Shown here: piece after piece, positions 1 to 64,000 of the stretch | How positions within the stretch are numbered: position 1 is the first letter of the stretch | Layout of the letters: each line of letters opens with the position of its first letter | Source of the DNA: Bdellovibrio bacteriovorus W | GTDB taxonomy: Bacteria > Bdellovibrionota > Bdellovibrionia > Bdellovibrionales > Bdellovibrionaceae | Assembly: GCA_000525675.1 (NCBI GenBank) | Contig: CP002190.1 | Coordinates: 186,001 to 250,000, forward strand | DNA length: 64,000 nucleotides | Direction: 5' to 3' | The notes under the pieces: generated by a model | The model's input: only the letters and a program-made list of their open reading frames with translations | The model's database searches: none | What the model was told of the DNA's origin: nothing | Translations under genes and position numbers: made by a program

Positions 1-20
1 TCTCATGAATAGAACAAGAT

Positions 21-857
21 TTAGAGTTTCTCGAGACGAGATTTGCCATTTTCTGTAAGGTGAGTGAAACGAACTCCGTAGCGATAGAAAACTTGATCTG
101 ACCCAGGGATGCGAACTTTGCGAATTGAGACAATCTCGCCGCGAGCGTCGACTTTATTGCCATCAAGTTCTTTTGCAAAACGAATCATAATGTTTTCGTT
201 GAGCTGACAGCGCGCCGAGCGAACGATAAAAGCCATTCCAGATTTAGAAATATCTGGGCAGAGAGCCTGAAACCCTTTGTTCTGAGCAATGATGATGAAG
301 ATCTCGCCGGAGTCGTGTCGAGTGTGTTTTCTGCGAATATTGACGTCAGGCACATCTTCAGGGCTCGAGGCGCGAAATTTAGAAACGGATTCCGGTTTAA
401 ACTCGTCCCAGTCGATCAGTTTCTTCCAAGGCCCTGTAGGAGACTTTGAAATTTCACTGGCCTCATGAAGATGGTGATCGTGGATTTGCGAGAGCACATC
501 AAGATATTTGAGAGGCTGATTGATTTGATTCTTTTTATACCAGTAAACAGTCTCAACTAGAGGCTCTTTGGTCGGCGAGAGGAGGCCTGAAAAAGCAGAG
601 TTATCAAAAGTTAACTCCTCTTCGATAAGGCCCACGGCCTTGTAATTCGAATCCTCAGAGACGCTTTCACTGCCAGACTCTTCCAGCACCTCAGAGAAAT
701 CTGGATGCTGCATCAGCATGACCCACTCTTGAGTTTGGTTTGAAAGAATCAAATCAAAAAGAGAGATCTTCCCCGCACGGAGGGCCTCAATTACATTCTT
801 CTCTGTTAATGGGCCTAAATTTTTTGAACCAGATTTAATATAATAAGTTCCAGACAT
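21..857 (-). CDS. GYF-like and PilZ domain protein
   Basis: This 278-residue soluble protein has no signal peptide. Residues about 1-55 and 101-150 look like two GYF_2-type modules (aromatic start, Gly-Pro turn, W near the end). The C-terminal third is a PilZ domain: RRKHTR at 175-180 and DISKSG at 202-207 match the RxxxR and (D/N)xSxxG signatures of c-di-GMP binders. By family, it would bind c-di-GMP and relay it to a partner through the GYF-like modules; the partner is unknown. The ATG is preceded by a GAGGG ribosome binding site. It is transcribed divergently from the secreted protein at 955. The PilZ call is strong, the GYF call moderate. Confidence 0.8.
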   Translation of the reverse strand: MSGTYYIKSGSKNLGPLTEKNVIEALRAGKISLFDLILSNQTQEWVMLMQHPDFSEVLEESGSESVSEDSNYKAVGLIEEELTFDNSAFSGLLSPTKEPLVETVYWYKKNQINQPLKYLDVLSQIHDHHLHEASEISKSPTGPWKKLIDWDEFKPESVSKFRASSPEDVPDVNIRRKHTRHDSGEIFIIIAQNKGFQALCPDISKSGMAFIVRSARCQLNENIMIRFAKELDGNKVDARGEIVSIRKVRIPGSDQVFYRYGVRFTHLTENGKSRLEKL

Positions 858-954
858 TTTTCCCTCGGGGCTTCCTCAAAGACTTCGAGATACAAATATT
901 ATATCGAAACTAAACCTTCGTGACAAAATAACAAATGACTTCTAGCCTTATATT

Positions 955-1908
955 ATGTTCGTCGTAATGAAGCGCAAAACGCTTTTATTTTTTGTAGTAG
1001 TTCTCGCAATCACCCCGAATACTGTTTGGGCGGATGTTGAGTCTTCATCAGAAAGTACAAAAAAGAATACTAATATTCCTTTGTTGGATCGAGTTCTTAC
1101 AGAAGAATATCTTGAGGACACTCGGCAAAGCGTTGTTGGGCAAGTCAATCGCCTCGCAGACAGAATTGACTCCCTCTTTGGGAATAGACGTTATGATGAT
1201 CGTTATAACAAGAGCACTCTTCGTATTTCTCAAGAAAGTTATATTCTTGACGGAACTCCAGGTGCGGACAGTCCGTCGGTTAGTTTGAATCTTCACTTGC
1301 CTCAGTTGAAAGAGTTGGAAAAGAGACTCTTAAAAAAAATCACTCCGTCCCCTTCAGGGGGCCCTGGTGGGAAAGAAAAAGAAGAGGTCAATCCTTGGCG
1401 ACTCAATCAAGAGACCGGTATCGTGGCAACGATTCCGATTGATTACTTTCTAAGGTTAAGACTGAGTAAAGACTTTCAAGTGGGGTCTTTTTTGAATACA
1501 TTCTACGAGCAAGTGGGATGGTCCAAAAAAAATGAATGGGTTGAGAAGACCTCTCTCATGTCAGACTATGCAATCTCTGACAAACTTCTTTTTCGTTTTG
1601 TAAATGAGAAAGAATGGGAGATGACGGATCGGGAATTGTCCACGGTGCATGGTCCCTCTGTTTTGCAACAGTTGAGTGCGATTAGCGGTATCTCCTATAA
1701 CCTACGCTATTCGACTGAATTAGATGGACATGATTTTTATAGCAAACGAGTGAGTCTTTCGAGTATTTATAGAACACAGTTTAAATTACCGTGGATATTT
1801 GTTGAGCTAAAGCCAGAGCTGGCGTGGGTGAGGGAAACCAATTTTCGCGCCCTTTATAACTTTTATCTAAAATTCGAATTCGTGTTTGGAAATAGCGATG
1901 ATAATTAG
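955..1908 (+). CDS. Secreted protein, possible outer-membrane barrel
   Basis: I do not recognise this 317-residue protein. It begins with a hydrophobic signal sequence ending near Ala-Asp (VWA-D), so it should be exported. After a charged segment with a Gly/Pro-rich stretch (SPSGGPGG), the second half alternates polar and aromatic residues and ends in a run of likely beta-strands (LYNFYLKFEFVFG), which fits an outer-membrane or periplasmic beta protein. An alternative ATG at 967 (MKRKT) gives a more typical signal peptide; neither start has a clear ribosome binding site. Its end overlaps the start of the parvulin gene by 11 bases, so the two are probably co-translated. Confidence 0.6.
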   Translation: MFVVMKRKTLLFFVVVLAITPNTVWADVESSSESTKKNTNIPLLDRVLTEEYLEDTRQSVVGQVNRLADRIDSLFGNRRYDDRYNKSTLRISQESYILDGTPGADSPSVSLNLHLPQLKELEKRLLKKITPSPSGGPGGKEKEEVNPWRLNQETGIVATIPIDYFLRLRLSKDFQVGSFLNTFYEQVGWSKKNEWVEKTSLMSDYAISDKLLFRFVNEKEWEMTDRELSTVHGPSVLQQLSAISGISYNLRYSTELDGHDFYSKRVSLSSIYRTQFKLPWIFVELKPELAWVRETNFRALYNFYLKFEFVFGNSDDN

Positions 1909-2170
1909 AGCAAGTCACATATTAGTTAAGCATCAGTATGAAGCTGAGGATATTTTAAAGCTCCTAGAAAAAGGTGCGTCCTTTGAGGAGATGGCGCGAA
2001 AGTTTTCAACTTGCCCTTCCGCCGCTCAAGGGGGAGATCTTGGTCAGTTTAAATTTGGTCGGATGGATGAGGATTTTGAAGATGCGGCATTTGTTCTGTC
2101 GATCGGTGAAACTACAGCAAAGCCTGTAAGAACAAAGTTTGGATATCATATCATCAAGAGGACGGAATAA
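1898..2170 (+). CDS. Small parvulin-type peptidyl-prolyl isomerase
   Basis: This is a compact stand-alone rotamase of the PpiC/parvulin family, about 90 residues. The hallmarks are visible: ASHILVKHQ at the start, then FEEMARKFSTCPSA and GGDLGQF, and FGYHIIKR at the end. The family isomerises peptide bonds before proline. It lacks a signal peptide, so it should act in the cytoplasm although its partner gene is exported. I chose the ATG at 1898 (MIIRASH), because the in-frame upstream alternative is a TTG inside the previous gene. The gene overlaps the preceding stop codon and is followed by a composite terminator. Confidence 0.85.
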   Translation: MIIRASHILVKHQYEAEDILKLLEKGASFEEMARKFSTCPSAAQGGDLGQFKFGRMDEDFEDAAFVLSIGETTAKPVRTKFGYHIIKRTE

Positions 2171-2270
2171 AAAAAAGCCCTGATCTCTGATCTGTACCCC
2201 AAAACTGGACAGGGTCTTTTATTTTTGTGTCCGGATTTTGGGGTACAGATCACTCTCTCAGGGCTTTTTT
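2171..2270. terminator. Bidirectional terminator with inserted palindrome
   Basis: An outer stem AAAAAAGCCCTGA (from 2171) pairs with TCAGGGCTTTTTT (2258-2270) and has T-runs on both strands, so it can end the parvulin gene and the convergent gene at 2279. Between the arms sits a second near-perfect inverted repeat (2193-2247), described separately. Confidence 0.8.
2193..2247. mobile_element. 55-bp IS3-like terminal-repeat remnant or mini-element
   Basis: The left end TGTACCCCAAAACTGGACA (2193-2211) and the reverse complement of the right end, TGTACCCCAAAATCCGGACA (2228-2247), match over the first 12 bases and again at GGACA. The segment begins TGT and ends ACA, and both sides carry GATC (2189-2192 and 2248-2251). 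That is the pattern of an IS3-family-like end pair with a 4-bp target duplication. Nothing coding lies between the ends. It could instead simply be part of the terminator. Confidence 0.5.
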
Positions 2271-2278
2271 ATTAAATA

Positions 2279-2689
2279 CTAATCTTCATCGTCATAGTCG
2301 TCATCATCGTCCATGTCGTCGTCATCATCATCTTCGTCGTCCTCGTCTTCTTCATCTTCTTCCTCGAAGTCATCGTCAGCTTCGATGCGAACAAGCCATC
2401 CCTCTTCGTAAGGATCTTCCATAATGATGCTTGGATCTTCAATAACTTGTGTATTGATTTCAATCACAGTTCCAGTCACTGGCGAGTAAATATCCAATGG
2501 ACCGTCGTCAGTTTCTACCGTACCGATAACAACGTCTGAATCCACTTCTTCTTGCTCTGAGGGTAGTTCAATAGAGTTGATCTCTTCGAAGTCCTCAAGT
2601 GCATCTTCGTGAATTCCAATAGTAATAATTCCATCCTCTTGTCGAACCCAGAGGTAGCCCATAAAATTTCTTACGTCGTCTGCTGCCAT
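2279..2689 (-). CDS. GcvH-like protein lacking the lipoyl lysine, acidic tail
   Basis: Residues 1-105 follow the glycine-cleavage H-protein fold: an ITIGIHEDAL start, IELPSEQEEV, then DIYSPVTGTVIEIN and the DPYEEGWLVRI ending. At the site where the lipoyl lysine lies (usually ESVKA), this protein reads E59-T-D-D62-G, so the modified Lys is replaced by Asp and it cannot carry lipoate in the usual way. Residues about 107-136 are an almost pure Asp/Glu tail. No gcvT, gcvP or lipoate genes are in the window. It is probably a repurposed H-protein-like domain with a binding or scaffold role; this role is inference. Confidence 0.8.
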   Translation of the reverse strand: MAADDVRNFMGYLWVRQEDGIITIGIHEDALEDFEEINSIELPSEQEEVDSDVVIGTVETDDGPLDIYSPVTGTVIEINTQVIEDPSIIMEDPYEEGWLVRIEADDDFEEEDEEDEDDEDDDDDDMDDDDDYDDED

Positions 2690-2781
2690 TTTAAATTCCT
2701 AACGTTGCTAATGGCTCAATTATGACGAATCCCGTCTGGATGTCTAGAGACGAAAGAATATTTTTTAATACTTTAGTCTAG

Positions 2782-4203
2782 TTAGCAATCATAATAGAGA
2801 TAGAACTCATAGGGGACAGGCCTTTGCATCATGGGAAGAACTTCTCTTTCCATTTTATGTTGAATCCAAGTTTTTAAAATCTCCGGAGAGAAGACTTCTC
2901 CTTTCAAAAGGAATTCTGGATTTGCTTTGAGCTTCTCTAAACTTTCTTGCAGCGTTGCAGGAACTGTTTGCACATTTTCAGACTGTGACGTCGCTTTGTA
3001 GAGATCTCCCTCAAAGGCATTTCCAGGGTGGATTTTATTTTCTATTCCATCAATGCCTGCCATTAAGATGGCGGCTTGAGCTAAGTATATATTCGCACTG
3101 CCATCGGGGGTTCTAAATTCGATGCGTTTTGCTTTGGGATCGTCAGCAGTTGTGGGAATGCGAATAGCCGCAGAGCGGTTGCGATGGCTATAGGCTAAAC
3201 GTGTCGGGGCTTCAAAGCCCGGCACAAGTCTTTTATAGGAGTTTGTCGTAGGGTTGGTCAGCGCGCAAAGTGCTGGCGCATGTTTTAAAATTCCTCCGAT
3301 AAAGTGCAGAGCGGTCTCTGAGAGCCCAGCGTACTCTTCTCCGGCAAAGAGATTCTTTTCATTCTTCCATAAAGAGGTATGAATATGCATTCCAGAGCCG
3401 TTATCACCGTGCAGAGGCTTCGGCATAAAGGTGACGGTTTTTCCGTGGCGTTTAGCGACGTTTTTAACAATGTATTTAAACCACATCATTTTATCGGCCA
3501 TGGCGACGGCGCTGTCGAAGCGAAAGTTGATTTCAGCTTGCCCCGCAGTGGCGACTTCGCGATGGTGCCTTTCGATGATGAAGCCACACTTTTCAAGTTC
3601 AACGCACATCTCTGTGCGGATATCGTGAAGAGTGTCAGAGGGCATTGTTGGAAAGTACCCTCCCTTGGTGCGAATCTTATATCCTAAGTTTTTGCCTTCC
3701 TCATCGCGACCCGTGTTCCAAGTTCCTTCACTAGAATCAATAAGATAGAAACCAGAATGACAGTTCTGTTCAAAGCGAATGCTATCAAAAATAAAGAACT
3801 CGGCTTCAGGCCCAAAATAGGCTTCATCAGCAATTCCACTGTCGCGCAGATAGCTCATGGCCTTTTTTAAAACAAAACGCGGGTCTTTTTCGTAGAGTGC
3901 TTTTTTATCAGGACAGTAGAGATCGCAGATAAGTGAAAGTGTAGGCACTTTGGTAAAAGGGTCCATCAAAGCCGTTGAAGGATCTGGGAGCATGAGCATG
4001 TCGGAGTCTTCAACATTCTTCCAGCCAAGAAATGAACTGCCATCAAAAGCAAATCCTTCTTTGAAGGATTCAAGTTTGAGTTGGTGCAGAGGAATTGTGA
4101 GGTGATGCCAGTTTCCGAGAAGATCAGAGAACTTGAGATCTACCATTTGTACATTTTTTTCGGAGGCGAATTTAAGGACGTCTTCAGGGCTCTTCGACAA
4201 CAT
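2782..4203 (-). CDS. glnA: Glutamine synthetase type I
   Basis: It makes glutamine from glutamate, ammonia and ATP, as a dodecamer in the cytoplasm. Visible signatures are FDGSSFLGW, GPEAEFFIFD (metal-binding glutamates), NGSGMHIHTSLW, and NPTTNSYKRLVPGFEAP followed by RNRSAAIRIP (ATP and glutamate sites). A GDLYKAT segment lies where class I-beta enzymes carry the adenylylated tyrosine, so regulation by adenylylation is possible. From the ATG at 4203 the length is 473 residues, usual for the family; the frame stays open to a TTG at 4239 but that adds an unlikely extension. It is a single gene, without nitrogen-regulation genes beside it. Confidence 0.95.
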   Translation of the reverse strand: MLSKSPEDVLKFASEKNVQMVDLKFSDLLGNWHHLTIPLHQLKLESFKEGFAFDGSSFLGWKNVEDSDMLMLPDPSTALMDPFTKVPTLSLICDLYCPDKKALYEKDPRFVLKKAMSYLRDSGIADEAYFGPEAEFFIFDSIRFEQNCHSGFYLIDSSEGTWNTGRDEEGKNLGYKIRTKGGYFPTMPSDTLHDIRTEMCVELEKCGFIIERHHREVATAGQAEINFRFDSAVAMADKMMWFKYIVKNVAKRHGKTVTFMPKPLHGDNGSGMHIHTSLWKNEKNLFAGEEYAGLSETALHFIGGILKHAPALCALTNPTTNSYKRLVPGFEAPTRLAYSHRNRSAAIRIPTTADDPKAKRIEFRTPDGSANIYLAQAAILMAGIDGIENKIHPGNAFEGDLYKATSQSENVQTVPATLQESLEKLKANPEFLLKGEVFSPEILKTWIQHKMEREVLPMMQRPVPYEFYLYYDC

Positions 4204-4424
4204 AAGAACTTCACTTTCTTCGAGAAATGTTCCGAGCAAGTTGTGAAAACAAGGTGTCTACAAAACTATTTTATCAGAGCGTCAAGGGAAGGCAAAAAAA
4301 GTTAAAGTCATTTAAAAAATTTAATTTATCACTTAACGCGAACCAATAACTGTCACCACTAGGTAAAAATTAGTAAGTCAGGCTCACCTTTCTTGCTCTG
4401 GAGTTTTGAGTTTGGTACACCCAA

Positions 4425-4441
4425 CCTCCCATTAGGGGAGG
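4425..4441 (+). other. Small GC-rich hairpin in the leader of the 4482 gene
   Basis: CCTCCC (4425-4430) and GGGAGG (4436-4441) form a six-pair stem with a five-base loop. No T-run follows. It lies 40 bases before the start codon at 4482 in the 278-base gap after glnA; no other element was recognised in that gap. Confidence 0.35.
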
Positions 4442-4481
4442 GGAATCAAATAAAACATTGTTGTCGTGATCGGAGGGGATA

Positions 4482-5084
4482 ATGACTTCAACGCGTTTTT
4501 TTGTTTATGGATCGTTCTGTGAGGGGATGGTTCATTTTTCAAAAATTTCTAATTTTGTGGAAACTTCAGTATTTGCGCGCACTAAGGCTTCGGCTTATCG
4601 CTTAAAAGCCGGCCTGCCAGCTCTTGTTAAAGAGGGCACGGATCTGGTGGCGGGACAGTTGGTGGAGCTTAAGAACTCAGATCTGCTTATTTCGCTATTG
4701 GATGAGTTCTTTGGGTTTAATCGCCAAGACCCAGATATGGGCCTATTTGTACGAGAGCAGGTCGAGGTCTACCCTGAGGGGGGATCGCAGGGAATCAAGG
4801 CTTGGGCTTATTTTATGAACCCGCTCAAGATGCCCGTGACGGCCACGCCGATTCCAAATGGCGATTGGCAAAGATCTTTGGCTGAAAAGCCAAGTCTTCT
4901 GTCACTTCTAACAGAGAAGCAGAAAACCTATATCAATAAGCTGGGCAGATCTATTGGCCGTGAAATTGTTCCAATTGATTTGAGTCTTTATCGAGAACTG
5001 ATGAGTCTTGAACTCATTGTCGATAAAGGAAGACGATTGGCGCTTTCCAAGCTGGGCCAAGAGGTATATAAGTTTTTGCCATAA
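4482..5084 (+). CDS. Gamma-glutamylcyclotransferase-like (AIG2 fold) protein
   Basis: The opening RFFVYGSFCEGMVHF matches the YGSLxxG phosphate-binding loop of the gamma-glutamylcyclotransferase/AIG2 fold, and PALVKEG, VAGQLVEL and LLDEFFGF follow in the family order through about residue 125. The last 70 residues (EKQKTYINKLGRSIGRE to the end) form an extra helical part resembling a small winged-helix module. The family acts on gamma-glutamyl amines or peptides; the substrate here is unknown. Its stop codon overlaps the trmL start (TAATG), so the two genes are probably coupled. Confidence 0.75.
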   Translation: MTSTRFFVYGSFCEGMVHFSKISNFVETSVFARTKASAYRLKAGLPALVKEGTDLVAGQLVELKNSDLLISLLDEFFGFNRQDPDMGLFVREQVEVYPEGGSQGIKAWAYFMNPLKMPVTATPIPNGDWQRSLAEKPSLLSLLTEKQKTYINKLGRSIGREIVPIDLSLYRELMSLELIVDKGRRLALSKLGQEVYKFLP

Positions 5085-5560
5085 TGGCTGATAAACTATT
5101 TAAAATCGTCCTCATTGAACCAGAGATCCCACAAAACACGGGCAACATAGGTAGAACCTGTGTTGCGACAAACTGTGAACTGCACATCGTGGGGAAACCA
5201 AGTTTTGAAATTACGGATACGAACGTCAAAAGAGCGGGCCTTGATTATTGGCCCTTCCTCTCTTTGTACCGCCATGACTCCCTCGAGAGTTGGTTGGCTC
5301 AGGTGCCCGATCCATCGCGCATCTGGTTATTCACGACAAAAACTCAACGCACTTATTTTGAACCTGAATATCAATCAGGTGATTGGCTCGTCTTTGGAAA
5401 AGAGACCAAAGGTCTTGCGCCCGAACTTTTGCAGCGCTTCCCGCAGCAGAATGTGACGATCCCGATGATCGGCGAAGGAGCGCGCAGCTTGAACTTAGCC
5501 ACTAGTGTGGCCATCGCTGCCTATGAGGGTTTACGCCAAAAAAGCTTTCAAAAAACATAG
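5084..5560 (+). CDS. trmL: tRNA (cytidine(34)-2'-O)-methyltransferase
   Basis: This is a SPOUT-class methyltransferase of 158 residues, the usual size for TrmL, which 2'-O-methylates the wobble base of tRNA-Leu isoacceptors using S-adenosylmethionine. Visible motifs are LIEPEIPQNTGNIGRTC (motif 1), VFGKETKGLAPELL (motif 2) and IPMIGEGARSLNLATSVAIA (motif 3, the trefoil knot). The start overlaps the preceding stop by one base. A 10-bp inverted repeat lies just after the stop, before secA. Confidence 0.93.
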   Translation: MADKLFKIVLIEPEIPQNTGNIGRTCVATNCELHIVGKPSFEITDTNVKRAGLDYWPFLSLYRHDSLESWLAQVPDPSRIWLFTTKTQRTYFEPEYQSGDWLVFGKETKGLAPELLQRFPQQNVTIPMIGEGARSLNLATSVAIAAYEGLRQKSFQKT

Positions 5561-5571
5561 TCTAAAGTCGG

Positions 5572-5603
5572 GTTGATTTTAAAATTTTCTGAGTAAAATC
5601 AAC
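5572..5603. other. AT-rich inverted repeat between trmL and secA
   Basis: GTTGATTTTA (5572-5581) and TAAAATCAAC (5594-5603) are perfectly complementary arms around a 12-base loop. No T-run follows, so it is a weak terminator or an operator-like site ahead of secA. Confidence 0.45.
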
Positions 5604-5672
5604 TCAATGACGCATCTAGAAAATGGGAGTGTATCTTGCCGCTCTGGAGGCTTTGGTGCATCCTCTTAGTCT

Positions 5673-8345
5673 ATGGTTACACAAATTCTCACAAAAATGT
5701 TCGGTACGAAGCACGATCGCGAAATGAAGAAGATTCAACCTACGGTTGATAAAATCAATTCATTGGAAGCTCAATATTCTCAGCTAACAGATGATCAACT
5801 GAAGGCCAAAACTCCTGAGTTCCAAGAGCGACTGAGGAAGGGTGAGACTGTCGACGATATTCTCCCTGAAGCCTTTGCAGTTTGTAGAGAAGCTTCAAAG
5901 CGTATTCTTGGAATGCGCCACTATGATGTGCAAATGATCGGTGGAATCGTTCTTAATCGCGGTAATATCGCAGAGATGAGAACGGGTGAGGGTAAGACTC
6001 TTGTTGCGACTTTGCCAGTTTACTTAAATGCACTAACAGGGAAGGGCGTTCACGTTGTTACAGTGAATGACTATCTTGCTCGTCGTGATGCGGAGTGGAT
6101 GGGGCGTCTTTACGGATGGTTGGGTCTAACAACTGGAATCATCGTACATGGATTGAACGATCAAGAACGTAAAAAAATGTATGCTTGCGATATCACTTAT
6201 TGCACGAACAATGAATTAGGTTTCGACTACCTTCGCGACAACATGAAGTTTGATCTTGAAGACTATGTTCAAAGAGGTCACTACTTTGCCATCGTGGATG
6301 AGTGTGACTCAATTCTAGTCGACGAAGCTAGAACACCATTGATTATTTCAGGTCCTGCAGAATCAAATACTGAAAAATACTATGCAGTGAATGCTATCAT
6401 CCCGCATCTTAAGCGCGATGTTCATTTCTCTATGGAAGAAAAGACTAAGACCGCTTCTTTAACAGATGAAGGAAACGCGAAAGTTGAGGAGCTTTTAGGT
6501 CTATCAAATCTTTACGATCCACAGAATATCGAAATTCTGCATCACGTTTATCAAGGCTTGAAGGCTCACTATCTTTACAGACTTGATGTGGAGTACATGA
6601 TTAAAGATGGCGAAATCGTTATCGTGGATGAGTTCACGGGTCGTTTGATGCCGGGACGTCGTTGGAGTGACGGTCTTCACCAAGCTATCGAAGCTAAAGA
6701 AGGCGTTGAAGTAAAAAGCGAGAACCAAACTCTTGCGACGATTACTTTCCAAAACTACTTCCTAATGTACGACAAGCTTTCTGGAATGACAGGAACTGCG
6801 GATACAGAGGCTGTAGAGTTTAAAAAAATCTATAACCTTGATGTGAACGTGATCCCAACAAATAGAACCATTCTAAGAATGGACCAAGAAGATGTGGTCT
6901 ATAAATCAGAGAATGCAAAGTTTAAAGCGATCACAGCGGATATTAAAGAGCGCAGCGCAAAGGGACAGCCAGTTCTAGTTGGTACAGCGTCGATTGAGAA
7001 GTCAGAAGCGCTTAGTAATTTCTTGCGCAAAGAGGGTATACGCCACGAAATTCTGAATGCGAAACATCACGAACGTGAGGCAGAGATCGTAGCTCAAGCG
7101 GGTCGCAAAGGTGCTGTAACTATTGCTACGAATATGGCGGGACGTGGAACGGATATCATGCTTGGCGGTAATGCTGAGATGTTAGCAAAAGCGGCCGTCG
7201 GAAACGATGATACTCCTGAGTATCAAGAAGCTCTTGAGAAAGTTCGTTCGCAAGTTGAAAAAGAGCGTGCGGAAGTTCGTGAACTGGGTGGTTTGTATAT
7301 CGTTGGAACAGAACGCCATGAATCTCGTCGTATTGATAATCAGCTTCGTGGTCGTGCCGGTCGTCAAGGGGATCCAGGGGAGTCTCGCTTCTTCTTATCT
7401 TTAGAAGATAACTTGATGCGCATCTTTAACGGTGAGCGTATCCAGAAAATTATGGAAATGCTGAACATCCCTGAGGATGAGCCAATCACGGCGAAGATGG
7501 TGACAAATGCTATTGAAGGCGCGCAAAGAAAAGTAGAAGGTCATAACTTCGATATTCGTAAGAATCTAATGGAGTATGACTCTGTGATGAATGCACAGAG
7601 AAATGCGATCTACTCTATGCGCCGCAAAGTTCTTGAGGGGCAGGACATCGAAAGAACAACACTTGATTGGTTGGGCGATGTGGTTTCAAACCTTCTTGAT
7701 ACTTATGTGCCTGAGACAGCTAAGAAAGAAGAGTGGAGTCTTGATGGACTGAACAACTCTCTTGGGCAAACATTCGGCTTCAAGATTGATTTTGAGAGCA
7801 TGGCTGTGAACACTGAAACAGTAGTTGATGGTGTTAAAAAAGGTGTTCGCACAGTGTTTGATCATCAGAAGTCTTCAATGGGACCTTATTTTGAACAAGT
7901 GCAAAAAATGATTCTTCTTCAAAGTATTGATAACCATTGGAAGAACCATCTTTATGTTATTGATAAGCTTAAAGAAGGTATCGGTCTTCGTGGTTACGCA
8001 CAAAAAGATCCATTGATTGAGTATAAAAAAGAAGCTTTCAAAGCGTTTGAAACTTTGAATAATACAATCAAAATGGATGCTATTGAAAAAGTAATGCGGG
8101 TTCAGTTAGTTGCTCAGCAACAATCAGAAGAAGAAGTTCTCGAAAGCTTCCGCCCTGAAGAGTCGGATCTTGATGAACTTAATTACTCTTCACCAAGCGA
8201 TGAGACAATTGGCGAGCTGGAAACGGCAATGGAAGGTAGTTCAGAAACTAGAACTATGACTTTTCAAAGTGGCCCTTCTCAAGATCGCCAAATGAATCGT
8301 GAAGAACGTCGTCGCATGGAAAAGCAGGGGAAAGGGAAAAGATAA
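5673..8345 (+). CDS. secA: Preprotein translocase ATPase SecA
   Basis: SecA is the motor that drives unfolded preproteins through SecYEG. All landmarks are present: MRTGEGKT (Walker A), [20 protein letters not shown] (Walker B region), the preprotein cross-linking domain, [26 protein letters not shown], and [19 protein letters not shown] in related form in the second nucleotide-binding domain. Its 890 residues fit the family. The C-terminus ends in a basic tail ([16 protein letters not shown]) without the CxCxSGxxxxxCH zinc motif many SecA proteins have. An in-frame stop lies directly before the ATG, so the start is fixed, but the only good GGAGG is 22 bases upstream. Confidence 0.98.
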
Positions 8346-9269
8346 TTGACCCCTTGCCCGAATTGCCAAAAGCCAGTTCAGATACTTGATAAGCACTTGG
8401 GGACATTGTTTACGTGTCCCCATTGCAACGCGGTTTTCTTTGTCGACTGGAATGGACAACCGGAGCTAGCTTCCCATGAGTTAGAGCCGGAAACTGAAAC
8501 GCCTTCTTCCGAAGAAGGCTTTTCTTCTGGATTTGAATCTTCGTCAGACTTTCAAGCAGGCTCTGACTTTCAATCTGAAAATGATTTCCAAGTAGGTGGA
8601 TTCCAAGGTGACTTTGCATCGTCTGGAGAATCCTTTGCAACACCGAGTTCCCATTCACAAATGAGTTATGAGGGGCAGATCCCAGAGTCTGTACCAGAGG
8701 AGATGTCTCCTCAGGAAGAACCTTATTTAGATCCTGCCGAAGAAATCCCCCAAGGTTCAGAGTTTATTAGTCCTGAGAGCTATCAAAGTTCAGAGGGGGC
8801 ATCAGAGTATTCCGCAGTGGACTCGATGGAAGCTGGGAATCAAGGGGCCTATGGTGATTTAGTCGAGGAAGCCAATGCTGGTCACAGCGGAGAATCCTTC
8901 GCGCAACAGCCTGAAGAGGCACCTTACGATTTTTCATCAACACTTGATTCTGTCCCTGAAACAAATTCGCACATGAATGCCGATACTTCAGATTTTTCAG
9001 ATGTGGCTGATTTTGCAAACTCCGACACCTCAGCGGGGCCGCTCTCCTATACAATTACGCTTGAGGGTCTTGAAAGCAGCCACTTAGTTAAAGAGTTGCG
9101 TGAGGCAATGACTGATTCGAAGTTTGGCTGGGATGTGAATGCGCTCTTAGAGGGTATCCATCGCGGTCGGCTTGAGTTGCGAGACCTTTCGCCAACAAAG
9201 GCTTTTGTTCTATTGTCGCGGATTAAGTATCTGCCGATAAAGATCTCTTGGAGACAGAATGTTCTTTAA
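8346..9269 (+). CDS. Zinc-ribbon protein with long acidic linker
   Basis: The gene starts with TTG one base after the secA stop. The N-terminus has a zinc ribbon of the MJ0042 type: CPNC and, 20 residues later, CPHC. Residues about 45-230 form a low-complexity linker rich in Ser, Glu, Gln and Phe with repeated DFQ units. The last 75 residues form a small folded domain (ITLEGLESSHLVKELREAM to the end). I cannot name a function; tight linkage with secA hints at a role near protein export. It overlaps the next gene by 11 bases. Confidence 0.65.
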   Translation: MTPCPNCQKPVQILDKHLGTLFTCPHCNAVFFVDWNGQPELASHELEPETETPSSEEGFSSGFESSSDFQAGSDFQSENDFQVGGFQGDFASSGESFATPSSHSQMSYEGQIPESVPEEMSPQEEPYLDPAEEIPQGSEFISPESYQSSEGASEYSAVDSMEAGNQGAYGDLVEEANAGHSGESFAQQPEEAPYDFSSTLDSVPETNSHMNADTSDFSDVADFANSDTSAGPLSYTITLEGLESSHLVKELREAMTDSKFGWDVNALLEGIHRGRLELRDLSPTKAFVLLSRIKYLPIKISWRQNVL

Positions 9270-9783
9270 AGTGTTTCCGTTTATATTTTTTGCTTCTTTA
9301 GCAATGGCCCAAGTGAAAGGTGCCGGCGAGGATACCTATGCTGTTGTGCAAGCAAGAGTTCAGGGGCTTGAAGCAAAAGTTCGTTCTACTGAAGCTGAAA
9401 TTCAAAAGTTGATTCAAGATAAGCATTCGTCAAAGAATGCAGAGCATACGAACGATGTTATTCGTAACATGATGTCTTTGCATAAGCAGTTAGACGGGCA
9501 AATCAAAGAGTATGAGCAACAGAGAAATCTATTGCGCTATCGTTATCCTGAAAAGAACAAAGCCGATGTGCGACAGTATGAAAGAATCGAGTTGCGGTCT
9601 CTAGAAGAAATGGAGTCTAGAATGACTCTGGGATCTGCTGTTGATAAGACTTTAAAAACGGTGCGCAAGCAGTACCCGGCTGCGGACAAAGACTCTAAAG
9701 AAAGCCTGATTGAGAAAAAGGTTCCCGCAAAAGAGTCTCAAAAAGGGCAGGAGTTGATGGAGCCTGTTATCTTAAAAAAGTAG
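9259..9783 (+). CDS. Exported coiled-coil protein
   Basis: The protein starts with a cleavable signal peptide (FFKVFPFIFFASLAMA-Q). Residues about 25-120 are strongly helical, with heptad-like spacing (VQGLEAKVRSTEAEIQKLI) typical of a coiled coil, and the last 40 residues are Lys/Glu-rich. It belongs to no family I recognise. The ATG lies inside the preceding zinc-ribbon gene, so it is probably the third gene of a secA operon and acts in the periplasm. Confidence 0.6.
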   Translation: MFFKVFPFIFFASLAMAQVKGAGEDTYAVVQARVQGLEAKVRSTEAEIQKLIQDKHSSKNAEHTNDVIRNMMSLHKQLDGQIKEYEQQRNLLRYRYPEKNKADVRQYERIELRSLEEMESRMTLGSAVDKTLKTVRKQYPAADKDSKESLIEKKVPAKESQKGQELMEPVILKK

Positions 9784-9876
9784 AGTGTGAATCGTCACAA
9801 TCTGAGACAGAAAACACGCATTCACTTTGGCTGAAATTTCAAATCTGGTACGATAATAAAGCAGGTGGGGGACTTC

Positions 9877-10320
9877 ATGCTTCGAAACTCAGTGATGGCA
9901 TTATTGGGAGCTTCTTTCCTTCTTATCTCATGCCAGACTTCTCCATTGAAATCGTTTTCTGAAATCAAACCCGGTATGGAAAAGGGTGACGTGCTTTATC
10001 TTATGGGCTCACCGAATCGAACTGAGAGAGTGAAAGGTAAGGATCGTTGGACTTATATCTTTTATGAGAACCGCATCCGTTTTGAAAAAGAAGTCGTCTT
10101 TGCCAGAGGCAATGCCGTTTACATGGGTAATCCTGTAGAGGCTGAAGGAGAAAAGACCGCTCTTGCCATGGATATGCGTAACGACCGAATCAATCAAGAA
10201 GCTCTCGAGGCTGAAGAACAGTCGCGCAAGAAGCACCGATTGGACTATGAAAACTATGAAAGCCAAACACGTGGTGAAGATAAGGTTCGCTACGTACCGC
10301 AGTTTGAGGCTATTCAGTAA
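9877..10320 (+). CDS. BamE/SmpA-like outer-membrane lipoprotein
   Basis: A lipoprotein signal sequence ends in LLISC, the lipobox cysteine. It is followed by FSEIKPGMEKGDVLYLMGSP and DRWTYIFYENR, the pattern of the SmpA/OmlA (BamE) domain; BamE stabilises the BAM complex that inserts outer-membrane barrels. The C-terminal 60 residues are charged and helical, beyond the usual domain. I use the ATG at 9877, which has a GGTGGGGG ribosome binding site; the GTG at 9865 lies inside that site. It is convergent with the gene at 10310 and overlaps its end by 11 bases. Confidence 0.75.
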   Translation: MLRNSVMALLGASFLLISCQTSPLKSFSEIKPGMEKGDVLYLMGSPNRTERVKGKDRWTYIFYENRIRFEKEVVFARGNAVYMGNPVEAEGEKTALAMDMRNDRINQEALEAEEQSRKKHRLDYENYESQTRGEDKVRYVPQFEAIQ

Positions 10321-10957
10321 TCTTTAGAGGAAGAATTATATCCTCTCCAAGCACGGACATAATTTCATACGAAGAGATCTCGATAACTTCATTGCTAAGC
10401 GGGTCAATGAAGCGCACTCCGCTCCATGTCCAAAGCAACGGGAGAGAGTTGTCGTTGTGAGAACGTGAAACTTTAAAGGGTTGTCTTTTTAATTCGCTCC
10501 ACTTCTGAGGGATGTTGAACGGAGAGATGAACTGAAAGTCGTCGGAGATTGAGCAGTCCCCTTGAATGCGAATTTCTGGTGTGACACCAGAAATAGCTAC
10601 GCCCTCTGCGGCAAAAATCATTTCTATTTGAGTGTACTTTTCACATACAAAAACTTTTGCGCCATGAGTATTTTTAACATACACAGCATTCATGCGAATG
10701 CCATTTCCGGTTGGCGTAGATTCAAGCCGCGCATTTTTTAACACTTGGTATTTAAAGGCTTTCAAGAAATCAGCGTCTGGAATTTCAGACAGGTCTGCGG
10801 ACTCAAATGAAATGGCAGAGCTTCCATCAGAGGCTATGTCTCTTTGCTTTTTTAGAACGCCCTCTAAGCGGATAAGAACAAATGGTAAAGCAAATAGAAT
10901 CGCTAAGAGGTAGAAAGTTCGCGACATCTTTTTGAAGTTGTTTTGATTTCTTTTCAT
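10310..10957 (-). CDS. Membrane-anchored periplasmic protein, unknown
   Basis: It has an N-terminal membrane segment (FYLLAILFALPFVLIRL) followed by about 185 residues predicted to lie in the periplasm, with two cysteines (FVCEKY and QGDCSI) that could form a disulfide. I do not recognise a family; the single anchor and beta-rich body recall LptC-like proteins but no motif supports that. The start could be the ATG at 10957, the GTG at 10969 or the ATG at 10927. It begins at the end of the matrixin gene, so the two are probably one operon. Confidence 0.5.
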   Translation of the reverse strand: MKRNQNNFKKMSRTFYLLAILFALPFVLIRLEGVLKKQRDIASDGSSAISFESADLSEIPDADFLKAFKYQVLKNARLESTPTGNGIRMNAVYVKNTHGAKVFVCEKYTQIEMIFAAEGVAISGVTPEIRIQGDCSISDDFQFISPFNIPQKWSELKRQPFKVSRSHNDNSLPLLWTWSGVRFIDPLSNEVIEISSYEIMSVLGEDIILPLKITE

Positions 10958-10958
10958 C

Positions 10959-11597
10959 CTAGTACTCACACTTTAAAGATTTAATATCAGCAGGCTGCAA
11001 AGTGTCCCGCTGAACATTCGAGTTTAAAACACTCCACATAACACTTTCAGCATCTTGTCGATGATCAAGTCCTAGAGCGTGTCCTAACTCATGAACGAGA
11101 AGGCTTTCCATGTGCACTCGGCCAGCGCTGGCTTCCGAGGAGTATTGAAAATCCACACCATTGATTGAGATCTCGGCGCGACTGAGCTGGTTTCTTAAAT
11201 AAGATACTCGGGTCACTCCTTGCAGAGAGGTCTTATCGCGATCCCATTGGTTTTTCCACAGGAGCATATTCTTCGAGTTAAGTTTTTCTTGGGAGTCTAT
11301 GTCCGAGGCTTGCGCTTGAAGGATTCTAATCAGCGGTGTGGAGATAGCTTGATTCCACTTTCCTGCAGCACTATAAATCGCAGGGATATGTTCTTTCGGA
11401 AAGTCAGGGTGGATGTAGATGCTCACAGGGATTTGGTTCTTCCAAGAAACTCTTTGTCCATAACGAACATTGCGAATAAATCCGCAGCTCTCTTCAGAAG
11501 GAGTTGCTAATGACATCTCATCGCCGGGCCCTAAAAGGGCTGACCTCTCGCACGCGCTCAGCGATATAAAAAAGAGAATAAAAAGATATCGAAGCAT
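10959..11597 (-). CDS. Matrixin-type zinc metalloprotease lipoprotein
   Basis: This is a secreted zinc protease of the metzincin clan. The zinc motif HELGHALGLDH (HExxHxxGxxH) is near residue 169, followed by DAESVMWS, whose Met is the Met-turn. The N-terminus is a lipoprotein signal (LFISLSAC), so it should be tethered to a membrane. The fold start (SIYIHPDF, then YSAAGKWNQA) is typical of matrixin catalytic domains, with no propeptide cysteine switch. At 212 residues it is just the catalytic domain. In a predator such a protease could degrade prey proteins; that is inference. Confidence 0.85.
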   Translation of the reverse strand: MLRYLFILFFISLSACERSALLGPGDEMSLATPSEESCGFIRNVRYGQRVSWKNQIPVSIYIHPDFPKEHIPAIYSAAGKWNQAISTPLIRILQAQASDIDSQEKLNSKNMLLWKNQWDRDKTSLQGVTRVSYLRNQLSRAEISINGVDFQYSSEASAGRVHMESLLVHELGHALGLDHRQDAESVMWSVLNSNVQRDTLQPADIKSLKCEY

Positions 11598-11676
11598 CTC
11601 TTATATTTTGGCATAGAGATGCTGAAATAGAACGGGGAGAATTCTAATTTTTATAGAGACAGAGACCAAGGTCCTG

Positions 11677-13869
11677 TTAGAAGTAAGAATCCGCCCAATC
11701 AATAAGAGTGCTATTGATCCACGAGACCTTTTCGGACGCAGTGATCTTCTTTCCCTTTTTGAGGTAGTCAAAGAACTCTTTGCGGAGATCTTGCGCCTCG
11801 GATTTACTTAAGATCAGGGCTCCATTTTCAATGTCATGGATGAAGCTTCTGCGATTAAGATTCACGCTTGAAATAAAACTGAGCTCTCCATCAATAATTA
11901 ATAACTTTGCGTGCATGATAGAGTTTGGATCAATCCATTCGTAAATGTCTACGTTAGCCAAGTGTCGATTGATCCCCTGTTTGTTAACGTCTTCGGCAAT
12001 ACTCGGAACTCCATCGCCCGCAAGATGAATACGGGTAAGAACCGAAACCTTCACGCCACGTTGAACAGCTTTGTCCAAAGCCTCACTGATTGCCACTGAA
12101 GGGCGGAAGTAAGGAGTGGTTAAAAGAAGTTCTTTCTGAGCACTGCTAATCAGGTTGATATAGTACTTTTCAAGTTGGAAGCTATCAAAGTACGGCAAAG
12201 AGACGATGTGCTTCACCAATGGTTTTGTATCAGAGATTTTTTCTAAGCGTTGAATCTCTGAAGCAGTTGCAAACTGTGGGATGTTGATATTTGTTGAGCG
12301 GAAACGTTGAGTTTGTGACTCCCTCATCCAGAACGAGAGCATTTGCGCTGTCACCGAGCGGACAAAATCCTGTCCTCGCATTTCCAGTTCAAAGTCGTCG
12401 TAATAAATATAAGACTCTTCACCAGCACTGTAGTTCTTTAAGAACTTGTAGGCTTTATAAGCAGGAATACGTCTAAAGATATAAGAGTCACGAATATTAC
12501 GCCCGCCTGTGATGAAGAAACTGTCTTTTGGTTTCTTCGCCGAGTATCCCATCACAATCTTAGTGTGATTCACTCTATGAAACTTATCGATCCATCCACC
12601 ATCGTCATTGCTTGATAGTGAATACTTATAGTATTGAATTTTGACGTTAGGAGTTCCCGCTCTGAGGTGCTCGAGGATCTGCTTGTCTTTTTTCGTGATT
12701 GTCACTTCAGGCACGAGGATGCGAATTTGAGTTCCTCTTTCGGCGTGATAGCGCAGAGCTCGTGACATCACCATGCCAAAAAAGTCTGCAGAGAAGTTCA
12801 GCGAAGAAACCCAGATCACATCAAACTGCGGAGCTTTGCTAAAGTTTAGAGCCGCCATGGGATTTTGTTCATTAAAGTCCCTGCGTGAAAGTGGAGAGCC
12901 CGTCAAAGAAATAACTTTGCGATTGATGGATTCATAAGGATCGCGCAGATTGATGATCGACTCGGCCTCGTAAGGACAAGTCATGAAGTTATAGTCATCA
13001 CTCCAGAAAAATTTTTGTGCTTTACTGCGAAATTGTCCTTGGGGAAGGGCGCAGAGTTCAATTTGATTTGTGAGGCGAATCCATTCCGTAGATTGAGACG
13101 CTAGATTCACAAGCTTTAAACTATGAGTCCATGTTTTACTTTTTTCTGGATCGAAGAAGAAGAGCTCACAGTTGTTGACCGCAGAGGTGAAACGAACACT
13201 CAAGTTCTGGCCATTCACACGATTGTAGTACCAATTGAAGTCATAAACCTTATTGCGCTTTTCACGCGCAAATAGGGTGTTGGCCCGATAGATGATGTCG
13301 CTATTACATTGCAGTCGAGCTTTTAAGTAGAGCTGGCGACGATCTTCATCAAAGTGTGAGGTGGGTGCAGGGAACATATTCTTCAGTCGAAGACTGTAGT
13401 CCTTATAGAAGTTATGCTCTAGGGGGTAAGGCAGATCAAAACTGCGCCCAATTTCATATTCTTTGAAATTATGAAACTCGAGAACTTCCTCTTGGGCTGT
13501 TTGTTCAAAGCGAAACGTAGATTGAAACCATGGGCCGATACCACTCCAGTGACGCAAGAAGAGTTTTTCACTGAGGGCTGTTTTATGTGCATGGCGTTCG
13601 TTTACAAGCTTTTGCACGCGGTCGCGAAGCTCGGGGTTGGAGATGATCTTGCTATTGAAAAGAATCTGCGTGTACTGCTCAGGGGGAAGGGTTTGATAGG
13701 CCTTTTGGTTTGCTTTCCAGTTAGTGTTCCAGTGTCTGGATAGTTCAAGATCAATTTGTTGGATGCGATTGGCTCGATCGCTATCGAGCATTTCTGAACT
13801 GGGCATTCTCTGTACGAAAGTACAGCTCGTCGTGAATAAAAATAGAATGAACAAAGATGATAGTCGCAT
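11677..13869 (-). CDS. Phospholipase D-family lipoprotein
   Basis: This 730-residue protein carries two HKD motifs of the phospholipase D superfamily: HTKIVMGY with a downstream GGRN near residue 434, and HAKLLIID with SVNLNRRS near residue 652. Together they form one active site acting on phosphodiester bonds, as in cardiolipin synthases and phospholipases. A lipoprotein signal (LFTTSC) puts it in the envelope. The long N-terminal 300 residues match nothing I know. The start codon lies inside a perfect 14-bp hairpin, which may affect translation. A role in membrane remodelling or prey lipid attack is inference. Confidence 0.85.
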   Translation of the reverse strand: MRLSSLFILFLFTTSCTFVQRMPSSEMLDSDRANRIQQIDLELSRHWNTNWKANQKAYQTLPPEQYTQILFNSKIISNPELRDRVQKLVNERHAHKTALSEKLFLRHWSGIGPWFQSTFRFEQTAQEEVLEFHNFKEYEIGRSFDLPYPLEHNFYKDYSLRLKNMFPAPTSHFDEDRRQLYLKARLQCNSDIIYRANTLFAREKRNKVYDFNWYYNRVNGQNLSVRFTSAVNNCELFFFDPEKSKTWTHSLKLVNLASQSTEWIRLTNQIELCALPQGQFRSKAQKFFWSDDYNFMTCPYEAESIINLRDPYESINRKVISLTGSPLSRRDFNEQNPMAALNFSKAPQFDVIWVSSLNFSADFFGMVMSRALRYHAERGTQIRILVPEVTITKKDKQILEHLRAGTPNVKIQYYKYSLSSNDDGGWIDKFHRVNHTKIVMGYSAKKPKDSFFITGGRNIRDSYIFRRIPAYKAYKFLKNYSAGEESYIYYDDFELEMRGQDFVRSVTAQMLSFWMRESQTQRFRSTNINIPQFATASEIQRLEKISDTKPLVKHIVSLPYFDSFQLEKYYINLISSAQKELLLTTPYFRPSVAISEALDKAVQRGVKVSVLTRIHLAGDGVPSIAEDVNKQGINRHLANVDIYEWIDPNSIMHAKLLIIDGELSFISSVNLNRRSFIHDIENGALILSKSEAQDLRKEFFDYLKKGKKITASEKVSWINSTLIDWADSYF

Positions 13870-13880
13870 CTTTGTTCATT
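13846..13880 (-). promoter_or_regulatory. 14-bp perfect hairpin over the PLD gene start
   Basis: AATGAACAAAGATG (13846-13859) is fully complementary to CATCTTTGTTCATT (13867-13880) with a seven-base loop. The ATG of the phospholipase-D gene (13867-13869, minus strand) lies at the loop edge of the 5' arm, so the mRNA start would be paired. It may control translation initiation. Confidence 0.55.
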
Positions 13881-13934
13881 CGGATAATGAAATTAAAAGT
13901 TTAGAAAAATCGACCTCGTTTTCTCAGAATGAGA

Positions 13935-14465
13935 TTACGGTTGTGATTCGAAGAAATTTGCAGGGTTGTTGTAGTCTGTAATGGCGTATTTTAAATTCAG
14001 AGCAACAATAGAGGACTCAAGGATGATTCCAGGAGTACAAGTCGCTAAAGAGTTGTCATTGATGCCGTCAAACTCACACTCAGATGTATCCCAAGCGTTC
14101 TCAAAATACCAAATGCGGTAAGCAAATGGTTTGCCATCTTTTGTGATCAAAGCAATTTTTTTTAACTTTGTTTCGCCATCTGCATGGAAGTCTCCACCTA
14201 AAATCGTATCGCCCCAAATGTAGGCTTGCTCGATAGCGACGGCTTTTAGTTTTTCCACCACGCGAGGAGTTGCAGCTTTATTCAGAACGCGACCATTTTC
14301 GAAAATGGATTCTTCGCTTGTTCCCGCTGGGCAAGATTGCTCGCAGGCGTCGATATACTCAAAAGCATCTTTTTCAAAGCGCTCAAGAGCAGGAGTTGCC
14401 ATTGCAAGCTTTGGAGAAAGTGCGATTGCGCAGAATAGAATCGAAAAGATCAATGTTTTTTGCAT
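13935..14465 (-). CDS. Exported protein of unknown function
   Basis: A clear signal peptide (IFSILFCAIALSPKLAMA-T) precedes a mature part of about 155 residues with four cysteines: two near the start (ACEQSC) and two later (CEFDG and ATC), which may form disulfides. No domain is recognised. The ATG has a good ribosome binding site (GAGGAG). It lies upstream of the phospholipase gene on the same strand and could be expressed with it. Confidence 0.6.
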   Translation of the reverse strand: MQKTLIFSILFCAIALSPKLAMATPALERFEKDAFEYIDACEQSCPAGTSEESIFENGRVLNKAATPRVVEKLKAVAIEQAYIWGDTILGGDFHADGETKLKKIALITKDGKPFAYRIWYFENAWDTSECEFDGINDNSLATCTPGIILESSIVALNLKYAITDYNNPANFFESQP

Positions 14466-14610
14466 CTTTAGTTACTCCTCGTAGTTCGAATAGGTATTAA
14501 CTATCGTAGGCTGCACCTATTAGTTAAATGTATAAGACCAATTTTATTATGCATTTAAGTGGCTAAAATAAACTTTGACCTTATTTGTCGAAAAAGGATT
14601 TACTGAGTGT

Positions 14611-15366
14611 ATGGGAAATATTCAATATAATTTCAAAAATAAGCATGTTGTTGTTACGGGTGGCGCAGCTGGAATCGGTCATCAGATCACCGAGCAGTTT
14701 TTAAAGGCCGGAGCGATGGTCACTGTTTGGGACTTTTCTACTCAAGCCTTGGATACGGCAAAGCAGGCTCTTTCTGATTTTGTGAATCAGGGAAAGCTTC
14801 ATTTAGAGCAGGTCGATGTGACTTCGCGAGACTCTGTTCAGGTGGCAGCAGGGAAGCTTGCTGGATCTGTGGATGTATTAATTAATAATGCGGGAATCAC
14901 TCGCGATAAGTCGTTTGCAAAGATGGGATTTGAGGATTGGGACGCGGTGATTGCGACGAATCTCTCGGGTTTGTTCAATGTTACGAAACTTCTTCTAGAA
15001 AAATTCTCACCCGATTCGCAGAACAAGAGAATTATTAATATTTCATCTGTGGTTGGGATCTACGGCAACTTTGGTCAGACGAACTATGCGGCGGCGAAGG
15101 CGGGCGTTATCGGCATGACAAAGACATGGGCGAAAGAGTTGGGGCGCAAGGGATTTACTTCCAATGCAATCGCGCCTGGATTTATTCGTACAGCCATGAC
15201 GGAAGCGATGCCTCCAGAGGTTTTAAAGTCCATGACTGAAAAAGTTCCTGCTATGCGCCTTGGGGAGACTAAAGATATCGCCAACGCCTGCCTCTTCTTA
15301 GCTAGTGAAGAGTCTAGTTACTTAAATGGCACAACACTGTCTGTGGACGGTGGTTTAGTTCTCTAG
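14611..15366 (+). CDS. FabG-like short-chain dehydrogenase/reductase
   Basis: This NAD(P)-dependent oxidoreductase has the Rossmann signature TGGAAGIG, the NNAG motif, and a catalytic Ser-Tyr-Lys set (INISSVVG and YAAAKAG). The end (GTTLSVDGGL) is the classic FabG ending, so reduction of 3-oxoacyl-ACP is likely, although fatty-acid genes are absent nearby and other substrates are possible. I use the ATG at 14611 (MGNIQY); the TTG at 14575 would add 12 unlikely residues. The length, 251 residues, is normal. A hairpin after the stop separates it from the oxidase operon. Confidence 0.88.
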   Translation: MGNIQYNFKNKHVVVTGGAAGIGHQITEQFLKAGAMVTVWDFSTQALDTAKQALSDFVNQGKLHLEQVDVTSRDSVQVAAGKLAGSVDVLINNAGITRDKSFAKMGFEDWDAVIATNLSGLFNVTKLLLEKFSPDSQNKRIINISSVVGIYGNFGQTNYAAAKAGVIGMTKTWAKELGRKGFTSNAIAPGFIRTAMTEAMPPEVLKSMTEKVPAMRLGETKDIANACLFLASEESSYLNGTTLSVDGGLVL

Positions 15367-15399
15367 AACGCGCTCCCGTTAAGGGATTCGAAGTAAAGG

Positions 15400-15424
15400 A
15401 GGGTTGTTGGCATATGACAACCCT
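15400..15424 (+). terminator. Hairpin after the FabG-like gene
   Basis: AGGGTTGT (15400-15407) pairs with ACAACCCT (15417-15424). There is no T-run, so it is at best a weak terminator. It separates the reductase gene from the respiratory operon. Confidence 0.45.
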
Positions 15425-15556
15425 TCGCGATGCGTTATGCGGCGTTCAGTTCTCTGCGCCATAATTAGTTGCCCCCACTCCTCTTTTACGTTAGTTAGAT
15501 CAATACATTACAATATTGTGACAAAACTATTTGTATCTCCTAGGGAGTGCCTACCT

Positions 15557-16093
15557 ATGTCTGAAAATAAAGATCAATACAATCGCCCCGGCTTTATCGC
15601 ATTCGCTTTTTCAATGGCGTTTTGCTTTGCCTTCTTTATTTATCTAGCAGCGATCCATAAAGGTGTGGATTTAGCTGAAAACGTTGTGGATCCGAATGCT
15701 CCAGTAGCAGAAGGCGCAGCTCCAGCATTTGATATTAACAAAGTGACAGAGCCATGGGTTGAGACTCCTGAGCTTGTGGCTTACGGACAGAAAGTTTACA
15801 AAACAAACTGTGCAATGTGCCACGGAGAGCAAGGATTGGGCGATGGCCCTGCAGGCGGTGGATTAAATCCAAGACCTCGTAATCTTGTTGAAGGTAAATG
15901 GACTCAAGGCGATGGCGTTATTGCTCTTTATAAAGTGCTTCAGAACGGTATCAAAGGGACATCAATGGCTGCTTACTCTCACTTCAAGCCGGCAGATCGT
16001 TGGGCAGTGATTGCATATATCGAATCAATCACGCAAAACAAATCTAAGGATGACCCAGCAGCGGTTGCTGAGTTCGCAAAAACAGCAAAATAA
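15557..16093 (+). CDS. Membrane-anchored mono-heme cytochrome c
   Basis: An N-terminal membrane helix (FIAFAFSMAFCFAFFIYLA) anchors a periplasmic cytochrome c domain with CAMCHG as the heme site and TSMAAYSHF supplying the likely axial methionine. The sequence around the heme (GDGPAGGGLNPRPRNL) resembles ActE of alternative complex III, whose gene often precedes sco and cox genes. I chose the ATG at 15557 with AGGGAG before it; a longer open frame from 15404 starts inside a hairpin region and reads like non-coding sequence. It would donate electrons to the oxidase encoded next. Confidence 0.88.
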   Translation: MSENKDQYNRPGFIAFAFSMAFCFAFFIYLAAIHKGVDLAENVVDPNAPVAEGAAPAFDINKVTEPWVETPELVAYGQKVYKTNCAMCHGEQGLGDGPAGGGLNPRPRNLVEGKWTQGDGVIALYKVLQNGIKGTSMAAYSHFKPADRWAVIAYIESITQNKSKDDPAAVAEFAKTAK

Positions 16094-16107
16094 TCGGGTG
16101 CTTAAAG

Positions 16108-16980
16108 ATGCATTCAGTTTCTTCGGGTTTCATGAAAAAAGCAATTGGAGCGAATCTGTTGGTTTCGCTCCTTTTAGCGTTTTCAGCGCACGCCTATGAT
16201 GGGCGTCCACAGCCAAAGGTGGCTGATGAACCTGCAGAAGAGTTAGTGGGCGTAGGGATTGAAGAAAAGCGTGGCGACACGATTGATCTATCCTTAGAGG
16301 TCACCAATGAAGCCGGTGAAAAAGTAGCGTTGAGCTCTTTTTTTAACGGTAAACAGCCGGTGATTCTTTCGCCAATTTATTATTCTTGTCCGGGTCTTTG
16401 TAACTTCCATCTCAACGGTCTTATTGATGCGTTGAAGTTGATGGATAAGGAATGGACTGTAGGTGCGCGCTACCAAGTTCTAGCTTTAAGCTTCGACTCT
16501 AAAGAGACGCCAGATATGGCGGAGACTAAGAAAAAAGCTTATATGAAGCTCTATGATCGTGAGGGCTCTGAGGCTGGGTGGCATTTTTTAACGGCAGATG
16601 AAGAGACGATTCAAAAAATCACTCAATCTGTAGGTTTTGGTTTTAAGTGGGACGAAAAATCACAGGAATGGGCGCACGCTTCGGCGGCCATCATTCTAAC
16701 GCCGAAAGGCGTGATCTCTCGTTACCTTCCGGGGATTGTTTTTAATCCTCAGGACATCAAGCTGTCTTTAACAGAGGCTTCCGAAGGTAAAATCGGAACT
16801 TTTGTGGACCACTTGGTGCTTTATTGTTTTAGGTATGATCCTTCGCAGAGCAAGTACACTTTAGCAGCTTTCAGAGTTATGCAGGTTGCTGGGGGAATCA
16901 TGGTTCTGGGAATGGTTTTATGGTTATTGCCAACTTATATTCGCTCTCGCCGAGCGAAGTCCAAAGAGGCGGGGAGATAA
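16108..16980 (+). CDS. SCO1/SenC copper chaperone for oxidase assembly
   Basis: The protein has the SCO fold: a signal or anchor at the N-terminus, the copper-binding CPGLC, and a later histidine (WAHASAAII) that completes the site. It inserts copper into the CuA centre of oxidase subunit II, the next gene. There is an additional C-terminal membrane helix (AGGIMVLGMVLWLLPTYI), so it is held at the membrane by both ends or by the C-terminus after cleavage. An in-frame ATG at 16132 (MKKAIGAN) gives a cleaner signal peptide and may be the true start. Confidence 0.9.
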   Translation: MHSVSSGFMKKAIGANLLVSLLLAFSAHAYDGRPQPKVADEPAEELVGVGIEEKRGDTIDLSLEVTNEAGEKVALSSFFNGKQPVILSPIYYSCPGLCNFHLNGLIDALKLMDKEWTVGARYQVLALSFDSKETPDMAETKKKAYMKLYDREGSEAGWHFLTADEETIQKITQSVGFGFKWDEKSQEWAHASAAIILTPKGVISRYLPGIVFNPQDIKLSLTEASEGKIGTFVDHLVLYCFRYDPSQSKYTLAAFRVMQVAGGIMVLGMVLWLLPTYIRSRRAKSKEAGR

Positions 16981-16986
16981 AAGTAC

Positions 16987-17943
16987 ATGATGTGGTTTAA
17001 TTTAGCGAAGGCTCAATCCTTCATGCCCACTCAAGCAACAGAGATTGCAGAACGTGTAGATAATCTATACGGCTTTTTGCTGCTAACGAGCACAATTGGA
17101 TGCGTTCTTGTTATTGGTGGGATGATTTACTTCGTGTGGAAGTATCGTCGTAAGAGCCAGACTGATAAGACGGCTTATCTATCACACAATACTTTCTTGG
17201 AGTTCTTGTGGTCATTTATTCCACTTGTGATCTTCCTGACAGTATTTGCTTGGGGTTGGTATATTTACCACGACATGCGTGCGATGCCTAAAAATGCGTT
17301 GGAGATCAACGTTCTAGGTAAGCAGTGGGTTTGGGAAGTTGAATACAAGAATGGTTTCAAAGCGGTGAACGAAATCGTTGTACCGATTGATCAGGACGTA
17401 AAACTTCTTCTGACTTCTTCTGATGTTATTCACTCATTCTTCGTGCCGTCTTTCCGTATTAAGCAAGACGCGGTTCCAGGTCGTTACACGGCTCTTTGGT
17501 TCAAAGCGAATAAACTTGGTGATTACCACATCTTCTGTGCTGAGTACTGCGGTACTGCGCACTCGGCGATGATTGGACGTCTAAAAGTAGTTTCTAGAGA
17601 AGAATTCGATGCTTACCTAGAGCAAGGACAAGAAGAGAAAAATCTTCCTCTTGCTGAAAAGGGCGCAAAACTTTTCCAAGTTAAAGCGTGTGCATCTTGC
17701 CACTCTGTAGATTCACCTGCTCCAAAAGTAGGCCCTTCTCTTTACCAACTTTTCGGTAAAGAAGAGGAAATGGATGATGGAACTAAAATCACTGTAGATG
17801 AAAACTATCTACGTGAATCAGTTCTAGAGCCAAATAAGCATGTTGTAAAAGGTTACCCAAGAGGCGTAATGCCAACGTTTCAGGGCCAGTTAAACGAAAA
17901 TGAACTCAGCGCACTTGTTGAGTACATGAAGTCATTGAAATAA
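16987..17943 (+). CDS. coxB: Cytochrome c oxidase subunit II with fused cytochrome c
   Basis: Two membrane helices are followed by the CuA domain: HSFFVPSFRIKQDAVPGR, then CAEYCGTAHSAM, containing the two Cys, two His, Glu and Met ligands. A cytochrome c domain is fused to the C-terminus (CASCHSVD, with VMPTFQG supplying the axial Met). This is the caa3-type arrangement, in which the bound heme c takes electrons from a cytochrome or complex III and passes them to CuA. Length 318 fits. The gene lies 6 bases after sco. Confidence 0.95.
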   Translation: MMWFNLAKAQSFMPTQATEIAERVDNLYGFLLLTSTIGCVLVIGGMIYFVWKYRRKSQTDKTAYLSHNTFLEFLWSFIPLVIFLTVFAWGWYIYHDMRAMPKNALEINVLGKQWVWEVEYKNGFKAVNEIVVPIDQDVKLLLTSSDVIHSFFVPSFRIKQDAVPGRYTALWFKANKLGDYHIFCAEYCGTAHSAMIGRLKVVSREEFDAYLEQGQEEKNLPLAEKGAKLFQVKACASCHSVDSPAPKVGPSLYQLFGKEEEMDDGTKITVDENYLRESVLEPNKHVVKGYPRGVMPTFQGQLNENELSALVEYMKSLK

Positions 17944-17954
17944 GGAGCGCACCT

Positions 17955-19565
17955 ATGGCTAATACATCAGCTCATCACGGTGACAATTATCTCAACCACG
18001 AAAAAGGCCTCTGGTCTTGGTTGACGACGGTAGACCATAAAAGAATCGGTCTAATGTACATGATTACAGTAATGTTCTTCTTCTTCGTAGGTGGAGTGAT
18101 GGCTCTTCTACTAAGATTAGAACTTTTCGCTCCTAACGTGACTGAGAACGTAGGACAAGTTTTGAAAAACGGTGACGTTTATAACCAAGTGATGACCTAC
18201 CACGGTGCTATCATGGTATTCATGGTTATCGTTCCTGGTATTCCGGCGATTTTAGGTAACTTCTTCTTACCTATCCATATCGGCGCGAAGGACGTTGCTT
18301 TCCCTAAGATCAACTTATTCAGTTGGTACCTATTCATGATCGGTGCGATCCTTGCGATCTTAACGTTCATGTTTAAGAAAATCGATACTGGATGGACGTT
18401 CTACACTCCTTACTCAATCCGTACTGGAACTTCAGCAGTATTGATGGTGTTGGGTGCTTTCATCATGGGGATGTCTTCAGTTCTTACAGGATTGAACTTC
18501 ATCGTAACAGTTCACAAATTAAGAGCTCCTGGCATGACTATGCACAGAATGCCTTTGTTTGTTTGGGCTCTTTACTCAACAGGTATCTTGCAACTTCTTG
18601 CAACTCCAGTTCTAGGTATCACTTTGTTACTTCTAGCGGCTGAGAGACTGTTCGGTGTTGGTATCTTCGATCCAGCGCTTGGCGGAGATCCGGTTCTGTT
18701 CCAGCATTTCTTCTGGTTCTACTCGCATCCAGCGGTTTACATCATGATTATCCCAGCGATGGGTGTTGTGTCTGAGTTGATCACGGCATTCTCTAGAAAA
18801 GTTATCTTCGGTTACACGGCGATTGCTTATTCTTCTTTGGGAATTGCGGCTGTATCGTTCTTCGTATGGGGTCACCATATGTTTGTATCTGGTCAGTCTG
18901 AAACAGCAGGTATCATCTTCTCATTCATCACGATGCTAGTGGGTGTTCCGACGGCGATTAAGATGTTCAACTGGGTAGCAACTCTTTACAAAGGATCTGT
19001 GTCTTTTGACTCTCCGATGTTATTTGCTCTTGGTTTCTTGTTCTTATTTGCTATCGGTGGTGTGACTGGAATTATGCTTGCGGTTCTTCCGACAGACGTT
19101 CACTTCCATGACACATACTTCGTTGTTGCTCACTTCCACTACGTAATGGTGGGTGGTACTTTGATGGCATTGATGGGTGGATTCTACTACTGGTTCCCTA
19201 AAATGTTCGGAAAGACGTTCAATGAATACTGGGCAAGATTGTCATTCGTATTCATCTTTATCGGCTTCAACGTAACATTCTTCCCTCAATTCATTTTGGG
19301 TGCGATGGGAATGCCAAGACGTTACTTCGACTACATCCCTGCTTATGAAGGTTTGAACAAACTTTCTACAGTAGGTTCTTGGTTGATCCTTACTGGATTC
19401 CTAATGGGTCTTTATGTAATTGTTAATGGTATTCGTAAGGGCGAAAAAGCGACTATGAATCCATGGGGAGCTAAAACACTTGAGTGGCAAACAAGCTCTC
19501 CGCCACCACACCATAACTTTGACGTTGAACCAATTGTAACGGCGGGGCCTTATGAGTACAGATAA
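17955..19565 (+). CDS. coxA: Cytochrome c oxidase subunit I
   Basis: This is the catalytic subunit of an aa3/caa3-type proton-pumping oxidase with twelve membrane helices in 536 residues. Ligand motifs are visible: MTYHGAIM (heme a), [13 protein letters not shown] (CuB His and the cross-linked Tyr), WGHHMFVSG (CuB) and [14 protein letters not shown] (hemes a3 and a). It reduces oxygen to water. A good GGAGCGC ribosome binding site precedes the ATG. Its end overlaps the subunit III gene by 14 bases. Confidence 0.97.
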
Positions 19566-20223
19566 AGCAGCGACAATCTCTCACCCTAGAGCAGCACACG
19601 TTTCGCATCACTTCCGTGATGCGAATCAACAGTACGATGCTTGTAAGCAAGGTGTTTGGCTTTTCATGGTTACCGAAATCCTTATGTTCGGTGCCATCCT
19701 CATTGGATATGGTATTTACCACTTCCTTTATCCACAAACGTTTGCTGAAGGTGCTTCGCACTTAGATTGGAAGATGGGTTTCATCAATACTCTTGTGTTG
19801 ATTTTCTCTTCTTTCACAATGGCGATTTCAATTTCTTTGGTACAACAAAATAAGCAGAAGCAAGCTGCTCTTGCTTTAGGTACGACACTTCTGTGTGGTG
19901 CTATCTTTATGTGTATCAAGTATCTTGAGTACTCACACAAGTTTCATCTTGGGTTCTTTCCAGGCTTGAATCTTAATGTGGCAGAGACAGGTGCCGTAAA
20001 CTCAAACCTAGGTCTTTACTTCGGTTTCTACTTTGCGATGACAGGTCTTCATGGAATTCACGTACTTATTGGTATGGGACTGATCACTTGGTTATTTATC
20101 CGCACTATGCGCGGTGATTTCCACTCTCAGTATTGGGCTCCGATTGAAGGTGTTGGTATTTTCTGGCACATCATCGACTTGATCTGGATCTTCCTTTTCC
20201 CTCTACTTTACTTGGTGGGTTAA
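19552..20223 (+). CDS. coxC: Cytochrome c oxidase subunit III
   Basis: This membrane subunit stabilises the oxidase core. Recognisable parts are KQGVWLFMVTEILMFGA, FHLGFFPGLNL and FAMTGLHGIHVLIG, with about five to seven helices in 223 residues, and the closing FWHIIDLIWIFLFPLLYL. The ATG lies within the end of the subunit I gene, indicating translational coupling. Subunit IV follows after three bases. Confidence 0.95.
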   Translation: MSTDKAATISHPRAAHVSHHFRDANQQYDACKQGVWLFMVTEILMFGAILIGYGIYHFLYPQTFAEGASHLDWKMGFINTLVLIFSSFTMAISISLVQQNKQKQAALALGTTLLCGAIFMCIKYLEYSHKFHLGFFPGLNLNVAETGAVNSNLGLYFGFYFAMTGLHGIHVLIGMGLITWLFIRTMRGDFHSQYWAPIEGVGIFWHIIDLIWIFLFPLLYLVG

Positions 20224-20226
20224 TAA

Positions 20227-20559
20227 ATGGCACAAGAATCAAATAATCCAAATGTTTTGAATCCGCACATCACACCAATGGCCACGTATCTACGTGTTGC
20301 TGGTTACTTATTCGCGCTTACAATCCTTACGGTTGTAGCGCATCAGTTCCACTCTCAAATGGGTGCCTTTGCTCCGTTTGTGGCGTTTGGTATTGCAGCG
20401 GTAAAAGCTTATTACGTACTTCTATATTTCATGCACTTGAAAGATGATACGAACATGAATCGCGGAATTTTCGCGACAAGTTTCTTCTTCTTGATCGTAC
20501 TTTTGATTTTCACGGTTGTAGATATCGCAACACGTGTTCCAGAAGTTAGCCCATTATAG
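20227..20559 (+). CDS. coxD: Cytochrome c oxidase subunit IV
   Basis: This small protein of 110 residues has three membrane helices, with the family pattern VKAYYVLLYFMHLKDD between helices two and three. It belongs to the prokaryotic subunit IV (CtaF/CyoD-like) family, thought to assist CuB site formation. Its position immediately after subunit III supports the call. Its end overlaps the predicted start of the heme O synthase gene. Confidence 0.9.
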   Translation: MAQESNNPNVLNPHITPMATYLRVAGYLFALTILTVVAHQFHSQMGAFAPFVAFGIAAVKAYYVLLYFMHLKDDTNMNRGIFATSFFFLIVLLIFTVVDIATRVPEVSPL

Positions 20560-21442
20560 AATCGTGTTAAGAACATACGCAGATCTTACTAAGTTTGGCA
20601 TAGTCGTTTTTTCTGTAATATCAGGAGTGATCGGCTATGCTACAGGCTTTCAAATCGAGGAGCCATTCAGGCTCCAAGAATTCATCTACACAATCATCGG
20701 AATGTATTTCTTAAGTTCAGGCTCATTAGCTCTGAATCAAGTTCAAGAATACAAACTTGATCAAAAAATGCCTCGCACAGCAAAGCGCCCCGTAGCTTCA
20801 GGTAAAATCAAACCTGCGGCAGCTTTAGTTTTGTCGCTTTCATATTTAGCTGTGGGACTTTACATCCTTTTTGATCTTGAACCAATGGCTGGTTGGGTGA
20901 GTTTAGTCTGTGTGTTTTTGTATAATGGTCCGTACACCATGTGGTGGAAACCGAAATGGGTATTCGGTGCTATTCCTGGCGCTATTCCCGGGTCCTTGCC
21001 AGTGACTATCGGATACGCAGTTGCAAATCCTGAGATCTGGAACCCTGAATCTCTTTATCTCTTCTTGATTATGTTCATGTGGCAAATGCCGCACTTCTGG
21101 ATCTTGGCGATTAAGTTTAGAGACGATTATGCAAAAGGCGGAATTCCAACTCTTCCTGTAGCATTAGGGTTACATCGGACAATGCTCCACGTAGGGATTT
21201 GGACATTTGTATATGTAGGCACGGCTCTAGCGGCTCCGATTTTTGTACACGTGAGTTGGGTCTTCTTACTTTTGACGATTCCACTCTGTTTCAAAGTCAT
21301 GCAAGAGTTCATTAGATATTATAAATCTAATGGGACAGAGAGATGGTTGGCTTTCTTTATGTGGCTCAACGTTTCGATGTTGGTGTTTATTGCGATCCCT
21401 GTGATCGACAAATGGAACTTCCTCTTTATTCATTCAAATTAA
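20534..21442 (+). CDS. ctaB: Protoheme IX farnesyltransferase (heme O synthase)
   Basis: This integral membrane prenyltransferase of the UbiA superfamily attaches a farnesyl group to heme b, giving heme O, the precursor of the heme a that the oxidase needs. The Asp-rich signature reads NQVQEYKLDQKMPRTAKRP, and a second polar loop is at KFRDDYAKGGIPTLPV. It has about eight helices in 302 residues. The start is uncertain: GTG at 20534 overlaps subunit IV by 26 bases, and a GTG at 20564 is also possible. It is the last gene of the operon, followed by a strong terminator. Confidence 0.93.
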   Translation: MFQKLAHYRIVLRTYADLTKFGIVVFSVISGVIGYATGFQIEEPFRLQEFIYTIIGMYFLSSGSLALNQVQEYKLDQKMPRTAKRPVASGKIKPAAALVLSLSYLAVGLYILFDLEPMAGWVSLVCVFLYNGPYTMWWKPKWVFGAIPGAIPGSLPVTIGYAVANPEIWNPESLYLFLIMFMWQMPHFWILAIKFRDDYAKGGIPTLPVALGLHRTMLHVGIWTFVYVGTALAAPIFVHVSWVFLLLTIPLCFKVMQEFIRYYKSNGTERWLAFFMWLNVSMLVFIAIPVIDKWNFLFIHSN

Positions 21443-21451
21443 TTAAAAAAA

Positions 21452-21477
21452 GGCGGGAACTGATCCCGCCTTTTTTT
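21452..21477. terminator. Bidirectional terminator ctaB / maiA
   Basis: GGCGGGA (21452-21458) pairs with TCCCGCC (21464-21470) around a five-base loop and is flanked by A-run and T-run. It ends both the oxidase operon and the convergent gene whose stop is at 21476. Confidence 0.9.
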
Positions 21478-22132
21478 ATTTTCTCAAGTCTTCCGGAGTG
21501 TCTATCTGAATAAATGGATGAGCTTTTTTAAAGGCATCCAGTGCGAGGCAATTGTCATTAATTTTTAAAAGAGTCGGATAAGGAGTTAGGTCGATGTTGA
21601 ATCGCTGGCAAGTCAGAAGCTGTGGGATTAAAAACGCATCAGCCATAGTGACTTCGTTTCCAAAAGAGTACTGACCAGCAAATTCTTGAGCGATGATTTC
21701 TAAAGCCTTTAAGCCTTGTTGAGCCCAGATACCAACCCATTGATCCTTTTGTGCTTGATCATAACCATGCGCTGTCTCGAGATGTTTTAAAACTTTAAGA
21801 TTTCCCATAGGGTGCATAGATGAATTAATCACTTCACAAAACTGACGTACGCGCGCACGCAAGTAAGGATCTTGGGGCAGAAGTTTGTTCTGAGGGAAAA
21901 CTTCATCGAGATATTCAATAATGGCAAAGGACTCAGGAATCACACGTCCTTCGTGAACTAAAGTAGGGACGCCGCCCAGCGGATTTAAATTTAAGTATTC
22001 TTCGGATCTTTGCTCTGACTTTAGGAGGTTGATGGGTTTGTATTCAAACTCCAACCCCTTCCAATGGAGGGCTATACGTGCTCGGTAGGATGTAGAGCTG
22101 CGAAAATAGTTGTAAAGCAAAAGAGACTTCAT
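21476..22132 (-). CDS. maiA: Maleylacetoacetate isomerase (zeta-class GST)
   Basis: The N-terminus LLYNYFRSSTSYRARIALHWKG holds the SSxxYRxRIAL glutathione-binding signature of zeta-class glutathione transferases, and NPLGGVPTLVHEG and ESFAIIEYLDE follow in the thioredoxin-like domain. The enzyme isomerises maleylacetoacetate to fumarylacetoacetate in tyrosine breakdown. At 218 residues it has the usual length. A fumarylacetoacetase-family gene lies 1.4 kb away on the other strand, consistent with this pathway, although the two are separate transcripts. Confidence 0.9.
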   Translation of the reverse strand: MKSLLLYNYFRSSTSYRARIALHWKGLEFEYKPINLLKSEQRSEEYLNLNPLGGVPTLVHEGRVIPESFAIIEYLDEVFPQNKLLPQDPYLRARVRQFCEVINSSMHPMGNLKVLKHLETAHGYDQAQKDQWVGIWAQQGLKALEIIAQEFAGQYSFGNEVTMADAFLIPQLLTCQRFNIDLTPYPTLLKINDNCLALDAFKKAHPFIQIDTPEDLRK

Positions 22133-22197
22133 ATACTTACTCCCGTTGATGATGGCCTATTCTCATCTGAACTTTCTCATGCGTCAAAGGACTTGGT

Positions 22198-22923
22198 ATG
22201 GCCAGTAGATTGATTTTTTCTTTACGGTATTCTTCTAAAATCTATATTCAGTTCTTACAGCTTTTCATATCTTTGGTCGTCTTGCTAAGTTTGATTCGCG
22301 CGAACCTATATTTTCTGTCTGTGTATCATGCCACTTCTAACGTGGATTTTTTTGATATTTTGGAAGCATTTTTTGTAGGTCTGCGTTTCGATATTTTGGT
22401 GATGGGTTTTGTTTTCATCTTGCCGACAGTATTATTAACTGTGCAGGCGGTGACAGTTCAGTGGTCCACGCTTACGAATACCCTTCATAAGCTCTACTTT
22501 TTCGTTATCTGGGTTTTAATGAGTCTTATGATTTATGTGGACTTCTTTCATTTCGCAAAATTTGGTCGCCATATGCGTTGGCGTGAGTACGAGAGCCTTG
22601 ATTTTTCACAGTACTACAGCTGGATCGAGAGTTCCTTGCCAAGTCAGTTTTGGATTTTCACCTTGATGGTGGCCTTCTTCTTGGGGATTGGCCTTGCGGC
22701 AATAAGATCCCTTGATTTTGGACATTGGAAGGATGAGTTTTCTCCGCGCAAGCCTTGGTTCATGGAGAAAACGGTGCGTATCTTATGGCCACTGCTATTT
22801 GTGGCGCTCTGTGCGCGCGGGAGTCTAGGTCAGCATCACCTTCGCCTAGAGGACAGTCAGGTTTCAAAAAATGAAGCCATAAATGAGATGGCATTAAATG
22901 CAATATGGTGTTTTGATAAATAG
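22198..22923 (+). CDS. Membrane domain of an LTA-synthase-like protein, no catalytic domain
   Basis: The 241 residues hold about five membrane helices and match the N-terminal membrane part of LTA-synthase/phosphoethanolamine-transferase-like proteins: FFVGLRFDILVMGF after the second helix, and an ending RGSLGQHHLR followed by INEMALNAIWCFDK. In full-length relatives a large sulfatase-fold domain follows this point. Here the frame stops and the next gene begins 16 bases later, so the catalytic half is missing. The gene has a ribosome binding site (AAAGGA) and an intact frame, so it may be a functional truncated protein rather than debris. Confidence 0.65.
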   Translation: MASRLIFSLRYSSKIYIQFLQLFISLVVLLSLIRANLYFLSVYHATSNVDFFDILEAFFVGLRFDILVMGFVFILPTVLLTVQAVTVQWSTLTNTLHKLYFFVIWVLMSLMIYVDFFHFAKFGRHMRWREYESLDFSQYYSWIESSLPSQFWIFTLMVAFFLGIGLAAIRSLDFGHWKDEFSPRKPWFMEKTVRILWPLLFVALCARGSLGQHHLRLEDSQVSKNEAINEMALNAIWCFDK

Positions 22924-22939
22924 AAATTGGAGGAATCTT

Positions 22940-23482
22940 ATGAAGTTTTTTCTCTCTGCATTTGCAGCTTTATTCTTAATGTCTCAAACGGCGAAAGCGG
23001 AACTTAAATACGCTATTGAAGCCGGTGTACGCCAGCAGTCAGGTGATACGGATGGAGGCGGCTCAACGTCTTCTCAAATGGGTCTGCAATTTGGTGCTAC
23101 GGCCAATATTCAAATGAAAGATAAGCTTCATTTGCGCACGGGAATGCTCTACACACAGAGAAACTTAACTATCGATGGCTCACCTGATAATAAAGTAGAG
23201 ATCAGCTACCTAGATATTCCTGTCACTTTGATGTATATGTTTGAAGAGTATGCAGGGGCTTTTTTAGGCGTGAACTTGGCTTTGAATTTGGACAAAAAGT
23301 CTTCTCAAGGATCTGTAACAGGTCTTGAGTCACAAATGCTTCCTATTGTAGTAGGGGCAAGCTTTAAGTTTCACCCTGACTTTGGCGTTTCGATTTACTA
23401 CGAAAGTGCCAGCGGAAAAGTGGCGGATGGTTTAAAGGACTACCGCGCTGTCGGAGCCAATTTACTAATCACGTTTGATTAA
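22940..23482 (+). CDS. Small outer-membrane beta-barrel protein
   Basis: A signal peptide (FFLSAFAALFLMSQTAKA-E) precedes about 160 residues of alternating amphipathic strands, beginning KYAIEAGVRQQ and ending VGANLLITFD, as in OmpA-like and OMP_b-brl eight-stranded barrels. Strand motifs such as MGLQFGATANIQ and LHLRTGMLYTQR support the fold. I use the ATG at 22940 with TGGAGGAA before it; the upstream in-frame ATG at 22898 lies in the previous gene. Its function may be structural or adhesive. Confidence 0.72.
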   Translation: MKFFLSAFAALFLMSQTAKAELKYAIEAGVRQQSGDTDGGGSTSSQMGLQFGATANIQMKDKLHLRTGMLYTQRNLTIDGSPDNKVEISYLDIPVTLMYMFEEYAGAFLGVNLALNLDKKSSQGSVTGLESQMLPIVVGASFKFHPDFGVSIYYESASGKVADGLKDYRAVGANLLITFD

Positions 23483-23493
23483 AGGATAGTGTT

Positions 23494-24474
23494 GTGAAAT
23501 TAGGAACTTTAAAGTCGAACAAATCTTTAGATGGTGAACTTTGTGTTGTCAGTCGTGATTTAAAAACGGCTGTAAACGTATCAAGCCTTGTTTCCTCGCT
23601 GCGTGAAGCGATGGAGCAATGGGGTAAGTACGAATCTGAATTAAAAAAGATTTACCTAGATCTAAATGATGGCCGCGCTGAAGGTTCCTTTTTAGTAGTT
23701 GAAGGTGATTTCCACTCAGCATTGCCAAGAACTTGGTTGTTCGCTGACGGTTCTGCTTTTATCTATCATATCAAGCTTGTGCGTATGGCAAGAAACGCGG
23801 CTCTGCCAGAAACCCTAGAAACAGTGCCATTGATGTATCAAGGGGAGTGCGGATCTTTCCTAACTCCCACTCAAGATATTCCTCAGGTTGATTTCAATCA
23901 TGGAACAGACTTTGAGGGTGAAGTTGGAGTTATTACGGACTTCGTACCAATGGGCACAACACCTGAAGAAGCTCTTAAGCACATTCGTTTAGTGGTATTG
24001 ATCAATGACGTATCTTTACGTGGTTTAATTCCAGCTGAACTTGCTCAAGGTTTTGGATTCTTCCAAAGTAAGCCTTCCTCTTCACTTTCGCCTTTTGCTG
24101 TGACAGTGGATGAGCTGGGTGAGGGATGGAAGCACGGTCGTGTTCACGAGCCTCTTTCCGTTAAGTTTAATGGAGAGTTTTTTGGAAATGCAGATGCTGG
24201 AGCAATGCACTTTCACTTCGGTCAGTTGATTGCCCATGCTGCGCGCACGCGCAATTTACCAGCTGGAAGTCTGATTGGCAGCGGTACAGTTTCTAATGAA
24301 GATCACACAAAGGGTTCAAGCTGTCTTGCTGAAAAACGCATGATTGAGCAAATTGAATCTGGATCTATTAAAACAAGTTTTATGAAAGACGGAGATCGTG
24401 TTGAAATCGAAATGTTCGATAGAGGCGGTCAAAGTATTTTCGGTCGTATATCTCAAAAGGTGAAGGCTCTTTAG
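23494..24474 (+). CDS. Fumarylacetoacetate hydrolase family protein
   Basis: The protein belongs to the FAH superfamily. The metal-binding set is seen as DFEGEVGVITD, where the two Glu are separated by one residue, and LINDVSLRG with its Asp; GSLIGSGTVSNED closes the active site. The family hydrolyses C-C bonds in 1,3-diketo acids, and with the nearby MaiA the likely reaction is fumarylacetoacetate to fumarate and acetoacetate. The start is GTG with AAAGGA in front. The stop codon lies within a shared terminator hairpin. Confidence 0.88.
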   Translation: MKLGTLKSNKSLDGELCVVSRDLKTAVNVSSLVSSLREAMEQWGKYESELKKIYLDLNDGRAEGSFLVVEGDFHSALPRTWLFADGSAFIYHIKLVRMARNAALPETLETVPLMYQGECGSFLTPTQDIPQVDFNHGTDFEGEVGVITDFVPMGTTPEEALKHIRLVVLINDVSLRGLIPAELAQGFGFFQSKPSSSLSPFAVTVDELGEGWKHGRVHEPLSVKFNGEFFGNADAGAMHFHFGQLIAHAARTRNLPAGSLIGSGTVSNEDHTKGSSCLAEKRMIEQIESGSIKTSFMKDGDRVEIEMFDRGGQSIFGRISQKVKAL

Positions 24475-24490
24475 CCTTCACCCTTTTTCT
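24459..24490. terminator. Bidirectional terminator FAH / sodC
   Basis: GGTGAAGGCT (24459-24468) pairs perfectly with AGCCTTCACC (24473-24482), followed by a T-rich stretch; the other strand has a short T-run too. The FAH stop codon (24472-24474) lies in the hairpin. Confidence 0.88.
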
Positions 24491-24494
24491 TTAT

Positions 24495-25058
24495 CTATTC
24501 AAGAGCCTTGATAATTCCACAAGCTTCGCGAGGGCCAGAGTTCCCAGCGGGCTGTGATTTCAAATCATCTTTGCCTTCGTGGATGATGACCGCTTTGCCA
24601 ATGATGCTTGCAGGGCCGTCCTTTAAAGTGACACCAGTGATTGTTAGTGTGGTGTGAGCTTTTCCTTTTGCGGTAGCAATCAAGTTACCCATATCACCAC
24701 CGTGGCGATGTTCAGAGTGTTCTGAACCGTGGACGCTTTGACTAGGGTTAAAGTGGCCGCCTGCTGTTGAAAAGTCAGGAGCATCACAGTTACCCACTTC
24801 ATGAATGTGGAATCCGTGAGGACCTGCTTTAAGACCTTCAACTTCTGTTGTTACTAGGATCTGACCATTTTCTTCTTTGAACTTAATAGTTCCTTTTACT
24901 TTTTTTCCTTTAGCCGCTTTTAGAACAGCTTCGGCTTCACTCGGGCCTGTAGGCGTGTGAACAGCACTTTCAGTGTGGTGATGTTCATCGTGGTTGGTCG
25001 CTTTGTGAGAGCACGCTGCAAGAGCGAAAACTGCAGATACAAGTAGAATCTTACGCAT
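24495..25058 (-). CDS. sodC: Cu/Zn superoxide dismutase lipoprotein
   Basis: This periplasmic enzyme turns superoxide into hydrogen peroxide and oxygen. The metal ligands are visible in GFHIHEVGNC, GGHFNP, HGGDMGN and VIIHEGKDD, and the two disulfide Cys are in GNC and REACGII. A lipoprotein signal (FALAAC) anchors it to a membrane. Residues 22-34 are His-rich (HDEHHH), a possible metal-loading segment seen in some bacterial SodC proteins. It may protect against oxidative bursts during prey invasion or respiration; that part is inference. Confidence 0.95.
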   Translation of the reverse strand: MRKILLVSAVFALAACSHKATNHDEHHHTESAVHTPTGPSEAEAVLKAAKGKKVKGTIKFKEENGQILVTTEVEGLKAGPHGFHIHEVGNCDAPDFSTAGGHFNPSQSVHGSEHSEHRHGGDMGNLIATAKGKAHTTLTITGVTLKDGPASIIGKAVIIHEGKDDLKSQPAGNSGPREACGIIKALE

Positions 25059-25285
25059 CTATTTTCTCCTTAAGGTCGGTTTTAGAATGGGTCTATTTTA
25101 CCGTGCCACCGTTGAATGTCATCGAAGAAGGGGAGATCTAGACTAGCTTACGTTTTTGTAATTCAAAAGACCTGGTCAAGGAGGGCTTCGCTAAGTAGAT
25201 GACATAGAGGCATTTTTTAGTTGAACTAAGATTGAAATCTAACAGGCTAAACAGAAATCCAAGAGATTGTTCGAGGGGAAAAGCA

Positions 25286-28200
25286 ATGCGCCGATATTTA
25301 TATTTTCTTTTGTTAGTCTTCCCAGCTTTAAGTCATGCACAAGTGAAGTCTGTAACTCCTCAGGGACAGGTACAAGATGTTTCTCAGGTGGTCATTCAGT
25401 TTAGCAGTCCACAAGTATCTTTGGGGAATGTACAAAATAATTTACCAGCAAAGAGTTCTTGTTTCAAAGGGGGAACAGGGCGTTGGGTGGATACAACGAC
25501 GTGGGCCTATGAGTTTTCCAAACCTCTTTCGGGCGGAGTAAAGTGTGATGTTCAAATTGGAAAAGAAAAATTTCAGTTCGTAACTTCGGCTCCAAATATT
25601 CAACAGACATTTCCGCCAACATATCGCTCTATTGAGCCGGATCAAAATTTTATTCTTATCAGCAATGGAACATTTGATAAATCATCTGTGCAGAAGAATG
25701 CCTATTTCGTTATCGAAGGTGTTGGCGATCGCATCCCTGTAGAAGTTCTACAAGGATATACGGCAAATGGAATTATCAAATCAGCGAAAGAGGAATTCAA
25801 ATATGACGACGAGGCATTCAAAGGGGATCTTTTAGTCCTTCGCTCTAAAAGGCCATTCCCTAACGGAAAAAAAGTAAGTCTGGTGTGGCCAAAGGTGATC
25901 GCTTCAGAAAGTGGCGTTGCGGGAATTAACGACAATCAATTGGATTTCACGGTCGTTGATGAATTCTTGGCGAAGATCAACTGCGAGAGAGAAAAACCTC
26001 AGTCAGATTGTATTCCTTTGAGTGATATTGCTTTGAGTCTCTCAAGCTCTATTAGATTGAGTGATGCGAAAAAAGTATACATTTCTCAGATAGGTACGAA
26101 TAATATTTCTTATGCAGAGTTAACTCAACTTTCAGAGAAAGATGTTGTTAGTTATTTAAATTTTAAAGGTCCTTTTAAAACCAACGCCGAATACGAGTTA
26201 GTGATACCTTCTAACCTCAAGGACATTGATGGACGTATTCTAGTTAATAGATCTCAGTTCCCTCTAAAAGTTAAAACATCAGACTTTCCTCCTCTTTTAA
26301 AGTTTCCATCAAACTTTGGAATTATTGAGTCTATTTCTCCCGTGATGCCCTTAACTCGCAGGCACATAGAAAGTGATGCTGGTCTTCAGATGTTTGGATC
26401 TAGCGGAAGCTTTAATGAAAAAAACTTCCAGACGATTTTAGAAGTTTTGAATCAGATTTATAGAAGCTCTGATAGCAGTGAAGAAAATGAAGTTCTGAAA
26501 AAGTATCTCACTCAGAAAGTGAACTTGAAGGTGCCTCGTTCACCGGAAAAAACAGAAGTTGTGGGTATTCCTTTAAAGAGCACAGGCTTTTATGCTTTCG
26601 AAATGCAAAGCCCAAGATTAGGTGAGGCACTGACAGGAGAGAGTAAAACCTACTACGTAAGAAGTTCTGCCCTCGTCACAGACAAAGTGGCACATATTAA
26701 ATACTCCGACAATGAAGTTTGGGTTTGGGTGACACAGCTACAAACAGGAAAGCCCTTAGCTCAGCAGCAAGTGCAGTTGGTTGATGTATTCGGCAAAAAG
26801 CTCGCTCAAGGCGTGACCAACGCGAAAGGTATCGCTTATTTTACTTTAAAGTCGCCAATCAGTGAGATGGTAAAAAATCCTGAAGGATATTTCTATTCTG
26901 GTTTCTTCGCCGTTGTTGCTGACAGCAAGTCCTTCTCGTTTACATACTCGGGTTGGGATCAGGGGCTAGAACCATGGCGTTATCAAATTGGTTACTCATT
27001 CATGCCGATGCCATATATTGGCCATACCGTTTTGGATAGAACACTTTTTAAGCCGGAAGAGAAAATATCACTCAAAACATATTTTCGTAAAATCTCGAAC
27101 AATCAACTTGGGTTACCTTCAAAAAGTGAATGGCCAGATAAAATAATCCTTTCGCATGAATCCGGTTTGAGTAAATACACTCTGCCTGCGGTGTGGAATC
27201 AGAAGAATGGAATTTCACTGAACGAGTATGCACTGCCCTCAGATATCCGTACGGGTAAGTGGAGTATTCAACTGCTGAAAAAAGACGATGTTCTCGCGAC
27301 TTCGGCGGAGTTCAATGTTGAAAACTACGAACTACCAGCAATTCAGCTTAAGTTAGAGATGTCTTCTTTGAAGCTTCTTCCTAAGAGTGACATAGAGATT
27401 GGTATTCAAGCTGAATATCTCTCCGGAGGGGCTGCTAAGAACTTAGAGGTCACATTGAATTGGAATGTCGAGGCAGGATATTTTTCCCCAAAGGACTCTG
27501 ACTTAAGTGATTTTTCTTTTGCCAATGGAAGACCTCTGGAGGGCGTTCATTCTGGAGGAGAAAATGCCTATTCTAAAGGGACCAATCAATCGGGTAAGAC
27601 ACAGCTAAAACTCAATGATGTAGGTTATGCAAAATCAAATCTAGCCAGTATTAAGTTTGCAGATGGCATACAAAATCTGAGCGTGGAAGCAGTCTATAAA
27701 GATCCCAATGGGAAAATTCAGTCTCAATTAAAAACGGCACAGCTATGGCCTAGCAATATTATTGCGGGAATCAAGACAAACGCTTGGCAGTCTTCGAAAG
27801 ATAAAATCGACTTTACTGTGGTTGCATTAGATTTAGAGCAAAAGCCTCTGGCGAAGGTTCCAGTAGAGGTTGAGCTTTATTCGAGTGCTTACTATTCCCA
27901 TCGCAAAAGACTTGTGGGAGGTTTCTATTCCTATGAAGACTTTAGGGAGATTAAAAAAGTTTCTGGATTCTGTAGGGGAGCAACTGATGCCAAGGGATTC
28001 TTACAGTGTTCTGGGGAAAGCCCATTTATCGGAAACCTAATTGCAGTTGCAAAGCTGACGGATAAAGAAGGGAGAATCTCCTATGCCAACGTTGATCTCT
28101 GGGTTTCCGATGGCAGTAATAAACAATGGTTTTCGGGTGAAGACAGTGATCGCGCGGACTTGGTGGCCTTAAAGAAAAACTACGAACCCGGAGAAACGGC

Positions 28201-30691
28201 GGAGCTTCAATTAAGAACTCCATTCACTCACTCTCATGTCTTAGTGACCGTAGAAAGTGATCGTGTCTTGTGGAGTGAGGTCATCGAGGTAAAGGGCGAA
28301 AAGCCTATTCTCAGAGTGCCAGTCAAAGCAGAGTACGCACCAGGAGTTGTAGTTTCAGCATTTGCTGTCAGGGGGAGAATTAAGGATGCGCCGATCTCTG
28401 GACTTGTCGACTTGGCTAAACCAAGTTTTCGATTGGGAATGACTCAGTTGAAAGTCGGAATACAAAGTGCGGAAGTCAAAGTAGCGGTAACAACTCCCAA
28501 AAAGGAATTTCAGGTCCGCGATACAGTCACAGCTCAGGTTAAGCTACATCTACCAGATGGAAGTCCTCTTAGTGATGCAGACTTAGCTGTCGTTGTCGTC
28601 GACGAGGCTTTGCTCAGTCTTAAATCAAATAAGACCTGGGCCCTTTTAGAAAGTATGATGAGGCCGCGCAGTTACGATATTAAAACTGCCACGGCTCAAG
28701 GGTTTGTTGTTGGGAAAAGGCACTTCGGTGTAAAGGCTGTTCCGGCAGGGGGAGACGGTGGCGGGGATACGCGAAGAGAGCTCTTTGATAGTTTGGTATA
28801 TTGGAATCCCTCTGTAAAAGTTGATAAAGAGGGAATTGCTAATGTGCAGTTTCAGTTAAACGACTCGAATTCGTCTTTTAGAATTGTTGCAATTGCAAGT
28901 TCGGGATTGCAGCGCTTTGGGACTGGTTGGGCAAGTATCAGAGCCACTCAAGATCTTTCTGTGACTCCTGCTATTTCTATATATTCTCGTCAGGGCGATG
29001 TGGCCCAAGTGGGTGGGACGATTCGCAATCTGCAAGCTCCGGCGGGGGAGTATATTGCAAGCTTGATAGTGAACGGATTTGCTCAAGAGAAAAAGAAAGT
29101 GGAGCTAAAGAAAGGTGATCATCACTTTGTTAGCTGGAAAATTAAAAGCGATAAAATTGGTGAAAATATTTTTGATTTACAGATCCAAGATCTGAACGGA
29201 AAGATTTTTGACTCTATCAGGAAGGTTCAAAAAGTTTTACCAAAACTATCGGGTGTGGAAAACCAAGTGGAAATCGGATTGTGGCCGCATTTCCAGAAAA
29301 TCAAAATTGCTGGCGAAGTAAGCTCTAATGCCAAACTTCAAGTCGAGGCAAGTAGTCAGTTTGAAAAACTTCAGGCGCGTGAAAAATTTGATTTCATTTC
29401 TAATACGTCTTTAGAATCTAAAATCTCAGAGGCGGTTTCAGATCAGAATCACATCGCCTTTAAAAAAGTAGCGCAAAATATTTCAAAGTATCTAGATAAA
29501 AATGGACTGCTAAAATATTTTGATTCCGATTCATTAGATGGAGACGTGGCATTGACGGCGTATGTCCTTTCAATCGCCAAAGCGGCGGGATGGGCGACAG
29601 AGCAAAGTGATCAAGCAAAAATGCTTGAAGCCCTTAATAGTTTCGTCTTTGGACGTTTGAAAGTATCTGGAGAGCGCGGGGACTTAAATATTCTGAAAGC
29701 ACTTGCCGTCGCAACTCTTGCGGAATACGGAGAGTTTAATGATCAAATGCTCAGCGTGCTAAGTTTGGATTATGAGCGTTGGCCATCAGCTGTATTAGTA
29801 GATTGGCATCATCTTTTAGGTTCTCAGAAAGGACTTACGGAGGCCGCTGCATCGCGAGTGCGTATCGCCCAGATACTTCAGGGAAGATCTTTTTTAAGTG
29901 GAGCAAGAGTACAGGTTAAAGAAACGCCCTTTGATTTTATACCTTGGCTACTGATTAGCCCAAGACTGGCACTGGTAAAATCAGCTTATTATGCGGATAG
30001 CTCTTTGCTGTCAGATAAAGACAAAATAAAAGTTATTAATGCAGCTAAAGAGGCATCACCAGACATGCTGTCTTATGAATATGCTTGGTTAAAACTACTT
30101 CTTAAGAAAACATCCGAGGCACAAACTCCTGTGACTGGCGATCTCGTGCTTAGCTATGCAGGTTCGGAAAAGAAACACTCTTGGAAAATGGGTAGCTTGT
30201 GGAAAACTCAGTGGAATATCCTAGAGCCAGATTCAGATCTTCTACTTTCGCAAAAAGGTAAAGGGAGTCCTTGGTTTAAGGTGAGTGTCTTAGGAAAGAA
30301 AACGGATAAACCTATTCAGGCTGGATTTAAAATAGAACGCAAAGTTCTTCCTTTAGAACAAAAGAGAAAGGGTTTGTGGTCGACCGGTGATCTTTACCGT
30401 GTCGAGATCAAAGTCTCTGCAAGCGCAGAACAGTACTGGGTTGTGGTCCAAGATAGCATTCCCGCAGGAGGAAGTGTGGTGCAAACAGAAGGAGCCTATC
30501 TGATTGAAAATCCATTGGGACAGATTCAATTCTATCTGCCTTACTTTGCTCAAGGAGAGAGAACTCTTTCTTACACAGTTCGTTTAAACATGGCTGGTAC
30601 ATACTTACTAGATGGTTTAATGGCGAAGGCTCTTTATAATCCTGATGTGTATTCGTATCTACCTTTGAAGGATGTAACGATTGAGGAATAA
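25286..30691 (+). CDS. Bacterial alpha-2-macroglobulin, thioester absent
   Basis: This is an 1801-residue periplasmic protein of the bacterial alpha-2-macroglobulin family, the usual partner of PBP1C (compare yfhM-pbpC). Macroglobulin domains fill the first part (for example VPVEVELYSSAYYSH), and the helical thioester domain lies around residues 1360-1600 (DVALTAYVLSIAKAAGW). The thioester motif CLEQ is replaced by SLES (codons at 29408-29419), so it cannot trap attackers covalently. The signal peptide ends ALSHA-Q with no lipobox, unlike lipoprotein YfhM. I use the ATG at 25286 with GAGGGG upstream. Its end overlaps pbpC by 11 bases. Confidence 0.9.
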   Translation: MRRYLYFLLLVFPALSHAQVKSVTPQGQVQDVSQVVIQFSSPQVSLGNVQNNLPAKSSCFKGGTGRWVDTTTWAYEFSKPLSGGVKCDVQIGKEKFQFVTSAPNIQQTFPPTYRSIEPDQNFILISNGTFDKSSVQKNAYFVIEGVGDRIPVEVLQGYTANGIIKSAKEEFKYDDEAFKGDLLVLRSKRPFPNGKKVSLVWPKVIASESGVAGINDNQLDFTVVDEFLAKINCEREKPQSDCIPLSDIALSLSSSIRLSDAKKVYISQIGTNNISYAELTQLSEKDVVSYLNFKGPFKTNAEYELVIPSNLKDIDGRILVNRSQFPLKVKTSDFPPLLKFPSNFGIIESISPVMPLTRRHIESDAGLQMFGSSGSFNEKNFQTILEVLNQIYRSSDSSEENEVLKKYLTQKVNLKVPRSPEKTEVVGIPLKSTGFYAFEMQSPRLGEALTGESKTYYVRSSALVTDKVAHIKYSDNEVWVWVTQLQTGKPLAQQQVQLVDVFGKKLAQGVTNAKGIAYFTLKSPISEMVKNPEGYFYSGFFAVVADSKSFSFTYSGWDQGLEPWRYQIGYSFMPMPYIGHTVLDRTLFKPEEKISLKTYFRKISNNQLGLPSKSEWPDKIILSHESGLSKYTLPAVWNQKNGISLNEYALPSDIRTGKWSIQLLKKDDVLATSAEFNVENYELPAIQLKLEMSSLKLLPKSDIEIGIQAEYLSGGAAKNLEVTLNWNVEAGYFSPKDSDLSDFSFANGRPLEGVHSGGENAYSKGTNQSGKTQLKLNDVGYAKSNLASIKFADGIQNLSVEAVYKDPNGKIQSQLKTAQLWPSNIIAGIKTNAWQSSKDKIDFTVVALDLEQKPLAKVPVEVELYSSAYYSHRKRLVGGFYSYEDFREIKKVSGFCRGATDAKGFLQCSGESPFIGNLIAVAKLTDKEGRISYANVDLWVSDGSNKQWFSGEDSDRADLVALKKNYEPGETAELQLRTPFTHSHVLVTVESDRVLWSEVIEVKGEKPILRVPVKAEYAPGVVVSAFAVRGRIKDAPISGLVDLAKPSFRLGMTQLKVGIQSAEVKVAVTTPKKEFQVRDTVTAQVKLHLPDGSPLSDADLAVVVVDEALLSLKSNKTWALLESMMRPRSYDIKTATAQGFVVGKRHFGVKAVPAGGDGGGDTRRELFDSLVYWNPSVKVDKEGIANVQFQLNDSNSSFRIVAIASSGLQRFGTGWASIRATQDLSVTPAISIYSRQGDVAQVGGTIRNLQAPAGEYIASLIVNGFAQEKKKVELKKGDHHFVSWKIKSDKIGENIFDLQIQDLNGKIFDSIRKVQKVLPKLSGVENQVEIGLWPHFQKIKIAGEVSSNAKLQVEASSQFEKLQAREKFDFISNTSLESKISEAVSDQNHIAFKKVAQNISKYLDKNGLLKYFDSDSLDGDVALTAYVLSIAKAAGWATEQSDQAKMLEALNSFVFGRLKVSGERGDLNILKALAVATLAEYGEFNDQMLSVLSLDYERWPSAVLVDWHHLLGSQKGLTEAAASRVRIAQILQGRSFLSGARVQVKETPFDFIPWLLISPRLALVKSAYYADSSLLSDKDKIKVINAAKEASPDMLSYEYAWLKLLLKKTSEAQTPVTGDLVLSYAGSEKKHSWKMGSLWKTQWNILEPDSDLLLSQKGKGSPWFKVSVLGKKTDKPIQAGFKIERKVLPLEQKRKGLWSTGDLYRVEIKVSASAEQYWVVVQDSIPAGGSVVQTEGAYLIENPLGQIQFYLPYFAQGERTLSYTVRLNMAGTYLLDGLMAKALYNPDVYSYLPLKDVTIEE

Positions 30692-32666
30692 AAAATTAAT
30701 TTTTATTCTAAGTCTTGGTGTCTTGGGAGTTCTTCTGGGGACTCTTAAGGGTTTATCATTGCCAACGTTTTCAAGTGTTCGATCTTTGCACCAAAGTTCG
30801 GACCTGATCGTCTTAGATCGCGAAGGCACGCGCCTACAATCCTTGCGAAGTGATTTCGCTCGCCGGTCTTTTTTGTGGGTTTCTCTTGCGGATATTTCAC
30901 CAAGCCTTGTGAAGCAGCTTCTCTTTGTTGAAGACCGTCGTTTTTACTCCCATGGGGGTGTAGATCCATTGGCGATCATGGGGAGTTTAAGGGCCTACAG
31001 TGAGGGGAGATCGTTGCGAGGAGCTAGCACTTTAACAATGCAGCTTATTAAAGTTTTAGAACCACAATTAAAAACTCATAGCCCATTTGGAAAGTTGCAA
31101 CAAGCTTTTGGAGCCATTGTTTTAGAACGCATTTGGAATAAGAACGAAATTCTTGAAGCTTATTTAAACTTGGTTTCTTTCAAAGGCGAAGTGCAAGGGG
31201 TAGAGGCTGCCTCAGAACTTATTTTTGGAAAACGTCCTTCGGGTTTGACGGATCTGGAGTCTTTATTACTCGTGGCTCGTCTTCGCTCTCCGAACATGAC
31301 TCATAAAGATTGGTTCGCACGAGCCTGTGCACTTCAGCCCCATCAGTGTCTAAACTTTCAAAAGTTAACCCTGGGTGAAAGTTATCCTAAAACTCATCAG
31401 GCTGATGAGTTTGCCTCCGTCTTAAAAAAACAAGGAGAACGCGGAGCCTTTGTATCAAGTTTGATGGCACCGCTGCAAAGTTATTTAAGAGAGATTATTA
31501 ATGAACAATTGCGAGTTTTAAAGGATGAAAATGTATCAGAAGCTGCGGCTCTTGTTTTAGATAATAAAACAGGAGAGGTTCTGGCTTATGTCGGAAATCG
31601 TGGACGTGAATCGCAGAATCCTTATGTGGATGGGGTGCAGGCATTCCGTCAAGCAGGCTCCACATTGAAACCTTTCTTATATGGCCTTGCTTTTGAGAGA
31701 GAACTTTTAACTCCAGACTCATGGATTGAAGATTCTCCTCTAGAAATCGCCTTTGATCGCGGTGTTTATAAACCTAAAAACCATGATCATCAATTTAAAG
31801 GCTGGGTGCAGGTCAAAGAAGCTCTCGCATCTTCCTTAAACGTTCCCGCAGTGAAAGTTATGGGACTACTGGGTGAAGACGCTCTTTTCGAGCGCATGAA
31901 AGAGTTAGGGTTTCGTCAGCTTGTCTCTGCCGACTTTTATGGACCCGCACTGGCCCTCGGAGTCGCGGATGTTTCTCTGCTGGATTTGACCAATGCCTAT
32001 CGCACTCTTGCGAATCAGGGGGAGTATTCGCCAGTAAGTTTTGCCGTGGACTCTTTGATACCAACAAAAAATGTCTTCAGCAAAACAGCCAGCCAAGAGA
32101 TCACTTCTATTCTTTCTGATAATTCAAGTAGGGCCTCAAGCTTTGGATTGAATTCGGTTCTAGCTGTTTCCGACGCTGCGGTGAAGACGGGTACTAGTAA
32201 AGACATGCGAGATAATTGGTGTGTAGGTTATACAAGTCGATTCACGGTGGGCGTTTGGGTGGGCAACTTTGATGGTTCGCCAATGAGAAATGTCGTGGGT
32301 ACCACAGGAGCGGCCCCTATTTGGCAAAAGACCATGGCGTGGCTTCTAAAGCGATTCCCAGAGAATCAATCTTTCGAAAAGGTCTCTTTTAAGGGGCAGA
32401 TTCTGGCAGAGACTCAGCCCTTAAAACTTATTTATCCAACCAAGGGATTGGTGATAGCCCTAGATCCTGAGATTCCTGAAGAACTTCAGCGTGTGCCTTT
32501 GATATACACAGGTAAAATCACTGACGAAGTGTACTGGCGAATAAATCAAAAAGAAAAAATAGTCCCCGATGGAAAAGCTCTTTGGAAGCCCATAGTGGGC
32601 AAACACCAGATAGAGTTAATGAACAAAGATAGAGTCGTAGAATCTATCGAAGTAATTGTTCGCTAA
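30681..32666 (+). CDS. pbpC: Penicillin-binding protein 1C
   Basis: This bifunctional peptidoglycan synthase has one N-terminal membrane helix. The glycosyltransferase domain has the catalytic Glu84 in VEDRRFYSHGG and RGASTLTMQL; the transpeptidase domain has S327-TLK, SLN at 385-387 and KTGT at 502-505. The last 90 residues form a C-terminal beta domain typical of PBP1C. All catalytic residues are present. The start is TTG with AAGGATG upstream, inside the end of the macroglobulin gene, indicating coupled translation. The pair is thought to repair the wall and protect the periplasm from proteases. Confidence 0.95.
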   Translation: MRNKKLIFILSLGVLGVLLGTLKGLSLPTFSSVRSLHQSSDLIVLDREGTRLQSLRSDFARRSFLWVSLADISPSLVKQLLFVEDRRFYSHGGVDPLAIMGSLRAYSEGRSLRGASTLTMQLIKVLEPQLKTHSPFGKLQQAFGAIVLERIWNKNEILEAYLNLVSFKGEVQGVEAASELIFGKRPSGLTDLESLLLVARLRSPNMTHKDWFARACALQPHQCLNFQKLTLGESYPKTHQADEFASVLKKQGERGAFVSSLMAPLQSYLREIINEQLRVLKDENVSEAAALVLDNKTGEVLAYVGNRGRESQNPYVDGVQAFRQAGSTLKPFLYGLAFERELLTPDSWIEDSPLEIAFDRGVYKPKNHDHQFKGWVQVKEALASSLNVPAVKVMGLLGEDALFERMKELGFRQLVSADFYGPALALGVADVSLLDLTNAYRTLANQGEYSPVSFAVDSLIPTKNVFSKTASQEITSILSDNSSRASSFGLNSVLAVSDAAVKTGTSKDMRDNWCVGYTSRFTVGVWVGNFDGSPMRNVVGTTGAAPIWQKTMAWLLKRFPENQSFEKVSFKGQILAETQPLKLIYPTKGLVIALDPEIPEELQRVPLIYTGKITDEVYWRINQKEKIVPDGKALWKPIVGKHQIELMNKDRVVESIEVIVR

Positions 32667-32671
32667 AAAAT

Positions 32672-33166
32672 CTAAGTGGACATCTCTTCGATAATTTTTC
32701 GAAGTCTCATTTCTGAGGATTTTGACATGTCAGTGTAGATCTTTTTTAGGTGGCTTGAGCGCACGGGATCATTCTTAGAGGCCTTCATCTCACGCCCAAA
32801 CTTTAGAGCGGCACAAACACTTTCAATCATGAGTTTTCTTTTCGAATCTTTGGTGATGAAGTCAAAAGCTCCTAAAGAGAGGGCTTCAAGCGCGCGAGTA
32901 TGGTCTCCATGCGCCGTGAGTACGACAAAAGGGGTCATGTGACCCAATGAGCGAACGTAAGCTAAAAATTTAAGTCCGTTCATTTGTGGCATTTCGATAT
33001 CAGAGAGAATAGTATCGAACTCTTGATTCTTTATTAGCTCTAGAGCTTCCGTTCCGTCGGTGGCCTCAATGATTTCATCAACGAATTCTTTAAAGAAATG
33101 TTTTAAGAGCTCTCGGATATCAGAGTCATCTTCTACGATCAATAGCCTGCTTTTTCCTTCTGACAT
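32672..33166 (-). CDS. Single-domain response regulator
   Basis: A receiver domain covers residues 8-125: EDD at 12-14, the phosphorylated Asp56 in LSDIEMPQMNG, TAH and the conserved Lys106 (FITKDS). The last 40 residues are charged and helical but hold no DNA-binding or enzymatic domain. It starts 10 bases after the end of the hybrid kinase gene, so it is the probable terminal acceptor of the phosphorelay encoded upstream, signalling through protein contact. Confidence 0.9.
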   Translation of the reverse strand: MSEGKSRLLIVEDDSDIRELLKHFFKEFVDEIIEATDGTEALELIKNQEFDTILSDIEMPQMNGLKFLAYVRSLGHMTPFVVLTAHGDHTRALEALSLGAFDFITKDSKRKLMIESVCAALKFGREMKASKNDPVRSSHLKKIYTDMSKSSEMRLRKIIEEMST

Positions 33167-33175
33167 CCTTCACTC

Positions 33176-36100
33176 CTACATGAAACGGTCTATAACTTTT
33201 AGAAGAGTGTTCTTCTTAAATGGTTTTGAAACATGATCGTCACACCCAGCATTTAAAGACTTCTGTCGATCTTCTGCTAACGCATGCGCCGTGAGGGCGA
33301 TAATAGGCAGATGTTTTTTATCGTTTTCTTTTTCCCAACGGCGCACTTCCTGTGTCGCTGAGTAGCCATCCATTTCTGGCATCTGAACGTCCATAAAAAC
33401 AATATCAAACGATTCTGACTTTATCCTATCAACTGCTTCAAGTCCATTTCTAGCCTCTATGATCTCAAATGGTTGGCCTTTGAGGAAGTGTGAAAACAAC
33501 ATTCTGTTATCTGAGGTATCGTCAGCTATGAGAATTCTCAATTTGTGATGATGATCGAACTGTGGCGAGTCCACAAAGTCTAGATCTGGAGCAGAAAATT
33601 CCAACGGTGCTTCAATCTGCGATCCCCTGATCTGTTCCCGGAGGGGTAAGGTGATAAAAAACGTTGTCCCTTCTTGAGACCGACTCTTAAACCAGATCTG
33701 GCCGCCCATGAGATTTACCAGGCTCTTTGAAATAGCTAATCCAAGTCCCGTACCCCCATACTTTCTACGCACGGACTCATCGGCTTGCGAGAATCTCTGA
33801 AAAATCAGGTGTTGGCGATCCTCTGGAATGCCAAGCCCTGAATCCGTAATACTTAAAAGTAGAGACTCTTTCTTTCCAGGATTGCGGGCGACATTAATGC
33901 GTATAAATCCATCATGGGTAAATTTGAGTGCATTGCCAACAATGTTCATTAGCACCTGGCGAAGTTTATGGGGATCGCCCATTAAGTAAAGGGGAACATC
34001 CTCATTTATATTTATACTGAACTGAAGCTCTTTGGATTGCGCCTTAGTGCCCATAATGGCCTCAACGTCGCCTAAAAGATTCTTCAAATTATACGGAATA
34101 TTCTCAATTGAAATTTCACCGGCTTCGATTTTTGAAAGGTCAAGAATATCATTCACCAGATTCATCAAGACTTCACCAGCTTTTACGAATGTATTTACAT
34201 AGTCTTCTTGATCAGTACTGAGTGTGGTTTCTTTTAGTAAGTCAGCCATGCCCATAATAGCACTCATAGGGGTGCGAATCTCGTGACTCATTTGTGCAAG
34301 AAACTGCGACATCGCTTTGTTAGCACGCAGAGCTTGATCCTTGCTTTCGATGATACTGAGTTCATTTCTACGAAGGACAGTAATATCCTGGGTGGTGCCA
34401 TTCATGCCCACGGATTTTCCAAAGGAATCTTTTTCTACGCGACCATGAGCTTTTACCCACAAGACTTCTTTACTGCGGTAATTTCTAATTCTAAAATCAG
34501 CTTCAAAGTCCTGAATATTTTTTATAGAAAAATCAAGCGCCTGATCGAATCTTTCTAAATCCTCTGCGATAATGAGTGAACGAAAGAGTTCATAAGTTAG
34601 AGGTTTATGTTCACGGGGAATTCCCGTTAACTTATGCATTTCAGGGGTCCACGTTAGTTGGTCCGTCCCAAAATCCCAGTAGAAAGATCCAATGCGGGTC
34701 ATTCTTTGCGATTCATTTAAAAGTTTTTCCGTAGTTTTTACCTGTTGCTGAAGTCTTCTTCGTAAGAAGTTCTTTTTAGCTACAACGAGATAAAGAGAAT
34801 CGCGGACCGTGGAGGTTTCAATTTTTGTAATCGATATATCCACCGGAACTTCTTTTCCTCTCAGTGACTTGAGAGTTCCAAAGTACATTCCGCCTAACTG
34901 GAGATCGCGCTTTAGATGCAGCCGTGTATCGGGGTCAAATTCGATCCACTTGGAGAGGAATGAGTCGCGGAGATCTTCACTTGTCGTTAGAGAAGAGGCT
35001 GTTTTATTAAAATTTCTAATTTTAAGTGCAGTAAAGGACTCTTCTTCTTCAGAAGGGAGATGAGTGATAAAAATTGCCTCTGGAATACATTGAATGATGT
35101 CCTCCAGAAAGTTCTTGGACTTTCTCTCTAAAGAGAGAGAACTGCCAATTTTTTTAAGCTGCTCTAGGTGGTAATTGAAATGTTTATTTTTAAGAGTCAT
35201 TTTGCTGCGATAAAATTCGGGAGCATCTGTGAACTGTATAAATTGCGATAGAGCATAAGTTGGAGAGAAGATGTATCGTTGGAGAAATATAAAGGCGATG
35301 GCGAAGATAAATAAGATTCCTGCCAGTATAAAAATGCTTGTGCTTAAGCTAGATGAGACAACCTCTAAAAGTGATTGGCGTTCGAGGCTTGAAACAAGGT
35401 ACCAGCTTTTTTTATTGGGCAATTGAACTCGGCCTACAGATTGAAGAGTGCGTATTCCAAGATAGTTAGAGGCTGTAAAAGTTTGCCCAACAGATTCCTT
35501 ATATTTATTCAGTAGCTCCTCGTCCAGCGTCACTTCAAGGGCTGCCGTAGGCACGTTCTCTAAAATCCCTGATACATGGGCAAGCTTTTCTCGAGAGTGC
35601 AGCAGGGTCTCTTCAAAGCTCTTGGGGTTTTCAGCAAAGTACCTAGAGTTACTTTTCAGAACTCCATCCTCATCAAAAATGGCCATCTCGCCGTTCCCCA
35701 TAGAACGAGTTTTGTCCCAGTTTGTATTTTGGTTTAGAAGTGTATCAATCTTCTTTGCAGAAATTTCATAGACAAGTGTTCCAATAGCTTTACGGTTTTT
35801 GTAGATAGGAATTCCTAAGTAGGCGGCCTTCTTGGGGTAGCGGGCAGAGAGCTTACTCAGATCCATATAGGTCAATCCGGGTTTTTTTAAAATATCTTGT
35901 TTGATGCGTGCCAATCTTACCAAGGCAAAAGAGCCATAATTAAGATTAGCTCCAAGGGCCAGAGAGCGGGTGCTTGTCGCGATCACATAGCCATCGTTAT
36001 TGATAACGAAAATATTAGCCACATCAAACTCTTCAATGGGTGCATTAAGAGTGTTTTGAATTTTTTTGAGATCTTTAAAGTATCCGAGGTGACGGTAAAT

Positions 36101-36523
36101 ACTGGGATCAATCAGGCGACCTTGAGCTGCCTGAAAAAGCAGAGCCATGGGGTTGAGTGAACGTAAAATATCTGGAGCTGCATTAAAGGAATGACTATTG
36201 TGATATTCAGATAAGAGTTCGATGAGCTTGCTGCGATCTAAAGATTTATCGGCCCAAAGAATAAGGGGTTTTACTTTGGAAGTGCTTGTTTCTATAAATT
36301 TGATGAGCTCACGCTCTTGGGAGCGTGATTCGATATCTGCCTGTAAGCTGGTAAAATAATTTTGAATCAGGAGGATGTGTTCATTGCGAAGCTGTTCAAT
36401 GCGGTCTCGCGCATAGGCCTCTTGGGGAGTGGCACCTATAAAGTATCCGCCGATCAGGGCGACAACTCCAATGGCACTCCCGAAGACCAAAAGAATAAGA
36501 AGTACGAGATTGCGTGGCTTCAT
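33176..36523 (-). CDS. Hybrid sensor histidine kinase
   Basis: This 1115-residue membrane sensor has a helix at the start (LVLLILLVFGSAIGVVALIGG), a large periplasmic Cache-like sensor region to about residue 380, a second helix (FILAGILFIFAIAFIFL), two PAS domains (about 480-600 and 610-720), a HisKA domain with the phosphorylated His near 747 (MSHEIRTPMSAIMG), a kinase ATPase domain (DSGLGIP and GGTGLGLAIS), and a C-terminal receiver with Asp in FMDVQMPEMDG. By design it passes phosphate from its own receiver to an HPt protein. The gene lies between the HPt and response-regulator genes. The ligand is unknown. Confidence 0.95.
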   Translation of the reverse strand: MKPRNLVLLILLVFGSAIGVVALIGGYFIGATPQEAYARDRIEQLRNEHILLIQNYFTSLQADIESRSQERELIKFIETSTSKVKPLILWADKSLDRSKLIELLSEYHNSHSFNAAPDILRSLNPMALLFQAAQGRLIDPSIYRHLGYFKDLKKIQNTLNAPIEEFDVANIFVINNDGYVIATSTRSLALGANLNYGSFALVRLARIKQDILKKPGLTYMDLSKLSARYPKKAAYLGIPIYKNRKAIGTLVYEISAKKIDTLLNQNTNWDKTRSMGNGEMAIFDEDGVLKSNSRYFAENPKSFEETLLHSREKLAHVSGILENVPTAALEVTLDEELLNKYKESVGQTFTASNYLGIRTLQSVGRVQLPNKKSWYLVSSLERQSLLEVVSSSLSTSIFILAGILFIFAIAFIFLQRYIFSPTYALSQFIQFTDAPEFYRSKMTLKNKHFNYHLEQLKKIGSSLSLERKSKNFLEDIIQCIPEAIFITHLPSEEEESFTALKIRNFNKTASSLTTSEDLRDSFLSKWIEFDPDTRLHLKRDLQLGGMYFGTLKSLRGKEVPVDISITKIETSTVRDSLYLVVAKKNFLRRRLQQQVKTTEKLLNESQRMTRIGSFYWDFGTDQLTWTPEMHKLTGIPREHKPLTYELFRSLIIAEDLERFDQALDFSIKNIQDFEADFRIRNYRSKEVLWVKAHGRVEKDSFGKSVGMNGTTQDITVLRRNELSIIESKDQALRANKAMSQFLAQMSHEIRTPMSAIMGMADLLKETTLSTDQEDYVNTFVKAGEVLMNLVNDILDLSKIEAGEISIENIPYNLKNLLGDVEAIMGTKAQSKELQFSININEDVPLYLMGDPHKLRQVLMNIVGNALKFTHDGFIRINVARNPGKKESLLLSITDSGLGIPEDRQHLIFQRFSQADESVRRKYGGTGLGLAISKSLVNLMGGQIWFKSRSQEGTTFFITLPLREQIRGSQIEAPLEFSAPDLDFVDSPQFDHHHKLRILIADDTSDNRMLFSHFLKGQPFEIIEARNGLEAVDRIKSESFDIVFMDVQMPEMDGYSATQEVRRWEKENDKKHLPIIALTAHALAEDRQKSLNAGCDDHVSKPFKKNTLLKVIDRFM

Positions 36524-36525
36524 TT

Positions 36526-36918
36526 TTACATAGCCACATATTCAATTTCTACATTTGTGAAGTGCTCTTTGACTTCTGGATAAAGATCTTCAATAGAGTC
36601 TATCTGATTAGACTTTGCAAAGGTTTCAATTCGAGCTGCATACTGGCTGAGCTCAGAAAATCCGTAGCCGCCAGCTGCACCTTTAATTTTATGTGCAAGT
36701 TGTGCGATAGCAGTCAGATCTTTTTTCGATATGAGGTTGTTGAGAGCCTCTAGATCATTCTTACGATTCTCTAGAAACTGAGGAATCAAATCTTTTAAAT
36801 CTTCGTCGACTTCGACGACATGCTTTTTACCCATGAATTCTTTATCGCGGATGCGGCTTGGGGGGGCAATGTGTTTTGATTCAAAAGCAGGAGTATTGCA
36901 GACTTTTAATAGGTTCAT
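36526..36918 (-). CDS. Histidine phosphotransfer (HPt) protein
   Basis: The four-helix HPt signature AHKIKGAAGGYGF places the phosphorylated histidine at residue 76. The first 28 residues look disordered, and an ATG at 36834 (MGKKHVV) would give a core-only protein; neither start has a strong ribosome binding site. It lies three bases ahead of the hybrid kinase. It would shuttle phosphate between the kinase receiver and the response regulator at 32672. Confidence 0.88.
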   Translation of the reverse strand: MNLLKVCNTPAFESKHIAPPSRIRDKEFMGKKHVVEVDEDLKDLIPQFLENRKNDLEALNNLISKKDLTAIAQLAHKIKGAAGGYGFSELSQYAARIETFAKSNQIDSIEDLYPEVKEHFTNVEIEYVAM

Positions 36919-37204
36919 AATTTTCTACAGGACTGAAGTGGAAGAGAGTCTCAAAATGAAGCGACGCAAAGAGCGGTGGATTGTGCGGAACTGGTCCTAT
37001 TTTAAGCAAAACCATTGAAAATTTAAAGCGTTTAGGGTTTAATACACTGAATGGGTCAAAAGAATTCTCTTCAACATATTCAAAGCAATCGCTGTAGCAG
37101 GGTTCCTCTGCTCTTGGCCCCTTAGTTTCTTTTTTGTTCCTAAAAAAAATTATTTCCAAATTTATAACATATAAAATGTAGAAAATTCTCTAGGGAGAAA
37201 TTGT

Positions 37205-37609
37205 ATGAGCGCTGAAAACCGTATTTTCATTACAGATCAAGATTATCACCGTCTTTCCGCTTTGGTGTCACAAGTCGACAGCGAGTGGGCTGAGCTTTTA
37301 GAGGAGGAGATTGGTCGTGCAAATGTGATTGCGCAGAAAGATATTTCTAAAGAAGTCGTCACGATGAACTCTAAAATTAAATTTATTGATGAAACGTCCA
37401 ATGCTGAGTCTGAGATGACTCTGGTCTATCCTCAAGATGCAAACTTAGAAGGCGGCAAGATTTCTATTCTGGCGCCAGTGGGTATTGCTCTTTTAGGTTT
37501 GAGTGTGGGGCAATCTATTAATTGGAAAATGCCAAACGGCTCAATGAAAAAGTTGAAAGTAAAAGAAGTGATCTATCAACCAGAAGCATCTGGACAGTTT
37601 GAGTTATAA
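37205..37609 (+). CDS. rnk: Rnk-like GreA/GreB-fold transcription factor
   Basis: The 134 residues contain a short N-terminal helical part and a C-terminal GreA/GreB FKBP-like domain (TLVYPQDANLEGGKISILAPVG, LLGLSVGQSINW and LKVKEVIYQPE). The short coiled part, much shorter than in GreA, is typical of Rnk, the regulator of nucleoside diphosphate kinase, which binds RNA polymerase without cleavage activity. A good ribosome binding site precedes the ATG (AGGGAGAAA). It is a single gene with its own terminator. Confidence 0.85.
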   Translation: MSAENRIFITDQDYHRLSALVSQVDSEWAELLEEEIGRANVIAQKDISKEVVTMNSKIKFIDETSNAESEMTLVYPQDANLEGGKISILAPVGIALLGLSVGQSINWKMPNGSMKKLKVKEVIYQPEASGQFEL

Positions 37610-37636
37610 TCAAATACCTACTTCTGCAAAACTCAA

Positions 37637-37664
37637 AAAGAGAGGCTATGGCCTCTCTTTTTTT
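37637..37664. terminator. Bidirectional terminator rnk / TonB receptor
   Basis: AAAGAGAGGC (37637-37646) pairs with GCCTCTCTTT (37651-37660) around TATG, followed by TTTT. It lies between the convergent ends of rnk and the TonB-dependent receptor gene. Confidence 0.9.
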
Positions 37665-37671
37665 ATTTGAA

Positions 37672-39729
37672 TTAGAGTGAGAACGCGAGCGATAGCTTAA
37701 ACAGTCTACGCAATTCAGGATAAAGATATATGTGCCCGTATTGAGTAGGGGACTCTTTCCAGTGATGGTGATCAAAGAGATTGTAAATCTCAAAATTCCA
37801 ATGAAGATCCGAATTGTAGATCTTAGATTGCCAACTCGAGAGAAGATCAAATCGCGTCCATGGCGAAAGTTCTAAAGAGTTATCGGCGGTGATCGCTCTT
37901 TTTCCCTCGTAAGAGGACTGGAGAAAAACTTTAGCGTTCAGCGAAGACCGCAAAGAGTAACCAAGGCCCCATCGAAACGATTGATCAGGCACGTTGACGG
38001 GACGCTTGCCATTAAGGGATGGATCTAGATGATGGTGAGTCTCTTCTGCCTTAAGAAGAGTGAGGCTCGAGGCAAGGTGCCATCTGCCGATATCATTCTT
38101 AAAGTTTATTTCCGCTCCCAAATGCTCTTGCAAACCATCCTTTTCAAACAGACTGCCAGTATCGGTGATTGAAGGTCGATCTATCTTAAATACACTGATG
38201 GCCCAAAGTGGCAGCAGCGAACGGATTCCTACTTCGTATTGATGGGTGCGGGCATCAGGTAAAAATTCACCAGCTTTTAAATAGGAAGATTTATTTGGAG
38301 TGACATAGGACTCAATCCCTTCGGCATAGCTAAAGAAAATATTAGTTGTCCGATAGTTTGCCGAAACTCCTAGCCAAGGAAGTGTAAAGTTTTGACTAAA
38401 ATCAGTGGGCCGAGAACTATCAGTACGAAAAGACTTCCTCTCTAAATGAGTCAGGCGAAGCCCCGAAGATACTTCAATATTTTCAAAACCGAGGCTATAG
38501 GAAGCATGAACCTCGTGGGATTGAGCTCTACGATTTGTATTAGGATCAAGCTTGGTGGGGTTTTCAGGAAGTGGGGCTGTGCCATCGGCGTTCCCTTGGC
38601 CTACTATATTATATGCCTGTGCCTCGTAATCTTCGGTGCGATAAGAGTGCTGAGTGCCAATACTAAATCCGTGAGTGAGGTGATGGAGCTTAAATTGTTT
38701 TTGAGCTAAAAGTTTTACTCCATAGGTTTTGCGCCATTCATTTTCACTGCGGTAGTCATAAAGATCATAGCTGCCGTCGGAACAGAATCGATCGAAACGA
38801 TTTTCCGTAGAACATCCATAAGGATAGTTGAGGCGATCATCGGTTTTTAAGATCTGTAATCCCAAAGTTGCAGAGGTGTCCCAGTCTTGAAGTCTTGAAG
38901 AAAGGCGAGAGCTTGCCGTGAGTCCGTCAAAGACAACCGGCTTTGCCCAAGCTTGTTTATTGATATTCAAATCAGGATTCTTTAAGGAAGGAACGCGATT
39001 GCCCCATAGACTGGTGGTGGCTTGGCTGTATTGAGAGTGTTGGCTCCACTCAATCTCTGACTCTAGGACTGTGTTTTCTGAGAATAAATAATTGTGAGAG
39101 AAGGCAAGTAGGTAAGCATGGCCCTTGCTGTTTTCAATATGCTCTTGAAGTTTTTCCGCAGCGAGAATCCAGCGCATTTGTGATTTTTGACTCAAGGGAT
39201 GGTTGATGTCGCCAAGAAGTAAGAGAGCTTGGCTATCAGTACCTTGTATCTTTATTTTTTCAAATCTTTCGAGTTGCGGGCGTTTGACCTGATAGTTCAC
39301 GGCCCCTCCCGGTGAGGCTGATCCCGCCTGAAATCCAGACACCCCTTTGATGATGTCGAGGCTTTCTTTATTGTAAAAAGAAAGCGGGCTTTCTGCGGAG
39401 ATGAGCAGACCTTCGCGATAGTAGTTGAAGCGATTGTCCAGAGTGTAACCTCGAATGTTTAAATGCTCATAGTAACCACTGGCATTATAGCTATCGGTGA
39501 TGGAGGCATCGGACTTTGTAAGGTCAGAGAGCTTTTCAAGATGCTCTCTTTCGACCGAGGCCTTTTTGATGTTGAGAGGAGTTTCTAGAATCGAGGGAGC
39601 AAGTCCCGTAAATTCAGGCTGTGTCTCTTGGCTTTGTTGAACTTGTATCGGCTCTAAATGAACGGACTCTTGAGCATGGGCTTTTAAATACATGAAAGCC
39701 GCGAGGCATAGAACAATGAGAATGCGCAT
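37672..39729 (-). CDS. TonB-dependent outer-membrane receptor, predicted thiamine uptake
   Basis: This 685-residue receptor has a signal peptide (IVLCLAAFMYLKAHA-Q), a TonB-box-like EPIQV, a plug domain (LNIRGYTLDNRFNYYREGL and SPGGAVNYQVKRP) and a 22-strand-type barrel. By sequence it falls with siderophore receptors, but a TPP riboswitch precedes it, so the cargo is more likely thiamine or a derivative. The true start is the ATG at 39729 with AAGGAGGAAAT; the longer frame to 39855 runs through the riboswitch. No TonB, ExbB or inner-membrane thiamine transporter is in the window. Confidence 0.9.
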   Translation of the reverse strand: MRILIVLCLAAFMYLKAHAQESVHLEPIQVQQSQETQPEFTGLAPSILETPLNIKKASVEREHLEKLSDLTKSDASITDSYNASGYYEHLNIRGYTLDNRFNYYREGLLISAESPLSFYNKESLDIIKGVSGFQAGSASPGGAVNYQVKRPQLERFEKIKIQGTDSQALLLLGDINHPLSQKSQMRWILAAEKLQEHIENSKGHAYLLAFSHNYLFSENTVLESEIEWSQHSQYSQATTSLWGNRVPSLKNPDLNINKQAWAKPVVFDGLTASSRLSSRLQDWDTSATLGLQILKTDDRLNYPYGCSTENRFDRFCSDGSYDLYDYRSENEWRKTYGVKLLAQKQFKLHHLTHGFSIGTQHSYRTEDYEAQAYNIVGQGNADGTAPLPENPTKLDPNTNRRAQSHEVHASYSLGFENIEVSSGLRLTHLERKSFRTDSSRPTDFSQNFTLPWLGVSANYRTTNIFFSYAEGIESYVTPNKSSYLKAGEFLPDARTHQYEVGIRSLLPLWAISVFKIDRPSITDTGSLFEKDGLQEHLGAEINFKNDIGRWHLASSLTLLKAEETHHHLDPSLNGKRPVNVPDQSFRWGLGYSLRSSLNAKVFLQSSYEGKRAITADNSLELSPWTRFDLLSSWQSKIYNSDLHWNFEIYNLFDHHHWKESPTQYGHIYLYPELRRLFKLSLAFSL

Positions 39730-39774
39730 ATTTCCTCCTTGGTAAATGGTTGGGAAATCACGGGCAAACCCATG

Positions 39775-39857
39775 GTAGCTTCCCTGCGCGAGCATGATCT
39801 CTTTCAGGTTCGAAGGGTTTTTCTCAGCCGTTTTTTCAAACGACACCCCTAGCACGT
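39775..39857 (-). promoter_or_regulatory. TPP (thiamine) riboswitch
   Basis: On the minus strand the conserved TPP-riboswitch blocks appear in order: GCTAGGGGTG, a variable helix, GGCTGAGA, a short loop, CCCTTCGAACCTGA, and CGCAGGGAAGCTA. The CUGAGA and ACCUGA pieces are the invariant pyrimidine-binding core, and the ends can pair to close P1 with one bulge. The start codon lies about 46 bases downstream, after a small GGG-TTT-CCC-type hairpin, so thiamine pyrophosphate would lower receptor expression. Confidence 0.92.
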
Positions 39858-39865
39858 GGCTTTTA

Positions 39866-39892
39866 TTTATAGTTTTGCTAGAGGCTTGTCAA
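39866..39892 (-). promoter_or_regulatory. Promoter for riboswitch and TonB receptor
   Basis: On the minus strand, TTGACA (39892-39887) and TATAAA (39871-39866) are separated by 15 bases. The transcript would start just upstream of the riboswitch. The spacing is shorter than ideal. Confidence 0.55.
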
Positions 39893-39977
39893 ATGACCTT
39901 TGGTAATCAGAAATTGTAAAGAAACGTTTTGGGAATTGGCGGGATGTTGAGGATAATAGATATATAAGGAGTGTATT

Positions 39978-40247
39978 ATGACTATTGAGCATAAGCAGAA
40001 TGAAAAGTTCTTTTCCCATGTTCCTGGGGGCGAAGCGCATTTGATGTATGAAAAAGAAAATAATATTTTAGATATCTTTGAGGTTGTTGTGCCGGTGGAG
40101 TCTCGCGGAAAAAACATTGCAGAGTCTTTATTGAAAGAGGCTTTGAAATTTGCAAAAGAAAACAATATGCAGATTATTCCAACGTGTCCTTATGTGAAAA
40201 AGTGGTTTGAAAGGCATCCTGAGGAGGCCTCAATTCTAAAACACTAG
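39978..40247 (+). CDS. Small GNAT-like acetyltransferase (YjdJ type)
   Basis: The 89-residue protein is a minimal GNAT fold of the Acetyltransf_CG type: VVVPVESRGKNIAESLLKEAL forms the acetyl-CoA loop, and IPTCPYVKKWFERHPE matches the family's conserved end. Members may use an active cysteine (here Cys in PTCPY). The substrate is not known. An AAGGAG ribosome binding site lies before the ATG. It is divergent from the riboswitch-controlled receptor. Confidence 0.82.
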   Translation: MTIEHKQNEKFFSHVPGGEAHLMYEKENNILDIFEVVVPVESRGKNIAESLLKEALKFAKENNMQIIPTCPYVKKWFERHPEEASILKH

Positions 40248-40256
40248 AATATTCGC

Positions 40257-40278
40257 ATTCACGACATGAGTCGTGAAT
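40257..40278 (+). terminator. Perfect hairpin after the GNAT gene
   Basis: ATTCACGAC (40257-40265) and GTCGTGAAT (40270-40278) form a nine-pair stem with a four-base loop. Only three T bases follow, so termination may be weak. Confidence 0.5.
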
Positions 40279-40377
40279 TTCGCCTAGAATTTTTACGTTC
40301 TCAAATGAGTTAGCATCTAAAGTTTTTACGAAACTAGCCACAGTAAAGCATTTGGCGGATCTGCCGATGCAGTCTTC

Positions 40378-41211
40378 ATGGTAAATTTCGGAAAACCCAC
40401 GAAAAATATTTTATTGTTTGTATTAATAATCTCGAGCGGATGTACAGCAAGCATGGACATCCAAAAACTGGGCGAAGGAAATTTTTCTTCGCAGATGCCA
40501 GGCGAGCCACTTCCTCCGACAACTCCTCCTCCTGTAACACCACCTCCCGTCACGACGCCACCACCGGTGAAGCCGCCTGTGACGACGCCGCCTCCGGTAA
40601 CAACTCCCCCTCCAGTAGTAACGCCCACTCCGCCTGTTACAACTCCTCCTCCAACGAGCCCAGCTAAGGATGCGGTTCCTCTTTGGGAGGCGAAGACGTC
40701 TCAAGGTAAAGAGTGGACCACGCATGTGATGAATAAACTCGATTCATTGGGGACGGATCTGCTGGATGTGATTCCGGCCGATGCGAGTTTGTTTTGTCCA
40801 AAGTACAGTCGCTTAAGTTACTCGGAAAGAAAGCAGTATTGGGCGTACATGCTTTCTTCGATGGTGCGCTTTGAAAGCAACTTCAATACGAATTCAAGTT
40901 ATGAAGAGGGCTTCAATGATAGTAAAGGTCAGCCGGTCATTAGCCGCGGGCTTTTGCAAATTTCAATCGAAAGTGGCAATGCTTATGGTTGCGGCTTTAA
41001 AACCTCTAAAGACTTGCACGACCCTTATCAAAATCTTTCCTGCGGAATTCGTATTTTAAATCGTTGGGTGGGGCGAGATGGGCGTATTGCTGGTAAGGTG
41101 AGCAGCCAGTGGCGAGGTGGTGCACGTTATTGGTCAGTTCTTCGTGAGGGAGATAAAACCAGCTATAAATCTATAGTCAGTTGGAGTCAGAACCTTTCTT
41201 TTTGTAAATAA
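40378..41211 (+). CDS. Lipoprotein with Pro/Thr stalk and lysozyme-like domain
   Basis: A lipoprotein signal (VLIISSGC) anchors the protein. Residues about 42-95 are a Pro/Thr/Val stalk of repeated PPPVTTPPP units, which should project the rest away from the membrane. Residues about 100-277 form a transglycosylase-like lysozyme fold: SSMVRFESNFNTNS has the probable catalytic Glu, SRGLLQIS and CGIRILNRWV follow as in soluble lytic transglycosylases. It likely cleaves peptidoglycan in the periplasm. The start has no clear ribosome binding site. The role in growth or in prey wall attack is open. Confidence 0.75.
   Translation: MVNFGKPTKNILLFVLIISSGCTASMDIQKLGEGNFSSQMPGEPLPPTTPPPVTPPPVTTPPPVKPPVTTPPPVTTPPPVVTPTPPVTTPPPTSPAKDAVPLWEAKTSQGKEWTTHVMNKLDSLGTDLLDVIPADASLFCPKYSRLSYSERKQYWAYMLSSMVRFESNFNTNSSYEEGFNDSKGQPVISRGLLQISIESGNAYGCGFKTSKDLHDPYQNLSCGIRILNRWVGRDGRIAGKVSSQWRGGARYWSVLREGDKTSYKSIVSWSQNLSFCK
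40510..40662 (+). repeat. Tandem Pro/Thr-coding repeat
   Basis: The DNA holds degenerate repeats of units coding PPPVT and TTPPP (CCnCCnGTnAC patterns), which form the stalk of the lysozyme-like lipoprotein. Such a repeat can change length by slippage in steps of whole codons. Confidence 0.8.
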
Positions 41212-41359
41212 TCTCTAGCACGGATCGGAAATTCTGCAAGGGGGCGAACAGGGGAACTTAGGATTGCCGAAGTTTCTGCCTAAATAGCCTGTGTAGAGGA
41301 AAACATTGTTTTTCAGTCCTAAAGGACATACAAACGCTCTTTTGCAGAGGTTAATTTAA

Positions 41360-42949
41360 ATGATCAGTACATCAAATGTGAGTTTGCGTTTTGGCGGTAA
41401 AAAGTTATTCGAAGATGTGAGCGTAAAGTTCACTCCAGGCAATTGTTACGGGCTTATTGGAGCTAATGGTGCCGGCAAATCTACATTCTTAAAAATTCTC
41501 TCTAAAGAAATCGAACCGAACACGGGAGAAGTGCATATTGGTGCAGATCTTCGTCTTTCGATTTTAAAACAAGATCACTATGCTTTTGATGAATTCCCAG
41601 TTTTGCAAACTGTCTTGATGGGAAATGAGCGTCTTTATCGTGTGATGCAGGAAAAGGATGCTCTTTATGCAAAACCTGACTTTAGCGAAGAAGATGGTAT
41701 TCGCGCTTCTGATCTTGAAACAGAATTTGCTGAATTAAATGGTTGGGAGGCTGAGTCTGAAGCGGCGGTGATGCTTGCGGGTTTAGCTATTCCTGAAGAA
41801 CTTCACAGTAAGCTGATGAAAGAGCTCAATGGGGGAGAGAAGGTCAAAGTTCTTCTTGCTCAGGCTCTTTTTGGACAACCAGATATTTTATTGCTGGATG
41901 AGCCTACGAATCACTTGGATATTTATGCTATTCGTTGGTTGGAAGAGTTCTTATTGAACTTTGAAAATACAGTGATTGTTATTTCCCATGACCGTTATTT
42001 CTTAAACAAAGTCTGCACACATATCGCGGATATTGATTTTGGAAAAATCACTACCTATACCGGAAACTACGATTTCTGGAGACAGTCGAGCGAATTGAAC
42101 CAGCGTCTGCGCGCTGATCAGAATAAGAAAAGTGCTGATAAAGCCGAAGAGTTGAAAGCCTTTATCGCACGCTTTAGTGCCAATGCTTCGAAGTCTCGCC
42201 AAGCTTCTTCACGTCAAAAACAGTTAGAAAAATTAGAGTTTAATGATTTACCAGCTTCTACTCGCAAGCAGCCATTTGTGGGATTTGATATTAAGCGAGA
42301 GCTGGGTAACGATGTTCTAACTGTAGATAAGCTGACAAAAACTTGGGAAGGGGAGACTCTTTTTAAAGATATTAGCTTTACCCTTAAAAAAGGCGACAAA
42401 GTCGTTCTGCTTGGTAGAAACGACTTAGCCAAAACTCTTCTTTTAGAGGTTATTACGGGAGAACTTGCTGCTGATGCTGGAAGCTATCAGTGGGGTATTA
42501 CAACTTCAGTGAGTTATTTCCCGACGGATAACTCAAAGTATTTTAGCGGTGACGAGGAAACTCTGGTGGATTGGCTAAGACCTTTTTCTACAGAAAAGGA
42601 TGAGACCTTCTTAAGAGGTTTTTTAGGCAAGATGCTTTTCAGTGGAACAGATGCCCTCAAGAAACCGAAAGTTTTATCGGGAGGCGAGAAGGTTCGCTGC
42701 ATGTTCGCGAAGATGATGCTCTCGGGTTCTAATATTTTAATTTTTGATGGACCTACGAATCACTTAGATCTTGAAAGTATCACTGCGGTGAATGAAGGGT
42801 TGAGTCGCTACAAGGGGACTGTGATCTTTACGAGTCATGACCATGAGTTGATTCAAACTGTGGCGAATCGAATTATCGAGGTGGATCAAAAAGTGGTTTA
42901 CGACAATCACATCACCTACGATGAGTACTTAGCTCAAAAAGGAACGTAA
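41360..42949 (+). CDS. ABC-F family ATPase (YbiT type)
   Basis: Two ABC domains without membrane parts place it in the ABC-F family, which bind the ribosomal E site. Domain 1 has Walker A GANGAGKST, signature LNGGEKVKVLLAQAL and DEPTNHLD. Domain 2 has LSGGEKVRCMFAKMM and DGPTNHLD, but its Walker A reads GRNDLAKT instead of GxxGxGKS/T, and the Glu of Walker B is Gly (FDGPTNH), so this site probably binds or hydrolyses ATP poorly. The linker between domains is rich in charged residues. Length 529 fits YbiT. A good terminator follows. Confidence 0.88.
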   Translation: MISTSNVSLRFGGKKLFEDVSVKFTPGNCYGLIGANGAGKSTFLKILSKEIEPNTGEVHIGADLRLSILKQDHYAFDEFPVLQTVLMGNERLYRVMQEKDALYAKPDFSEEDGIRASDLETEFAELNGWEAESEAAVMLAGLAIPEELHSKLMKELNGGEKVKVLLAQALFGQPDILLLDEPTNHLDIYAIRWLEEFLLNFENTVIVISHDRYFLNKVCTHIADIDFGKITTYTGNYDFWRQSSELNQRLRADQNKKSADKAEELKAFIARFSANASKSRQASSRQKQLEKLEFNDLPASTRKQPFVGFDIKRELGNDVLTVDKLTKTWEGETLFKDISFTLKKGDKVVLLGRNDLAKTLLLEVITGELAADAGSYQWGITTSVSYFPTDNSKYFSGDEETLVDWLRPFSTEKDETFLRGFLGKMLFSGTDALKKPKVLSGGEKVRCMFAKMMLSGSNILIFDGPTNHLDLESITAVNEGLSRYKGTVIFTSHDHELIQTVANRIIEVDQKVVYDNHITYDEYLAQKGT

Positions 42950-42961
42950 CAATAATTTTTT

Positions 42962-42992
42962 AAAAGCCTCGCCTTCATGCGGGGCTTTTTTT
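42962..42992 (+). terminator. Terminator of the ABC-F gene
   Basis: AAAAGCCTCGC (42962-42972) pairs with GCGGGGCTTTT (42979-42989) with one T-G wobble and a six-base loop, followed by T bases. Confidence 0.88.
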
Positions 42993-43085
42993 ATGTCATG
43001 TGAAAGTGGTGTCATAATGGGTTGGCACTGTGCTTGCTTTAGTGATTCTTTGTCATGAATTGCAAAACAAGAGGGGAGTTTTCGC

Positions 43086-43646
43086 ATGAAAAGAATCATT
43101 TTAACACTATCAGTTTTGGTATCATCTAGTCTTGCTTCGGCTCAAAGCTATCAGCAGGAAACTCGCGCTGCGGCTCGCACAGAGACAAGAGAGCTTATTC
43201 GCGCTGTCGGTATGGATCGATGGGATTGTGAATCCCGAGTTCAAAGAGAAGCCTACGTTCAAGAGAGAAATGTTTTGCAATCCTGTCAGCGTCAAGCAGG
43301 CTCGGAGTGTCGAATTGTCTCTAGACGTTACTTAGGTGATAATTGGATCTATCCAATTCAAGGCCGTTACAAAGTAGATGATTATAAAATCACAGCTGAA
43401 ACTTGCCGCGTAAGAGCTGCTGACCGAGCAGAGCAAGATGCCTTGAACAATTGTCGCACAGAGTACGGAGTGCATTGCCAAATCACGCGTAGAGGTGATT
43501 CTGATCATCGCGTAGAGCGTCGTCGTCGCTATGTAATTGCTGGACCTAAAGAAGACTTCCAAGTTTGTAACGGCCGTGCGGAAGCAAGCCCAGAGAGTCG
43601 TTACCGTGTTCAATGCTCGTTAGAACTGATCGCAGGCAATTACTAG
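43086..43646 (+). CDS. Secreted Cys/Arg-rich protein with internal duplication
   Basis: A signal peptide (LSVLVSSSLASA-Q) precedes a mature protein with several cysteines and many arginines. Two segments resemble each other: RNVLQSCQRQAGSECRIVSRR at about 55-80 and QDALNNCRTEYGVHCQITRRG at about 118-140, so the protein looks like two copies of one Cys-paired module. I cannot name a function. The ATG follows GAGGGGAGTTTT. Neighbours are unrelated, and it probably has its own transcript. Confidence 0.6.
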   Translation: MKRIILTLSVLVSSSLASAQSYQQETRAAARTETRELIRAVGMDRWDCESRVQREAYVQERNVLQSCQRQAGSECRIVSRRYLGDNWIYPIQGRYKVDDYKITAETCRVRAADRAEQDALNNCRTEYGVHCQITRRGDSDHRVERRRRYVIAGPKEDFQVCNGRAEASPESRYRVQCSLELIAGNY

Positions 43647-43693
43647 ATTTTAAAGATAAGTAATATCCATAACTTAGAGTAGATAAATAATTT

Positions 43694-43735
43694 TACCCGG
43701 GTAGTATTGATTTTTTAATATTACCCGGGTATATT
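43694..43735 (+). promoter_or_regulatory. Promoter with twin TACCCGGGTA palindromes
   Basis: TTGATT (43707-43712) and TATATT (43730-43735) lie 17 bases apart and form a good sigma-70-type promoter. The palindrome TACCCGGGTA occurs twice, at 43694-43703 and 43722-43731, 28 bases centre to centre: once just upstream of the -35 and once overlapping the -10. A dimeric protein bound at both sites would block the promoter. Confidence 0.75.
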
Positions 43736-43753
43736 TGTTTTATCGAGGTGATT

Positions 43754-44323
43754 ATGGAAACTTTTTCTTACACGGCATTTCTAAATGGGAATCTACTAGC
43801 GCAAGGCAATTTAGAAGACGTTGTCTTAAAAATTAAAAAGCAAATGGGTAAGGCTGATCATAGTGAAGCTTTGCTCTTTAATGATTCAACTGGAAAAGTC
43901 ATTGATTTCAATTACCAAGGGTCTAAAGAAGATGTCGAAAAAAGACTTGAGGTCTATAAAACTCCGACATCGGTGTCTACGCCGGCAGGGCCAGGGCGTC
44001 CAAAGCTTGGGGTGGTCTCTAGAGAGGTCTCCTTATTGCCAAGGCATTGGGAGTGGTTGGCGGCTCAGCCTGGTGGTGCCTCTGCGACTCTGCGCTTATT
44101 GATCGAAGAAGCGCGTAAGAAAACGGAGTCTTCGGTAAGTATCAAACAACTCCAAGAGCGCACGTATCAAGTCATGTTTACTTTAGCTGGGGATCTCGAG
44201 GGCTATGAGGAGTCCGTGCGCGCGCTTTATAAAAAAGATCGCAAGAGTTTCTTAGAGCATCAGAATACGTGGCCTAGTGATGTGAAGAAATATATTCTAA
44301 AAGTGGCCCAGGGAATTTTCTAA
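43754..44323 (+). CDS. DUF2239 protein, putative ribbon-helix-helix regulator
   Basis: The 190-residue protein belongs to DUF2239, recognised by the conserved GRPKLGVVSREVSLLPRHWE and WLAAQPGGASATLR blocks. The central part reads like an AT-hook-like GRPK followed by a beta strand and two helices, the ribbon-helix-helix pattern (REVSLLPRHWEWL then ATLRLLIEEARK), so it may bind DNA and could be the factor that recognises the twin palindromes at its own promoter; this is inference. I use the ATG at 43754 with GAGGTG in front. The family function is not established as far as I know. Confidence 0.78.
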   Translation: METFSYTAFLNGNLLAQGNLEDVVLKIKKQMGKADHSEALLFNDSTGKVIDFNYQGSKEDVEKRLEVYKTPTSVSTPAGPGRPKLGVVSREVSLLPRHWEWLAAQPGGASATLRLLIEEARKKTESSVSIKQLQERTYQVMFTLAGDLEGYEESVRALYKKDRKSFLEHQNTWPSDVKKYILKVAQGIF

Positions 44324-44334
44324 TCTTACGAGTA

Positions 44335-44372
44335 GAAAGGGTGAATTAAAATAAATTTTGATTCACTCTTTC
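44335..44372 (+). terminator. Terminator-like hairpin after the DUF2239 gene
   Basis: GAAAGGGTGAAT (44335-44346) pairs with ATTCACTCTTTC (44361-44372) with one G-T wobble around an AT-rich loop. No T-run follows on the plus strand. Confidence 0.55.
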
Positions 44373-44467
44373 CCTGGGAAGTCAGATGACGTACTCAAAT
44401 TTGGCACATCGATTGTCTTTACAATGCTGAGTGGCACATGCTGCAATACGGGCTCGGAGATTTTGGA

Positions 44468-45298
44468 ATGGAAATAAAGTCAGCGCCATCTATTAATGAG
44501 TATCTAAATGTGAATCTTTACCTTGAAGATTATTATCATTTTAGAAAATCTCAACCGGAAGGCTTTTCCTACGAAAGTTGGGCCCAAGCGTTGGGTGTTT
44601 CTAGTAAATCATTTTTGCGTTTTGCAATTCTTGGTAAACGAACGATCTCTGAAGAGCTAGCTCATAAGCTCGCCCTGTTTATTGGTCTCAATGAAAAAGA
44701 GACCGAGTACTTCTACCTTCTTGTTCTCTATACTCAGGCATCTCAAGCAGAAGTAAAAAGAACCTATGAAAAAAAGCTCATTCAAACTTTGCGTGGTGAA
44801 ATTGAATGGGAGTCGGTGAGGCCTCCTGCAAACTTATTAGAAAGCCCGTTGTATTTCGAGATCCGTAACGTTTTAGTATTTGAAGGAAGTCCCAGAACTC
44901 CAGAGGGATTGGCAGATCTTTTAAGTGTCTCTGCTGAAGAAGTCATGGGCCATCTTGAGGAATTAAAAAATCAAGGCTTCGTCAAATGTGAAGACGGGAG
45001 TTGGAGCGCTTGCCAGAGTCTGATTCGCATCAACCAGGGTGGAAGCAATCAGGCGCAGCTCGCTTATCATAAAAAGAGTCTTGAAAAAGCCATCGAAGCA
45101 CAATCGCTATCTGCAGAAACGCGGCACTATCTAAGTCTTTCTCTTCCAGTGACGGAGGAAGAGTATAAAGACTGTATCCATGAAGTAGATCAACTTTTTA
45201 ATAGTCTCTATGGCAAATACGCCAAAGACAATGTTAAGGGCAGTCGCTTTTATCAGATGAATTTTAATTTGATTCCGTGGACGAAAAAAGTCGAGTAG
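44468..45298 (+). CDS. TIGR02147/DUF4423-type regulator
   Basis: This 276-residue protein follows the TIGR02147 pattern known mainly from Bdellovibrio and Fibrobacter: an N-terminal helix-turn-helix-like part (YLEDYYHFRKSQP, SYESWAQALGVSSKSFLRFAILGKR, then LFIGLNEKETEYFYLLVLY) and a C-terminal winged-helix half (PEGLADLLSVSAEEVMGHLEELKNQGFV). It is taken to be a transcription regulator, target unknown. I use the ATG at 44468, eight bases after GGAG. The repeated TGGCACAT motif in its upstream region is described separately. Confidence 0.8.
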   Translation: MEIKSAPSINEYLNVNLYLEDYYHFRKSQPEGFSYESWAQALGVSSKSFLRFAILGKRTISEELAHKLALFIGLNEKETEYFYLLVLYTQASQAEVKRTYEKKLIQTLRGEIEWESVRPPANLLESPLYFEIRNVLVFEGSPRTPEGLADLLSVSAEEVMGHLEELKNQGFVKCEDGSWSACQSLIRINQGGSNQAQLAYHKKSLEKAIEAQSLSAETRHYLSLSLPVTEEEYKDCIHEVDQLFNSLYGKYAKDNVKGSRFYQMNFNLIPWTKKVE

Positions 45299-45340
45299 TC
45301 GATTTCTCTTAATTCATATCTAAAAACTAAAAGTATCATT

Positions 45341-45376
45341 TTTTGAAAAGGTAGCCAGTTGCCATCTTTGGCTACC
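45341..45376 (-). terminator. Terminator of the 45391 gene
   Basis: On the minus strand GGTAGCCA (45376-45369) pairs with TGGCTACC (45357-45350), followed by TTTTC and further A/T-rich sequence. It also lies after the convergent TIGR02147 gene. Confidence 0.65.
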
Positions 45377-45390
45377 CTTTGGGAAATTCA

Positions 45391-45852
45391 TTACTTAAGC
45401 ACGTATCTAAGAATAGAGACCTGAGGGCGTGAGTGGCAAGTATCTGGGGTGTAGGATTGTTCGATAGTAATTTCTAGGAATGAAATATCAACGATTCCGT
45501 CATTGTCAGAGATGCCAGAAATTTTTAAAACCGATTCCTGGGCAGCTCCACACATCGCGTCTGTTTGCTTTTCTAGAATAGCTGATGAGCGAAAGCGGTA
45601 TCCATTTTCATTGCGTCGAGCAAGATAGTTCAGTGAAAGGTCTTTATAGAGATAGGGCATAAAGTAGCTATAGATAGAGATGCTACTGTTTTCTAGATTT
45701 AAAGAGGCTTCTTCGAGGCAAATTTCCGAAGGGGCACTGTTTGTGCTGACGGAATCAAGTTCATAACAAACTTGTGCAGCGATATGCTCCTCGGGTCCGG
45801 CAAAGGCATTGAGACTTAAGATAGAAAGAAGTGTAATAAGAACAGTTTTCAT
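45391..45852 (-). CDS. Small exported protein, unknown
   Basis: A signal peptide (ITLLSILSLNAFA-G) precedes about 135 residues that contain four cysteines (AQVCYELD, SEICLEEA, DAMCGAA and PDTCHSRP), likely two disulfides. The body appears beta-rich. No family is recognised. A GGAGATTTC ribosome binding site precedes the ATG. It is a single-gene unit with its own terminator. Confidence 0.6.
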   Translation of the reverse strand: MKTVLITLLSILSLNAFAGPEEHIAAQVCYELDSVSTNSAPSEICLEEASLNLENSSISIYSYFMPYLYKDLSLNYLARRNENGYRFRSSAILEKQTDAMCGAAQESVLKISGISDNDGIVDISFLEITIEQSYTPDTCHSRPQVSILRYVLK

Positions 45853-45958
45853 GAAATCTCCTTAAGATTTTCTAAGTGCGCCATATGTAGCACGCCTAAT
45901 CCTTGAAAGTGTTCAGGATTCTGTCAGTATTCTGTAAAGATAAGAAAATTTCGGGAAT

Positions 45959-47308
45959 TTGGACGTGCTTAAAATCTCAAGAGTTCTACATGCAGGTTAT
46001 CTATTTGAAAGTGCAGAAGCAAAGGTGCTCTTTGACCCTCTGTTTGAAAATCCCTTCAGTGTGAACTGCTATTCTTTCCCTGCAATTTCTTTTGATTACG
46101 AAAGCATTCGCTCTTTGTCGTTAGATGCCATCTTCATATCTCATTTTCATGATGATCACTTTTCAATGGAGAGTTTGAAGTATCTTAATCGGGAAACGCC
46201 GATCTATATGTTTACGGTTTTTCCAGAGCTCTTAGAACTTTTAAAAGAATTGGGTTTTGCCAAAGTTTATGCGCTCTCCTTAAACGCCGGTGTTCACATC
46301 AAAGATATAAAAGTCACTCCACGTCGAGCCTTAGACGAAGATGTCGACAGTTTGTTTCAGATTCAATCTCAAGGGCTGAATATTTTAAACGTCGTTGATT
46401 CATGGATTGATGATGAGACCTTAGAGCTTCTTAAGAATGAATCCCCTTGGGACTTGATCATGTGGCCTTTTCAAACGATGAGAGAATTGGAAGTGATTGC
46501 TCCGACTCGGCATTTGAGCAAGCCTGCCGAGATACCTCTTGAGTGGAAAGAGCAATTAGAATCGTTAAAACCACGAAGTCTTATTCCGAGCTCTTGCCAA
46601 TTTAAAATGGAGCCGTGGTCTTGGTACAATCAATACTTCTTTCCGATTTCCTACGCATTCTTTCAAAAAGAGATCTCACAGATTTTGCCCACCACAAATA
46701 TCTTCCGCCTCAACCCCGGAGAGTCTGTGTTTTTAGATCCCTCTGGAGTAAGTCCCGCTGAGCGTTTGTCTTGGGTGAGGGCGGAGGAAGATCCAAACGC
46801 TGATTGTAGCTTTGATTTAACAAGGCCCATTCCTTCCACATCAGAAATTGCGAAAAATTTTCCGGTGCTAGAGACCGAGCGCCAGAGAGTTCTAAAATTT
46901 TGCAAAGAAGAACTTTCGAAAGCTTATGAAAAGTTAAAGGACGATGCTCACGACTATTTTTTCCAAGAGGGAGTTTGGGAGCTCAATATTTTTGAGCCCG
47001 GATGTGAACACAGATTTCTCTTTCGTTATATAGAGGGTTCTATTTTTGCTTGTGAAGATGACCTTGCCCCTATTTTTTGGAAAACAGAAATCCCTCTTAA
47101 AAAACTATATGGGGCTCTGGAATCCGGTGAAAGTCTTTCATCGCTTTATATCCGCATCAATGCTCAGCCGTTTTTGGAAAAATATGAGAAAAGGCTCGTG
47201 AATGTGGAGATCACTGAAGATCCTCTTTTGCGAGTTCTCTATCAGAAATCATTGGGGAGTTATCAAAAGGCGCAACTAGAGAGAATCAAGCTCTCGCAGG
47301 GGTGTTAA
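45959..47308 (+). CDS. Metallo-beta-lactamase-fold protein (UlaG-like)
   Basis: The N-terminal 250 residues are a metallo-beta-lactamase fold: HAGYLFESAEAKVLFDPLFE and the metal motif ISHFHDDHFSMESL (HxHxDH) near residue 60, in a form close to UlaG-like or CMP-sialic-acid-hydroxylase-like proteins. The C-terminal 200 residues have no recognised domain. It probably binds two metals and hydrolyses or oxidises a small substrate, but which is unknown. The start is TTG at 45959 or GTG at 45965; neither has a strong ribosome binding site. It sits between two regulator genes, with the second 68 bases downstream. Confidence 0.72.
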   Translation: MDVLKISRVLHAGYLFESAEAKVLFDPLFENPFSVNCYSFPAISFDYESIRSLSLDAIFISHFHDDHFSMESLKYLNRETPIYMFTVFPELLELLKELGFAKVYALSLNAGVHIKDIKVTPRRALDEDVDSLFQIQSQGLNILNVVDSWIDDETLELLKNESPWDLIMWPFQTMRELEVIAPTRHLSKPAEIPLEWKEQLESLKPRSLIPSSCQFKMEPWSWYNQYFFPISYAFFQKEISQILPTTNIFRLNPGESVFLDPSGVSPAERLSWVRAEEDPNADCSFDLTRPIPSTSEIAKNFPVLETERQRVLKFCKEELSKAYEKLKDDAHDYFFQEGVWELNIFEPGCEHRFLFRYIEGSIFACEDDLAPIFWKTEIPLKKLYGALESGESLSSLYIRINAQPFLEKYEKRLVNVEITEDPLLRVLYQKSLGSYQKAQLERIKLSQGC

Positions 47309-47376
47309 GTTTTATATGGCGCCACAGAGAAATTAAAAAAATTGTGCGTGCCTCCAAACCCCTTTAGGATGCGCTC

Positions 47377-48384
47377 ATGGGAAACGTTAACTTTCAAAAT
47401 GTAACTTCTTTGTTTATAAAAACCATTCGTGGAGAGCAATCTCAAGACTCTCTCAGTCACGACCTAGAGGCTAATTTTAATATTGTAGGTCGCTGGGAGA
47501 CGGGACAAAGGGGCTTCTATTGGGAAGATTTTTTATCTTTAGCGGATCTTAAAAATTGGCAGCTTGCTCAAGCTCTTGAAGACGTGACGCACTTTAAATT
47601 TTTAGCAAGACCCAGTGGTGGAGAAGTTCTCTCAGAAATTATTCTTCCATCTTCTCGTGAGTTGTTAAAGTCGCATTTTTCCTCTCAAAAAATGAGTCGA
47701 CTCATGACGGACCAATCAAAGCTTCTTTTCAATGATTTCCTACTTATTATCGAAGTTCTTTATGGAAGATCTCAGCGTTTTTTGAACTTCTTTATGCCCA
47801 AAGGGGTGATTGGTCAGTTTGATCCTCTGTACTCTCAGACGGATAATTATGGTGATTTTCTTGCCAACGACCCACGTATCTCGCTGCTAAGCATGGTGCT
47901 GACGCTGAAGGCCTACAAGGATTTGCCTTCGCACTCAGATGAGTTTGTGGCCGGAGTGATGAATATGCCCGTGGAAGAAGTGAAAGCAAAGTTAGGCTTA
48001 CTCAGTCAAACAGGAGCCATTGTGATGGAGGGCACGCACTACAGGACAAACTCGGCTTTTGTGGACACAGGTGCAAGCAATAAAAAAAGTTCTGCTTCTA
48101 TTGTGGACTATTGGCGCCAGCAGATTTGTGAATACACAGAGTCTGGAAAGGGGCGCTCTGATCTTGTGTCTGCATATTTACTTTATGAGACCAGTCCCGA
48201 ATTGGAAGAAAAAGTTTTTGAACTTTGTCGAAACTTCTATATGGATGTGAAAAATCTACTCACAGAATATGAGGGCAAGAACGATAAAAGCAATATGCGT
48301 TTTATGCTTATTGATTTGTTTTATCCGCTGGGAAGCGTTTTAAAAGCCACTGGCAAGGAAAAGACGGTTTTTGATAAAATTTAA
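47377..48384 (+). CDS. TIGR02147-related regulator (tentative)
   Basis: The 335-residue protein has an N-terminal helical part (SLADLKNWQLAQALEDV) that could be a helix-turn-helix and a middle part (PVEEVKAKLGLLSQTGAIVMEG) like the winged-helix half of TIGR02147 proteins, with the same order as the gene at 44468 but low similarity. The last 100 residues are helical. A role in regulating the adjacent metallo-hydrolase is possible but not shown. It could also be a non-DNA-binding relative. Confidence 0.6.
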   Translation: MGNVNFQNVTSLFIKTIRGEQSQDSLSHDLEANFNIVGRWETGQRGFYWEDFLSLADLKNWQLAQALEDVTHFKFLARPSGGEVLSEIILPSSRELLKSHFSSQKMSRLMTDQSKLLFNDFLLIIEVLYGRSQRFLNFFMPKGVIGQFDPLYSQTDNYGDFLANDPRISLLSMVLTLKAYKDLPSHSDEFVAGVMNMPVEEVKAKLGLLSQTGAIVMEGTHYRTNSAFVDTGASNKKSSASIVDYWRQQICEYTESGKGRSDLVSAYLLYETSPELEEKVFELCRNFYMDVKNLLTEYEGKNDKSNMRFMLIDLFYPLGSVLKATGKEKTVFDKI

Positions 48385-48458
48385 ATCAAATTCAGGCTTG
48401 TGAGCGATTGGCTGTGGCGAATATAAAGGCACTTCCCATTTAAATAAAGGAAGTTTTA

Positions 48459-49073
48459 ATGAAAGCTTTATTTTTTGTACTTAGCCTTCTAGTAGGTTCT
48501 TCAGTTTATGCCGCTGACATGACTTGTGCGATCGGCGTTTACAATGCTCAGAATATCATTGATGAAGATAATGATGCCGCATTTTCTACTGTGGTAGTTC
48601 CTTTAAGTGCTGAGGGTGGCGAAGTCGAAGCTAGAATCAACGGTGAAAAAGTATTAGTGAATCTTATGAAAAGAGATCACGCCGATGTTTACGATGTCTA
48701 TATTTCTTTAATGACTCCTGAGGCAGATCTAAATCCTCGCCAAAGTTTTATCGCAGTTTTAACAGATTTTCTTATCAATGATGGACCTGCCCGTAGGAAT
48801 AGTTTGGATTTGAATCCAGGTCAGGGTCATATTCGTTATTCTTATATGAAGAGTGATAATGGTTTTGTTGTTTTGACTCCAAAAGCGGTTCAAGCTTTAA
48901 AGACGGCGGGAGTTTGGGGGAAATATCCTTTGCACACTTCTGTTCTACACATTGGTTCTTCGGCTGTGACTGATGCTTTTGAACACATTGTAAAGCTGAC
49001 AGAGAAGAAAGTTCTAAAGCCTACGGACGTTGTAGCTCTTTCAAATATTTTAAGCTGCACAAAATCTAAATAG
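48459..49073 (+). CDS. Exported protein, unknown
   Basis: A signal peptide (FFVLSLLVGSSVYA-A) precedes 186 residues without known motifs. Two cysteines, near the start (MTCAIG) and at the end (ILSCTKS), could bridge the ends. Predicted structure is mixed with beta strands (VVVPLSAEGGEVEARI). The AAGGAAG ribosome binding site is good, and a strong terminator follows, so this is a stand-alone transcript. Confidence 0.62.
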   Translation: MKALFFVLSLLVGSSVYAADMTCAIGVYNAQNIIDEDNDAAFSTVVVPLSAEGGEVEARINGEKVLVNLMKRDHADVYDVYISLMTPEADLNPRQSFIAVLTDFLINDGPARRNSLDLNPGQGHIRYSYMKSDNGFVVLTPKAVQALKTAGVWGKYPLHTSVLHIGSSAVTDAFEHIVKLTEKKVLKPTDVVALSNILSCTKSK

Positions 49074-49102
49074 TTTTAAATATTTCAGTCTAAATATTTT
49101 CT

Positions 49103-49135
49103 AAGGCCAGAGAATTTTTCTCTGGCCTTTTTTAT
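49103..49135 (+). terminator. Strong terminator after the 48459 gene
   Basis: AAGGCCAGAGAA (49103-49114) pairs with TTCTCTGGCCTT (49118-49129) around a three-base loop and is followed by T bases. Confidence 0.92.
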
Positions 49136-49251
49136 TTATTCTAGACAGTTTCACCTGAATTTCTCATGAAGGTTGGCGTCTTCGCCTATTGATGATTATA
49201 ATATTTCATGAAGGCCTTTTGTATTGAGGCCCATTGATGGAGGTTCCTCTG

Positions 49252-49686
49252 ATGACAGCACAAGAGCTGCAAGAAAAACTTCACCGTGAAATTCCTTTGA
49301 GTCGTTTTATGCAAGTTCAAGTGGTGAAACTTGATGAGGCTGGTGTAGAGCTAGAGTGTGCCTTAGAACCCAATCACAATCACCTAGGCACGGCCTTTGG
49401 CGGCTCTTTGAGTTGCTTGATGATCTTAGCAGCCTATTGCCAAATCTTCCGTCTGATTGATTCTTCGGGGCATGTGGTGATTAAGTCAGGGGAGTTAAAT
49501 TATAAGATCCCTGTGAATCAAAAGCTTCGCGCCGTTTGTCCACCACCTTCTCTTGAGGAGATTCAAAACTTCACCGAAGCCTATCGCAAAAAAGGCAAAG
49601 CAAGGCTCACTCTTGAAAGTTCTATCGTGTTAGATGACGGCAGGGTCGCATGTACATTGCAGTCAGAGTTTGTGGGGATTACTTAA
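49252..49686 (+). CDS. YiiD-type thioesterase-like protein
   Basis: The protein has a hot-dog fold of the YiiD C-terminal (thioesterase-like) family: PLSRFMQVQVVKLDEAGVEL, then NHNHLGTAFGGSLSCLMILAAY for the active-site helix, and GELNYKIPV for the strand after it. Such proteins hydrolyse acyl-CoA or acyl-carrier thioesters; the substrate is unknown. I use the ATG at 49252 with GGAGG nine bases before it; upstream TTG and ATG codons at 49234 and 49237 overlap the binding site. Confidence 0.75.
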   Translation: MTAQELQEKLHREIPLSRFMQVQVVKLDEAGVELECALEPNHNHLGTAFGGSLSCLMILAAYCQIFRLIDSSGHVVIKSGELNYKIPVNQKLRAVCPPPSLEEIQNFTEAYRKKGKARLTLESSIVLDDGRVACTLQSEFVGIT

Positions 49687-49697
49687 TATAAACAGCA

Positions 49698-50185
49698 TCA
49701 TCGCAAAGAGCCATTCTCAGTATAGGCCTTATTCATTTGCTGGAGGATGTCTTGAGCAAGAATTTGCTCGGAATAAGTCGAAGTGTAAATAAAGCTTTGA
49801 GTGATTCCGAAAGTGGCTTGAATACTATAAATAAAGTCATCTACTTTATGCAGCGACCTACAGTCGCATTGCTTTTGAATCTAGATGAAAAATAATTAAT
49901 GGACTGAGTTTGACCAGAAAAAACTCCGAAGACACCTTCAAATAGAGGATGAGACGTTGAAGACCAACTTAACTCGTCATTCAGATCTGAAATGACTTCT
50001 CTGATGCCATGTTTTTCTGCAATGGTGAAATCACTTTCGTTTGTTCCGAATTCTTCGAGCAAAGATGTTTTCATTTCCTGAGATAGTGACTGACTGGCTC
50101 TGTCTGAGAGGGATATCCTGACGGAAGCTTCATCCCTAATTGTTGACAGTGCTTCTAAAGCATTAAAGCCAGGCTTAAACTTCAT
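49698..50185 (-). pseudogene. Small gene with apparent frameshift
   Basis: From the ATG at 50185 (AAGGAT upstream), a frame runs to a stop at 49841 and gives 114 residues ending RFKSNATVGRCIK. In the next frame, from about 49855, an open stretch continues for about 50 residues (SLHKVDDFIYSIQATFGITQ and QILAQDILQQMNKAYTENG) to a TGA at 49698. The two parts join naturally with a one-base shift near the GCGAC-loop-GTCGC hairpin. So the original protein was probably about 160 residues and is now broken, or the sequence has an indel. I recognise no domain. Confidence 0.5.
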
Positions 50186-50506
50186 GTATTTAATAAATCC
50201 TTATTGGTTTGATGGGTAATTTCATATCGGTCATTCTTGAATTATCTATCTAAGGCCTTTGATCGGACGAAAACTCTTCGTTAATCTAGATTTTCAAAAG
50301 ATGGTTTCCATGGAATCTAGTTTTTATTTATAGTAAATATACTATTGTTTTTCTTAAAAGCATGCTGAGAATTGTGACGATCATCATAAGTTTAGTAAAT
50401 TCAGCATGTTAGAGTCTTAGTTATAATTTACTGGACAGTTCCCAATTTGGGAACTACTATGTAGTTATATTTTGGGAACTATAATGTAGATGAGGTACGT
50501 TCAGCC
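50186..50506. other. Intergenic region at the left edge of the accessory island
   Basis: This 321-base AT-rich gap separates the broken gene from the toxin gene. It holds an inverted repeat (CATGCTGA at 50361-50368 and TCAGCATG at 50401-50408), a TATAAT (50422-50427) and the operator region at 50437-50485. No integrase fragment or direct repeat of tRNA sequence was seen in it. Confidence 0.6.
50422..50485 (+). promoter_or_regulatory. Promoter and operators of the higB-like operon
   Basis: A perfect palindrome AGTTCCCAATTTGGGAACT lies at 50437-50455, and a degenerate second copy with an intact right half (TTTTGGGAACT) ends at 50480. A TATAAT occurs on each side (50422-50427 and 50480-50485). 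Such paired operators near the start suit autoregulation by the XRE protein encoded in the operon, as is usual in toxin-antitoxin loci. Confidence 0.7.
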
Positions 50507-50794
50507 ATGATTCTTACGGGAAGAGAGGTGCTAACTGACTTTACTAATAAGCACGCCATCACCCGTGAATGGATTGAAAATTGGATTGCTGATGTAGAAG
50601 GTAGCACGTGGAAAACTCCACAGGATATTAAGGCAAAGTATAGCTCAGCTAGCTTTGTAAAAAAAGTTGTGATCTTCAACGTGAAGGGTAACAGCTTTAG
50701 GCTTGAGGTTATGGTTTCTTATAACATTGGTGTTGTGAAAACAGTATGGGCTGGGACTCATGCTGAGTATGATGAAAGAAATAAGACAAGGTGA
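50507..50794 (+). CDS. HigB-family toxin (mRNA interferase-like)
   Basis: The 95-residue protein matches the HigB_toxin family: VLTDFTNKHAITREWIENWIADV, then STWKTPQDIKAKYSSASFV, VVIFNVKGNSFRLEVMVSY and the characteristic GTHAEYD near the end. Family members cut mRNA at the ribosome, and are held in check by an antitoxin. Here the next gene, seven bases on, encodes an XRE-type DNA-binding protein fused to a peptidase, which takes the antitoxin's place. The ATG has no clear ribosome binding site except GAGG 14 bases before. Confidence 0.85.
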   Translation: MILTGREVLTDFTNKHAITREWIENWIADVEGSTWKTPQDIKAKYSSASFVKKVVIFNVKGNSFRLEVMVSYNIGVVKTVWAGTHAEYDERNKTR

Positions 50795-50800
50795 TTTGTA

Positions 50801-51997
50801 ATGAGCTTCAATACTATATCTGAAAAAGAATACAGATCTTTTTTGCAAGAGATTGCTGAGCTTATTGAGCTAGATCCTCTTAATGATTCTAAAGAGGGCG
50901 AGCGACTTAAGCTTATTTCTATGGCCGTCCAGTCATACGAAAAGAATAAATTCTTTTTTGCAAAGCCATCCCCTATTGATGCGATAAAATTTAGAATGAC
51001 TGAAATGGGGTTAAGCCAAACGGATTTAATTCCATACTTGGGTGGGAAGAATAGAGTCTCCGAAGTTTTGTCCAAGAAACGTTCCCTAACTTTGCCAATG
51101 GTAAAAGCCTTAAATAAGTACCTGGAAATACCATTGGATATTCTTATTCAAGAAGAGAAGGCAAAAGACGTTAAATTTACGCCAGAGTCATTTGTATTTG
51201 ATGAAGCGGTCGTTAAGGAGATTCAAAAAAAGGGATGGATAGAAAAGAAGCCAGTAGATTTTGATAACATTAAGGGCTTCATTGATTCCTTTTTGAGTCC
51301 GATAGGCGGTCTTACTCCAAGCAATGTTCTTTTTCGAAGAGCCCCTCATGCGAATATTAGAGGTGTGAATCAAACCTCTACTTTTTTATGGGCATCAAAA
51401 GTACTTTTAGATAGCAAGAAAATTGAGTCGTCCACATTTAGTCAAACTGCTATAGATAATGATTTTTTGAAAGGAATAGCTCGGTTAAGTTACTTTAAGG
51501 ATGGTCCACTGCTTGCCCGCGAAGAGTTGCTAAAGAACGGAATCAAGCTTGTTATAGTTCCTCATTTAACTTCTACCTACATTGATGGAGGAACGATATC
51601 CGATGAAAATGGAAACCCAGTGGTCGGCCTTTCCCTTCGGTATGATCGCTTGGACAGTTTTTGGCATACTTTAATGCACGAATTGGTTCACATTCAAAAG
51701 CATTTAAAAGTTCTAGTCGGTCCATTTCTGGATGATTTGGACGTTGAAGATCCATCAGACCCAATAGAACGAGAGGCTGACCAGATAGCGCGTGAAATTT
51801 TTATTCCTAAATCGGTCTGGAGATCCTCTGATGCTCTTCATTTTAGAACTCAAGAGTCGATTTTGCTGCTTGCGAAGGAACTGCATATTAGCCCGGCTGT
51901 AATTGCGGGGAGAATTAGATTTGAAACAAAAAAGTATAATTTATTTTCAGATCTTTTAGGAGCCAACACTTTACGTAAGATTTTTGGAGCTGCATAA
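50801..51997 (+). CDS. XRE antitoxin fused to ImmA/IrrE-type metallopeptidase
   Basis: The protein joins two known parts. Residues about 35-115 are HigA-like, with a helix-turn-helix (FRMTEMGLSQTDLIPYLGG and RVSEVLSKKRSLTLPMVKAL). Residues about 235-395 are an ImmA/IrrE-type zinc peptidase with H293-ELV-H297 in FWHTLMHELVHIQKH and likely third ligand Glu325 (EREADQIAREIFIP). In related systems such proteins sense a signal and cleave a repressor; here both functions would sit in one chain, possibly relieving the toxin or self-cleaving. A ribosome binding site (AAGGTG) overlaps the toxin end. It is 398 residues long. Confidence 0.85.
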   Translation: MSFNTISEKEYRSFLQEIAELIELDPLNDSKEGERLKLISMAVQSYEKNKFFFAKPSPIDAIKFRMTEMGLSQTDLIPYLGGKNRVSEVLSKKRSLTLPMVKALNKYLEIPLDILIQEEKAKDVKFTPESFVFDEAVVKEIQKKGWIEKKPVDFDNIKGFIDSFLSPIGGLTPSNVLFRRAPHANIRGVNQTSTFLWASKVLLDSKKIESSTFSQTAIDNDFLKGIARLSYFKDGPLLAREELLKNGIKLVIVPHLTSTYIDGGTISDENGNPVVGLSLRYDRLDSFWHTLMHELVHIQKHLKVLVGPFLDDLDVEDPSDPIEREADQIAREIFIPKSVWRSSDALHFRTQESILLLAKELHISPAVIAGRIRFETKKYNLFSDLLGANTLRKIFGAA

Positions 51998-51999
51998 GG

Positions 52000-53070
52000 A
52001 TGCCTATTAAAAACTATGTACCTATACTCAGAACAAAACGAGCAGAATATAGAGCCTTAAAAAATCTAGCATTGCAGAATAAGGAATTAATAACACCTCT
52101 TTTTGAAGTTAGAAAGATTAGTCCCAGAAAAGACCAACAGAATTTTAGTCTTCATAATTCTATTAAAAAGATAGCTAAAGATTGTGTGACTCATTGGTCC
52201 CATAGCGGAGCCCTGCTATTTGATACTCCGGGGTTTTCAAATGACCAGCTTACCGAAGACCAAGAAAATGCGATTCTTCTTCTTTATTCGGAACTAAAAG
52301 CCTATCAGCAACAGGTAATTCCGGTGATTACAACGGAGCGTTCAGACGCGCTATGTGCAAAGCTAAGAGAGTTTTCTAATTCGTTTTGTTTTCGTATTCA
52401 GCCAGACGATTTAGTTAACCCCCAAGATACCACTCAAATAGTTAAGTCTTTGATGAAAACGTTGAATACTTCTGAAAGTAAGTGTCACCTCTTGGTGGAT
52501 CTGAAGGTCATTAAGGGAATTGATCATGATGATGTTGTAGGTGAAATTTCGGAGTTGACGAACATGTTAGAGATTGAAAAATGGGCTTCTCTGACAATTG
52601 CTAGCTGTAGTTTTCCAGAAGATATGACCGGAATTGCAAAGGATAAACCTGTTGAAATTTCTAGGGAAGAACTAACGCTTTGGGAGACTATTAATCTATC
52701 CGCAGAATTAATAGGAATGACGGCCAAATTTTCGGATTACACAATAATAAATCCTTCAAAACCGGAAATTGATTTTCAGGTTAAAGGCATCCCTAGCAAG
52801 ATCCGCTATACTGATGATAGAGTCTGGGTAATTCATAGAAGCGACACCCCAGAAGCTACCGAAGAAAAGTATGATGTTTATCAGGAGCTTTCAGCTCGCG
52901 TAATGGGGCACACAAGTTTTAAAGGTTCAGAGTATTCTTGGGGAGATTCTCAAATTGATGGCTGCTTTCAGGGGAAAGTTAGAAGATGTCAGCTGGAGCA
53001 TTGGGTTTTGATAGATATAAATCATCATCTGACTTTAGTTTCAGAACAAATTAGCTCTTACGTTGTATGA
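52000..53070 (+). CDS. Beta-family (PF14350-like) protein
   Basis: The N-terminus YVPILRTKRAEYRALKNLA followed by ITPLFEVRK matches the Beta protein family, a TIM-barrel-like group found in phages and accessory islands and of unknown function. The rest (HSGALLFDTPGF, VIPVITTERS, SKCHLLVDLKVI and ASLTIASCSFPED) fits the family order over 356 residues. The ATG lies two bases after the XRE-peptidase stop, with GGAG 12 bases before, so it is translated in the same operon. Its end overlaps the convergent nuclease gene by 20 bases. Confidence 0.75.
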   Translation: MPIKNYVPILRTKRAEYRALKNLALQNKELITPLFEVRKISPRKDQQNFSLHNSIKKIAKDCVTHWSHSGALLFDTPGFSNDQLTEDQENAILLLYSELKAYQQQVIPVITTERSDALCAKLREFSNSFCFRIQPDDLVNPQDTTQIVKSLMKTLNTSESKCHLLVDLKVIKGIDHDDVVGEISELTNMLEIEKWASLTIASCSFPEDMTGIAKDKPVEISREELTLWETINLSAELIGMTAKFSDYTIINPSKPEIDFQVKGIPSKIRYTDDRVWVIHRSDTPEATEEKYDVYQELSARVMGHTSFKGSEYSWGDSQIDGCFQGKVRRCQLEHWVLIDINHHLTLVSEQISSYVV

Positions 53071-53671
53071 CAAAGGCACTGGCATAAGATTTGAGCTCAT
53101 AATAGGGGCTAATACTTTTCACAAGCTGTTTGAGTTCGTATTTGTTTTTAGAGGCTACTCCCGAGTTAATACCATAGATAGAAAGAATCTGAAGAAGCTC
53201 TTCCTTCCAAAGTAAATCCAGTAGACTTGTTGGATCAAAATATGGATTAAGTTCAGACTCCCTAACAGAAATAAAAGATACGCCGTCATTCTTTGGTAAG
53301 GCGAGAATTATTCCCCACCACGATGGTATGAGCTCTTGAACTTTTTCTTTATGCTTCGATCCGATAATCAGAACAATTTTTTCTAGAGACCTATTGTAGT
53401 TATCTGTTTGGGTATTTAGTCTTTCAAGGGTATCTTTATCGCTTTTAATTTCATATCCAACAATAAACTGTCCAAATTGGATTAGGTCTACTCGAGCTTT
53501 TCCACGATTCAAATCAAGCTCATCGATTAGAATACAGGTGTTCTTTTTTTTGCAATAAGTTCGAAAAGCATCTCGAATTTCTAAGTCGCCAAGCATTTTT
53601 GTACCATACCCCCAGTGATTCATTTGGTCAAAAATAGATTTCGGGGAAAGTTTGTATTTTCTCATGCGCAA
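53051..53671 (-). CDS. sce7726-family PD-(D/E)XK nuclease-like protein
   Basis: The protein resembles the sce7726 family, which is often next to sce7725/Beta-type proteins. A PD-(D/E)XK-like active site is visible: Glu51 in LIDELDLNRGKAR, Asp62 in RVDLIQFG and Glu74-Ile-Lys76 in GYEIKSDKDTLERL. The C-terminal 60 residues form a helical part (LLDLLWKEELLQIL and a SAP-like NKYELKQLVKSI). It may cut DNA or RNA; the target is unknown. It faces the Beta gene convergently, overlapping its end, and has its own promoter region next to the tRNA gene. Confidence 0.75.
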   Translation of the reverse strand: MRMRKYKLSPKSIFDQMNHWGYGTKMLGDLEIRDAFRTYCKKKNTCILIDELDLNRGKARVDLIQFGQFIVGYEIKSDKDTLERLNTQTDNYNRSLEKIVLIIGSKHKEKVQELIPSWWGIILALPKNDGVSFISVRESELNPYFDPTSLLDLLWKEELLQILSIYGINSGVASKNKYELKQLVKSISPYYELKSYASAFVIQRKS

Positions 53672-53839
53672 TTCGAGCTGGCTACAAACACAAAATCATT
53701 ATGGAATCGCCGCTCTCTTGACGAGAGACGTATGTTCTTGGAAAAACTACTTTCGACCCAGACATTTGATTGTGTAAGTGTGCGATATGAAATAATAAAA
53801 CCATTACGAACTTTGTTTGAAATGAGGGAAAATGAAAAA

Positions 53840-53930
53840 TGGCGGACAGGGAGAGATTCGAACTCTCGTTACGCGATTAACGTAAACTCGCTTTCCAAGC
53901 GAGCGCCTTCAGCCACTCGGCCACCTGTCC
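53840..53930 (-). tRNA. tRNA-Ser (anticodon GGA)
   Basis: Reading the minus strand, GGACAGG (53930-53924) and CCTGTCC pair as acceptor stem, discriminator G and an encoded CCA end at 53840. The anticodon stem CTCGC/GCGAG encloses TTGGAAA with anticodon GGA, the long variable arm is typical of serine tRNA, and GTTCGAATC is the T loop. The 3' end points towards the accessory island. Confidence 0.95.
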
Positions 53931-53993
53931 GTTTCAGATTGCTTGGAAGAAAGACCATAGCATGGCATTTTCCCCCAAGGCAAGAGCTTCAAG

Positions 53994-55322
53994 CTAAGAT
54001 ATGCGGTTCTCGTCCTCGGGCAGACCATGAGGCTTCCGAGAGACCGTGTTTTGTGGGTTGGTCGAATCTGAAAGGCGCCACTCTTTATCTAAAATAAGGC
54101 GAGCCCCCTTTTTGAAGGTAAAATAGGCATAGGCCCATTGCCAAAAGACGAAGACCTTATTCTTAAAGCCGATCAAATAATAAATATGAATAAAGAGCCA
54201 GACTAACCACGCAAAGAAGCCCTCAAAATGCCAAGATTTTATCTGCACAATGGCTTTCTTACGCCCAATCGTCGCCATCTGTCCCTTATCACGATATACG
54301 AAGGCCTTGCGACTCTTCCCGCGCACGTCTCGTAAAACCTGTTCAGCAGCGTGTTCCCCTTGTTGGATCGCCACCGAGGCAAGCCCTGGCAGTGTACGAC
54401 CGTCTTCTGTTTGAAAGGCTGCCTGATCTCCCAAGACAAAGGCTTCGGGGTGATTCAAGATGCTGAGGTCTGCTTGTACAAGGGCGCGTCCTTGTTTATC
54501 TAAAACGACACCGAGGGATTTATTTAAAGAGGAGGGCTGTACGCCCGCAGCCCAAAGAATCGTCGAAGAGACAATCATCTCTCCACCTAAAGTCACACTG
54601 TTCTTTGAGATATCGGTGACACGAGTGTTGACCCAAACCTGAACACCTAAGGTTTCCAAATCACGCTCAGCTTTGCGCGAAAGATCTTTATCAAAACTTG
54701 CAAGAATTCTTGGCCCAGCTTCGATCAAAAGAACTCTTGTGCGGGTAGGATCAATATGTCGGAAGTCGCGACTCAGAGTGTGCCTGCTGATTTCCGCAAT
54801 AGCTCCAGCGAGTTCTACCCCTGTTGGTCCGCCGCCTACTACTACGAAGGTGAGATGCTGCTTTTGCTTTTCTATATCTTTTTCTTTTTCGGCAAGTTCG
54901 AAAGCTAAAAGGACTCTTCGGCGAATCTCTGTGGCTTGCTCTAAAGTTTTTAGGCCAGGAGCATTTTCCTCCCACTCGGGGTGATTGAAGTAGCTGTGCT
55001 TGGCTCCACAGGCGAGAAAAAGATAGTCATACGAAAACTCTTCGTCGGCACTTCGTACGATTTTTTTTGTAAGATCCACAGAGCTAATACTATCTAGAAG
55101 AACAGAGATGTTTTTATACCTAGAAAGTGTAGCGCGGATGGGGCTTGCAATTTCTGCTGGAGAAAGTCCCGCTGTAGCGACTTGGTATAAAAGAGGTTGA
55201 AAGAGATGGTGATTGGTTCGATCAATAACAGTGACGCGAACCCCTTTTTTATTGCCAAGCTTTCGTGCGGCATTGAGTCCCGCAAATCCAGCTCCGATGA
55301 TGACAACATTTTTTTCTGACAT
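53994..55322 (-). CDS. ndh: Type II NADH dehydrogenase
   Basis: NDH-2 passes electrons from NADH to quinone without pumping protons. The FAD-binding GAGFAGLNAARKL is at the start, the NADH-binding VVVGGGPTGVELAGAIAE is near residue 170, and the second FAD segment is LGDQAAF. The C-terminal 100 residues contain hydrophobic helices (FFAWLVWLFIHIYYLIGF) that bind the membrane surface. Length 442 matches the family. It feeds the quinone pool that the cox operon at 15.5-21.4 kb would finally drain. Confidence 0.95.
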   Translation of the reverse strand: MSEKNVVIIGAGFAGLNAARKLGNKKGVRVTVIDRTNHHLFQPLLYQVATAGLSPAEIASPIRATLSRYKNISVLLDSISSVDLTKKIVRSADEEFSYDYLFLACGAKHSYFNHPEWEENAPGLKTLEQATEIRRRVLLAFELAEKEKDIEKQKQHLTFVVVGGGPTGVELAGAIAEISRHTLSRDFRHIDPTRTRVLLIEAGPRILASFDKDLSRKAERDLETLGVQVWVNTRVTDISKNSVTLGGEMIVSSTILWAAGVQPSSLNKSLGVVLDKQGRALVQADLSILNHPEAFVLGDQAAFQTEDGRTLPGLASVAIQQGEHAAEQVLRDVRGKSRKAFVYRDKGQMATIGRKKAIVQIKSWHFEGFFAWLVWLFIHIYYLIGFKNKVFVFWQWAYAYFTFKKGARLILDKEWRLSDSTNPQNTVSRKPHGLPEDENRIS

Positions 55323-55476
55323 CTTAAACTCCTTTGCTAAAAGGAAAAGCCGACCCTAGAAAAACATTGAGGTTTCAACTTCTCAAATTAGAAGCAAACT
55401 GTACAGAGAGAATTAAATAATCTATCTAGCGAATAGAGCGTTGCTTTTTTGCATCTGAGATGAAAGCCTTGAAAGT

Positions 55477-56100
55477 ATGAAAACGAATACGGATATTCAT
55501 CTTACCAATATTCAGGTGACCTTACCTAATGGAAGGCAACTGTTTGCAATACCACACATGAGTATCGTCCACGGAAGCCATATTTTGATTAAGGGACAAA
55601 GTGGTTGCGGAAAAACCACATTCTTGCACTTGCTGGCGGGCCTTTTTTCACCTTCTCAGGGAAGCGTTAGAATTGGTGAGCACGATCTAAGTCAAATGGG
55701 TGATGGTGAACTTTGTCATTTCCGTCGCGAAAGCTTGGGCGTCATTTTTCAAAAACTCAATATCCTTGATCATCTGACCGTTGAAGAAAATATCTTCCTA
55801 GTTAGTAAAAGTACGGATGTTCTAAAAAAAGTTCAGTTAGCAGACCGTAAGAAAGATCGTTGCTCTTACTTGTCTCTCGGAGAACAGCAAAGAGTTGCAG
55901 TCGCTCGAGTTCTAGCGCAAGCACCGCCGATTGTCTTAGCCGACGAGCCCACTTCAAGTTTAGATCAAGTGAATGCGGAGTTTGTGATGAAGGCCCTTAA
56001 AGAATGCGCACAAGGAAAAACTTTGATTGTTGTAAGTCACGATGAGCGCATCGAAAAGTATTTTGATCAAGTGATCGACTTTAAGGAGCTCAATCAATGA
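55477..56100 (+). CDS. LolD/MacB-type ABC transporter ATPase
   Basis: The ATPase has Walker A GQSGCGKTTF, a Q-loop (VIFQKLN), an unusual signature LSLGEQQRVAVARVLA (LSGGQ in most), Walker B IVLADEPTSSLD and the switch His in VVSHDE. Only 207 residues long, it is the short LolD type. Its stop overlaps the start of the permease gene by four bases. It powers export or extraction of envelope molecules with that permease. Confidence 0.9.
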   Translation: MKTNTDIHLTNIQVTLPNGRQLFAIPHMSIVHGSHILIKGQSGCGKTTFLHLLAGLFSPSQGSVRIGEHDLSQMGDGELCHFRRESLGVIFQKLNILDHLTVEENIFLVSKSTDVLKKVQLADRKKDRCSYLSLGEQQRVAVARVLAQAPPIVLADEPTSSLDQVNAEFVMKALKECAQGKTLIVVSHDERIEKYFDQVIDFKELNQ

Positions 56101-57329
56101 AGCCGATTCAATTAGCCTACTTAAATCTAACACGTAGAAAACTTTCCACAGTGGTGGGGATTCTTGCGATCGCAATCGCAGTTGCATGCAGTGGAATTCT
56201 TTTAAGACTAAATCATCTGGCAGAAAGTCGTTTTAACACTTTCGGTGCGGGTGGAGACGTTTTGATCGGAGCAAAAACGGGCGGCATTGAGATGGTTCTG
56301 AATGCACTTAATAGCGAAGGCGACTATCCCCAGTATTTACCGGTGAAACTTTTTGAAAGTCTCAGGGCGGGTGCCACGATTCATTTTGAAGATGGAGCGA
56401 GTCAAGATTCAAGATCCATTCGTTCCGTCATTCCATTTATTTATGTTGGAAAAATTCAAGAGAATAAAGTTTTAGCCACCGATGAAAGTTTTTTAAGCCG
56501 TCCACGAAACATGGATTCAATGAATTTTTTAGAAGGACGTTGGGCGCAGAATTCTGAAGAAATTGTCTTAGGGTCTTTGTTGGCAGAGAAGTTAAAAAAG
56601 AAAACAGGCGATTCCCTTGAGATGGCGGGCTGGTTGGGAGATGTCTCATCAAACTATAAAAAGTCATTGAAGGTTGTTGGCATCTTTCAAGCAAAAAATA
56701 ATAACTGGGATCGTTTAGGGTATGTGAATCTTGCTACCGCTCAAGAGGTGTTAATATCCGGAGACCTGTCAAAGGTGTCGACTTGGGGAAGTGGTGTGCT
56801 TCATTACTTTCTGACTTACCTTCACCCAGGGGGATTAAATTCCTTAAAGTCTTTAGTGAATGATCGCACGGTAGGTCAGGTCGTAGAAGTGGATGCCGAA
56901 ATTTATCGCCTGAAAGAACTTGTGGGCAGTGGTAAAAGCTTAGGTCTTTTTGTGACAGTTCTAGTTCTACTTCTGGGCGGGCTCTCTGTTCTTGCGATGC
57001 TGATCACGCGCTTTGATGCCATGTCCTTACAGATGGCGATGTTGCGCGCGATTGGTTATGGAAAATCTGAAATCACTTCTTGGCTTTTATGGGAAGGGGT
57101 GATGATGGGGGCAATCGCTGTTGTTCTAGGGATGATCTTAGATGCTCTCTGTTTTCCGATGATCCGAGAAATTCTAGGAAGCTCTTTACCAAGTGCAGAG
57201 CTTTTGCAGAGTCCACTTTTTCTGAGCTACCCTGTATGGTTAGCAGCCCTTGTGGCAACCACACTTTCTGTGGTGGTGCCACTGGTACGCATCTATAAGC
57301 AAGATGTTCATTTTTCTTTAAGAGCTTAA
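56097..57329 (+). CDS. FtsX/MacB-type ABC permease
   Basis: Four membrane helices, one at the start (VVGILAIAIAVACSGILL) and three at the end, surround a large periplasmic domain, the FtsX-like topology of LolC/MacB permeases. The end has the mechanotransmission-type helix (MLRAIGYGKSEITSWLLWEG) conserved in the family. It couples to the ATPase encoded just before. The substrate may be lipoproteins, peptides or lipid-like molecules. The stop lies in a hairpin shared with the convergent AmpG gene. Confidence 0.88.
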   Translation: MKPIQLAYLNLTRRKLSTVVGILAIAIAVACSGILLRLNHLAESRFNTFGAGGDVLIGAKTGGIEMVLNALNSEGDYPQYLPVKLFESLRAGATIHFEDGASQDSRSIRSVIPFIYVGKIQENKVLATDESFLSRPRNMDSMNFLEGRWAQNSEEIVLGSLLAEKLKKKTGDSLEMAGWLGDVSSNYKKSLKVVGIFQAKNNNWDRLGYVNLATAQEVLISGDLSKVSTWGSGVLHYFLTYLHPGGLNSLKSLVNDRTVGQVVEVDAEIYRLKELVGSGKSLGLFVTVLVLLLGGLSVLAMLITRFDAMSLQMAMLRAIGYGKSEITSWLLWEGVMMGAIAVVLGMILDALCFPMIREILGSSLPSAELLQSPLFLSYPVWLAALVATTLSVVVPLVRIYKQDVHFSLRA

Positions 57330-57347
57330 GTCATCAACGACTTAAGC
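57324..57347. terminator. Shared hairpin at convergent gene ends
   Basis: GCTTAAGTC (57324-57332) pairs perfectly with GACTTAAGC (57339-57347) around six bases. It contains the stop codons of the ABC permease and the convergent AmpG-like gene. There is no strong T-run. Confidence 0.6.
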
Positions 57348-58589
57348 TTGAGGTTCCTCGGTTTGATATTTTCTCATGCGAATGAGCATTATTAAGCCGG
57401 GGATTGCAATCAGGGCGCAGGCGTAAAAGAACATCGGCCATCCCAACGTTTTCACCATATCACCGCTAAATCCAGAGAAGAAGTTTCTTCCTAACGTCGC
57501 AATGCTTGAAAGAATCGCGTATTGAGTCGCTGTGTATTTCTTATTACTTAAAGCTGCTAAGAACGCCACAAAGGCAGCACTTCCCATCCCTGAACTGACA
57601 TCTTCAAAGATGACTACGACGGCCAGAGCCCAGGTTTGGGGGCCCACATAGGGAATCAAAGCAAAGGCGGCGGTTGAAAGTGCCTGAAGAATTCCAAAGA
57701 TCCATAGAGAGCGATAAATACCGATGTAATAAATCGCAAGCCCTCCGAAGAAGAGACCCACAAGACTTGAAGCCAACCCAAAGGTTTTAGCTATCAAACC
57801 GATATCAGCATTGGAAAATCCCATCTCTACATAAAAAGGATTTAAGAGAGAACCGGAAAGGGCATCGCCCAGCTTAAACATGAAAACAAATGCGAGAATA
57901 AACCATGCGCCAGGACGCTGTATAAACTCTGCGAATGGATTTATGATGGCTTCTTTTAAACTGCGCGGTGGAGGAGTATCCACTTTCGGTTCGGGTGCGA
58001 GCAGAGTGGTAACAAATCCTACGAGCATACACGCTGCCATCACGTAGTAGAGCTGACCCCAAGTGATCGGCCAGAACTCCGAGCCGACAAGGCCAATCCC
58101 CGCGCCCCCTGAAATGAGCAGGGCAATTCGGTAACCGTAGATATTTAAGGAAGAGCCGAGACCCAATTCCTCGTTTGAAAGTAATTCTCTACGATAGGCA
58201 TCGATGGCAATATCTTGAGTCGCGCTGAAGAAGGCAATAAGGACGGCGATCAAGGCCATTAAAGAAAGATTGTGCAGAGGATTGAGGGTGCCAAGATAAT
58301 AAATCGAACCCATTAAAAGAACTTGGGTCGTAAGCATCCAACTGCGGCGACGGCCTGCTTTGAACAAAGTAAAACGATCAAGAAGGGGGGCCCAGAGAAA
58401 CTTCAGTGAATAGGCCATTCCCACCCAACTAAAATAGCCAATGGTGCTAATGTCGACGTGTTCGCGCGCAAGCCAAGTCTTCAGAGTTCCGCCTGTTAGC
58501 AAAAGTGGCAGGCCACTTGAGAAGCCTAACAAGAGGATGATCAGCATATTTTTGCTGAAAAGATCTTTTAAAATATTCTTTTTTGCCAT
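57342..58589 (-). CDS. ampG: AmpG-like muropeptide permease (MFS)
   Basis: This major facilitator protein has twelve membrane helices in 415 residues. The start LLLGFSSGLPLLLTGGTLKTWLA and ATQDIAIDAYRRELLSNEELG are close to AmpG, which imports anhydro-muropeptides for cell-wall recycling. In a predator the same carrier could also take up prey wall fragments; that is inference. The first helix is preceded by a short cytoplasmic segment. The gene follows the adenosine-deaminase-like gene by 4 bases and is probably its operon partner. Confidence 0.88.
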   Translation of the reverse strand: MAKKNILKDLFSKNMLIILLLGFSSGLPLLLTGGTLKTWLAREHVDISTIGYFSWVGMAYSLKFLWAPLLDRFTLFKAGRRRSWMLTTQVLLMGSIYYLGTLNPLHNLSLMALIAVLIAFFSATQDIAIDAYRRELLSNEELGLGSSLNIYGYRIALLISGGAGIGLVGSEFWPITWGQLYYVMAACMLVGFVTTLLAPEPKVDTPPPRSLKEAIINPFAEFIQRPGAWFILAFVFMFKLGDALSGSLLNPFYVEMGFSNADIGLIAKTFGLASSLVGLFFGGLAIYYIGIYRSLWIFGILQALSTAAFALIPYVGPQTWALAVVVIFEDVSSGMGSAAFVAFLAALSNKKYTATQYAILSSIATLGRNFFSGFSGDMVKTLGWPMFFYACALIAIPGLIMLIRMRKYQTEEPQA

Positions 58590-58593
58590 TTCT

Positions 58594-60231
58594 TTATGTT
58601 GTCTTTCTAAGTTGCTTTCTCATTTTCCACAGAAGATGACTGATGTAAGGTCTGCGCGACTCTCCGGTCACAACCATTAAAAGTTTTGTGATTTTCAGAT
58701 TCTCGGCGTCCGTATAAAGTAAAATCAACATCTCAGCGATGAAGTTCGTATTAAGAGTCACGTAATTGTCAGTTCCAACCCCTAGGTGAACGCCTTTTTT
58801 CTCCCACCAAGAAAACGGATGGTCTTTATAGTCTTCAAACTTCCCAGTAAGTTTATTGTTTGAAGAAGGCAGTGAAACTAGAGTCACTGATTTTTGAATC
58901 ATGCGATTTAAAACGTCATGTTGATAATGTTCCACTTCGCGAGCAGTGTGGAACTTGGCTTTCACAAAAAGAATATCTTCTTCAGCCGTAAGTTTTTCAC
59001 CATGAGTGAGTTTTTGAAAGATCTTCGGATCATGATTCCAATCCAGTTCACTCAATTCACGATAGATCGGATCTTTAGAAACAATGGGTTCACCTTTAAG
59101 GTTTTTAGCCTTGGCTGCCTGGTAGATGCGATGGAAGTACTTATTGGGATTGATACCTAAGCTGATTCCATGTTCAAGTGTATCGATGTGCCAAATATTC
59201 ATCGCATTATCAACGGCTTGTATTCCTTTTTTAAGAGTGTGCCAAGTTTCCCCATGATGCGATCGGATTTTAAAGCCACGGTATTGCAGCTTTCTAAAGC
59301 CATACTGCATTTCATTGAAATGCTCTTTGCGATAGAGCTCGCGTTCATCCCCGACCGTATCCACATCCGAGAGATGTTTCTTAAGGAAGGGATACTTATC
59401 AATGAGCATGATGATTTCATTGATCTGCGCCATGAAGTGAGAGCGGCGAGTGGGATATTTTTCAGAATCAAAGTGGTTGGCTTCTTTTCTAAAAGACGGC
59501 GAGAGAATGAATTCAAACTCTGGGTGCTGATCTTTAAATCTTTTGAAGCCATCATAAAGACCTAGAACGACATCTTCAGATTTTACATCATCAATACCAG
59601 GGATTTGCTCAGAGCTACTTGAGGTTGAGCGCGAAAGTGAAAACTTCAAGCGAATGCGACCCACGTTAAATTTTTCATATAGTTCTGCCGCCATATGGTA
59701 GGCCGCTTCTTCATGGGCTTCGCGGGAAACAAAAATCAATTTCGGAAGATAGAGAATTTTGAGGTATTGAGAAAAGCCCTCATGCTCTTGCAAACGAATC
59801 AACTTATCCACATCTTCGATGGAACGAATAGGAATTGCATCGTGTCCATACACTTCACGGATTTTCTCTTCATAGATTTCCTTATCCGGCCCCTCTAAAA
59901 GTTTTTTTAGGCGAGGATAAATGAAGTCTGCCGTGATGGCGCCAGTAAGATGAATATGTTCTTCGTTATACTTTAGTGGAAAGTTTTTAAAGAACTCAAA
60001 TAGTGCTGCCGAAACAGGATGCTTTAAAAGAGTGTAGATAGTGACCTTGTTAATTTGGAATCTGTTCAAGAGATCTTGAAACTCTGCCACGGAGGCCGCA
60101 GCCTCTGGAGAAGTCTCTTTCAAATCTGAGGACATGAGAAGTTCTAAAGTATCTGCTAAAGAAATTCCGTTGGTTTCACTTATGATCGTTGTCAGGGCCG
60201 CTGTCAGTTGCTGGTGCATCTCTTTACTCAT
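58594..60231 (-). CDS. Adenosine deaminase-family amidohydrolase, divergent
   Basis: The protein keeps the deaminase frame: an HxH pair in EEHIHLTGAI, a histidine-glutamate block in SHHGETWH, LEHGISLG, SLPSSNNKLTG, and a terminal metal-binding Asp in GVGTDNYV. It departs from adenosine deaminases in having TDN instead of TDDP and in a 90-residue N-terminal extension, making 545 residues. It should be a zinc enzyme that deaminates a purine nucleoside or related base; the exact substrate is uncertain. The ATG has no strong ribosome binding site. It precedes ampG in an operon. Confidence 0.82.
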   Translation of the reverse strand: MSKEMHQQLTAALTTIISETNGISLADTLELLMSSDLKETSPEAAASVAEFQDLLNRFQINKVTIYTLLKHPVSAALFEFFKNFPLKYNEEHIHLTGAITADFIYPRLKKLLEGPDKEIYEEKIREVYGHDAIPIRSIEDVDKLIRLQEHEGFSQYLKILYLPKLIFVSREAHEEAAYHMAAELYEKFNVGRIRLKFSLSRSTSSSSEQIPGIDDVKSEDVVLGLYDGFKRFKDQHPEFEFILSPSFRKEANHFDSEKYPTRRSHFMAQINEIIMLIDKYPFLKKHLSDVDTVGDERELYRKEHFNEMQYGFRKLQYRGFKIRSHHGETWHTLKKGIQAVDNAMNIWHIDTLEHGISLGINPNKYFHRIYQAAKAKNLKGEPIVSKDPIYRELSELDWNHDPKIFQKLTHGEKLTAEEDILFVKAKFHTAREVEHYQHDVLNRMIQKSVTLVSLPSSNNKLTGKFEDYKDHPFSWWEKKGVHLGVGTDNYVTLNTNFIAEMLILLYTDAENLKITKLLMVVTGESRRPYISHLLWKMRKQLRKTT

Positions 60232-60249
60232 AGAGAAAGAGTAGCGTCC

Positions 60250-60687
60250 CTATAGAAACTTGTACATGACTTTATGGGGACCAGTATTGACGATTTCAAA
60301 AATAGGCCCGTGATATTTGAAATCTAAAGATTCGTAGAATGGGAAAGCATTTACACGGGCATTGCACCACAAAAACTCGACCTTCATTTCAGAGAGTTTT
60401 TGGATTCCAAAAAGAAGAGCTTGTTTTCCAAAACCTTTACCTTGTGCGGAAGAGTCGGTGGCCATACCGCGCAGGCGATAGGCACTCCCGGCATAGAGTT
60501 CTTTGAAATCATCTTGTATGAAGGTGGCGATGGTTAGGAGTTCTCCATTTTCAAAAACACCTACGTGAAACGTAGATTCCAAATCGTCTTCTGCAAAGGA
60601 GCATTCCTCAAAGGGCCGTGTGGGTTTTAAGATGCGATGTCTTAAAGCATGAGTATCGGAACTTTTAATAAACTTAACTTCTATCAT
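60250..60687 (-). CDS. GNAT acetyltransferase
   Basis: A typical GNAT fold: FHVGVFENGELLTIATF, then LRGMATDSSAQGKGFGKQAL holding the acetyl-CoA-binding QxxGxG/A loop, and NAFPFYESLDFKYHG at the end. It acetylates an unknown amine. I take the ATG at 60687 (MIEVKF), since it overlaps the stop of the HNH gene by one base and has AGGATA before it; the longer frame runs back into the HNH gene. It is likely translated with it. Confidence 0.88.
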   Translation of the reverse strand: MIEVKFIKSSDTHALRHRILKPTRPFEECSFAEDDLESTFHVGVFENGELLTIATFIQDDFKELYAGSAYRLRGMATDSSAQGKGFGKQALLFGIQKLSEMKVEFLWCNARVNAFPFYESLDFKYHGPIFEIVNTGPHKVMYKFL

Positions 60688-61220
60688 TATCCTGTATTCA
60701 GCCTTAGGTAGGGCTCCCAATCAATAGGAACATCTTCTTCTCTGACTTCGAGTTGCAGAGTTGGTAACCAGTTTGGAGCTCTTGGCTCTGTCAGTAAAGG
60801 CATATTTGCGGTGCGCGGAGTGCGATTGGCTTTTTTCTGATTGCACTCGCGACAGGCGGAAACAACGTTTGTCCAATTCTTAGGACCATTTTGTGAAGCG
60901 GGGATGACGTGATCGAGAGTGAGTTGCCGAGGAGGAAGTTTAGTAGCGCAGTATTGGCAGGTGTAGTTATCTCGGATATAGACATTTTCTCGACAGAACC
61001 GAACCGCGTGGGAACCCCGAGGTTTGACATATGTTTTAAGTCTTAAAACACTGGGGAGCTGAAACGTCTTTTGGATAGACCGGGCGAAGCCAGCGTGAAA
61101 TTCGAGGACATCGACTTTCCCTTGAAACCACAATACCAAGGCCTTTTGCCAACTCACAACTCGCATGGGCTCATAGCTGGAGTTGAGCAATAAGGTTCTC
61201 AGTGAGGATATGTGCATCAT
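60687..61220 (-). CDS. HNH endonuclease
   Basis: This is the widespread stand-alone HNH protein of about 177 residues. Residues about 80-150 contain YTCQYCATKLPPRQLTLDHVIPASQ, with the HNH histidine in DHV, and CRECNQKKANR, so two CxxC pairs bind zinc. It may nick or cut DNA; its physiological role is not established. A start at 61217 (second Met) is equally possible. GGAGAAAAGC precedes the start. It heads a two-gene unit with the acetyltransferase. Confidence 0.9.
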   Translation of the reverse strand: MMHISSLRTLLLNSSYEPMRVVSWQKALVLWFQGKVDVLEFHAGFARSIQKTFQLPSVLRLKTYVKPRGSHAVRFCRENVYIRDNYTCQYCATKLPPRQLTLDHVIPASQNGPKNWTNVVSACRECNQKKANRTPRTANMPLLTEPRAPNWLPTLQLEVREEDVPIDWEPYLRLNTG

Positions 61221-61396
61221 GCTTTTCTCCTACGTGACCCTTAGAGTAATTGTATCTAATTTTGGGGCGTTATTTCAACAGAGTCTTTTAATTTTCCTAA
61301 ATAACTAGGCGTTTTATGTGTGTTTTTAGCGCATTTTCGATTGCCTCAAAGGCTCAATAATGGGAGAAACCTCTTATATTGCAAAGGAGCATCAAA

Positions 61397-61870
61397 ATGA
61401 GAAGAGTTCTGGCGTTTAACTATGTTTTAAAAGGTCCTGATGGAAATGTATTGGATGCATCTGAGCAAGGGCAGCCACTTCCATTTCTTGAAGGCGCTGG
61501 TCAGATTTTACCAAAGCTTGAAGAAGAACTTATCGGACTTAACGAAGGTGATAAGAGAAATGTGAAACTTGCTGCAGCGGATGCTTACGGCGAAGTTCGC
61601 GACAATATGTTTATGGAAGTTCCGAAAGAAGAACTTGCTCACCTTCCACAACTTGAAGTGGGTGCTCATCTTCGTCTTGAGTTGAGTGGTGGCGCACACA
61701 TCGTTCGTGTTGCTAAAATGACAGACACGCATGTGACATTGGATGGAAATCATCCTCTTGCAGGACAACCTCTAGAGTTCGATATTGAAATGGTTTTGAT
61801 TCGCCCAGCGACTCAAGAAGAACTTTCTCACGGACATCCTCACGGTCTTCACGGAAATCAAGGACACTAA
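61397..61870 (+). CDS. slyD: SlyD-type FKBP peptidyl-prolyl isomerase
   Basis: This folding helper has the FKBP domain interrupted by the SlyD insert-in-flap domain: LKGPDGNVLDAS and PLPFLEGAGQILPKLEEELIGLNEGDKRN, then the chaperone-like insert DAYGEVRDNMFMEVPKEEL. A short histidine-rich tail (HGHPHGLHG) may bind nickel, as in SlyD, though it is shorter. I use the ATG at 61397, after AAAGGAG. YajQ starts six bases downstream, so the two form an operon. Confidence 0.93.
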   Translation: MRRVLAFNYVLKGPDGNVLDASEQGQPLPFLEGAGQILPKLEEELIGLNEGDKRNVKLAAADAYGEVRDNMFMEVPKEELAHLPQLEVGAHLRLELSGGAHIVRVAKMTDTHVTLDGNHPLAGQPLEFDIEMVLIRPATQEELSHGHPHGLHGNQGH

Positions 61871-61875
61871 GAGCC

Positions 61876-62361
61876 ATGCCATCATTTGATATTGTTTCTG
61901 AGTTGGATTTGCAGGAAGTGGATAATGCCATCAATCAAGCTCGTAAAGAGGTTGAGGGGCGCTATGACTTTAAGGGCAGCAAGGCTGAGATTCAGTGGGA
62001 TAAAAAAGAAATCATCTTGGTGGCTGAAGACGACTACAAAGTCGAGACCATGGGGGGGATTTTGCAAACCAAATTGCACCGCCGTGGGATTGACATTAAG
62101 GCTGTGAAATTTGAAAAAATGGAAGAAGCTGGTGGTCGTTTGTTACGCCAAAAAGTGACCATGGTTCAAGGTCTTGAAAAAGAAGTAGCTAAGGATATTA
62201 TTAAATTCATTAAGGATTCTAAGCTTAAAGTACAGCCGGCGATTGCGGACGACAAGATTAAAGTCACGTCCAAAAGTATTGATGAGTTACAAGCTTGTAT
62301 CAGTTTGGTTCGAGGCGGGACTTTCCCAGTACCGTTACAATTTAATAATATGAGATCGTAA
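61876..62361 (+). CDS. yajQ: YajQ family nucleotide-binding protein
   Basis: The protein shows the full YajQ pattern: MPSFDIVSELDLQEVDNAIN, EVEGRYDFKGSKAEI, and the end GGTFPVPLQFNNMR. Length 161 is standard. In some bacteria YajQ binds cyclic di-GMP and influences transcription, and it binds nucleic acid in others. It is one of at least two likely c-di-GMP-related proteins here, together with the PilZ protein at 21-857. Confidence 0.95.
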   Translation: MPSFDIVSELDLQEVDNAINQARKEVEGRYDFKGSKAEIQWDKKEIILVAEDDYKVETMGGILQTKLHRRGIDIKAVKFEKMEEAGGRLLRQKVTMVQGLEKEVAKDIIKFIKDSKLKVQPAIADDKIKVTSKSIDELQACISLVRGGTFPVPLQFNNMRS

Positions 62362-62488
62362 TTTAATTTGGGCTTGCACGTTTAATAGGCTGTGCTAGCC
62401 TAAATTTCAATAACGTTCCCCGAGTGAGTGTTCTCGATTTTATGCTGTTCGAAGCTTCCAGGGGTTTTCAAATCCACAGGAGGTCTTT
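62362..62488 (+). promoter_or_regulatory. Promoter and leader of the RRM gene
   Basis: TTGCAC near 62373 and a -10-like TAGCCT about 16 bases later would give a leader of about 85 bases before the GTG. The leader holds a small stem (CGAG, CTCG) and a strong ribosome binding site (AGGAGG). Long leaders are common for cold-induced RNA-binding proteins, but no cold-box was seen. Confidence 0.4.
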
Positions 62489-62836
62489 GTGGCTAAAAAA
62501 TTATACGTAGGGAACTTACCCTACTCAGTAGATGACGAGGCATTACACCAACACTTTGCGCAGTTCGGCTCTGTTGATTCTGCAAAAGTGATCATGGATC
62601 GCGACACAGGTCGTTCAAAAGGTTTCGGCTTTGTTGAAATGGCTGACGACTCTGCAGCAGACGATGCTATCGAGCGCGCAAACGGTTACGAACTAAACGG
62701 AAGAGCAATCAACGTTTCTGAAGCTCGCCCACAAGCACCTCGCGAAGGCGGTGGCCCTCGTCGTGGTGGTTTCGGTGGCGGTGGTGACCGTGGTCCTCGC
62801 CGTAATTTCGGTGGACCTCGCGGTAATCGCGACTAA
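62489..62836 (+). CDS. RRM-type RNA-binding protein
   Basis: A single RNA recognition motif fills residues 3-80: RNP2 is KLYVGNLPY and RNP1 is KGFGFVEM, both with the aromatic residues that stack on RNA. The last 30 residues are Gly/Arg-rich (GGGPRRGGFGGGG), as in glycine-rich cold-responsive proteins of cyanobacteria and plants. It probably binds single-stranded RNA as a chaperone. The start is GTG after AGGAGG. The terminator that follows overlaps the next gene's start. Confidence 0.95.
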   Translation: MAKKLYVGNLPYSVDDEALHQHFAQFGSVDSAKVIMDRDTGRSKGFGFVEMADDSAADDAIERANGYELNGRAINVSEARPQAPREGGGPRRGGFGGGGDRGPRRNFGGPRGNRD

Positions 62837-62887
62837 GGCTTTGCACCCCTAAGGGATGACGAAGCTGGACTTGTCTTAAGTTCACTT

Positions 62888-62925
62888 AAAAGGTCTCATG
62901 GTTAATCTATGAGACCTTTTTTATT
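62888..62925 (+). terminator. Terminator overlapping the esterase start codon
   Basis: AAAAGGTCTCAT (62888-62899) pairs with ATGAGACCTTTT (62909-62920) and is followed by TTA-T-rich sequence. The ATG of the esterase gene is the first three bases of the 3' arm, and its first codons supply the T-run. Confidence 0.85.
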
Positions 62926-63511
62926 TTTCCTCTCTATTATTTTCGTATCATCACTCTCATTCGCGCAAAAAAAATTAATTGTTTTGGGTGACTCACTCAC
63001 GGAAGGTTATGGCGTTGCCAAAGAAGCAGCGTACCCTGCGCTTCTTGAAAAAAAACTGCACGAGTCCGGAAAAAAAGAATGGACTGTGATCAATGCAGGG
63101 GTCAGTGGGTCAACCTCGGCTTCGGCACTCTCGCGAATGAAGTGGCTTTTTAAAAACAAACCCGACGTGGTCTTACTTGCTTTAGGCGCCAACGATGGCC
63201 TGCGGGGACTTGATGTAGATGCCAGTGAGAAGAACTTGAATGCCGCTATCGAGTACGCAAGCAAAGAAAAAGTGCGCGTGATTTTAGCGGGCCTTTATAT
63301 GCCGCCGAACTATGGCAAAGCTTATACGGACAAATTTAAAAATATGTATGAGAGCCTTGCGAAGAAGCACAAGCTTACCTTTATTCCTTTCATCCTCGAC
63401 AAAGTCGGTGGAGATCCAAAGTATAATTTGCCAGACGGTATTCATCCCAATGAAGCCGGTCATAAAATTATTTCAGAAAATGTTTTCAAAGCTATCGGAG
63501 CCGAGTTGTGA
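62909..63511 (+). CDS. tesA: GDSL esterase / acyl-CoA thioesterase I
   Basis: This exported SGNH hydrolase has a signal peptide (FLFFLSIIFVSSLSFA-Q), the nucleophile Ser29 in VLGDSLTEGYG, Gly in INAGVSGS, Asn in LGANDGLRG and the Asp-His pair in DGIHPNEAGH. It fits TesA/arylesterase in length and motifs, with broad ester and thioester activity in the periplasm. The ATG lies inside the terminator of the upstream gene, and no free ribosome binding site is seen. The next gene overlaps by four bases, so it forms an operon with a YbbA-like ATPase, as tesA neighbours ybbA in other bacteria. Confidence 0.92.
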   Translation: MRPFLFFLSIIFVSSLSFAQKKLIVLGDSLTEGYGVAKEAAYPALLEKKLHESGKKEWTVINAGVSGSTSASALSRMKWLFKNKPDVVLLALGANDGLRGLDVDASEKNLNAAIEYASKEKVRVILAGLYMPPNYGKAYTDKFKNMYESLAKKHKLTFIPFILDKVGGDPKYNLPDGIHPNEAGHKIISENVFKAIGAEL

Positions 63512-64000
63512 GTTTGAATATTAAAGACGTCAAAAAAAGTTTTCTTCAAGGGGAGTCGTCTATTGACGTCTTAAGAGGTTTGCAAGCGGACATTAAAACC
63601 GGTGAAGTGGTGTCTATTGTGGGTCAGTCTGGTAGCGGAAAATCTACTTTGCTCTCTATCCTAGCAGGGCTTGAAAGAGCCGATAGTGGAAGTATTGTTG
63701 TGGATTCCGTGGAAATGACAAACCTATCAGAACAGGCAATGACTGGGTTTCGCGCACAAAATATCGCCATCGTCTTTCAACAGTATCACTTGATCTCCCA
63801 TCTAACAGCTTTAGAAAACGTGGCTCTGGCTTTAGAGATTTTAAAAATTGACGACGCTACTAAAAAAGCGGAAGAGGCTCTCACTCGTATGCAGTTGGGG
63901 CATCGTCTGCATCACTTTCCCAGTCAGTTGAGCGGGGGAGAGTGTCAGCGCGTCGCCATTGCCCGCGCACTTGTAGTAAAACCTAAAATTCTATTAGCTG
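63508..64000 (+). CDS. YbbA/LolD-like ABC ATPase, cut by window end
   Basis: Only the first 164 residues are in the window. They include Walker A GQSGSGKSTL, the Q-loop (VFQQYHLIS), the signature LSGGECQRVAIARAL, and the start of Walker B (KILLA). It is a LolD-type ATPase. The GTG start overlaps the esterase stop (GTGA), so the two are co-translated. A permease of the YbbP type may follow outside the window. Confidence 0.92.
   Translation, partial: MSLNIKDVKKSFLQGESSIDVLRGLQADIKTGEVVSIVGQSGSGKSTLLSILAGLERADSGSIVVDSVEMTNLSEQAMTGFRAQNIAIVFQQYHLISHLTALENVALALEILKIDDATKKAEEALTRMQLGHRLHHFPSQLSGGECQRVAIARALVVKPKILLA

Follow-up and report, generated by a model that had tools for sequence, protein, structure and literature searches.

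In Escherichia coli, the thiM TPP riboswitch is a translational OFF switch that controls a salvage kinase. In Bacteroides, the TonB-dependent receptor OMthi/OMR1 (BT2390) is linked to a TPP riboswitch, and its role in thiamine uptake is supported genetically (PMC5613172). A thiamine operon with a TPP riboswitch and a TonB-dependent receptor, predicted to be a thiamine transporter, has been published for Variovorax (PMC10409787), and omr1 receptors under a TPP switch have been described in SAR86 and Flavobacteriales (PMC10881298). The combination of a TPP switch with a TonB-dependent receptor for thiamine is already a known kind of system, and the statement in the initial annotation that such receptors were predicted mainly in Bacteroidetes is too narrow, given the Variovorax and SAR86 cases. 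For predatory bacteria, the iCH457 model notes an incomplete thiamine pathway (PMC7529429). The literature search found no paper joining Bdellovibrio, the TPP riboswitch, thiamine, and a TonB-dependent receptor. As far as that search shows, the apparently new elements are the conservation of the arrangement in Bdellovibrio, the cassette common to Burkholderiales and this genus, and the case for thiamine-phosphate import made from gene content.

The window is the whole stretch of DNA that was analysed, 64,000 nt of the Bdellovibrio bacteriovorus W genome, and unlabelled coordinates are window positions. The locus is most probably a TPP-repressed translational switch on a TonB-dependent receptor for thiamine compounds. 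The aptamer and the elements around it were located as follows.

39764..39860, minus strand: TPP riboswitch aptamer (RF00059), from cmscan and the congener alignment
39853-39851/39780-39778, minus strand: aptamer helix P1, model pairs mapped
39850-39847/39817-39814, minus strand: aptamer helix P2, model pairs mapped
39844-39840/39831-39827, minus strand: aptamer helix P3, model pairs mapped
39808-39805/39786-39783, minus strand: aptamer helix P4, model pairs mapped
39801-39799/39792-39790, minus strand: aptamer helix P5, model pairs mapped
39864..39892, minus strand: promoter-like TTGACA (39892-39887) and TATAAATA (39871-39864), by eye, tentative

The aptamer was matched to RF00059 using cmscan at 60.3 bits (gathering score 54.3 bits; E 2.5e-9; model positions 1-105, untruncated), which confirms the TPP riboswitch proposed for the minus strand upstream of the receptor. 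The CUGAGA and ACCUGA core elements and the AGGAGG site that had been read at 39730-39892 are each present on that strand. The closing stem P1 is weak, with three canonical pairs and mismatches at the outer two model pairs. In an alignment of 19 genus aptamers, the core is invariant, the pairing of P3 is kept despite substitutions on both strands, and P3a is absent from the window's aptamer and from all the others. No second TPP switch scored above the cut-off in an RF00059 scan of the 3,006,992-base genome (3.0 Mb); the next-best match (20.6 bits) lies inside a phosphatase-like coding sequence and was taken as chance. The promoter-like pair just before the aptamer has a short spacing of 15 nt, and no consensus promoter before the aptamer is among the sites listed by the consensus scan.

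The gene behind the aptamer was delimited using its start site and neighbouring elements.

37672..39729, minus strand: TonB-dependent outer-membrane receptor of 685 aa, predicted thiamine/thiamine-phosphate receptor, from domain, model, and orthologues
39734..39739, minus strand: Shine-Dalgarno site AGGAGG, 4 bases 5' of the ATG, from sequence

The mechanical ORF from 39855 reads across the aptamer. A better start is the ATG at 39729, 34 nt from the last aptamer position, since it gives a signal-peptide-like N-terminus and is the start used in congeners. The gene is apparently monocistronic. The protein is a TonB-dependent transporter, with a plug domain (PF07715, over cut-off) and a beta-barrel; its AlphaFold model (pLDDT 75.7, pTM 0.79) matches transporters of this class, and TonB proteins (TonB_C) are encoded in the genome. 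The end branch of the window receptor is 1.56 vs a median of 0.23 among congeners, an unusually fast evolution, so this receptor may have drifted. The upstream intergenic region is common with a divergent small GCN5-type acetyltransferase gene (Acetyltransf_CG) at 39978-40247 on the plus strand.

For the genus comparison, 24 genomes were used (this one and 23 others). The TPP switch was found in 19 of the 24 and the receptor in 20, and the two are adjacent in all 19 genomes having both. The neighbouring genes vary between congeners and no operon is visible. Judged from the sequence comparison, the pairing of switch and receptor is not accidental. Neither element was found in G004, G008, G013 (88% complete), and G016. 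In congener G003 (L060), the receptor lies 24 nt behind a GTPase-like gene and is without the switch, an apparent riboswitch loss.

Two alternative folds were computed for the leader between the aptamer and the start codon.

39752..39784, minus strand: predicted anti-sequestor hairpin, from fold prediction (p 0.2 for this leader)
39730..39758, minus strand: predicted sequestor covering part of the Shine-Dalgarno site, from prediction (p 0.44 for this leader)

The predicted anti-sequestor pairs GGGAAG of the aptamer 3' strand (39784-39779) with UUUCCC (39757-39752), encloses CAUGGG-UUUG-CCCGUG, and is incompatible with aptamer P1 and with part of P4, and the predicted sequestor pairs AUUUCC (39758-39753) with GGAAAU (39735-39730). 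The 5' leader would sense intracellular TPP and reduce receptor translation when the ligand is bound. At low TPP, GGGAAG would be available for pairing with the linker's UUUCCC, so that AGGAGG stays open and the receptor is made; with TPP bound, the aptamer would hold GGGAAG, UUUCC would pair with the Shine-Dalgarno region, and translation would drop. In the ligand-free minimum-energy fold of the window leader, the Shine-Dalgarno site is hidden as well, and the ON state would therefore need to form during transcription, before that site emerges.

Leaders of two types were distinguished among the 19 congeners. In about half (9/19), a simpler layout is seen, with the start codon 5-7 nt after the aptamer AGGGA, so that the aptamer's own AGGGAAG must serve as the Shine-Dalgarno sequence. 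The other 10, including the window's, have a linker of ~47-83 nt, in which a CUUCC-like segment has two possible pairing partners, the 3' strand of the aptamer and the Shine-Dalgarno site further downstream; versions of these alternative pairings with 8-9 bp are found in G011, G015, and G019. Against shuffled linkers, neither fold of the window leader was significant (anti-sequestor p 0.20, sequestor p 0.44); significance was obtained for G011 (both folds), G015 (sequestor), and G020 (sequestor), and on combining eight leaders using Fisher's method (p ~0.003 for the sequestor and ~0.02 for the anti-sequestor). Most leaders had given a negative result in an earlier, cruder pairing test. The statistical support for the expression platform is genus-wide, and the claim of a proof for the window alone was dropped.

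An aptamer that is real but acts on transcription (through termination or Rho), or that has decayed in this species, would agree with the weak platform statistics of the window leader, its weak P1, and the long receptor branch. We regard this as unlikely, as no intrinsic terminator-like site was found on the minus strand between 37500 and 40300, the start codons 5-7 nt after AGGGA in 9/19 congeners leave room only for translational control, and the aptamer core is invariant. Translational repression is the most likely mode.

Relatives of the receptor were collected by a receptor-alignment scan of 84,980 species genomes, which was seeded by two conserved peptides and has partial coverage. Among the best 80 of 158 matches, those outside the genus came almost only from Burkholderiales, at 35-40% identity, and a TPP-aptamer motif lay just upstream in 48 of the 78 loci outside Bdellovibrio in this set. 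Of the 18 Burkholderiales loci scanned with RF00059, 14 exceeded the threshold. The 30 loci lacking the motif were mostly from Variovorax, and in 27 of them a ThiE reading frame stood directly before the receptor; Pfam TMP-TENI confirmed this frame for L119 only, and the others were assigned by likeness to L119. The V. paradoxus operon runs from the TPP switch through a CytX-like permease, thiO, thiS, thiG, and thiE to the receptor; thiD lies on the opposite strand (thiO, thiG, and thiD were identified by reading the sequence). The receptor is linked to a TPP switch or a thiamine operon across lineages, and the thiamine-linked cargo put forward in the initial annotation draws its support from the adjacency within the genus, the pairing in Burkholderiales, and the Variovorax thiOSGE operon.

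A siderophore or some other cargo, with the TPP switch tying the receptor to the general metabolic state, was weighed against this. The earlier remark that the protein resembles a siderophore receptor by homology was borne out. Its best NCBIfam match is the siderophore family TIGR01783, and the nearest solved folds by structural comparison are BauA, FemA, and FhuA (TM 0.75-0.79, 16-17% identity), which would lead a homology-based annotation to iron. The TIGR01783 score is 151 bits, below the curated cut-off of 223.5 bits, and the protein is not placed in the family by it. The structural comparison could not have indicated thiamine, since the matches listed include no thiamine receptor, and the same fold neighbourhood includes the cofactor receptor PqqU. 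The sole TPP switch of the genome guards this receptor, and its relatives stand in the Variovorax thiOSGE operon and, in two phyla, next to TPP aptamers. Taken with this context, a siderophore or unrelated cargo is improbable, and a receptor for thiamine compounds is preferred.

The thiamine gene content of the B. bacteriovorus W genome was then set beside the receptor. ThiC, ThiE, and thiamine pyrophosphokinase (TPK catalytic domain) were not found in this genome; a weak ThiE match was rejected as a nitronate monooxygenase. A transketolase, which is a TPP enzyme, is encoded, and with no ThiC, TPK, or ThiE, its cofactor TPP must derive from imported thiamine compounds. ThiL was found over cut-off. 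The thiamine kinase search took in TPK and ThiL, and with ThiL as the one thiamine-phosphate kinase that it recovered, TMP or TPP would be the most economical imports. PnuC/PnuT was not found in the genome, and PnuT as an inner-membrane partner was rejected on finding it in none of 60 genomes. A ThiBPQ-like ABC operon is encoded; its binding protein scores 202.6 bits against the thiamine subfamily TIGR01254 (cut-off 93.4 bits) and stays below the cut-off of the stricter thiB equivalog. The operon is not under a TPP switch here, and its counterpart in G040 is directly behind one.

A route for the cargo can be proposed from this inventory. The receptor would carry thiamine compounds over the outer membrane, and the imported compound would be handed to the ThiBPQ-like ABC transporter and used as thiamine phosphate, either as TMP converted to TPP by ThiL or as TPP directly. 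Use of thiamine phosphates would be the easiest course with ThiC, ThiE, and thiamine pyrophosphokinase missing and ThiL present, and the gene content hints that they are imported. The prey is a plausible source of thiamine, as proposed initially, on the grounds of the missing biosynthesis genes. A thiamine precursor (HMP or thiazole) as the cargo in place of thiamine or its phosphates is very improbable: TPP switches often control precursor transporters, and a CytX-like permease occurs in the Variovorax operon together with biosynthesis genes, but the Bdellovibrio genome lacks ThiE and precursors could not be joined there, which would leave a precursor receptor useless.

Presence of ThiL seemed at first to track the switch convincingly within the genus. 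This marker was dropped because the genomes without a strong ThiL carry a divergent kinase resembling ThiL, which scores 100-115 bits. This kinase, under the thiL cut-off, was seen in G014 (L080 7561-8574), where thiL is its best match, and also in G004, G008, and G016. In Bdellovibrio and G040, a conserved gene just upstream of the thiBPQ-like genes encodes a small membrane-like protein of ~160-170 aa (L194 3317-3799; L063 8471-8989), which has no NCBIfam match where checked; in G040, the TPP switch lies between its gene and thiB.

Other TPP switches in the same order as Bdellovibrio precede a thiBPQ-type ABC operon (G040), thiM with a thiE-thiD fusion (G029; 50.7 bits, under cut-off), and thiC (G042). 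In G045, a switch precedes an SSF sodium:solute symporter (L066 8656-7144), a candidate thiamine or precursor transporter. In G043, a switch of 56.7 bits stands directly before an orphan gene for a 139-aa protein (L065 2009-2523), which has no Pfam match, is possibly secreted, and is possibly thiamine-related. In G048, a switch precedes a different TonB receptor (L067 8219-6087). This receptor barely aligns with the window receptor (22% identity, over a short stretch only), which suggests that thiamine receptors of the order arose more than once.

In a comparison of a small set of aptamers, the receptor-linked aptamers of Bdellovibrio and Burkholderiales share 66% mean identity and both lack P3a. 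The thiC aptamers of the same Burkholderiales have 45-47% identity to either receptor-linked group, and other aptamers of Bdellovibrio's order have 50-52% in the same comparison. On the strength of these sequences, the receptor-linked aptamers appear to be one type across both groups. The receptor tree splits the two groups by one branch, and the pattern, on an unrooted tree and a small aptamer set, fits joint inheritance or transfer of switch and gene between the groups in either direction. A broader reading, which we offer tentatively, is of a mobile switch-receptor cassette of Bdellovibrio and Burkholderiales through which TMP or TPP may be imported intact, so that the predator would live on the prey's cofactor via ThiBPQ and ThiL alone.

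The proposed TPP-repressed thiamine receptor assigns a likely cargo to a protein that annotation would name a siderophore receptor. What is known of the cofactor needs of predatory bacteria comes mostly from models, and the proposal would supply a specific way for them to obtain a vitamin; it predicts that predators import thiamine phosphates instead of making thiamine. In many Burkholderiales genomes, a receptor family could be renamed on the basis of the conserved pairing.

Compared with known systems, the locus resembles Bacteroides OMthi/OMR1 in having a TPP riboswitch before a TonB-dependent receptor, a likeness of context. OMR1 is accompanied by pnuT-tnr3 partners and biosynthesis genes, whereas Bdellovibrio has an apparently monocistronic gene and no PnuT-type transporter, TPK, ThiC, or ThiE. 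The Variovorax receptor, which we infer from the matching operon to be that of PMC10409787, is homologous (~36-38% identity) and belongs to a TPP-switch thiamine operon. There, the receptor gene closes the thiOSGE operon and the organism has biosynthesis genes, whereas the Bdellovibrio gene follows the switch directly, on its own, and the biosynthesis genes are missing. The TIGR01783 receptors (BauA, FemA, and FhuA) share the plug and barrel fold; the window receptor differs in scoring under the family cut-off and in having a regulatory and genomic context of thiamine. As in E. coli thiM, the aptamer 3' strand and the Shine-Dalgarno site are predicted to compete for a single anti-SD segment; the thiM switch controls a salvage kinase and the one here an outer-membrane receptor.
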